Part shown: piece by piece, positions 1 through 30,479 of the stretch
Layout: each line of letters opens with the position of its first letter
How positions within the stretch are numbered: the stretch's first letter is position 1
Origin: a virus
Virus record (IMG/VR): IMGVR_UViG_3300009415_000004
Span: 1-30,479 of that record
Reading direction: 5' to 3' (one strand)
Length of the DNA: 30,479 nucleotides
Notes under the pieces: generated by a model
The model's input: the letters and a program-made list of their open reading frames with translations, nothing else
What the model was told of the DNA's origin: nothing
Database searches by the model: none
Translations under genes and position numbers: made by a program

Positions 1-212
1 AAATCAGCGCACAGAACCTTCGTCAAATGGCTGGGCACATACGCTCAGTGATGGACGCAGATATGACCAAGCCGATCATCTTGAGCGAGGATGGCGGAAT
101 ACTCGATGGCCGGCATCGCGTCATGAATGCGATTGTTAACGGGATCGAAACGGTCAAGGCCGTGCGATTCTCGGAAAACCCCGAGCCTTGTCAGTCGCTT
201 AATGATGAGTGA
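1..212 (+). CDS. ParB-like domain protein, 5'-truncated by the window edge
   Basis: The reading frame is open from base 3 to the stop at 210-212 with no stop before the first ATG at 27, so the gene very probably begins upstream of the window; 69 codons are visible. The segment with residues ILDGRHR, followed by a short helix and a strand ending KAVRF, matches the core of ParB/sulfiredoxin-like (ParB_N) domains, where the G-R-H-R stretch contributes to the nucleotide-binding site. Stand-alone ParB-like proteins are frequent in phages, with roles ranging from DNA binding to nuclease activity; which applies here cannot be told. Its last residues (NPEPCQSLNDE) resemble the last residues of the next gene, suggesting that an insertion duplicated the 3' end. 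Confidence 0.6.
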   Translation, partial: ISAQNLRQMAGHIRSVMDADMTKPIILSEDGGILDGRHRVMNAIVNGIETVKAVRFSENPEPCQSLNDE

Positions 213-239
213 GCTGTTAAAATGAACAGTGAATTAATG

Positions 240-274
240 CCTGAACAGCACGGCTTGAAAACGTGCTGCTCAGG
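240..274 (+). other. Strong stem-loop ahead of the HNH gene
   Basis: Bases 240-252 pair with 262-274: twelve Watson-Crick pairs with one A-C mismatch (245 with 269) around a 9-base loop at 253-261. No T tract follows, so it is not a canonical intrinsic terminator. It lies between the ParB-like stop and the GGAG at 300-303 that serves the probable HNH start at 315. It could insulate or restrain expression of the homing gene, or mark the edge of the inserted segment. Confidence 0.6.
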
Positions 275-314
275 ACTTCACCCAATCACCGCAGACTTTG
301 GAGATATGCGAATC

Positions 315-1007
315 ATGGGCAATAAGATTGTAGTCGAAAAAGGCGATCGATATGGTCGGCTGATATATGTAAACGAGGCCAAGCCGGTTGCTTTTCCAAG
401 CGGCCGTAAAGCTAGAATGTGGGCTATGAAGTGCGATTGCGGGGTCTCTGTTATTCGTCGGATGGCCAGTGTCAGACACGGATATACAAAAAGCTGTGGC
501 TGCTTGGGCCGCAATAGGTCGAAAGAATTAGCGAAACATGGCTGCGTAAAGCATCCCGCGTACAACTCGTGGCAGTCTATGCGCGCAAGGTGCAGGGCGG
601 GAACTCAGGATTCGCCTAGATACCATGATAGAGGCGTTCAAATCTGCCCAGAATGGAGAGATAGTCCGACGGAGTTTTGCAAGTGGGCGGATAGGTCGGG
701 CTTTAAAAAGGGATTGCAACTAGATAGAAGAAATAACGAACTAATGGGTGAGCGCAGTTATTCGCCTGAAAACTGTCGGTGGGTAACCAATAAGGAAAAT
801 TTAGAAAATACATCCGTGTCATGCTGGTGGCTTGCTAATGGGGTGCGCTACGGAAGCCTTGCTGACGCTGCATCAGCGCTAGGGGTTAATAGAAGTACTG
901 TTAGACGTAGATGCTTTAACAGTAAATTCCCTCATTACCATAGGCAGCGCAAGTACCCAATAGAAACCGCTTCTAACCCAGAACTATGTTCAATCGACGA
1001 TGAATAA
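315..1007 (+). CDS. HNH-type homing endonuclease-like protein
   Basis: About 230 residues. Three parts are visible: an N-terminal zinc-ribbon-like part (a GDRYGRL start, CDCG, then KSCGCL, four cysteines); a central part with a Y-x-x-W-x-x-M-x-x-R-C block, a Y..RGVQICPEW block, a LDRRNN block and SPENCRWVT, typical of the phage HNH-like nuclease family; and a C-terminal NUMOD/IENR-type helix-turn-helix (SLADAASALGVNRSTVRRR). Such proteins cut DNA and promote their own spread. The frame is open from an ATG at 222, but I chose 315 because GGAG at 300-303 is well spaced for it, a strong hairpin occupies 240-274, and family members start just before the GDRYGRL block. A paralogue lies at 28440-29264. 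A packaging role like that of some terminase-linked HNH proteins is possible but less likely. Confidence 0.75.
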   Translation: MGNKIVVEKGDRYGRLIYVNEAKPVAFPSGRKARMWAMKCDCGVSVIRRMASVRHGYTKSCGCLGRNRSKELAKHGCVKHPAYNSWQSMRARCRAGTQDSPRYHDRGVQICPEWRDSPTEFCKWADRSGFKKGLQLDRRNNELMGERSYSPENCRWVTNKENLENTSVSCWWLANGVRYGSLADAASALGVNRSTVRRRCFNSKFPHYHRQRKYPIETASNPELCSIDDE

Positions 1008-1359
1008 CATGCAAACAGGCCTGCCAAAGATCCGGATCAGCGTACTTGAGCGAGATATCGGGTATATGCCGGATCTGGACAAATCAGAAATCCGCGTGAT
1101 GGTTGATGGCGTGGAGCGGTTCGATTGTTTCACGGTGGATGAGCACAAGGGGCTGGTTAACGTCATTGTGAAAGATGAGCAGGGCAAGGTTGTGAGAGAG
1201 GGGGATCATCCGGCAATGCGCACAATAAACGGTGATGTACGGCTAGAGGGCATCAGTGACGCTGATCGTGCGGCGCATATGCAGGACATTGCCGAGAACA
1301 GGCGGCTGGTTAGTGTTGATGAGATTTATGGGAATTATGGAGAAATTTCAAATGAGTGA
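1000..1359 (+). CDS. Hypothetical phage protein, 119 aa
   Basis: The start ATG overlaps the end of the HNH gene by 8 bases (ATGAATAA), and its own stop lies inside the start of the GIY-YIG gene, so it sits between two homing-type genes. A second ATG at 1009 is an alternative start; neither has a clear Shine-Dalgarno, which fits coupled translation. The sequence is acidic, mixed strand and helix, with no signal peptide, membrane segment or recognised motif. It may be an original cargo gene of this locus whose neighbours were later invaded. Function unknown. Confidence 0.65.
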   Translation: MNNMQTGLPKIRISVLERDIGYMPDLDKSEIRVMVDGVERFDCFTVDEHKGLVNVIVKDEQGKVVREGDHPAMRTINGDVRLEGISDADRAAHMQDIAENRRLVSVDEIYGNYGEISNE

Positions 1360-1858
1360 ATTGCATCAGCTTTATAGGCATTTTGATTCCGAAGGAACAT
1401 TGCTTTATGTCGGCGTTTCCTTGAGCGTTTTAACGAGGCTGGTGCAGCACAAATCTAGCTCATCTTGGTACGCCAGTGTCACACAAATCACAATCGAGAA
1501 TTACGAAAGCAGGGAAGATGCAGAATTAGCGGAAAAACACGCAATAGAATCAGAGCGTCCAATTTGGAATGTTGTCTACAACGGCAAACCGAGGAAGAAG
1601 ATCCTTGATCGACTGGGTCGAAAATTGAACAAACCTTTAAAGCGAAAAGCCGATGAGGAAAAAGAAAGAAAGGCCAGAGTAAGCAAATCAAAAGCGCTGC
1701 AGAGACGGATAATCCGAGGCGCGGAAGAGGCGAAAAAGCCATATAAATCGAATCCGACGCCATTGCCGGATGTTCCAAGACGCGATATGACCAGCATAAA
1801 AGTCAGAGTCAAGTCTTTTGATCCTGATGAATATGAGGCTAATCATTGTGAGGCGTGA
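1352..1858 (+). CDS. GIY-YIG endonuclease
   Basis: 168 residues. The N-terminal 80 residues carry the GIY-YIG signature in its common phage form: LYRHF at 7-11, LLYVGVS at 17-23, Arg29 and His33 in the first helix, Glu61 in a helix (AELAEKHAI) and Asn73 after it (IWNV). Arg29 and Glu61 correspond to the catalytic Arg and metal-binding Glu of the family. The C-terminal half is strongly basic (KKILDRLGRK, KRKADEEKERK) and probably binds DNA. The frame is open from 1256, but GGAG at 1339-1342 lies 9 bases before the ATG at 1352 and the homology begins there. It overlaps the upstream gene by 8 bases and lies just before the small terminase gene. Probably a free-standing homing nuclease. Confidence 0.85.
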   Translation: MSELHQLYRHFDSEGTLLYVGVSLSVLTRLVQHKSSSSWYASVTQITIENYESREDAELAEKHAIESERPIWNVVYNGKPRKKILDRLGRKLNKPLKRKADEEKERKARVSKSKALQRRIIRGAEEAKKPYKSNPTPLPDVPRRDMTSIKVRVKSFDPDEYEANHCEA

Positions 1859-1948
1859 AATATGCTCGAAATCACGGGGTTATAAGAATCTGATTCAAGT
1901 AGGAATGCGGGTTTCATTGTTTTGCTATGGCACTTCGACGAAAAACGC

Positions 1949-2482
1949 ATGACTGGACTCACAAACAAGCAGGAGGCATTTGCCCAAGCCATCATCACCG
2001 AGGAAAGCTTGAGCGATGCTTACCGTAGCGCCTACAACTGTTCTGGAATGACAGCAAAGTCTGTGAACGAGGTTGCAAGCGTTGAAGCTGCCAGCCTCAA
2101 GATTTCCTCAAGGGTGGAAGAATTGCGCGACAGAGCGGCAAAAGCTGCTGATGTGACGCTTGAGCGGTGGATGCGAGAACAAGCCCGGATTGCCTATGCC
2201 GACCCGCTGGACATATACGCCGAGGACGGCTCTCTCAAGCCATTATCTGCAATGAGCCCAGATGCCAGGGCAGCAATTGCCAGTATAGATACCGAAACTC
2301 GTGTGTTTGGTAGAGGCGATGACGCCGAAGAATACGAAATCAAAAAAGTGAAGCTGCACAGCAAGACGGCGGCGCAGGATTCTATCGGTCGCGCATTGGG
2401 GGCCTACGAAAAAGATAACCGCCAGAAAGATCGCATCATCCCCGTGATCGCTGACAAGCCCGACTGGATCGAGGGCGAATAA
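1949..2482 (+). CDS. terS: Terminase small subunit
   Basis: 177 residues from the ATG at 1949. The N-terminus (LTNKQEAFAQAII, then a helix-turn-helix with SDAYRSAYN) is the DNA-recognition domain of the Terminase_2 family small subunit, followed by helices for oligomerisation and an acidic tail. It binds the packaging site and hands the genome to the large subunit, whose gene starts one base into its stop (TAATG). A TTG at 1922 would add nine residues. Neither start has a clear Shine-Dalgarno, and the 90 bases after the GIY-YIG stop hold no other recognised feature; the 5' end may have been disturbed when the nuclease gene arrived. Confidence 0.88.
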   Translation: MTGLTNKQEAFAQAIITEESLSDAYRSAYNCSGMTAKSVNEVASVEAASLKISSRVEELRDRAAKAADVTLERWMREQARIAYADPLDIYAEDGSLKPLSAMSPDARAAIASIDTETRVFGRGDDAEEYEIKKVKLHSKTAAQDSIGRALGAYEKDNRQKDRIIPVIADKPDWIEGE

Positions 2483-3711
2483 TGACCGGGATGCCGCCAA
2501 AGCTCAGTCTTCACGCAAAAGCGTATTTGGACTGGTCAATCAGCCCGAAACACCGATGCCTGTTTAACGATCGGTCACGATACGAGATTGTCTATGGTGG
2601 CGCTGGGTCTGGAAAGTCTCACGCCATTGCTGAAAAAACGGTATTCAGAATATCGTCAGAGCAAGGTCATAAAATACTGATTGTCCGTAAAGTGGCATCG
2701 ACACTGAAAAACTCAGTGTGGGCATTGATGCTGGCAAAGATCGACGCGTGGGGAATGAGTAGCCTTGCGAAGATCAACAAAACGGACAAGACCATAGAAC
2801 TGTTTGGCAATACACTGCTGTTTGTTGGCCTGGATGACGTTGAAAAACTCAAATCGATTGAAGGCATTACTTCGATATGGGTTGAAGAGGCGTCAGAATG
2901 CAATGAGCTAGACTTTGACCAGCTTGACCTGAGACTGCGGGGTGCAACGAAGCACTACAAGCAGATAATCCTGTCGTTTAACCCGATCCATATCGAGCAC
3001 TGGATTAAAAAGAAGTTTTTCGACAGAGATCAGTCTGATGTTTTCATTCATCACTCGACGTATCTTGACAACAAGCACATCGACGGCGAATACAAAGCGG
3101 TATTTGAGCGACTGAGGGAAACCAACAGGACTTACTACAACATCTACGCCTTGGGCCACTGGGGTGTCTATGAGGGATTGGTGTTTGAAAACTGGGTCGA
3201 GTGCCCGCAAGTGCCTGACGGCGTTCGTTGGGACTTCGAGGGGTACGGCATTGACTTTGGGTTCAATGCGCCATCAGCCGCTGTTAACGTCTTTATTAAC
3301 GGCAACGACCTGTATTGGGATGAGTGCATTTATCAGTCAGGGCTGACAAATACTGACCTGATAGCGAGGATGAGGCAAGAAGGGTTGAAGGGTAAAGGCT
3401 ACGCGGACAGTGCAGAGCCTGATCGAATTCTTGAAATACAGCGTGCAGGATTCAAATGCAGCGGCGCTGATAAAGCAAACAGAATTGACCGGATAAACTT
3501 CGTGAAGAGCTTTAACATCCACATTACAGCGAGAAGCTCTAACCTTGCCAAAGAAATGCACACCTACACATGGGCAAAGGATCGTCTCGGCAATGCGCTG
3601 GACGAACCTATAAAAGTGAATGACCACGCTATCGACGGTGCGTGCTACGCCACGTACACGCAATTCAGCCCGGCACTGCCAAGCGAAGAGCTACAGGACG
3701 AACTAATATAA
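2482..3711 (+). CDS. terL: Terminase large subunit (PBSX-type)
   Basis: 409 residues. N-terminal packaging ATPase: Walker A GGAGSGKS at 39-46, Walker B SIWVEEASE from 131 with the catalytic Glu pair, and the coupling motif LSFNP at 164-168. C-terminal RNase H-fold nuclease: Asp258 in GYGIDFG, Asp309 in YADSAEP, and Asp381/Asp385 in VNDHAIDGACYA supply the metal-binding acids. It translocates DNA into the procapsid and cuts the concatemer. Length and motif order fit the PBSX-family large subunit. GAGGGCG precedes the ATG, which overlaps the small-subunit stop by one base. Confidence 0.95.
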   Translation: MTGMPPKLSLHAKAYLDWSISPKHRCLFNDRSRYEIVYGGAGSGKSHAIAEKTVFRISSEQGHKILIVRKVASTLKNSVWALMLAKIDAWGMSSLAKINKTDKTIELFGNTLLFVGLDDVEKLKSIEGITSIWVEEASECNELDFDQLDLRLRGATKHYKQIILSFNPIHIEHWIKKKFFDRDQSDVFIHHSTYLDNKHIDGEYKAVFERLRETNRTYYNIYALGHWGVYEGLVFENWVECPQVPDGVRWDFEGYGIDFGFNAPSAAVNVFINGNDLYWDECIYQSGLTNTDLIARMRQEGLKGKGYADSAEPDRILEIQRAGFKCSGADKANRIDRINFVKSFNIHITARSSNLAKEMHTYTWAKDRLGNALDEPIKVNDHAIDGACYATYTQFSPALPSEELQDELI

Positions 3712-5024
3712 TGCCCGCAATCAAATTCAAGAAAGACAGTTCGATCCTGGCTAATCGAAAAGCCGAAGCGCTGACGGTGCGCAATTGCTTCGACTCCGAG
3801 GTGCAGCAATATCTGCAGCAGTTCCCCACTGAAAGCGATCTGAAATTCGATTATAGAAAATCACCTTACATCTCGAAGTTCACCAACTTCGTATCCAGCG
3901 CAATTAATGCCGCATCGGGCATAGCGCTACGTAAGCTGCCGAAAGTCGATGATGAGCAGTTGCAATTCCTGCCTCAACTGATCGGCGACACTATGGCTAA
4001 CATCGGCTGCGATGGCATTGGGTACCTGTTCATTGACGCGCCTAAGCTTGAGTCAGACACGCAGAAAACCAACGAGGCGTCGATAACCTACATATCGATC
4101 AATCGTGTCATTGGTGATCCTGTGAAGGATATGAGTGGCAATATTCTCGAATTTACTTTTCAAGGCGAGGAAGAATACGAACTGGAAAACGGCGAGGCCA
4201 AAACGCGCAAGTACCGTAAGAAAATATGGATCGATGGTGGCACGGGCTACGGCGAGAAGTACATCGAGACATCCACTGATAGCTATGCGTTGGCGGATGA
4301 CGGCGAGTGGCAGTACAAGTTCGAAGGCCTGCCAGTGATAGAGATCGATGTTCTGACGGCTAACAAGCACCCGTATATCGACATCGCGAACAACAACCTG
4401 TGGCTGTACAACCTAGAATCTGACGAGCGCAATATCATTCACTTCATATGCTCGCCTTATGTGCAGTTTTTCGGGGAGTTGATTCAGGACAAGCAGGGCG
4501 ACGGCGATAAGCCTGCACAGGTGTTCATCGGGGCTGACAGAGCGCGACGGTTCAACGACAAAACCAAAGAAGGCATCGAGATCACCGAGGCCACCGGTTC
4601 AGGCGTTCAGCACGCCACGAAGAAGATCGAATCAACCATCGACCTGATCACCCGTATGTCGGCCAGCGTGCTGACCAACACAAACTACAAAACAGCTACC
4701 CAGGCAGAGAATGCCGAGAGCAAATCACTGGGGTTTCTGCCGTTTGTGGTCATCACCATGGAGGACGCTTTCAACCAGGCAGTTGAGTTCATGGCTCTGT
4801 TCCGTGGTGTCGAGTACGACGGAGGCGTGACGATGAACAAGAAATTCACCGTGGCAGAATTCAACGCCGGCCAGCTTAGCTTCGTTCGAGGGCTTTTTGA
4901 CGCGGGCATCATCACGAAACAGACCATGCTCGACATCGCCAAAGACGCGGATTTGATAAAATCCAGTGTTGATAGTGAGCAGGAGATACTGAATGCAGAG
5001 CTGCAGATGGGCAATGTGCCTTGA
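3711..5024 (+). CDS. Portal protein (DUF4055-like)
   Basis: 437 residues from the ATG at 3711, which overlaps the terminase stop by one base; an in-frame extension to 3642 lies inside the terminase gene and is rejected. Sequence features such as DFRYKSPYISKF-like clamp residues (here FDYRKSPYISKF), GYLFIDAP, PVIEIDVL, an acidic-to-basic middle and the late NYKTATQAE segment fit the DUF4055 portal family. It should form the dodecameric ring at one capsid vertex that docks the terminase and later the connector. Position directly after terL supports the call. Confidence 0.85.
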   Translation: MPAIKFKKDSSILANRKAEALTVRNCFDSEVQQYLQQFPTESDLKFDYRKSPYISKFTNFVSSAINAASGIALRKLPKVDDEQLQFLPQLIGDTMANIGCDGIGYLFIDAPKLESDTQKTNEASITYISINRVIGDPVKDMSGNILEFTFQGEEEYELENGEAKTRKYRKKIWIDGGTGYGEKYIETSTDSYALADDGEWQYKFEGLPVIEIDVLTANKHPYIDIANNNLWLYNLESDERNIIHFICSPYVQFFGELIQDKQGDGDKPAQVFIGADRARRFNDKTKEGIEITEATGSGVQHATKKIESTIDLITRMSASVLTNTNYKTATQAENAESKSLGFLPFVVITMEDAFNQAVEFMALFRGVEYDGGVTMNKKFTVAEFNAGQLSFVRGLFDAGIITKQTMLDIAKDADLIKSSVDSEQEILNAELQMGNVP

Positions 5025-5296
5025 ATAAAAACCTACTGCTCGAGATCAAGGGCCGCTCGCTTGAGCTTTTGGCCTACGCCTACGAGAAAGCAGTGCTGGA
5101 CAGGCTTCAGCGTGACCTGATCGCCACGGATGTCGAGTGTCAGCGTCTGGGGCTTGCGCCAAAGCAGCACGAGCTCCGGCTCAAGGCTGTTACAGCCGAG
5201 GCGCTGGGTGACGCTGACGAGGAGCTGATTGATGCCGTGGCCAAGGATGTGCTGAATAACCTGAAGCTTGCTGATAAGGCCATTGGTGACCAATGA
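5021..5296 (+). CDS. Small hypothetical head-region protein, 91 aa
   Basis: The start is a TTG at 5021 whose last two bases form part of the portal stop (TTGA overlap); no ATG exists in frame, so a TTG start with coupled translation is the only sensible reading. The product is almost wholly helical and charged, with heptad-like spacing, no cysteine pairs apart from one Cys and no membrane segment. It ends in an ATGA overlap with the minor head gene. No family recognised; placement suggests a head-assembly accessory. Confidence 0.6.
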   Translation: MNKNLLLEIKGRSLELLAYAYEKAVLDRLQRDLIATDVECQRLGLAPKQHELRLKAVTAEALGDADEELIDAVAKDVLNNLKLADKAIGDQ

Positions 5297-5937
5297 GGCT
5301 GCCTGATTGGATTAAGTCACCGCTGAAAGCAATCAGGGAGAAGTTCTTCCCCAAGATTGATGTCGGCGGGTTCTCGATTATTGAGACGATCAAACGCAGC
5401 CGCCAGAACACAAAGCGGATGCATGATGACCTGATTGATCGGCGGATCCGCAATGACTGGACAACCGAGGAGTACGACGGGCAACTGGCAGCGCTGAAAA
5501 AGCGCAGACAGGTTCAGTTATTGACGACCTACAAGAACATTGGATCATCTGTCAGGGGTTATGCTCGCTCATTACTTGCCGTCGGCCGTGAGGGCAGGTT
5601 CTATAACGTGGGCGTGCTGGACGAGCGGCAGACCACGGTGTGCGCGGGCTACATGGGACAGTCGTGGCCAAAGCCATATAGCGCGATACCGGAGCGTCCG
5701 CCGCGTACCCAGCGCGTAATACACCGTTGCCGTTCGTACCTTGAATTTCGAACCAGTGAGCCAGATGACACGCGGGATTTCATCACCCAGTTTAATGACA
5801 GCGATGACGAGCTGAAAAGGCAGCTTTTAGGACCTGTTCGATTCGAAGAATACAAAGCCGGAAGATTGCCTATCAATTCGTACAGCCAATACGAGAGGGC
5901 CAAGCTATTTACACTCGAGGAGCTGGGCATTGAATGA
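5293..5937 (+). CDS. Minor head / capsid morphogenesis protein (Mu gpF-like)
   Basis: 214 residues. The segment VLDERQTTVCAGYMGQSW, followed about 25 residues later by IHRCRSYL, matches the conserved C-terminal part of the phage minor head (head morphogenesis, Mu F-like) family, where D-x-R, a Cys and a final H-x-x-C-R form the signature. A basic helical N-terminus precedes it. Members are minor capsid proteins found beside the portal and carried in the virion. It overlaps both neighbours by ATGA and lies immediately after the portal block, as usual. Confidence 0.78.
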   Translation: MRLPDWIKSPLKAIREKFFPKIDVGGFSIIETIKRSRQNTKRMHDDLIDRRIRNDWTTEEYDGQLAALKKRRQVQLLTTYKNIGSSVRGYARSLLAVGREGRFYNVGVLDERQTTVCAGYMGQSWPKPYSAIPERPPRTQRVIHRCRSYLEFRTSEPDDTRDFITQFNDSDDELKRQLLGPVRFEEYKAGRLPINSYSQYERAKLFTLEELGIE

Positions 5938-6119
5938 ATGAGCGTTACTTTCTCGACCAAGATGATGATGGTCATTGGTATTTAATTCCTTGCGATCGCG
6001 TAAACGAGTGGGATAGCTGGCGCGAGTCAGACGATGACGAATCAAGTTTCGACAGTTGCCGTATTGCTGGCGCTCCACGCTGGGTAACTTTTACCAATCC
6101 TGTAGACACAATTTCATAA
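5934..6119 (+). CDS. Small conserved phage protein, 61 aa
   Basis: Starts within the minor head stop (ATGA). The pattern of an N-terminal YFLDQDDDGHWYLIP, an acidic middle rich in Asp, Glu and Ser, and a C-terminal VTFTNP motif is one I recognise from small uncharacterised proteins encoded in many phages. No catalytic motif is seen. Its place between minor head and scaffold genes may be incidental. Confidence 0.7.
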   Translation: MNERYFLDQDDDGHWYLIPCDRVNEWDSWRESDDDESSFDSCRIAGAPRWVTFTNPVDTIS

Positions 6120-6134
6120 AATAGAGGCACTACG

Positions 6135-6875
6135 ATGGACCTAGAGAAACTACTTGCATTGCTCGCAGAAGAGCACCGCGAAGCCGCCAAGGCATTCATC
6201 CAAGGTCTGATCGACAAGGTGGACAACCTATCCACCGAAATCACAGAGCTTGAGGGCAAGGTCGCCAACCCAGAGCTGCAGGGCAAACTCGATGACGCGA
6301 TCGTTAAGCGCGACGCGGCAAAGTCACAGCTGAAGATCGTGCGTGACGCGCTGGGCCTGCCTGCTGACAAGGAAGTAACCAATGAGCTCGTTACCGAGCA
6401 CATGAAAGACGCATCAAAAGGCGATGCCGTGAAAGATCAGCGGATCCGGACTCTGGAGGCTGATATCGCTGGACTGGAAACAACAGTCGACACTTTGAAA
6501 ACTGAAAAAGCCGCGGTTGAGCAAGAGCGTGACCAGGTATCCGAGGAAACCAAGTTCATCCGTGTTTTTACTGAAAAGATGCCATCGTTCAAGGCAGCGT
6601 CACCCATTGCTCGAAATGACATCGAGCGACTACTGCGCGTTGACGCCGTCCTGGAAGAGGGTGAGATACTTTACAAGGGTAAGGACGGCAGTTACATCCG
6701 CGTGAAAGGCGAGAAGCTGGACATGGCGGGCAAGCTGGAGCAGATACAAGGCAACCCGGACTACGGTTACCTGTTTGAATCCAAGGCATCCGGCGGCTCT
6801 GGTAGTGGCAATGGCGGCAGCGGCGGGAATGTGTCGAAGTTTGAGCAGCGCAAGCGTGCAGCTGGTCTGGCCTGA
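6135..6875 (+). CDS. Scaffold-like head protein
   Basis: 246 residues, AGAGG-type ribosome site just upstream. Residues 25-140 are strongly charged helical heptads (LSTEITELEGKV, IAGLETTVDTLKTEKAAVEQ), followed by a compact domain (FTEKMPSFKAASPIARNDIERLL), then a glycine/serine linker (SGGSGSGNGGSGG) and a short basic end (FEQRKRAAGLA). A coiled coil with a basic C-terminal tail just before the capsid gene is the usual architecture of a scaffolding protein, whose tail binds the capsid subunit inside the procapsid. No protease motif is seen, so it may be released rather than self-cleaved. Confidence 0.65.
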   Translation: MDLEKLLALLAEEHREAAKAFIQGLIDKVDNLSTEITELEGKVANPELQGKLDDAIVKRDAAKSQLKIVRDALGLPADKEVTNELVTEHMKDASKGDAVKDQRIRTLEADIAGLETTVDTLKTEKAAVEQERDQVSEETKFIRVFTEKMPSFKAASPIARNDIERLLRVDAVLEEGEILYKGKDGSYIRVKGEKLDMAGKLEQIQGNPDYGYLFESKASGGSGSGNGGSGGNVSKFEQRKRAAGLA

Positions 6876-6883
6876 TTTAGCGG

Positions 6884-6889
6884 TATAAT
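6884..6889 (+). promoter_or_regulatory. TATAAT -10-like box
   Basis: A perfect TATAAT lies just after the scaffold gene. The hexamer 17 bases upstream (GCTGGT) is a poor -35 box, and there is no extended TGn element, so this is a weak host-type promoter at best, or one that needs an activator. It would supply transcripts for the helix-turn-helix gene and the capsid gene. Confidence 0.3.
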
Positions 6890-6895
6890 AGACGC

Positions 6896-6926
6896 CTCAC
6901 CACCAAGTTTGCAGCGAGGTGGTGAG
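6896..6926 (+). other. Stem-loop upstream of the HTH gene
   Basis: CTCACCACC (6896-6904) pairs perfectly with GGTGGTGAG (6918-6926) around a 13-base loop. No T tract follows, so it is unlikely to end transcription by itself. It lies between the scaffold stop and the helix-turn-helix gene, the same arrangement as the stem-loop before the HNH gene at 315. Confidence 0.6.
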
Positions 6927-6955
6927 ACTAACATCCATTAACTGAGACTTAACAG

Positions 6956-7363
6956 ATGCGTGACGAGAAAGTAGCACAAAGGTATTGCGATGGAACGATG
7001 AATCTTGGAGAAGACTGTGGTTCTTCAAAATTAACCGAGTGCGAGGTGCGCATGATTCACAAGGAGCGCGCATCTGGGAAGGCTGCGAAAGAAATCGCAA
7101 AAAGATATCTCACAACAACGGCAAATGTAAACCGCATTGCAACTGGCAGTGCTTGGAAGCACTTAGGACTTGAACCCATAAAGCTGAAGAGGGCTTGCGG
7201 ACTGGCAGCGAAACGAGTCAGCGTCGGGGGCAGGGTATTTGAAAGTGTGAAAGCCGCGGGCGCCCATTATGACTTATCTCCTGGCACTATCTCCAGCTGG
7301 GTGCACGGTTGCAAAAAGCATGGCAAATGGATTCCGCCAAAAGACGATTGCTTCTTTGTTTGA
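6956..7363 (+). CDS. Helix-turn-helix protein, probable HNH homing-gene remnant
   Basis: 135 residues. The first recognisable part (GEDCGSSKLTECEVRMIH, then a helix-turn-helix ending ATGSAWKHL) is the DNA-binding module usually placed after the nuclease domain in phage HNH homing endonucleases. The second part (VSVGGRVFESVKAAGAHY, then LSPGTISSWV) is a NUMOD1/IENR1-type module. No HNH or GIY-YIG nuclease residues are present, so this looks like a homing gene that lost its nuclease, or a regulator built from its parts. Start uncertain: ATG at 6956 or at 6998 (the homology begins near the latter); neither has a good ribosome site. It separates scaffold and capsid genes, which are normally adjacent. 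Confidence 0.65.
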   Translation: MRDEKVAQRYCDGTMNLGEDCGSSKLTECEVRMIHKERASGKAAKEIAKRYLTTTANVNRIATGSAWKHLGLEPIKLKRACGLAAKRVSVGGRVFESVKAAGAHYDLSPGTISSWVHGCKKHGKWIPPKDDCFFV

Positions 7364-7373
7364 TTAATTGTCG

Positions 7374-7395
7374 CGGCTGTAATTCTATACAGCCG
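7374..7395 (+). other. Stem-loop after the HTH gene
   Basis: CGGCTGT (7374-7380) pairs with ACAGCCG (7389-7395) around an 8-base loop, ten bases after the HTH stop. The following bases are only mildly T-rich, so it may be a weak terminator or an mRNA-end-stabilising hairpin. Confidence 0.5.
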
Positions 7396-7400
7396 TGCAG

Positions 7401-7429
7401 TTGCACTTTATTCAAAAGAGTAGTAGCAT
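7401..7429 (+). promoter_or_regulatory. Weak promoter candidate for the capsid gene
   Basis: TTGCAC (7401-7406), a 17-base gap and TAGCAT (7424-7429) have the layout of a sigma70-type promoter but match the consensus only at three and four of six positions. If used, transcripts would begin just before the tandem hairpins at 7443-7483. Low confidence. Confidence 0.2.
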
Positions 7430-7442
7430 TTCTAAAACTTGC

Positions 7443-7483
7443 TTCACTGTGGATTCAGTGAGCCGATACGTGGATTCGTGTTG
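7443..7483 (+). promoter_or_regulatory. Tandem GGA-loop hairpins in the capsid-gene leader
   Basis: Two adjacent hairpins, each of 20 bases, are separated by one base. Hairpin A pairs 7443-7449 with 7456-7462 (six Watson-Crick pairs plus one G-U). Hairpin B pairs 7464-7470 with 7477-7483 (five Watson-Crick plus two G-U). Both have the same six-base loop, TGGATT (7450-7455 and 7471-7476), while outer stem sequences differ, which argues for selection on structure plus loop. GGA in a hairpin loop is the core recognition element of CsrA/RsmA proteins, and this phage encodes a CsrA-like protein (26387-26713). They lie 45 bases before the capsid start. A role as translational operator or stability element is an inference. 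Confidence 0.6.
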
Positions 7484-7527
7484 AATGTTTAACAACTTTC
7501 ATCAATCTACTATCGGAGGCTCGCCTA

Positions 7528-8538
7528 ATGGCTGCCATCACTATTGCGGATATTATCCGCCACGACCTGATTACCGCAGGCGATATACTAGAGTCCGCTG
7601 AAAAACAGTCGTTTGTCAGCTCTGGCATCTTTGGCACTGATGCCGAAATCTCCGCCACCATCTCCGGAATGAAGAAAGGCACGACTGTTGAAGTCGACTA
7701 TCTTGTGGAGCCGGAATTTTTAGAACCTTCATATGGGGATGACAGCGATACTGACATAATTCCTCAGGGCATTTCAGAGGAAATGTTCCGCGCTGCCGTC
7801 ATATTCCCCAACGTAGCGTTCGCTGAAAAATCCATTGTCAAGGTATTGCGTGCTCACGCCAATGAGAATGATGGCCTTGAAGCGCTCATTTCATACTTGT
7901 CCAAGTACTGGGATAAATTCAAGCAACGCCAAGCGTTCGCCATGCTCCAGGGCATGATTGCGGATAACAAGGCCAACGACTCTGGCGACCTGATCGAAAC
8001 AATCGCGACGGCGTTTGACTTTGACTCAGCGGTTGATGCACTGGCCAAGCGTGGCGACTCCATGATTGATGAGATGAACCACGCGTTCATGAACTCAAAG
8101 GTCTATGCAGCGCGTGTGAAGTCCGGCCAGATCGAGATCGTGAAGGAAGAAGACACCGGCCTGAATATCTCAACATGGAACGGTATGCGCGTCCACGTTG
8201 ATGACATTCTCGCACCGGTCGATGTTGCTGGCACTATGGTATCGACCACTGTGTTCGCCATGTCCGGCATGTTCGTTGAGGCCATGATCGACATGAACGC
8301 CAATGGTATGCAGTCGCTTGAGTACGACCGTGACGCAAAGAAGGGCCACGGTGCTGGTCTGACTGAGGTAATCAGTCGTGTCGGTGGCCTGTGGCATCCG
8401 TCTGGCTGGGATTACACCAAAGCCTCTCAGGCTGGCGTGTCTCGCAACCTGGCCGAAACCGCACTACCTGCAAACTGGGATCGGAAGGTCGCAGCCAAGC
8501 AGAGCCCGTTTGTTGCTGTTGAATCAGTAGAGGGCTAA
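7528..8538 (+). CDS. Major capsid protein
   Basis: 336 residues, with GGAGG at about 7515-7519 as a strong ribosome site. Position after a scaffold-like gene, length, and features such as an N-terminal DIIRHDLITAGD helix, a long spine-like helix region (LISYLSKYWDKFKQRQAF), a Ser/Met-rich central fold (HAFMNSKVYAARV) and C-terminal GLWHPSGWDY fit the phage coat protein group with an HK97-type fold; I cannot assign the exact family. It forms the icosahedral shell. Its 164-base leader holds three hairpins, unusual among these tightly packed genes, and implies separate control of this most abundant product. Confidence 0.85.
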   Translation: MAAITIADIIRHDLITAGDILESAEKQSFVSSGIFGTDAEISATISGMKKGTTVEVDYLVEPEFLEPSYGDDSDTDIIPQGISEEMFRAAVIFPNVAFAEKSIVKVLRAHANENDGLEALISYLSKYWDKFKQRQAFAMLQGMIADNKANDSGDLIETIATAFDFDSAVDALAKRGDSMIDEMNHAFMNSKVYAARVKSGQIEIVKEEDTGLNISTWNGMRVHVDDILAPVDVAGTMVSTTVFAMSGMFVEAMIDMNANGMQSLEYDRDAKKGHGAGLTEVISRVGGLWHPSGWDYTKASQAGVSRNLAETALPANWDRKVAAKQSPFVAVESVEG

Positions 8539-8541
8539 ACC

Positions 8542-8820
8542 ATGAGTCTTGATTATTCAAAGGTGATCATGGTCGGCACTAGCTGGGCTACGCGTGGCGC
8601 TGATGGCAAGCTGACTCGGTTTACCACGGCGTTCGAGGCGGCTGGCGGTGTTGTGGATGCTGACGACTCAGGTGATAAGTCTGAGTTGTTTGACGTCTAC
8701 AAGCTCACTGACGGCGTTCGCGGCAAGCGACCAAGCAAGGCCAACGTGTCCCGCGAGGATGCAGAGGCCTATGTTGCTGATCGGCCTGACGATGCTTACG
8801 AGATCGCAGCTGACGCGTAA
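8542..8820 (+). CDS. Small head-region protein, 92 aa
   Basis: Preceded by GAGGG, three bases after the capsid stop. Small, acidic, probably strand-rich, with repeated Asp-Asp and Ala-Asp pairs and no recognised motif. The gene lies between the capsid protein and the first connector, where decoration or head-joining proteins are often found. Its ribosome-site region GAGGGCTAAACCATG nearly repeats that of the tail tube gene (one base different). Confidence 0.65.
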   Translation: MSLDYSKVIMVGTSWATRGADGKLTRFTTAFEAAGGVVDADDSGDKSELFDVYKLTDGVRGKRPSKANVSREDAEAYVADRPDDAYEIAADA

Positions 8821-9224
8821 TGGACGTCACAGCAGCAACATCCGAGCAGTTCGACACTTTTCTCACCACCTACGGCTATACAGTCGATGATGATGATGAT
8901 AAGGCTCGGCTGCTCGCGTTGTCGCTATCGTTTCTGTCAACAATTGAGCTATGCGTTGAAGGCGCTACCGATCAAGCACAGTGCTTCATTGCCTACGCCA
9001 TGAGTGCAAACGGCGGTGGCTTTAATCCTGCCGCTGTGTCTGATGACAAGACACTGACCAAAAAGGGCGTCGGCCGTTCTGCGATTGTCAAAGAGTGGGA
9101 AGTCAACGACGAACTATCTGGCACTGACACGCTGTCAATGCTGAAGCGAATACCGATGGCCTATGCACTGCTCAAGCCGCTGTTGTGCGCTGGCGATTCC
9201 GGTGTAGTTGAGCTTGCCCGCTGA
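8820..9224 (+). CDS. Head-tail connector (adaptor-like) protein
   Basis: 134 residues, overlapping the previous stop by one base. The pattern is an N-terminal helix pair, an acidic stretch (DDDDDKARLLALSLSFL), a middle helix with QAQCFIAYAM, then KKGVGRSAIVKEWEVN and a C-terminal helix with PMAYALLKPLL. This resembles the phage family annotated as DnaT-like/adaptor proteins, which ride on the portal as the first connector ring. Position right after head genes agrees. The exact family is an inference. Confidence 0.62.
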   Translation: MDVTAATSEQFDTFLTTYGYTVDDDDDKARLLALSLSFLSTIELCVEGATDQAQCFIAYAMSANGGGFNPAAVSDDKTLTKKGVGRSAIVKEWEVNDELSGTDTLSMLKRIPMAYALLKPLLCAGDSGVVELAR

Positions 9225-9580
9225 TGGCTACCGCTGCAGCATCCGCTGATTACGCACAGGACGCGATTGAATTCGCACGCGATCTCGAAGAGGACGGCTA
9301 CCAGTGTAGCTTCGGCAAGAAAGGCGCGCGTGTCAACGACTGGGACCCTCCAGGCGAATACACAGAGACCGGCAAGGCTTTTGTATTCCCCGGGGAATGG
9401 AAAGCTGACTTCAGCAATGACGTGCGCGCAGACGACCTGATGTTTTTCGTATCCGCTTTGATTGATCTGGAAGACTGCACGCACATGATTGACACCGGCA
9501 CGCAGCGCACTATCGTCCACATCAAGCCTTTTCGTCCGGACGGCGTGACAACGATTTATTACGAGATCCAGACGCGCTGA
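9224..9580 (+). CDS. Head closure (stopper-like) protein
   Basis: 118 residues, TAATG-like one-base overlap with the previous gene. A strand-rich protein: a short N-terminal helix (DAIEFARDLEEDG), then strands containing FVFPGEWKADFSNDVRADD and a C-terminal pair (RTIVHIKPFRPDG, TIYYEIQTR). Small beta-barrel proteins with this ending are typical of the stopper ring that seals the filled head. The order adaptor, stopper, small unknowns, tail completion, terminator is the usual one. Confidence 0.6.
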   Translation: MATAAASADYAQDAIEFARDLEEDGYQCSFGKKGARVNDWDPPGEYTETGKAFVFPGEWKADFSNDVRADDLMFFVSALIDLEDCTHMIDTGTQRTIVHIKPFRPDGVTTIYYEIQTR

Positions 9581-9825
9581 TGAAGGTCCAAGCATCAAAA
9601 ACCCCGCAGGATCTCTACGGGCTGACAGCGATAGTGCCTGGTACCCGCGTGCAGATTCAAAACCGATCTGATTTCGATCTATTCATTTTTGCCGGCGATG
9701 CTGCACCTTCGGAGGCAATGGATTATTTCAAGATGCCGGCGAACGAGTGGATGCGCTTCGAAGGCGCTGTTATTTCGTTCTGGTCTAACCAGCCGGTTGA
9801 CTTGCTCGTGCAGGAGTCCAGCTAA
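9580..9825 (+). CDS. Small beta-rich connector-region protein, 81 aa
   Basis: Overlaps the upstream stop by one base. Features are VPGTRVQIQNRSDFDLFIFAG, a loop with proline and glutamate, and an aromatic end segment, suggesting a single beta-sandwich. Small capsid-binding proteins can look like this, but no family is recognised. No cysteine, signal peptide or membrane segment. Confidence 0.6.
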   Translation: MKVQASKTPQDLYGLTAIVPGTRVQIQNRSDFDLFIFAGDAAPSEAMDYFKMPANEWMRFEGAVISFWSNQPVDLLVQESS

Positions 9826-10139
9826 TGCCACGCGTATTTGAAACAGGCGACGGTGCGAGCATGATCGGCAATATCGGGCCGCTATCAGGCTACAAGAGCA
9901 CTGACGGTCCTGTCACAGCTCCGCTGGGTGTCATCGGTGAGTGGGTATATCTGAGTGATGCTGTGACGTTTGCCGGTACTGCTTATAGCGCTGGCACTGC
10001 ATTGCGGCTGAGTGCGCTTGGCTGGGTTACTGACACGGCACTAGCCGGACGAGTATCTCGACTGATTAGTGAGTTGCGATTGTCTGAGGACCGGGTGGCG
10101 CAGATAGCTGCTGACGTCACCGGCGCGGGCGGGCTATGA
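9825..10139 (+). CDS. Hypothetical protein, 104 aa
   Basis: Starts one base inside the previous stop. Glycine-, alanine- and threonine-rich, with strands in the first two-thirds (GEWVYLSDAVTFAGTAY) and a C-terminal helix (RVSRLISELRLSEDRVAQIA). The surface-like composition could belong to a head or connector accessory; no function is assigned. Confidence 0.6.
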   Translation: MPRVFETGDGASMIGNIGPLSGYKSTDGPVTAPLGVIGEWVYLSDAVTFAGTAYSAGTALRLSALGWVTDTALAGRVSRLISELRLSEDRVAQIAADVTGAGGL

Positions 10140-10531
10140 ACGAGTTAAGCGTACTGATATCCAAAACACGTGACGTGATCCCTGAAGCCATCCAGCAGGC
10201 GTCAGTGTCAACGGTTGGCGTTGTTGTGGATGCGTCTCCCAAATTCTCCGGCCAGTTGCGGGCCTCTACTCGACTGGGCTTTAACTCACCTGATCTAACT
10301 GTGGTCATAGCGCCCGTGTACGCGTTTGGCGCAGTGAGCGGTGCTGAGCAAATATCGAAAGGCAGAGCGGCAGCGGTTGCAAGCCGCTACAAGCAGGGAG
10401 ATACGATTTACATATCCAACGACCTGCCTTACGCATGGACACAAGAGCGTGAAGCTGGACATCTGATGTTTGCCAAGGCGGCAGCGGCATTTCCTCAATT
10501 GCTAGACGAGGCCATCAATGCTGCTCAGTGA
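10136..10531 (+). CDS. Tail completion protein (HK97 gp10-like)
   Basis: 131 residues, ATGA overlap upstream. VVVDASPKFSGQLRASTR and the later IYISNDLPYAWTQEREAG are the hallmark segments of the HK97 gp10-like neck/tail-completion family (the first close to the usual P-x-x-T-G-x-L-R-x-S, the second the usual strand before a conserved Y). These proteins act at the head-tail joint. The next gene starts 14 bases before its stop. Confidence 0.8.
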   Translation: MNELSVLISKTRDVIPEAIQQASVSTVGVVVDASPKFSGQLRASTRLGFNSPDLTVVIAPVYAFGAVSGAEQISKGRAAAVASRYKQGDTIYISNDLPYAWTQEREAGHLMFAKAAAAFPQLLDEAINAAQ

Positions 10532-10913
10532 GATACAAGACGCGATTTTCTCCAGAGTAACGGCGGAATCTGGACTGCTGCCCGTTATCACCAAACACTC
10601 TGGCGATGGCTCATACCACGCCAACAATCAGCCATATATCGTGCTCTCAATTGTACCCTTGGATAGCCGGGAGCGGGTCTATTGCGACAGCGTTCTTCGT
10701 TCGGGCTTCATCCTGGCCAACGTGTACGCGCCTGATGGTTACGGCGTGAGCGGCCCAATGAAAGAGGCCGAGAAGATCGTAGCGCTATTCCCTGAACAGC
10801 TGCAGTTTGAAGGTATCGAAACACCTGATCCTGCGAACATTAAAGGCGCGCTGAAAAGTGAAAAACCCGGATGGTTTTATACATCCGCTCTTATCTATTT
10901 CGAGGCCAGATAA
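10518..10913 (+). CDS. Tail terminator protein candidate
   Basis: 131 residues. An N-terminal helix (LLSEIQDAIFSRV) is followed by strands containing PYIVLSIVPLDSRERVY and a helix with GPMKEAEKIVALFPE, then a final strand ending YFEAR. This alpha/beta layout and its place just before the tail tube gene match tail terminator proteins (DUF4128-like), which cap the tube at its final length and join the head. The 14-base overlap with the previous gene suggests coupling. Confidence 0.7.
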   Translation: MLLSEIQDAIFSRVTAESGLLPVITKHSGDGSYHANNQPYIVLSIVPLDSRERVYCDSVLRSGFILANVYAPDGYGVSGPMKEAEKIVALFPEQLQFEGIETPDPANIKGALKSEKPGWFYTSALIYFEAR

Positions 10914-10915
10914 CC

Positions 10916-11062
10916 ATGTGCAATACCAAAGATCCCAAAGTCCTGATGAAAAGCAAATCAGGTAAGCAGGCTCCATTCTCGCCCAGTGAAGTGGAATACA
11001 TGAAGCAAAACGGATGGACCGTTATTGCCTCTCCAAAAGCTAAGAAAACCACCAAAAAGTAA
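10916..11062 (+). CDS. Small basic protein, 48 aa
   Basis: The frame is open further upstream, but the ATG at 10916 is two bases after the previous stop and is the sensible start. The product is lysine-rich, with an FSPSEVEYMKQNGWTVI core and a tail KAKKTTKK. A short helix-and-strand domain that reads from the membrane of a gap between neck and tube genes is common in phages, often as a small accessory of head-tail joining. Function unknown. Confidence 0.6.
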   Translation: MCNTKDPKVLMKSKSGKQAPFSPSEVEYMKQNGWTVIASPKAKKTTKK

Positions 11063-11071
11063 ACAAACCCA

Positions 11072-11088
11072 TAGCTCGCGGAGGGCTA
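11072..11088 (+). promoter_or_regulatory. Hairpin holding the tail-tube Shine-Dalgarno, GGA in the loop
   Basis: TAGCTC (11072-11077) pairs with GGGCTA (11083-11088), including one G-U pair, around the five-base loop GCGGA. The Shine-Dalgarno GGAGGG (11080-11085) spans loop and stem, so folding or a bound protein could mask it. The tail tube start follows at 11093. Confidence 0.45.
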
Positions 11089-11092
11089 AATC

Positions 11093-11563
11093 ATGGCTTA
11101 TGTAAAGAACAAAAAGACGCTGCTGCACATCGGCTCGGGCACACCAGCTACCGAAGATCTGGCCGGGGCCGAGGCGGTAGCAACTACCAGCTTCGAGTGC
11201 CTGATCGAATCAATGGACGGTCTTGAGCTGATGCGCGGGACTATCGATGACCCGCAAGTTTATTGCGATGACAACACAGCGATCAAGCAGCGTGATACCG
11301 ATCAGCTGGAGGTCAGCAATCTGGTCATCACAGGTCTTGTCGATGATGAGGCAGCCAACGGCTATGACGCGTTGATCGCGCTGGCAAACACCATGCTGGT
11401 CGCAGACACGCCGGGAGTCCTGGTTATCACAGAACCCAACGGCACTGACAAGCTGTGGTGCAAGATGAAGCTCGTGTCAGCTGCCAAGATGCGTGGCGCA
11501 CCGCAAGACAAGCAGAAGTTCAAGATCGAGATGATTGCCAAAACTCTGCCGGTTGACGCCTAA
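11093..11563 (+). CDS. Major tail tube protein
   Basis: 156 residues with a strong GGAGGG ribosome site. It is followed by the G/GT chaperone pair and tape measure, the universal order for the major tail protein of long-tailed phages. The strand-rich sequence, with an N-terminal strand (KKTLLHIGSG), a central domain (DQLEVSNLVITGL) and a C-terminal strand (KQKFKIEMIAKTL), fits a tube subunit that stacks in hexameric rings. No sheath gene precedes it, consistent with a non-contractile tail. Confidence 0.85.
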   Translation: MAYVKNKKTLLHIGSGTPATEDLAGAEAVATTSFECLIESMDGLELMRGTIDDPQVYCDDNTAIKQRDTDQLEVSNLVITGLVDDEAANGYDALIALANTMLVADTPGVLVITEPNGTDKLWCKMKLVSAAKMRGAPQDKQKFKIEMIAKTLPVDA

Positions 11564-11630
11564 GTCACCGACAGTTGACCGATGACGCCGACTCTCAGCA
11601 GGGGTAGGCGGCCTGTAAAAACAACCGCTA

Positions 11631-11659
11631 GAGGGGAGTAATTACCCCTCGATCCTTTT
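11631..11659 (+). terminator. Possible intrinsic terminator after the tail tube gene
   Basis: GAGGGG (11631-11636) pairs with CCCCTC (11645-11650) around an 8-base loop, followed by GATCC and four Ts (11656-11659). The T tract is short and offset, so it is probably partial: it would let the tube gene be expressed above the chaperone and tape-measure genes. It lies in the 116-base gap between the tube and chaperone genes, in which no gene is seen. Confidence 0.45.
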
Positions 11660-11679
11660 AACAACGAGAGAAAAATACG

Positions 11680-12204
11680 ATGGGCTTTGGACGATACAAA
11701 AACACTAAATCAGCCGACCTTGTTCATAGAATCGAGCTTTTTGACTTCGCTACCGGTGACCCGGCAATGGCCAACGGCCGCAGGCAGCACATCACTATTC
11801 GCGGCGAGAAGTCGCGTGCTTATCAGAGCGCCGTGGAGCAAGAAACCGCGCAGGCCAAACGCAAGAACAAGGGCGCGGCTGATTTCACGTTCAAGGAGAG
11901 CGTCAGTGTGCTTGCTCGGCGACTGTCTAGTATTGTTGTCAGCGCCTACGTGGACGCGGGCGATGACGAGCCTGACATCATTGAGTTTGACGATATCGAC
12001 GCACTGCCTGATGTGGATCGTGAAAACGAGAAGCACCGGCTTCGCAATTTGTTTACCGAGGTTTCGGATCTCGCTGTTGTCGTCAACAATGAGGTGGTGA
12101 AAAGCGCAAATTTTTTGCCGGGGCAAGGGCAGACCTTATCCAGTTTGTTGAACAGCAAGAGTGGTACCGAGGAAGCCCCGGAGAAGGAGACGCAACCCGA
12201 TTAG
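11680..12204 (+). CDS. Tail assembly chaperone, short form (G-type)
   Basis: 174 residues. Sits between the major tail protein and tape measure, as lambda G does. Sequence: a strand start (VHRIELFDFATGDP), the charged helix EKSRAYQSAVEQETAQAKRKNK, a second helix (VSVLARRLSSIVVSAYV), and an acidic end. The role is to coat the tape measure during tail assembly; it is not kept in the virion. Within this gene a slippery run (12108-12117) allows a -1 shift into the downstream frame, making the longer GT form. Confidence 0.85.
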   Translation: MGFGRYKNTKSADLVHRIELFDFATGDPAMANGRRQHITIRGEKSRAYQSAVEQETAQAKRKNKGAADFTFKESVSVLARRLSSIVVSAYVDAGDDEPDIIEFDDIDALPDVDRENEKHRLRNLFTEVSDLAVVVNNEVVKSANFLPGQGQTLSSLLNSKSGTEEAPEKETQPD

Positions 12205-12509
12205 ATGCCGTTGATGAGCCGGTTTACCCGTCAGTTCGTTACGGGGATTACTTGCTTGAGGATTTGAATCTGCTTGCAAAGCCATGCCCGGTCATGATCG
12301 AAAGCCTGTTTCGAGTCACTAACCGAGAGCGGCAGGCATGGGATGCGGAGACGCTTCTTATGCTTGCCATCACTCGTGACTCGATGGCTCAGAAAGCGAG
12401 CAAGAAAGACTGCGAGCAGCCGTACACGCCAGATGTTTCACCTGAGGATATTGAAAGCAAGAACGAATCAGTAGTTGGCTCGTTCTTCAAACGTTTCAAA
12501 GAGAAATAA
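11680..12509 (+). CDS. Tail assembly chaperone, -1 frameshift fusion (GT-type)
   Basis: After the slippery run at 12108-12117, the -1 frame is open from 12093 to the stop at 12507-12509, and reads as coding throughout (QQEWYRGSPGEGDATR, then EPVYPSVRYGDYLLEDLN). It has no usable start before a TTG at 12252, which makes an independent gene unlikely. A shift after the TTG codon at 12115-12117 gives a fusion of about 276 residues: 146 from the first frame and 130 from the second. The T-like domain is thought to contact the tape measure and tube protein. The stop overlaps the tape-measure start by one base. Confidence 0.82.
12108..12117 (+). promoter_or_regulatory. Slippery site for the G/GT -1 frameshift
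   Basis: Zero-frame codons are GCA AAT TTT TTG. Both A AAT TTT (12108-12114) and T TTT TTG (12111-12117) match the X XXY YYZ slippery pattern. Either allows both tRNAs to re-pair one base back. Six consecutive Ts at 12111-12116 are unique in this gene. No downstream hairpin or pseudoknot was identified with certainty. Confidence 0.75.
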
Positions 12510-15500
12510 TGTCTGACGCAGCCAACATCCAGATCAAGATCAACACCACCGAGGCCGAGAAGGCTGAAAAAGTGTTGGCTGCGTTGGAGAATCGCAGTGA
12601 CAAGTTGTTTCAATCGCTGAAGGCTCTGGATAGTAATTCGCACTTCAGCAAGCTCAAATCAGCAGCAGAAGGCGTAGACACATCATTTAGCAGGCTAAAA
12701 GCTGCCAACGATAGCGTGGCCACGTCGTTCGGTGGTGTCACCGGTGCTGCTGACAAGGCGGGTAATGAGCTTGTGGCGATCGGCAATACCCGCGCAGCGC
12801 TTGCACTGGACTCAACCACTGGGAGCGCCACGAAAACCGGCACAGCATTAAAGTTGATCGACGACACAAATGTCGACGCTACGTTTGACGACATAACCGA
12901 TAGCGCCAATGATGCTAGCCGTTCTCTGGGTAAGATGGGCATCGACAGAGTGTCAGATGATTTCGGTGATTTTTCCCGAGAGGCTGGCAAGGCTGATGAT
13001 GCAATGAAAAAAGGCAACACCACCGGTGCATCGTTTACACAGACTTTTACGAAAATAAGACTTGCCGCGCTAGGTGCGGCAACCGCTATCGGTGCAACTC
13101 TCGGCGTATTCGTGAATCTCTCAGACCGATACAAGAGCATGAACGCCGGTATTGGCATCGTGACTGACAGTACCGAGGATATGGCTTTTGCACAGTCGGC
13201 TCTGGCTCAGTCTGCAAAAGATGCACGAACACCGCTTGAAGATATCTCGCGACTCTACACCAGCATGACGCCATCGCTTGATGAAATGGGCCGCTCGCAG
13301 GAAGAAGTGTTGCGGGTTACCGAGCTGGTATCCAAGGCGTTAAAGGTTGGCGGTGGCGCTACCGGCGAACACACGGCGGCGTTGCAACAATTCTCCCAGG
13401 CCATGGGTTCTGGTGTGCTGCGTGGTGATGAATTCAATTCCATCATGGAGAACGGGCGCGGCCTGGCATTGCAGCTCGCTGAAGGACTTGACGTACCCGT
13501 GGGCTCGCTTCGAGAGATGGCCGAGGCTGGCGATCTGACGGCTGACATCGTGGTTGATGCGCTGCTTAGGCAGGGCGTAGCAATCGATGGGCTTTTTAAC
13601 GAGCTGCCGGTGAAATCCGGACAGGCGTGGACGCTGATTAAAAATCAGGCGTTGCTTGCGATTGGCGGCATTGATGAATCTCTGGGCGTGGCCAGTGCTT
13701 GGTCTGGCTTGCTTGTCGGCGTGGCTGAGGCCATGGAAAAGGCTATAGGACCGGTGACTGAAAAAGTTGCAGAGCTGAAACTGCAATGGAATGGCTTCAC
13801 TGATGATTTTCAGAGTAGTGAGCGGTCGATATATCCTTTGCTGCGCGGCATTGTTGATGGGTTTGATGAGATAGGTTCTTCGCTGGGTCGCTCTGGTCCG
13901 TTATTAGGCGGCATTGCAACAGGGATGATGGCAATCGGGGGGACTCACTTAACAATTGGATTGCTTGCCGGAGCTTTTGGTCTTGTATCAAAGGCGCTAA
14001 TTGGCTTAAATACTGCGGTGCTGGCCAACCCAATAACAGCAGCCGTATACGCTATCGGTATTGCAGCGTACGTGATCTATGACAACTGGGATGAATTTAG
14101 CGAGTGGTGGTCTGGCATGTGGACAGGCGCCAAAGATGCTGCAAAAGAATTTGCCGATTGGCTCAGCAGCGGTCAGTTTATTGATGACATCAGAAACTTC
14201 GGACAAGGCACAGCTGATGCCTACGCCGGAGGTTTGAAAGACGGCGGATCTATACAAGACAGTGCGCGTGAGATCACCCAGACGGTATCCAGTGAGGTCG
14301 GCAGCCCGATACACATGGCGCTGATGGAGGATCACGGTGCGGCCACTGGTCAGCGCCTGGCTGATGGATTGGCGGCGAGCAACGTGCCGATCAAGAAAAC
14401 GGTAGAGGACATTGCAGAGACTGTAAAAACAGCATCTGACAAAGTTGCTGAGGCACTTAACGTCCAGTACACCATGTACACGCAGGGCGAGGAGGCGGCG
14501 CGTCGTCTCGAGCTGCAATATGAAGGGATTGAGGGCGCCGAGATAGACTTTCGGATCGCATCTGAAAAGACCATTGAGGCACTGCGCGAAAAGTCAGAAA
14601 TGATGGAGCGGGTTGACGGGATTATCAGCGACCTGAAAGAAGAGCAGGCCATACTGACCACCGAACTTGAAGACGGTGCTTTTGCCGCTGATGTCATGCG
14701 CCACGAGACGGAAGGCTGGGGCAAAGCAGATGCCGTGACTGCCGCCACGCTGAAGTCGAGCAACGAGCTGCTGCGCGAACGAATCCGAGTCAGCGAGACG
14801 ATCACAAGCACGACTCGAGACCTGGCTATTGAGCAGGCTATTCTCGTCACCGAGTTGCAGGACGGCGCGCAAGCCGCTGACGTGTTGCGATTGATGACAG
14901 AGGGGTGGAATCGCGAGGCTGCCGAGACTGAAGTTGCTCTGCGTGGCACTAACGAGCAACTGGCCGAGCAGATCCAGAACGCGGGCAGAGTCAAAGATGC
15001 GATCCAGAGCCAGAAGGATGCGCAGTACCTGCAAAACATCGAAGTAACGCAAGGTGCAGACGCCGCTGATCACGCTCGCCTGATGATGGAAGGCTATTCA
15101 TCGGCGCAGGCCACCAATGCGATAGAGACGGCCAATAACATGGCTTTTCAGAGAGAGTTTTACGACACTCTGGTTGGCTCGCTGACCAACGCCGATTCTA
15201 TCAAAGACGTGTTCTCCGACATGGGCAAGTTCATGAAGGACTGGCTCAAGGAGAAAATCGACACGTTTGCCGCCAATAAAATCATGGTTTTTCTCGGCAT
15301 GGGCGACGGTGGTTTTGCTGACGGTCTTGGTGGAATACTGGCTAATGCTAGCAGCGTAATGTCTAAATTCGGGTCCGATACAACCAGCACACTCACAGGC
15401 ATGGGCAATAGTGTTTCGCAGTTCCTCGGCCTTACACCGTCATTCACCGGCAGCATGACTGCCGCACAAGGCGCTACCGCAGGCACAACTACTGCACTCG

Positions 15501-18500
15501 GATCGTTCGCAGCGGCTGCGGGCAGTGTTGCAGCGGCAGGCGTAGGTGCGGCGGCACTTGCAGTAGGATCGTATCATCTAGGGGAGGAGCTTGGTCGGCT
15601 GTTTAACGCTGCTGACGATGGCAAGGCAGCTATCGGCGGTCTGGTTGGATCTATGACCGTCATGGGTCCAGTTCTGGGCGCTGCAATAGGCTCGGCATTC
15701 GGCGGTGCATGGGAGCGAGTCGAGCAAGGCTTCGAGATTGCGTTTACTGATGGTGCGTTGACGGGCAAGGGTATTGAGTATTTCGAGAAAGAGCGTTCGT
15801 TGTGGCGTGGTACCGCGTCACAAGTGCTCACTAAAGAAATCGATCCGCTACTACTTGCCAGTATTCAGGCCACGTTTGACAGCATGAATTCTGCGCTTGT
15901 GTCTCAGTCAGAGGCCCTTGGGATAGAAGGCGCGGACCAGATCATGAACGGGTTTTCTATATCGATTGACAGACTCAAAGGCGGCGAGCCCGGGGAGCTT
16001 CTAGCCGCCGCTATTGAGCAGGAATTTCGCGAAGGGTACGGTGACGCTTTTCGCAAGCTGGGCCCGGAGATGCAGGCCGTGATTCTGGAAGCTGTCGATC
16101 CGATAGTCTCATCACTTGAGGACGTTGGCGCGGCATTTGGCGCTCTGGCCATAGCGAGCAACGAGGTTGCACCGCTCATGCGCGCCGTGGGTATTGACTT
16201 GCCCGAATCGTTTGATGCTGCTGGTGTGGCTGCTTATAATTTTGTCGAAGCATCTGGCGGTGCAGCGGCGGCCATTGAAAAGTTGACGCTCTACAACAAT
16301 GAATTCGTACCTGCCGCCGATCGGGCCAATCTGGCGCTGGACGGGTATACGCGAACACTCGACACATTCAACGAATCCATCGGGCGTGGCGAAGGTGTTG
16401 TCAACATTTCAATGCAGGCCCTGCAGGACTACCACATATCCATGGGCACGGTAGGTGTTGCAGCTAAACAGCTTGGCGTGACACTGGATACAAACACAGG
16501 CCTTTATCAGGTCAATGAATCTGCCATCCGAGATTTGATTAACTCGCAAGATGCGTCAACCGAATCGGGTAAGCGTATGCGTGACGGATTGCTGGGTTTA
16601 ATCGAACAGTCTGACGGTCTTGGTAATACCGCTATAACAACACGCGATCAGTTGAACGAATGGGTTAACGCAGGCGGCAACCTGGCTGACGTATCGGTTG
16701 AGACGATGAACGCCATCATTGCTCATGAGGATGCGTTGAAAGCACAGCTTGAAACCACGCAGTCGGTAGCGCAGATAATAAACGACTTAAACGGGCGTTT
16801 TGACGAAACCAGCCCGAAAGCTGATGATGTTGCTAACTCTATTGTGCTGCTAATGGGTGGGCTTGATCAATTTTCTAGCGAAGCGGCTTATTTTTCTGAT
16901 AATTTTTACAGCGCGGCTCAAAAGCAGGGCGATGCACTGGTAGTAGCTTACGGTAGAATTGGAGAGTTCAATCAAGAGGTTGAAGGGCTTGGTCTTTCGT
17001 CTGTTACATCAAAAGAGGGATTGGTTAAACTGTACGAATCAATTGATCAGTCAACATTGTCAGGAGCTGAGCTTGCTTCGAAAATATTGCTAGTTGATGA
17101 TGCGTTCGTCGGCGTTGCTCAGGCGGAAGTTTTACGAGCAGAATCTGTCCAAGCCTCGGCGGAAGCCGCGCGCAAGCAGGGGTTGGCATTTTCAGAGGTT
17201 GCTAAAGCAACAGCTTCTCTTAACTTAAAATTCGATGCCACGGCACCAGGAGCTAGGGAGGCCGCTTCTGGATTGATTGATTTGATGGGCAGTCTAGACA
17301 AATTCAATGAGGCAAATAAATCCTATGTGACAAAGTTCTATAGCGAACAAGAGCGATCAAGTTTAGCGCTCGCATCATCTTCGGCGGCTGTGAAGTTGTT
17401 TAACGATCAAATTGGGTTCACCGGGGACGCGGTCATAGATACCAGGGATGAGTTCCGTTCCTATGTAGAGGGGCTTGATCTCCAGTCAGACGCTGGCCGA
17501 AAAGCTTACGCGGCTGCTATGGATGTTTCAGATTCTATGTTTGTATTGACTGAGTCCGGAAGTAGCTTGCAAGAAGCTATTGGTAATTTGCCACCTCATC
17601 TTCAAAAGTCCTTTGACCAACTAAATGCTAGTGCATCACAAGCTGGCGCAGAGCTTCCGGTGGATATTGGCATTGCCCTGAGTAGCATAGTTGAGCAAGC
17701 GTCAGTAGCTGGTCCGGCTATGAGGGATGCCTTAGTTGGCTCATTTGAACAGGTCATGCTGGATGCAGGAATAGTAAAAGATCAACTTCCGCCAAAATTC
17801 CAAGAAATGTACGACTCTATAACTCAAGGAAGTAGTGATGCTTATGCCGAAGTCACGAGCAGCGCGAGCACCATGGTCACCGCTGCCAATGACGCAGACA
17901 TTAGCGTCACTAACAGCATGGGAAACTTGAGCACTAGCGTTACTGGCTTTGCAGCTGATCTACTGCCCTCGGTAGAGCCGCACTTCAGAGAGCTGGTTCA
18001 GGCTAGCGGCATCACCGGCACTGATCTGGTTGAGAGTCTTGGCAATGCATTTACCACCATAGTCAGCGACTCTGGCGTGGCAAGCACCGATCTTGTTACA
18101 GCCTTGCGTACAGGCTTTGAAGGGGTGATGGCAGAAGCCGGATTCGTCCGCGACAATCTGCCTCCTGAAATGCAGGCAATGTATGACGACGTGATGAGCG
18201 GTGCTGTATCTGCCTCTCTTGATGTGTCGGCCAGCATGGGCGACATGGCAACCGGCGTTGCAGACTTCGCATCTCAATTGCTTCCGTCCATGGACCCGCA
18301 TTTTAAGGAGTTAATACAGGCCAGCGGAACAACGGGCACCGACCTAGTTACAAAACTTAATGATGCCTTTATCAAGGTGGTTGGCAATGCCGATACTACC
18401 GGCGTTGATCTAAACGTGGCGCTGGGCACTGCGTTTACAGGCGTTCTCACTGATGCAGGTTACCTGCGCGACAACCTGCCCATCCAGTCTCAGCAAGGTT

Positions 18501-19465
18501 TTGATGCTGTCCTGCAGGGCGCAATTTCCACAGCCCTTGACGTCACCGCCAGTGCAACAAAGCAAAGGGATGACATGATTCGCTTGGCGGGTGAGATGCA
18601 GCAAGGTGTAAGTTCAGATGCAGCAGATATGGCTCGCAACACCAATTTGTCAAGCAAGGATATGAAAGAAAAGACAGCGGCAGAAGCCCGGGACATGGCT
18701 ACCTACACAGCTGCGTCTAGCAAGGCGATGCAGCAGGATTCGGTATATCAAGTCAAAGAGATGGAGTCGAGAACGCGCACCGCCTACGAACATGTAGCAG
18801 AGCGATCCGATTTCATGCGAGGCAGAGTATTCCAAAACTCTAACGACATGGTGACATCTATCGGCGGCATCGTTAACGCGATGTTCAACTCGCGTCGGCA
18901 CTTTACTGACATGTCAAACGCCATAACGAGTTCTGCAAACGCGGCGAACAGCGCAAGAAATCCGCTCGGCAACCTTGTCAATTCAATCTACAGCCTCAGA
19001 AACGCAGCATCAGGCGCGGCCACATCGATCAGTAACTCTGCCAGCAGCATACCTCGCTACGCAAGCGGCACTGACTACGTGGCTAATGATTATCACCTTG
19101 CGTACCTGGATAAGGGTGAGATGGTGCCGAACGCTGACATATCGAATCAGCTTCGCGCTATGGGTGTCACGGCCAACAGTATCCCTGCGAACTTAGGTGC
19201 GCCGAATGTCAGTGTGTCACCGAGCGTAAATGTCTCGACTACGCAGAGCAATAACAACTCAGAGCTTGTCGCTGAATTGCGCGCCAGCCGCGAAGAACAA
19301 AAGGCCATGCGCAAAGAGATTGAAATGATGCGCAAAGAAAGCGGTGCCGGACTTCGATCTGTTGCACAGAACACCGGAGCCACAGCCAGCGCTACCAACC
19401 AGCAAACGCAAGTGCTCAATAAAGTTGAAAAGAGCAACGACCGAATCAGCCGGAAGCTCGCATGA
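12509..19465 (+). CDS. Tape measure protein
   Basis: 2318 residues, setting tail length. Residues 1-180 are charged helix. About 185-390 form the tape-measure N-terminal domain (FVNLSDRYKSMNAGIGIVTD, GVLRGDEFNSIMENGRGLA, LPVKSGQAWTLIKNQALLA). Hydrophobic Gly/Ala-rich segments lie at roughly 465-525, 990-1025 and 1040-1072 and could enter the membrane during DNA delivery. Helical repeats follow (see repeat entries). Near the C-terminus, YASGTDYVANDYHLAYLDKGEMV is close to the motif seen at the end of many tape measures, then a final coiled coil. No peptidase or muramidase motif was recognised. By the usual 0.15 nm per residue, the tail would be about 350 nm long (inference). The next gene starts with an ATGA overlap. 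Confidence 0.93.
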   Translation: MSDAANIQIKINTTEAEKAEKVLAALENRSDKLFQSLKALDSNSHFSKLKSAAEGVDTSFSRLKAANDSVATSFGGVTGAADKAGNELVAIGNTRAALALDSTTGSATKTGTALKLIDDTNVDATFDDITDSANDASRSLGKMGIDRVSDDFGDFSREAGKADDAMKKGNTTGASFTQTFTKIRLAALGAATAIGATLGVFVNLSDRYKSMNAGIGIVTDSTEDMAFAQSALAQSAKDARTPLEDISRLYTSMTPSLDEMGRSQEEVLRVTELVSKALKVGGGATGEHTAALQQFSQAMGSGVLRGDEFNSIMENGRGLALQLAEGLDVPVGSLREMAEAGDLTADIVVDALLRQGVAIDGLFNELPVKSGQAWTLIKNQALLAIGGIDESLGVASAWSGLLVGVAEAMEKAIGPVTEKVAELKLQWNGFTDDFQSSERSIYPLLRGIVDGFDEIGSSLGRSGPLLGGIATGMMAIGGTHLTIGLLAGAFGLVSKALIGLNTAVLANPITAAVYAIGIAAYVIYDNWDEFSEWWSGMWTGAKDAAKEFADWLSSGQFIDDIRNFGQGTADAYAGGLKDGGSIQDSAREITQTVSSEVGSPIHMALMEDHGAATGQRLADGLAASNVPIKKTVEDIAETVKTASDKVAEALNVQYTMYTQGEEAARRLELQYEGIEGAEIDFRIASEKTIEALREKSEMMERVDGIISDLKEEQAILTTELEDGAFAADVMRHETEGWGKADAVTAATLKSSNELLRERIRVSETITSTTRDLAIEQAILVTELQDGAQAADVLRLMTEGWNREAAETEVALRGTNEQLAEQIQNAGRVKDAIQSQKDAQYLQNIEVTQGADAADHARLMMEGYSSAQATNAIETANNMAFQREFYDTLVGSLTNADSIKDVFSDMGKFMKDWLKEKIDTFAANKIMVFLGMGDGGFADGLGGILANASSVMSKFGSDTTSTLTGMGNSVSQFLGLTPSFTGSMTAAQGATAGTTTALGSFAAAAGSVAAAGVGAAALAVGSYHLGEELGRLFNAADDGKAAIGGLVGSMTVMGPVLGAAIGSAFGGAWERVEQGFEIAFTDGALTGKGIEYFEKERSLWRGTASQVLTKEIDPLLLASIQATFDSMNSALVSQSEALGIEGADQIMNGFSISIDRLKGGEPGELLAAAIEQEFREGYGDAFRKLGPEMQAVILEAVDPIVSSLEDVGAAFGALAIASNEVAPLMRAVGIDLPESFDAAGVAAYNFVEASGGAAAAIEKLTLYNNEFVPAADRANLALDGYTRTLDTFNESIGRGEGVVNISMQALQDYHISMGTVGVAAKQLGVTLDTNTGLYQVNESAIRDLINSQDASTESGKRMRDGLLGLIEQSDGLGNTAITTRDQLNEWVNAGGNLADVSVETMNAIIAHEDALKAQLETTQSVAQIINDLNGRFDETSPKADDVANSIVLLMGGLDQFSSEAAYFSDNFYSAAQKQGDALVVAYGRIGEFNQEVEGLGLSSVTSKEGLVKLYESIDQSTLSGAELASKILLVDDAFVGVAQAEVLRAESVQASAEAARKQGLAFSEVAKATASLNLKFDATAPGAREAASGLIDLMGSLDKFNEANKSYVTKFYSEQERSSLALASSSAAVKLFNDQIGFTGDAVIDTRDEFRSYVEGLDLQSDAGRKAYAAAMDVSDSMFVLTESGSSLQEAIGNLPPHLQKSFDQLNASASQAGAELPVDIGIALSSIVEQASVAGPAMRDALVGSFEQVMLDAGIVKDQLPPKFQEMYDSITQGSSDAYAEVTSSASTMVTAANDADISVTNSMGNLSTSVTGFAADLLPSVEPHFRELVQASGITGTDLVESLGNAFTTIVSDSGVASTDLVTALRTGFEGVMAEAGFVRDNLPPEMQAMYDDVMSGAVSASLDVSASMGDMATGVADFASQLLPSMDPHFKELIQASGTTGTDLVTKLNDAFIKVVGNADTTGVDLNVALGTAFTGVLTDAGYLRDNLPIQSQQGFDAVLQGAISTALDVTASATKQRDDMIRLAGEMQQGVSSDAADMARNTNLSSKDMKEKTAAEARDMATYTAASSKAMQQDSVYQVKEMESRTRTAYEHVAERSDFMRGRVFQNSNDMVTSIGGIVNAMFNSRRHFTDMSNAITSSANAANSARNPLGNLVNSIYSLRNAASGAATSISNSASSIPRYASGTDYVANDYHLAYLDKGEMVPNADISNQLRAMGVTANSIPANLGAPNVSVSPSVNVSTTQSNNNSELVAELRASREEQKAMRKEIEMMRKESGAGLRSVAQNTGATASATNQQTQVLNKVEKSNDRISRKLA
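14641..15130 (+). repeat. Triplicated helical repeat within the tape measure
   Basis: About residues 711-873 hold three diverged copies of a unit with the pattern Q-A-I-L-x-T-E-L-x-D-G-A-x-A-A-D-V, then a T/M-E-G-W/Y stretch. Copies begin near residues 711, 774 and 838, about 63 residues apart. The third is most diverged. Such units probably extend the rod. Confidence 0.6.
17640..18560 (+). repeat. Long tandem repeat within the tape measure
   Basis: Roughly residues 1711-2017 contain three copies of a segment with F-x-x-V-M/L, then D/E-A-G, then LP-P (near residues 1745, 1869, 1975), and two copies of the piece with LLPS, then PHF-x-E-L-x-Q-A-S-G-x-T-G-T-D-L-V. The spacing is about 124 and 106 residues, so copies differ by an indel. 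The units are clearly homologous in protein, less so in DNA. Confidence 0.65.
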
Positions 19466-20850
19466 CCGAGCCTGTCATCACAAGCCCTGCGCCCAACGCA
19501 ACGCTTGATAGCGACATCGTGACATTTGTCTGGGATGCCGGTGATGTTAATGCCGTGCAGTGGTATATCCGCGTAGGGTCAACCTATGGCGGAGAAGAGC
19601 ATTACAGCAGGCGAATCACCGATAGAAACGCAACTAGCCATATGGCTACCGGACTGCCACTGGATATCTCTACAGTTTACGTTGAGCATAGCTATAAAAA
19701 ACCATCAGGTTTTTGGGTTAGTTCCTATTACACCTACACCGCGTCAGACGGCAGTAATGGCGTCGGCACCTACGTGTCGATTGACGACGAAGAGTACACT
19801 GAGTGGCTGTTTGACAGTACTCGTAATCCTTGCAGGACTCTATTGATTGAGCTTGAGCACTCGGCGGGTACCGTTTACCTGTCATATCTGCCATGGCTTG
19901 ATGTCAGCGTTGTGCCGTCACAACCTTATGATAACTGGCTGATTGCGGAGCCCGACATTGAGGACAATCTGGCGAGCTTTGCAGGCATCGGTGACGTGGA
20001 TGCAATCAACCCCATGGATGAAGAGGATTGGTTGTCTTATACATGGCGAGGCTATCCGTGCCGTTGGTATTTCGGTGATGTTGGCTGGGTGCGGGGCGAC
20101 TTCAGGCAGGTCGCATCCACCTTGATAGATGGCATAAGGCTTTTGGATACCAGGCAGTTTCGCTTTGACTTGATGGATGCCGGTCAGCATTTGCATAGAC
20201 GCTTTGCATCGGCGGCCAGTTACACGAACATCAGTGCAAAGAGCAGCATTAACGATGTGATGACGCAATCCGGATTACCCAATGCGACTTATTACAACGT
20301 CACGCAATCGCAGCGCGACTACCGTGTGAATGTCGATGTGGACGAGGAAACCTATCTCGATGAGATACTGAGGACGATTACCGATAGCATCGGCGCGTAT
20401 ATCCGGCTATCTCAGGCTGGCAGGGTTGAGGTGTTTATCCCCGATACCACGGGCACACCGACAATCACGCTCACTGATGACGACATGGCGCGAGGCCAGA
20501 TCAAGTTAGTCGACACAACACCAGTCTATAAAACCGTGCGCCTGAAGCTGGCGGATGGCACGACCGTTGAGGACGACACCAACAGCCCCACAGGCGAGCT
20601 TGATGAAGTTCTGGAGATCGACACGCTGCTGTATCGCACCGAGGACATCACTCCGGCGCTTGCGTATTACGTCAATTACTACTCGGTCAAGCATTTTATC
20701 TATGAGCTGGGAGTGCTCAACTACACGAACCTGATTCAGAAGGGAGATTTTCTGGGTGTGGATTCTGAAGAGCTGGTTGAGCAGGGCGTGGTTAATCGCG
20801 TTCGCAGAGCGCCGTTATCAGCGTTCTCTACCGTCGAGATTACCGTATGA
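19462..20850 (+). CDS. Tail tip/baseplate protein with N-terminal Ig-like domain
   Basis: 462 residues, ATGA overlap with the tape measure. The N-terminal 95 residues form an Ig/FN3-like domain: P-x-x-x-x-L-D-S-D-x-V-T-F-V-W start, YIRVGSTYGGEEHYS, GLPLDISTVYVE and the final YYTYTASDG, a pattern common in tail proteins of environmental phages. The rest is strand-rich with segments such as WLSYTWRGYPCRWYFGDVGW and TITLTDDDM. Position right after the tape measure suggests a distal-tail or hub component, but no precise family is recognised. Confidence 0.65.
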   Translation: MTEPVITSPAPNATLDSDIVTFVWDAGDVNAVQWYIRVGSTYGGEEHYSRRITDRNATSHMATGLPLDISTVYVEHSYKKPSGFWVSSYYTYTASDGSNGVGTYVSIDDEEYTEWLFDSTRNPCRTLLIELEHSAGTVYLSYLPWLDVSVVPSQPYDNWLIAEPDIEDNLASFAGIGDVDAINPMDEEDWLSYTWRGYPCRWYFGDVGWVRGDFRQVASTLIDGIRLLDTRQFRFDLMDAGQHLHRRFASAASYTNISAKSSINDVMTQSGLPNATYYNVTQSQRDYRVNVDVDEETYLDEILRTITDSIGAYIRLSQAGRVEVFIPDTTGTPTITLTDDDMARGQIKLVDTTPVYKTVRLKLADGTTVEDDTNSPTGELDEVLEIDTLLYRTEDITPALAYYVNYYSVKHFIYELGVLNYTNLIQKGDFLGVDSEELVEQGVVNRVRRAPLSAFSTVEITV

Positions 20851-21698
20851 GTGAATGCACGCCGATCACGTTTGCTAAAGACAATCACGTGCCGGATATG
20901 ACGCTCAGCGCCAGCCGGGAGCCGACCACGACGCTGAATAGTCTTAAAAACGAGTACGAGTCAAGACCCGTTCGATGGCCGGATGCGGGTCAGAATGTCA
21001 CGGTGACAGGCATCTCCCCTATTACACGCATTGCCGAGTATTTCTCGATACCCAGCTCGTACTTGGGCGGCTCTATTGCGGTGCAACTCAAGTTGTTCGA
21101 AACGGAAACCAGTACCGTTGATCTGCTGGACATGGAGCCGATGAGCACCTCTCAACTGCTGCCACTCGGGCAGTTTAGAGCAGGCGTACACGGCTATAAC
21201 GAGACGCTTGATCTTGAGTCACCACCGGCGCTGACGAGCTGGCTTGATCGCGTCATCCAGTACCAGCGCTTTGAGTTGGATCTGATTACCACGGCGCAGG
21301 ACGGGCTTGACTTCGACGATCTTAGGCTCAGGACACTGCACATTGGTGAGCGAATAACGCTTGAGAAAAACTTCAACTACGGGCATAGCATCCGTTTCCT
21401 GACACCGCCTGAGCTGGTTAAAACAGTCAGCGGATCATACTTCCCGTCACGTTCCCAGCGCGACAGCCGAGCTCTAAGGATTGATTTAACGCACGCAACT
21501 GATGTCGACAGGGATACGATAGCGAGGATGGAAAGGCGGCTCAAAGGCGCGCCGTTCATATTCTCTGCTCACCCCGGACAGAACGGTTGGCATTTTGATG
21601 ATTACACTTTTATGGCTCGGCTTTTCACCGAGCTTGATTACACGAGCAACTACTCGGGTAGTAACTCAATTACCAGTATGACACTTGTCGAGGCCTGA
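20847..21698 (+). CDS. Minor tail protein, family not recognised
   Basis: 283 residues, ATGA overlap with the previous gene. Mostly strands, with an early region ITRIAEYFSIPSSYLGGS and a late HPGQNGWHFDDYTFMARL, and no cysteine pairs or catalytic motif. Placement between tail tip and fibre genes points to a baseplate or tail-tip part. Function beyond that is unknown. Confidence 0.6.
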   Translation: MSECTPITFAKDNHVPDMTLSASREPTTTLNSLKNEYESRPVRWPDAGQNVTVTGISPITRIAEYFSIPSSYLGGSIAVQLKLFETETSTVDLLDMEPMSTSQLLPLGQFRAGVHGYNETLDLESPPALTSWLDRVIQYQRFELDLITTAQDGLDFDDLRLRTLHIGERITLEKNFNYGHSIRFLTPPELVKTVSGSYFPSRSQRDSRALRIDLTHATDVDRDTIARMERRLKGAPFIFSAHPGQNGWHFDDYTFMARLFTELDYTSNYSGSNSITSMTLVEA

Positions 21699-21700
21699 TT

Positions 21701-23074
21701 ATGACATTTACCACTATCCCTGTTTTAACAGCCCTTGATCTGACAGCCGAGGAGCTGGCTGACGGTGACCGTGTCGCGTTTATAACGAAGATGAACTCGA
21801 TGTTCACCGAGTTGGTGGCTTGGTCGGCCACCTACACAACTGCCATTAATGCAATCAACGCACTCGGCACCGAGTTAGCTGCGGCTGAGGCATCGAACAC
21901 CGGAGACATCACCGCATTGCAAAACGAGCTTGCGCTTAAGGTAGATAGTGCGGTTACCGGATTAACGAAAACGAGCGAGATTGCTACAGCAATTATTGAC
22001 TTGCAAGGTCAATTTACAAGCCTTGATATTGGAGGCGTGTCCGGTCTTGACTCTACGCTGGTATCGCTTAACACTCAGATACTAGCCGAGATAAACAACC
22101 GCCGTAGTGCTGGTATAGATTTAATGGATTCGGTAAATCTGGTTAAGAGCCGATTGTCAGATATTGAGAACGCTGCGGATTTCAATTTGTCGCAGGTGTC
22201 GCAAGCTGTTACTGATGTTAATGCGTTGCTGTCGCAGTTGGGAGCGTCTCCTGGGATTGCGAATGTTGCGGGGCTGGATGCAAGGCTTGTTGAAATTGAA
22301 AGCGGGGCTTCAGCAGAACTTCTAACGGCGTTAAACAACCAACTGAACTACCTTCCTGATGATGGTTCTTTTCTAGACTTGAGTCAGTTGTCAAGTCCGT
22401 TAGCTAACGCCAGTGAGCGAAACACACTGGCGTTCAGAGCTAATTGCTTATCTGATTACATCCAAGGGTATAACGGGATGGACACAACTGCTGCCACAGA
22501 GGCGACACGTTTTTATAGAGATTCAAGTACGAATGGCGGCACTGAGCCTGCATTAAGTTTTGGCGCGGAGGCATTTATTACAGCTATGGGTCTTACTACA
22601 GGAGAGGAAGGACGTTACCTTACGCCATTTGCGATAGCCGAAACAGTTGTCGGTTCTGGTACAGTCGGCACGCCCTACAATTCAGATTACTATTTAGCGG
22701 TACTCACTGGGCAGTTGACCCGTTTAGTAGGTTTTCAAGGGGACGCATCCATATCTTTCTGGGTTCAGCCGAGAATCTATCCTTTGTATTTAAAAGGGTA
22801 TCATCCACTTGCTTTGCCTAGATGCTACCTTGACGGTGTTGAGCTCACTCAAGATGGCGGTCTCGATGCTTCCAACCCGGGAATATATGAGATACCTGTT
22901 AATCAGGTGTCTCATATAGCGTTTGAAATTCCCAGAACAGTTTCACGAGACTACAGCGTATCTGGGGTGCAAATACTAGCAAAATCAGGCGGCTCTATAC
23001 GATGGGCCTGTATGAGAGCGGTGCCGGGCATGTTTCAACTATTACCAACACCTGGAGTTGTGCGATCACTATGA
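21701..23074 (+). CDS. Tail fibre / receptor-binding protein candidate
   Basis: 457 residues. N-terminal part (FTTIPVLTALDLTAEELADG, MNSMFTELVAWS) resembles the attachment domains of small phage fibres. Residues about 45-225 are a helical, heptad-containing shaft (ALGTELAAAEASNTGDITAL, LSDIENAADFNLSQVSQAV) fit for trimeric coiled coil. The C-terminal half is strand-rich and irregular, ending in an unusual GGSIRWACMRAVPGMFQ piece, and is the likely receptor-binding domain. Base use in the shaft is richer in T and A than neighbours, consistent with exchange. The next gene starts within its stop. Confidence 0.7.
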   Translation: MTFTTIPVLTALDLTAEELADGDRVAFITKMNSMFTELVAWSATYTTAINAINALGTELAAAEASNTGDITALQNELALKVDSAVTGLTKTSEIATAIIDLQGQFTSLDIGGVSGLDSTLVSLNTQILAEINNRRSAGIDLMDSVNLVKSRLSDIENAADFNLSQVSQAVTDVNALLSQLGASPGIANVAGLDARLVEIESGASAELLTALNNQLNYLPDDGSFLDLSQLSSPLANASERNTLAFRANCLSDYIQGYNGMDTTAATEATRFYRDSSTNGGTEPALSFGAEAFITAMGLTTGEEGRYLTPFAIAETVVGSGTVGTPYNSDYYLAVLTGQLTRLVGFQGDASISFWVQPRIYPLYLKGYHPLALPRCYLDGVELTQDGGLDASNPGIYEIPVNQVSHIAFEIPRTVSRDYSVSGVQILAKSGGSIRWACMRAVPGMFQLLPTPGVVRSL

Positions 23075-23604
23075 AAATTTTACTTGATGGCGTCTACTTT
23101 TCCAGCGGCACACTGGAAAACGTGTCGCAGCAACTATTAAGTGACGATCCGACGTTTGACGTCTCACGCTTGTCATACGAACCTGACGACCTACGCAAAG
23201 CCGCAGGCAAGCAGATCACCGATTTTGCCAGCAGAGCCCGTTACAGCATCATTCAGGAGCCTGATTCGCTGCGCCGTGACGGCTGGACGTTGAAAGGGGT
23301 TCTGGCGCTAATGGTGATAGCGAACTCCGATCCAGATACGTTGAACAACGTGGTCACACCGGCAGTGATAGGCGCATTCACTGAAGAGGCGGCACGTCGT
23401 GGACTGAATGAGACGGCGCAAGAGCTGATGAGTGCAAGCGTGCAAAAGATGTTGGGCATGTTGTTTGCCACTGGCTTGGTTGAAGGCAATCAGCGCGGCG
23501 TTGAGAAAGCGATTGCCGATTCTGAGCCTGATCAGATTCCGGCACTGCTCGAGGGCGCGAAGGCCAAGGCGGCGCAGGACATGGCCGCGTTGCCGGAGTC
23601 ATAG
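23071..23604 (+). CDS. Hypothetical protein after the fibre, 177 aa
   Basis: The ATG at 23071 overlaps the fibre stop (ATGA); the longer in-frame start at 23002 lies in the fibre gene and is rejected. The N-terminal strand MKILLDGVYFSSGTL is followed by helices, many Ala/Asp/Glu residues, and helix breaks at DPDTLNNVVTPAVIGAF. Location suggests a fibre accessory or assembly chaperone, but no such family is recognised. Confidence 0.6.
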   Translation: MKILLDGVYFSSGTLENVSQQLLSDDPTFDVSRLSYEPDDLRKAAGKQITDFASRARYSIIQEPDSLRRDGWTLKGVLALMVIANSDPDTLNNVVTPAVIGAFTEEAARRGLNETAQELMSASVQKMLGMLFATGLVEGNQRGVEKAIADSEPDQIPALLEGAKAKAAQDMAALPES

Positions 23605-24071
23605 TGAGCCTGCTCGCCGTTGAGTTTCTGCCTATACCCACGAAAGGGCTGCCCTGGTATCGGCAGTGGTGGAATGTGTTTACGCATTCACGGCGGTTCG
23701 TGATACCCGCCGACAAGATCATTCACGATCAGCTGATCCCCAGTGGCCACGTCGGCGATGGGCTGAGCATCCCGAAGCTGCTGCGCTGGTTGCTTGATCC
23801 CTATGGTGTGGCATTGCTGCCATCGGTGGTGCATGATTTCGAGCTGCGGTACCGCGTGCGACTGGATATCCACGGCAATGTGGTTAAAGAAAATTTGACG
23901 CGCAAGGAGTGCGACGAACGCTTTGCGTATCTGTGCAACGTGATCAACGACATGCCAGGCTATGCGGCGGTCCTGTACGTCGCTGTCAGGCTCGGATCGT
24001 GGTGGGCGTGGTGGAAGTATCGGCGGAGTGATAAGCGTGGCTTGAATGACTGGGCTCGGCTTAGGCTGTGA
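23604..24071 (+). CDS. DUF1353-like phage protein, 155 aa
   Basis: Starts at a GTG sharing one base with the previous stop (TAGTG). Features of the DUF1353 family are seen: a strand with GHVGDGLSIPKLLRW (normally TD..S.P), a conserved VVHDFELRY (normally H-D-x-L-Y), R-x-E-C-D-E-R-F, and a C-terminal hydrophobic segment AAVLYVAVRLGSWWAW. DUF1353 proteins are common near phage tail or lysis genes; their function is unknown. This is the last + strand gene before the convergent junction. Confidence 0.75.
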   Translation: MSLLAVEFLPIPTKGLPWYRQWWNVFTHSRRFVIPADKIIHDQLIPSGHVGDGLSIPKLLRWLLDPYGVALLPSVVHDFELRYRVRLDIHGNVVKENLTRKECDERFAYLCNVINDMPGYAAVLYVAVRLGSWWAWWKYRRSDKRGLNDWARLRL

Positions 24072-24091
24072 TAGTCTGTCAGATCGTCAGT

Positions 24092-24174
24092 AGCGGGTTG
24101 CCGCTCTCACCATTCACGCTGTTATCACCTGATGATAATTCGCCGGTTACTGATCCGGTGGCTGGGCTGTTTTT
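24092..24174. terminator. Stem-loop cluster at the convergent junction
   Basis: Between the last + strand and last - strand genes lie three small inverted repeats: AGCGG/CCGCT (24092-24105, tetraloop), TTATCA/TGATAA (24122-24138) and CCGG/CCGG (24143-24158), then a five-T run at 24170-24174. None is a textbook terminator, but this 116-base gap is where both long transcripts should stop. Confidence 0.4.
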
Positions 24175-24187
24175 GCGTGGTTGGTGT

Positions 24188-24634
24188 TCATCTGTATATT
24201 TCTGTCGATTGAGGCTCAGTTACAACCTCTGCAGGCACTTCGTTATTGGCCGTTACGCTCCAGTTCAGCACGTCAGTGAGATCGAAAGCGCAAATCATCG
24301 CTAAATTGCGCGCCCGTTCGGGTGTATATTCATACACGTCAAAGATGCGCACTGCAGGTGGACGCGTCGCAACCGGAGAATCAAAGAGAGGGTGATCTGT
24401 ATGGGTCGCTGTATACCTTCGCAGCGGCTTAGGGCCTTCGCGCAATGAATTCTGTTGGCTGTTAAATTCAAGTGCAACAGCCTCGGCGTAATCAAGTATT
24501 TGCTGCTGCACTCCCACATTGTATTTGCCGAAGCTGCCAACCCATTTGGATGTAAGTATCTTCCCGATACCAGACTCATAGAAGCCCGAAGCCTCTCGCT
24601 CCTTATCCTTCTCTATTGCTTGTTTAATATCCAT
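24188..24634 (-). CDS. Hypothetical protein, 148 aa
   Basis: Last gene of the leftward unit. The start overlaps the stop of the upstream gene by 11 bases and has no Shine-Dalgarno, which suggests coupled translation. N-terminal half is charged helix (IKQAIEKDKEREASGFYESG), the middle is YAEAVALEFNSQQ, the C-terminus is acidic. No family recognised. Confidence 0.6.
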   Translation of the reverse strand: MDIKQAIEKDKEREASGFYESGIGKILTSKWVGSFGKYNVGVQQQILDYAEAVALEFNSQQNSLREGPKPLRRYTATHTDHPLFDSPVATRPPAVRIFDVYEYTPERARNLAMICAFDLTDVLNWSVTANNEVPAEVVTEPQSTEIYR

Positions 24635-24890
24635 GGGGGGTTATGTTGCCATTGATATTTTGACCACAGGCCAATTTCTCGCTCCAGGGGTCATCGGATG
24701 CCAATTCCTCATCGACACGTTGTTTCATGTACTTAATCATGTCGGTGACTTTCTCGGCGCTATCCTCAAAATCACAAACGCATTCGTAGCCATCGGACTC
24801 ACGATATACCGTGTAGTACAGCATGGACCAACCGCCGTTGCACTTCTCGCGCTTGACTTCGATCTCGTGGCCTTTGTATCTGACTTTCAT
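24624..24890 (-). CDS. Hypothetical protein, 88 aa
   Basis: Small protein with a strand start (MKVRYKGHEIEVKREKCNG), aromatic WSMLYYTVYR and a helix with KVTDMIKYMKQRVDEEL. Overlaps the downstream gene. A 121-base gap separates it from the DUF4031-like gene to its right; no clear promoter was found there. Function unknown. Confidence 0.6.
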   Translation of the reverse strand: MKVRYKGHEIEVKREKCNGGWSMLYYTVYRESDGYECVCDFEDSAEKVTDMIKYMKQRVDEELASDDPWSEKLACGQNINGNITPHGY

Positions 24891-25011
24891 GATGCCGCCC
24901 GGGGTTAGTGTTGATTGTCTTAAAGGGAGATCACGTCAAGCACCAAACCCAAAATATGCAAATTATTTTCAGGGTGGGGTTGTGCGGGTGTGGTCCATCC
25001 GTGCGGGGTGG

Positions 25012-25185
25012 TCATGCTGCAATTACCTCAGATTGAATCAGATGATTACCCCATTGAGCTGCAAAGGCATCGGCAATGCCGATCTTGTCAGCCATAGCCA
25101 GCAACTCATCCAGCGTATCAGCCCACATATGGCACATTTTCATTCGGCCGAATTGATGCTCTACATCGTCAGCGTATACAGTCAT
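25012..25185 (-). CDS. Short DUF4031-like protein, 57 aa
   Basis: I translated this small gene directly: ATG at 25185-25183, stop at 25014-25012. It overlaps the upstream gene by ATGA. The sequence starts MTVYADDVEHQFGRMKMCHM and continues WADTLDELLAMADKIGI, matching the DUF4031 family (strand, then histidine, aspartate, T-D/E-L..A-x-x-I-G). The usual C-terminal HyDlt block is reduced to NHL, and the protein is shorter than normal. Family function is unknown. Confidence 0.75.
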   Translation of the reverse strand: MTVYADDVEHQFGRMKMCHMWADTLDELLAMADKIGIADAFAAQWGNHLIQSEVIAA

Positions 25186-25487
25186 TGCTGCTGCTCCAGC
25201 AGCTCTTTCATTCTCTCCATATCTACAGTCAAAATTGTTCCACGTATTTCGTGCAAATCAACCATCTCAATGCATAGGTTCAAAAGATTCATGACGGAAG
25301 GGTGCTTTGCCTCTCCAGCCACACCCGAAAGCCTGCCAGCTTCGTAACAAGCTGTTGCACAAATGTAGTTTTCTAGCGGGTGATAATTTTTATCGTTTTC
25401 AGCTTTAATATCTGAAACCTCATCAGGCACATCACCAGCCTGTACGCGATTCTCTGCGTCGGTGAGTAGTTGGGTTGTGTTAGTCAT
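25182..25487 (-). CDS. Hypothetical protein, 101 aa
   Basis: Overlaps both neighbours by ATGA. Acidic and helical, with three cysteines (in YICATACYEA and LNLCIEMV) and a C-terminal helix MERMKELLEQQQ. No recognised domain. Placement in the early, leftward unit suggests a host-takeover or accessory role, which is only a guess from position. Confidence 0.6.
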   Translation of the reverse strand: MTNTTQLLTDAENRVQAGDVPDEVSDIKAENDKNYHPLENYICATACYEAGRLSGVAGEAKHPSVMNLLNLCIEMVDLHEIRGTILTVDMERMKELLEQQQ

Positions 25488-25747
25488 GGCATGGCCTCTA
25501 GTGCTTTTATGTCATTAACGTTGATTGTTGACGCCTTGCGCCTTGCTTTGCGCTTATACACAAGAAAACGCGCAGGCGTTTTGCCACTCATGAGCCCCCA
25601 TCCACCGCTAGCGCAATTGAATCCATGCTGCCTTACTTCGACAGGTCGAATCTCAACCGTAACATCGCCGCCAAACAAAGCCCTGCCCGTCATCAATAGG
25701 CGGTCGTTATTCGCAGCTAGATTTACAACATCCTGATAATCCATCAT
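25484..25747 (-). CDS. Hypothetical protein, 87 aa
   Basis: Start chosen at the ATG at 25747 because AGGAG lies five bases upstream and because this gives an ATGA overlap with the gene to its right; an in-frame start at 25801 would overlap that gene by 58 bases. A compact alpha/beta protein with NLAANNDRLLMTGRALFGG, HGFNCASGGWGLMSGKT and a basic YKRKARRKAS stretch that could touch nucleic acid. No family recognised. Confidence 0.6.
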   Translation of the reverse strand: MMDYQDVVNLAANNDRLLMTGRALFGGDVTVEIRPVEVRQHGFNCASGGWGLMSGKTPARFLVYKRKARRKASTINVNDIKALEAMP

Positions 25748-26067
25748 CTTTTCTCCTGTAGTAGAGGGTGAGGCTTTATAGACCGTCGGTCCTTCAGGCA
25801 ATCGGCCATAACGCCATCAACAATGCCCCGCGCAGCCGCACCCATAGCAGTCATGCATTTCTTGGTCAGAGCATCTGCAAACCGCTTTGATATCGACTTC
25901 TCTATGTGAGATTCTGCCAAAGCACCCTCAAGCTCAGCCACCCGAGCAATCAGGGCGGCGTTCTGGTGTTCTGAATACTTCTCAGCCACCCTGTAATAGT
26001 TCGTTGTTCCGTCGCCTTCCTCGCTGTCAAAAGCGATCTCCATAATGATGTCGTGATCGTGTTTCAT
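25744..26067 (-). CDS. Hypothetical protein with a short coiled coil, 107 aa
   Basis: ATGA overlaps on both sides. N-terminal acidic strand part (HDIIMEIAFDSEEG), then a helix with AALIARVAELEGALAES, a possible short coiled coil, and a C-terminal basic region with Cys. No recognised domain. Confidence 0.55.
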   Translation of the reverse strand: MKHDHDIIMEIAFDSEEGDGTTNYYRVAEKYSEHQNAALIARVAELEGALAESHIEKSISKRFADALTKKCMTAMGAAARGIVDGVMADCLKDRRSIKPHPLLQEKR

Positions 26068-26390
26068 GAAAACCCCCTCCGGTATTCACCAGTCAACCGC
26101 GAGGCGTCAGCTTTTGACAGCGGCATCAACGCACGAACACCATGCGGACACGTTAGCATTGCATCATTCGCAGCGCCGAACAGCCTGCACATGAATGGGC
26201 GGTCATCGTAAACAGTGCAGCCATTTTCATAGAACGCGCAGGTTGTTGTGTTGGGCTTTGTTGGTGTCATGGTTCCGGATATACCAAGTGCTCTTGCTTC
26301 GACAGGGGACACAGGCACAGGACCGCAGCAGGCGTTGCAACCAGCCTTGCATGATGTTGTTGCGGGGATTCTGGCGTATAAGTGATTCAC
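26064..26390 (-). CDS. YkgJ-type cysteine-cluster protein
   Basis: 108 residues from a GTG at 26390, which overlaps the CsrA-like stop (GTGA) and has GAGGAG seven bases upstream. Cys14, Cys18, Cys21 and Cys22 form C-x3-C-x2-C-C; further cysteines in TTTCAFYENGCTVYDDRPFMC and TCPHG complete the pattern of YkgJ-like zinc or iron-sulfur cluster proteins (CxxCxxCC family). The family is widespread, mostly uncharacterised, and found in a number of phages. A metal cofactor is inferred; biochemical role unknown. Confidence 0.8.
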   Translation of the reverse strand: MNHLYARIPATTSCKAGCNACCGPVPVSPVEARALGISGTMTPTKPNTTTCAFYENGCTVYDDRPFMCRLFGAANDAMLTCPHGVRALMPLSKADASRLTGEYRRGFS

Positions 26391-26713
26391 GCCAAAACTC
26401 CTCTTAAAACATCCTCAACACTGCGCTCCTCTTCACCCCGCGAGATCACAACATCGGCCGGAGCATTAACAATAAACCGCACTTTCATTCGAGCGTATCC
26501 CGCCGCTCGAATATCAATACTCACATCATCACCAACCCCTATCGTCGTACCAATCTCCAGAGCAGAGCGCCGCATGAATACTAAGGGTGCGTCTGGATTA
26601 TCCTGATGGCGGCAAACCAGCTCCATGCCTTCGCGTGTCAGCGTGATGCGACGACGATCTGGGTAGTCAAGCATGATCTGCTCGTCGTCGCGTCTGTCTA
26701 TGTGTAATCCCAT
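26387..26713 (-). CDS. Enlarged CsrA/RsmA-like RNA-binding protein
   Basis: 108 residues. Residues 59-96 align with CsrA: GVGDDVSIDIRAAG (strand 2), MKVRFIVNAP (strand 3) and ADVVISRGEEE (strand 4), with the signature VRxxVNAPxxVxVxR and the RNA-contacting Arg in the final strand (Arg92). The first CsrA strand (usual LILTRRxGExLMI) is matched by LHIDRRDDEQIML at 3-15, and less well by ITLTREGMELV at 23-33, so about 25-43 residues are inserted between strands 1 and 2. CsrA dimers bind GGA in hairpin loops of mRNA leaders and control translation. The gene lies in the early unit; its start overlaps the stop of the coiled-coil gene by one base. Whether the enlarged form still dimerises is unknown. 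Confidence 0.7.
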   Translation of the reverse strand: MGLHIDRRDDEQIMLDYPDRRRITLTREGMELVCRHQDNPDAPLVFMRRSALEIGTTIGVGDDVSIDIRAAGYARMKVRFIVNAPADVVISRGEEERSVEDVLRGVLA

Positions 26714-27960
26714 TAGGATGCCGCGCCATCGAGTGGGTCAACCATGTCAATCATGGCCGTAAGGTGCAGCGCCATTCCATCGAGCACAGCTTGTGCGTCA
26801 TCTGAATCCACGTCTGGGCGCGGCAGTTCGATGAGGTCAGCAACGTAAAGCCTGAGCTTTTCCGCGTCCGGTGCTAGAGCTTTCAGCCGATCCGCTTCGG
26901 CCTTGGCTGCCTTCTTATCAGCCGCCGCCTTTGCCTTGGCTTGCTGTTCGGCCTGCTCGATGAGTTGTCGGCGCTTTTCAGTGAGAGCGAGCTTTGCATT
27001 AGCTATGGCGTGTTGTGCGTCGCTGGCGAACTCCTCGAAGTTCTCTATAGACACAGCCTCAAGCTCATTCATATAGGCATCGATAGCCATAGGACTATCA
27101 AGAGCGTCAGCAGCTGCATTGATGTCATCAATGCTCGACTTGTGTGCGTCAACACGAGCCGCCTCCTTGTCGTTAGCCTCCTGCCTTTCCTTGGCCTCCC
27201 GCGCAGCCTTGTCAGCTTTCCACTGCTCCAGCTCTTTCAGGTCGGCATCGATCTTGTCTTGCTTGGCTTTCTGCTCTGCGGCAATGCGATCCTGCGTGGC
27301 TTTTTGCTCTGCCAGGCGGGCGGTTTCTTCGGCTTGCTCAATCAACGTAGTACGCCGGACTGTCAGAGCCTCCCGCGCGGCATTGATGTGCATTTCGGCA
27401 GCGTCTTTGAACTCCTCGAACTCATCAAGATCGAAATCATTAACGAGTACAAGCGCTGAATCTATCTGCTCGACTGTTAAAGCATCGGCGGGCGTTGCTT
27501 TGATCGCGTTGATCTTTGACTGGATGACGGCAATGCGGCGCTCATCGGCTTCCGCCTTCTCCTGCTTTTCGCGTTCGGCGCGTTGCTCGACTGCTTTGAT
27601 GGCTGCGTCGTACTTTTCCTCGACAGCTTCAATGCGCGGCAAATACTTCTTCCATAGATCGTTGATGCTGGCCGTCAGCGTGCGCAACGGATTTGTGATG
27701 GCTTTGCGATTCTTGTCACCAGTGGTGCGCATTGACACAAGCTCAGCGCGTCGTGACTTTGCCAGCTTCATACCTTCCCTGGTTTCAACATCAGGCACTT
27801 CTGCCCAGTCTTTTTCTATCTCGGCAATTCGCTTGTCAGACTTCTTCAGCTCGACAAATAGTGCGGCCTCGGTATCGGGCAGTGTCAGGCCGCCGGTGAC
27901 GATTTCGCCCTCTACTGGCTCGTTGATGTTGTCTTGTACTGCTGTTGCTTTAGCGTTCAT
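26713..27960 (-). CDS. Coiled-coil protein with an internal duplication, 415 aa
   Basis: Long charged helices dominate. Two homologous units at about 143-213 and 276-338 share I-x-x-I-N-A, E-x-F-E-E-F, A-x-x-A-L-T-x-x-R-x-x-L-I-E-Q-A-E, joined and followed by coiled coil (EQKATQDRIAAEQKAKQDK, EQAEQQAKAKAAADKKAAK). The N-terminal part has a conserved TGDKNRKAITNPLRTLTA segment. Directly downstream of ssb in a recombination unit, it may organise DNA or a replication complex; no catalytic motif is seen. Function unknown. AGGA lies before its ATG. Confidence 0.7.
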   Translation of the reverse strand: MNAKATAVQDNINEPVEGEIVTGGLTLPDTEAALFVELKKSDKRIAEIEKDWAEVPDVETREGMKLAKSRRAELVSMRTTGDKNRKAITNPLRTLTASINDLWKKYLPRIEAVEEKYDAAIKAVEQRAEREKQEKAEADERRIAVIQSKINAIKATPADALTVEQIDSALVLVNDFDLDEFEEFKDAAEMHINAAREALTVRRTTLIEQAEETARLAEQKATQDRIAAEQKAKQDKIDADLKELEQWKADKAAREAKERQEANDKEAARVDAHKSSIDDINAAADALDSPMAIDAYMNELEAVSIENFEEFASDAQHAIANAKLALTEKRRQLIEQAEQQAKAKAAADKKAAKAEADRLKALAPDAEKLRLYVADLIELPRPDVDSDDAQAVLDGMALHLTAMIDMVDPLDGAAS

Positions 27961-27981
27961 GGTGTGTCCTTGAATGTTGAG

Positions 27982-28443
27982 TTACGGGTAGGAGTGCAGG
28001 GCGTGGAACGGTATGTCGTCGTCGAATCCACCGCCACCACCTTCAGGCATAGACCCAGCTACCGGCGCACGTTTTTGCGCTGGCCTTTGCTGGCCGCCTT
28101 GATTGTCCTGATTGCTCTTGCCGCCCAGTAACTGAACGTTAGCCGCAATGATTTGCGTCGAATACCTCTTCTCGCCAGTATTTTTATCGCTGTACTCCTG
28201 ATGCTCGGTTTCACCTTGAACAAGCACTAACGCGCCTTTTTGCAGATGTTCCGCCATAATCTCAGCAAGCTTGCGAAAACAAACCACGCGATGCCAGGTT
28301 GTTTTCTCTTGCCGCTCGCCGTCCTTTGTCCATCGCTTTGACGTTGCTACGCTAAATGTCGTTACAGCATCACCACTAGGTGTGTAGCGAACATCCGGCT
28401 CTTTACCAACATTGCCTGCGATTATTTGCAGATTAAAGCTCAT
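27982..28443 (-). CDS. ssb: Single-stranded DNA-binding protein
   Basis: 153 residues from the ATG at 28443, with AGAGGA eight bases upstream; an earlier in-frame start at 28491 lies in the HNH gene and is rejected. Residues 1-105 form the SSB OB-fold (IIAGNVGKEPDVRYTPSGDA, FSVATSKRW, WHRVVCFRKLAEIMAEHLQKG, VQGETEHQEY). A Gln/Gly/Pro-rich linker follows, then DDDIPF. That acidic tip, normally terminal, is here followed by seven residues (HALHSYP). It protects and presents single-stranded DNA to the phage recombinase. The start overlaps the HNH stop (ATGA). Confidence 0.93.
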   Translation of the reverse strand: MSFNLQIIAGNVGKEPDVRYTPSGDAVTTFSVATSKRWTKDGERQEKTTWHRVVCFRKLAEIMAEHLQKGALVLVQGETEHQEYSDKNTGEKRYSTQIIAANVQLLGGKSNQDNQGGQQRPAQKRAPVAGSMPEGGGGGFDDDIPFHALHSYP

Positions 28444-29264
28444 AGCGAACGTCCTCTCTTTGGTTTTGTTAATGCTGCGTCTAATGGCCACTTTTCAAGC
28501 CTTTCTCGAAGGGAAGCCTGATCGATCCCAATTCGATCCGCCCAGTCTTTAAGTATCATCGTCTCGCCATTGAAGGAAATTAGCCTGTTGTTTCTTTTGT
28601 TTCTACCTTGCTCTTGGCGTGTTGCCCACTTGCAGTTCTGCTTTGAATAACCCTCCTCGTTATCAACCCGCTCTATCGAGTAATCGCCACTAGGGCATTC
28701 TCCCATGTCAGATATGAAGCTCGTGAACTCAAACCATTCAGCGCAAACCGACACACCTCTGCCGCCATAGTTATTGTAATGTGGCGCCCTCTTGTTTCTG
28801 CACCTGTTCAACATCGCCTGCCATATACGATATGTTTTTGTGCCTATTCCGCTGTGAATTCTTCTGGCCTTCAGGCTGTCAATGGCTAGACACCCACATG
28901 ACTTGCTATTGCCGCTAGTGAGTGCTCCTGTATCCACTACAACCGTAACACCACACTCACAGTTGCAACTCCATGTCGCCTTGTTGTGTGTATTTGTTCC
29001 AGCATATGAAGAAACGCTCAGCCTGCCAAAGTTGCGCCCCGAAAGATCTGCCCTGTTGTGAGCAACCCGCTTGATAGATTGCCTGTTAAGGGTGTTGCGT
29101 AAACCTTCGCTAGGAGTGCGCAGAACACCCTCACTTTTGAGTCTTAACCTTGTTGTTGATTTTGTAGCGCCCAATGAATGTGCTACCTGTGAAATGCTCA
29201 TTCCCGATAAATACAGGCGAACAGCATCCTGCGTACTCACAGCATTCGTTACACCCTTACCCAT
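28440..29264 (-). CDS. HNH-type homing endonuclease-like protein, second copy
   Basis: 274 residues from the ATG at 29264, with GAGGAG nine bases upstream; longer in-frame starts lie in the exonuclease gene. N-terminal helix-turn-helix at about 15-45 (MSISQVAHSLGATKSTTRL), then zinc-ribbon-like cysteines (SCNCECG, KSCGCL), the central Y-x-x-W-x-x-M-x-x-R-C and YNNYGGRGVSVCAEW blocks, IERVDNEEGYSKQNCKWAT, and a C-terminal FNGETMILKDWADRIG module. It is a clear relative of 315-1007 but with an extra N-terminal domain. It splits the usual exonuclease-SSB neighbourhood, one base after the former and four bases into the latter. Confidence 0.8.
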   Translation of the reverse strand: MGKGVTNAVSTQDAVRLYLSGMSISQVAHSLGATKSTTRLRLKSEGVLRTPSEGLRNTLNRQSIKRVAHNRADLSGRNFGRLSVSSYAGTNTHNKATWSCNCECGVTVVVDTGALTSGNSKSCGCLAIDSLKARRIHSGIGTKTYRIWQAMLNRCRNKRAPHYNNYGGRGVSVCAEWFEFTSFISDMGECPSGDYSIERVDNEEGYSKQNCKWATRQEQGRNKRNNRLISFNGETMILKDWADRIGIDQASLRERLEKWPLDAALTKPKRGRSL

Positions 29265-29908
29265 TACGCTGCACTCCTCATTTTCTCGAACACCGCAACT
29301 GTTTCGTCGCGGTGCTCTATGCATAGTGAAAGCTGTGATTTCAGCTTGTTGATGAAATCCTCGTCACGCTCAACACGAACGCGCAGCGCGGGTAGTTTCT
29401 GGTGGTAGTACACCAAGTCAAACCATTCCAGTTCGCACACAAGGATGTTCATGTGAACTTGTGGCAGGTAGTCGGGCTCAGGCTTGCCATGCTTGTCGAA
29501 ATACAGCAGCGCCTTCGGGTGGTTCTTCGGCAAGCATTTGAATTCAGTGCCGCCTTGCCAGCTCTCAATCTCACCGATCAGTCCATCAGGCGAGGCACCG
29601 TAACGCAGCAAGTCATCAGTGCAGAAGCCAATCTCCTTAACATCTGTCCCGTGCTCAAAGGAATACCAGTTACGTGCAAGCGGCTCGACTTCGTGACCAC
29701 GTTCGGTGTACTGGTTTCCTTCCCATGCATCGATTGCTTCGCCTGCAAATTTGTCAGCCGCAAGTTTCTCCGCATAACCCTTCATCGTGGCCGGAGCAGC
29801 CAATTTGCCAGAGCCATAAACGAGCTTTGCCGCGCCGCTGGCAGTGGGCCTGCCCAGCCTCAGCGCGTGCCACTCTGGTGTGCCCTGTTCCATGTCGTGA
29901 ACAATCAT
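29264..29908 (-). CDS. YqaJ-type viral exonuclease (recombinase)
   Basis: 214 residues. The lambda exonuclease/YqaJ fold motifs are present: GRPTASGAAKLV near 19-30, Glu75 in TERGHEVEPLA, Asp108 in GASPDGLI, the E-x-K pair Glu122/Lys124 in TEFK, and Gln150 in YLPQVHMN. It resects double-stranded ends 5' to 3', leaving single strands for the ERF annealing protein encoded just upstream (ATGA overlap). Together with SSB this is a Red-like recombination set, interrupted by the HNH gene. Confidence 0.93.
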   Translation of the reverse strand: MIVHDMEQGTPEWHALRLGRPTASGAAKLVYGSGKLAAPATMKGYAEKLAADKFAGEAIDAWEGNQYTERGHEVEPLARNWYSFEHGTDVKEIGFCTDDLLRYGASPDGLIGEIESWQGGTEFKCLPKNHPKALLYFDKHGKPEPDYLPQVHMNILVCELEWFDLVYYHQKLPALRVRVERDEDFINKLKSQLSLCIEHRDETVAVFEKMRSAA

Positions 29909-30479
29909 TCTCCCGACTCCTGCGCTGCGTCCTCAAACTGCTTGAGCTTTTTTGTCAGCTCAGCTAGCGCTGGACCGTGCTCGTTAACAGGTATCGCAAG
30001 ATACGGCGGTGTGTCGATGCCCTGCCATGTCGCACCGTAGTGATCCTTCCAGCGTTTTCGAAAACCTTTCTGATAGTCATCCAGTTTCGTCAGCAGGTCT
30101 TCAATTACGCTGGCCTGCTTGTCGTTAATGGCCTTCACAGGCTCGGGTGCTCTGCTCTGTGCAGGATGGTTTCCGTCAGCGTCCTCTGTGGCGATGCCGG
30201 TGGCCGCTGCAAAGCTGTACCTTTTTGCGTAGGTGATGGCGATACCAACAACCTGAGCAGGGTTAACGACTTGCTTGCCAGTACCGGAAGTTATGCCGAG
30301 ATTGCCAGGCATGGTTACGGAATACTCTTCGGTGTGCCCATGCGCGTGAGTCATCATGCAGATTGCCGTGATCTCACCCTTCACAGCTTGATCGATTCGC
30401 CATGAGTAGCTAAAGCCATTCGCGGACAGTGCAGGGCGAGCACCTTCTATAAGATCATCCAGTGACGCGTAAGTAGAGT
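29905..30479 (-). CDS. erf: ERF-type single-strand annealing protein, 5'-truncated
   Basis: The frame stays open to the right edge, so the start lies outside the window; about 190 residues are visible. The segment SLDDLIEGARPALSANGFSYSW, then VKGEITAICMMTHAHGHTEEY, GITSGTGKQVVNPAQVVG, ITYAKRYSFAAATGIATEDADGN matches the core of ERF family annealing proteins (with the conserved G-H-x-E, Y-A-K-R-Y and E-D-x-D-G-N). It anneals single strands made by the YqaJ exonuclease. The C-terminal half is basic with a final charged helix, usual for the family. The internal GTG at 30384 is not the real start. Confidence 0.9.
   Translation of the reverse strand, partial: STYASLDDLIEGARPALSANGFSYSWRIDQAVKGEITAICMMTHAHGHTEEYSVTMPGNLGITSGTGKQVVNPAQVVGIAITYAKRYSFAAATGIATEDADGNHPAQSRAPEPVKAINDKQASVIEDLLTKLDDYQKGFRKRWKDHYGATWQGIDTPPYLAIPVNEHGPALAELTKKLKQFEDAAQESGE

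Follow-up and report, generated by a model that had tools for sequence, protein, structure and literature searches.

Leaders that sequester the ribosome binding site are known in phages from T4 genes e, soc and 49, from I-TevI, and from Aeh1 mobE (PMC3014915, PMC2988022). Control by hiding of the Shine-Dalgarno (SD) sequence is of an already known kind, and the capsid leader described here is a predicted variant of it that offers a cheap and sharp test case. In the leader of E. coli ymdA, CsrA binds one GGA upstream and a second one, partly paired, inside the SD-sequestering hairpin, and opens this hairpin, leading to activation (PMC7492729). The high-affinity hexaloop for CsrA is ANGGAX (PMC4005645). 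CsrA ligands selected by SELEX mostly have 4 contiguous pairs or fewer and always keep ACA before GGA, and a CsrA dimer bridges sites 10-63 nt apart (PMC7652899). Phages themselves carry CsrA genes (PMC7366521).

The DNA analysed is a viral record of 30,479 nt (IMGVR_UViG_3300009415_000004), the whole of which is called the window below. Between the scaffold and capsid genes it contains the following features.

6956 to 7363, + strand: gene for a homing-endonuclease-like DNA-binding protein (weak PHROG HNH/homing endonuclease matches, weak Pfam I-TevI_DNA-bd match, tblastn matches to HNH endonucleases).
7365 to 7403, + strand: strong separate hairpin in the predicted fold, just 3' of the stop of the upstream gene, with arms near GCGGCTGTA and TACAGCCGT and no U-tract.
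7401 to 7429, + strand: weak candidate for a promoter of sigma-70 type, upstream of hairpin 1, with TTGCAC (7401-7406), 17-nt spacer, TAGCAT (7424-7429); top 0.3% of positions by a crude score, which is not functional evidence.
7443 to 7462, + strand: hairpin 1, 7-bp stem, loop TGGATT at 7450-7455; paired with a probability of about 1.0 when the full leader is folded.
7464 to 7483, + strand: hairpin 2, 7-bp stem with two G-U pairs, loop TGGATT at 7471-7476; predicted to form only without the SD-sequestering helix.
7528 to 8538, + strand: major capsid (head) protein gene, ATG at 7528 (PHROG 247 major head protein, E 1.8e-42; 579 phage records by tblastn).

The gap between scaffold and capsid genes, which holds the endonuclease-like gene and the leader, is 652 nt here and 2-30 nt in most homologues. 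Two more genes of homing-endonuclease type are found on the + strand, at 222-1007 and 1256-1858, making three such genes in 30 kb: one HNH, one GIY-YIG, and one with DNA-binding repeats only and no visible nuclease domain. Because of this gap and these genes, the leader may have arrived together with an insertion or have adapted to one. Coupling of capsid translation to that of the upstream gene was rejected, as the stop of the latter is 164 nt away. A leader peptide was rejected as well: one reading frame runs through both repeats (VDSVSRYVDSC from GTG 7449), but no open reading frame with an ATG and an SD covers the hairpins. On the + strand of the leader no intrinsic terminator was found, and Rfam gave no match in the window at the gathering threshold and none up to E 10 in 6850-7560.

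The two hairpins had been reported in a preliminary description of this DNA as tandem 7-pair structures with the same loop, a one-base spacer and differing stems that include G-U pairs, and they are present exactly so at 7443-7483. Hairpin 1 (TTCACTG-TGGATT-CAGTGAG, -7.2 kcal/mol, one G-U pair) and hairpin 2 (CGATACG-TGGATT-CGTGTTG, -5.9 kcal/mol) are separated by C7463 and share only the loop-closing G-C pair, the stems differing at 6 of 7 positions. Nowhere else on the + strand of the window do two 7-bp hairpins with the same loop stand in tandem, and such a pair was present in one of 300 simulated windows (first-order Markov, dinucleotide make-up as in the window). No further TGGATT-loop hairpin with a stem of at least 5 bp exists on either strand of the window. 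The octamer GTGGATTC occurs in 5 copies on both strands together, versus 0.89 expected; the two leader copies are spaced by exactly 21 bp, and the other three (20758 +, 26804 -, 28024 -) lie inside genes, none of them in a TGGATT-loop hairpin. That the loop stays the same while the stems change is an observation made inside one leader only.

Folding of bases 7360-7530, as the preliminary description had proposed, gave a structure of -53.2 kcal/mol (z = -4.83) in which hairpin 1 is formed and hairpin 2 is not. In the full leader, the probability is about 1.0 for hairpin 1 but 0.0 for hairpin 2, whose 5' arm and loop pair instead with a segment further downstream. Three more features are needed to describe this second fold.

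7463 to 7476, + strand: 5' arm of the SD-sequestering helix predicted by folding, CCGATA-c-GTGGATT, made of the bases of the hairpin 2 5' arm and loop.
7504 to 7516, + strand: 3' arm of the same predicted helix, AATCTACTATCGG, which includes the first GG of the SD.
7515 to 7519, + strand: SD of the capsid gene, GGAGG (sequence, pair probabilities).

The helix has 13 bp and one bulged C, and hides the first two bases of the SD; the 3' remainder of the SD is paired with 7534-7536, in the start of the coding sequence, as judged by pair probabilities. When the upstream sequence was randomised, the SD-proximal segment was paired as strongly in 15 of 5000 cases. That the second hairpin shares its bases with the anti-SD helix is the main point missed by the preliminary description, and it makes the observation more interesting than it first appeared.

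Both folds, their energies and their order of formation were computed. With the 3' end of the transcript advanced stepwise, the two hairpins are the lowest-energy fold up to about 7505, and the SD-hiding helix displaces hairpin 2 between 7508 and 7516. In the full leader the helix is favoured over hairpin 2 by a ΔΔG of about 8 kcal/mol, in a thermodynamic calculation that leaves out ribosomes, proteins and transcription speed. Thus the hairpins are predicted to form first and the helix second, unless the hairpins are held or a ribosome arrives early. Side by side, hairpins 1 and 2 are predicted only for transcripts whose 3' end lies before about 7508, or where something holds them.

The degree of structure and the occlusion of the start are both unusual. 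None of 200 shuffles of the 7360-7530 leader was as stable, and in a survey of 506 segments of 160 bases on the + strand, 7441-7600 ranked first for structure (z = -5.79; mean -0.31, sd 1.20). The opening energy of the capsid ribosome binding site, 17.9 kcal/mol, is the highest of the 38 gene starts in the window. This top rank was kept when 90-160 nt upstream were included and when folding was done at 25 °C; with 60 nt upstream, too few to contain the 5' arm, the start dropped to rank 4. It is also the least accessible in a set of 55 distinct capsid-gene starts, the other 54, from homologues, averaging 5.2 kcal/mol. When 7443-7483 was held from pairing elsewhere, the opening energy decreased from 18.4 to 11.6 kcal/mol. 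For transcripts starting at 7477 or later it was 11.6 to 12.2 kcal/mol, versus about 18. In both situations the cost is still slightly above the window median (about 9.6 kcal/mol). Even leaving CsrA aside, the case is unusual, in that the most hidden start in the phage belongs to the gene whose product is expected to be required in the largest amount.

We propose that the capsid leader is a two-state translational switch acting in cis, to which we give a probability of roughly 0.4: with the helix, translation would be off, with the tandem hairpins it would be on, and a factor binding the loops would open the ribosome binding site. In the stable state, 7463-7476 would pair with 7504-7516 and a further helix would form within 7518-7536, so that the SD would be hidden and the capsid gene poorly translated. 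In the state formed first during transcription, hairpin 2 would be made from the same bases, next to hairpin 1, and would leave the SD-proximal segment free. A factor recognising the repeated UGGAUU loops and holding both hairpins would then keep the ribosome site open and raise capsid synthesis; the phage CsrA-like protein described below, or a host CsrA/RsmA, would be candidates. The function in the cell, the binding of the loops by a protein and the activating direction of the effect are what we infer. On the favourable side we count the structure of the leader, the occlusion of the start, the clear alternative fold and the ymdA precedent. Against the switch we count that the collections searched gave no related leader apart from identical records, the distant homologues, which are without such a leader, and the opening cost of 11.6 kcal/mol that persists even with the hairpins held; the capsid gene needs a high output, and a stable off state therefore demands efficient release.

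As in ymdA, one GGA is found just upstream and one in the SD-hiding structure, and binding at the two sites would open the leader. Unlike in ymdA, each GGA can here be presented by a separate 7-bp hairpin, both with the loop UGGAUU, and the gene concerned is a phage capsid gene, the arrangement being predicted from sequence. The likeness to T4 e, soc, 49 and I-TevI and to Aeh1 mobE is in a phage SD hidden by an upstream arm, and in the homing endonuclease context. The arm here differs in belonging to tandem hairpins with a repeated loop, and no convincing late promoter is found inside it. T4 e, moreover, has related leaders in its relatives, whereas none was found for the leader of the window.

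These T4 cases provide the main rival to the switch, one that we consider unlikely while giving it a serious hearing. Read-through RNA would carry the 5' arm and have its SD hidden, late RNA starting after about 7476 would be translated, and that the two loops are identical would be a coincidence. Such an arrangement is established for T4 late genes (PMC3014915) and for homing endonucleases (PMC2988022), a homing-endonuclease-like gene is located just upstream of the leader, and a transcript from 7477 has an opening energy of 12.2 kcal/mol versus about 18. However, the arm region holds a single promoter-like match, a weak -10 at 7481 that ranks in the top 1% of positions when compared with a consensus that may not be that of the phage's late promoter; better candidates at 7378 and 7424 are upstream of the arm and would retain it; and the repeated loop is left unexplained.

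Rather than being a switch of either kind, it could be that the leader came in, or remained behind, when the endonuclease-like gene was inserted, and that the hairpins are due to chance or are marks of mRNA ends or processing. The long gap with its endonuclease-like gene speaks for such an origin, and the loop match and the anti-SD helix, each an event of about 0.3%, are not impossible among the many features read. We judge this account unlikely, given that the leader is at the same time the most extreme segment of the phage for structure and its most extreme start for occlusion, and that the same bases are used in both folds.

Within the switch reading, the nature of a loop-binding factor is a separate question. 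The preliminary description had pointed to GGA, the CsrA/RsmA core, in both loops, and to a CsrA-like gene of the phage.

26387 to 26713, - strand: gene for a divergent CsrA-like protein, the candidate trans-acting factor of the preliminary description (Pfam CsrA E 2.9e-4; NCBIfam CsrA E 2e-4; RsmE structure 2jpp E 4e-4).

The product has 108 aa. It scored 21.2 bits against Pfam CsrA, for a cut-off of 27 (19.4 of 27 in the whole-record search), and 21.3 of 73 against NCBIfam CsrA, far below the cut-off. Its VRFIVNAPADVVISRGEE aligns with VRIGINAPKDVAVHREEI of RsmE 2jpp, and the aligned stretch keeps the core motif V-R-x-x-V-N-A-P ... R, in the form VR..VNAP..V..R, including the arginine 44 position. 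Arginine 44 is an RNA-contacting residue. A single-sequence structure model was too poor for use (pLDDT 41), and no relatives of the protein were found for an alignment. By sequence, the product is likely, but not proven, to be a divergent CsrA. It has an N-terminal extension of about 45 residues which, by eye, resembles the start of CsrA (LHIDRRDDEQIML), so that the protein may be two CsrA units fused in one chain. As in phage-borne CsrA (PMC7366521; VvAW1), the gene is in the early replication/recombination region near an SSB gene, the csrA gene of Vibrio phage VvAW1 also being near SSB; it departs from these by the size of its product, the extension and the sub-cut-off scores.

On the RNA side, GGA is indeed in both loops, in six-base loops as in Csr/Rsm binding hairpins, and the two motifs, at 7451 and 7472, are 21 nt apart, inside the range that a CsrA dimer bridges. 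The loop sequence fits less well: UGGAUU is not ANGGAX, GGA being at loop positions 2-4, with no A two bases ahead of it and no ACA. The stems, of 7 bp, are longer than in the known binding hairpins (PMC4005645), and the second site is occluded. In the stable fold, GGA-1 is unpaired (1.0) and GGA-2 fully paired (0.0 unpaired); the second site of ymdA is in part paired too. CsrA is thus a possible but weak candidate, by sequence, as ligand of the leader loops. The operator controlling capsid synthesis put forward in the preliminary description is well supported as a prediction in so far as it is an RNA element, by the structured leader, the SD in a helix and the alternative fold; its assignment to CsrA is not established.

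Since holding the hairpins frees the SD, and given the ymdA precedent, activation would be likelier than the usual repression if CsrA acts here. It is doubtful that the divergent CsrA-like protein of the phage activates translation of its own capsid gene by holding the tandem hairpins and opening the SD-hiding helix in a ymdA-like manner; were it so, a virus would time the production of its shell by such a switch. A capsid leader with two GGA hairpins competing with an SD-hiding helix is a concrete, cheaply testable candidate target of a phage csrA.

The canonical version of the operator originally proposed for this leader, with the two GGA loops bridged by a phage or host CsrA/RsmA dimer and capsid translation thereby blocked, appears improbable. 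The spacing of the two loops, within the bridging range (PMC7652899), the CsrA-like protein, and the matches to E. coli CsrA in 85 phage records (see also PMC7366521) are in line with it. Besides the departure from ANGGAX (PMC4005645), the stems longer than in most SELEX ligands and the paired GGA-2, it has against it that the loops are about 40-65 nt upstream of the SD; we rank repression lower because holding both hairpins would free the SD, not block it. In addition, the csrA-bearing phages VvAW1, PP9W and D279 lack such a leader: their capsid genes, annotated or inferred from position, have leaders of 14-24 nt by annotation, with ordinary opening energies and nothing comparable. That the 21-bp spaced GTGGATTC repeats, two helical turns apart, are instead DNA operator sites, for example for the helix-turn-helix product of the upstream gene, is hardly credible, for although that gene encodes a DNA-binding, I-TevI-like protein and I-TevI autoregulates by operator binding (PMC2988022), the repeats are downstream, not upstream, of it, and hairpin 2 is not a clean inverted repeat as DNA because it needs two G-U pairs.

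Related leaders were searched for with the capsid, terminase, portal and endonuclease-like proteins against viral contigs, with the capsid and terminase against bacterial genomes, and with the DNA against phages; none but identical records was obtained, in single-protein scans that rely on exact 8-residue matches and from which relatives of middling identity could escape. Record IMGVR_UViG_3300027262_000005 is identical to the window where the two overlap. The pattern GTGGATTC-N13-GTGGATTC had 50 DNA matches, with both hairpins only in the identical record. By these comparisons the phage is a singleton within the searched collections. The nearest other capsid proteins are about 24-32% identical, and their genes have no TGGATT hairpins and no such leader; absence from phages so distant neither confirms nor refutes the element. 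In one distant capsid homologue (L079), around position 2353, the gap is about 250 nt and a hairpin (GCTCCGGTC...GACaGGAGC) hides the SD. With an opening energy of 15.8 kcal/mol and a simple SD hairpin without tandem repeats, this may be a capsid start that became hidden independently.

Some minor signals were also noted on the + strand. The 9-mer TTTAACAAC is present at 7488 and at 11657, in both cases upstream of a gene that follows a long gap; it could be a shared late-gene signal, or chance. Between the genes ending at 11563 and starting at 11680, an intrinsic-terminator-like hairpin, GAGGGGAGTAATTACCCCTC then GATCCTTTT, is located at 11631-11659. At 6884-6925, between the scaffold and endonuclease-like genes, a perfect TATAAT is followed by a 9-bp hairpin (CTCACCACC/GGTGGTGAG), possibly a promoter and the 5' end of a transcript.
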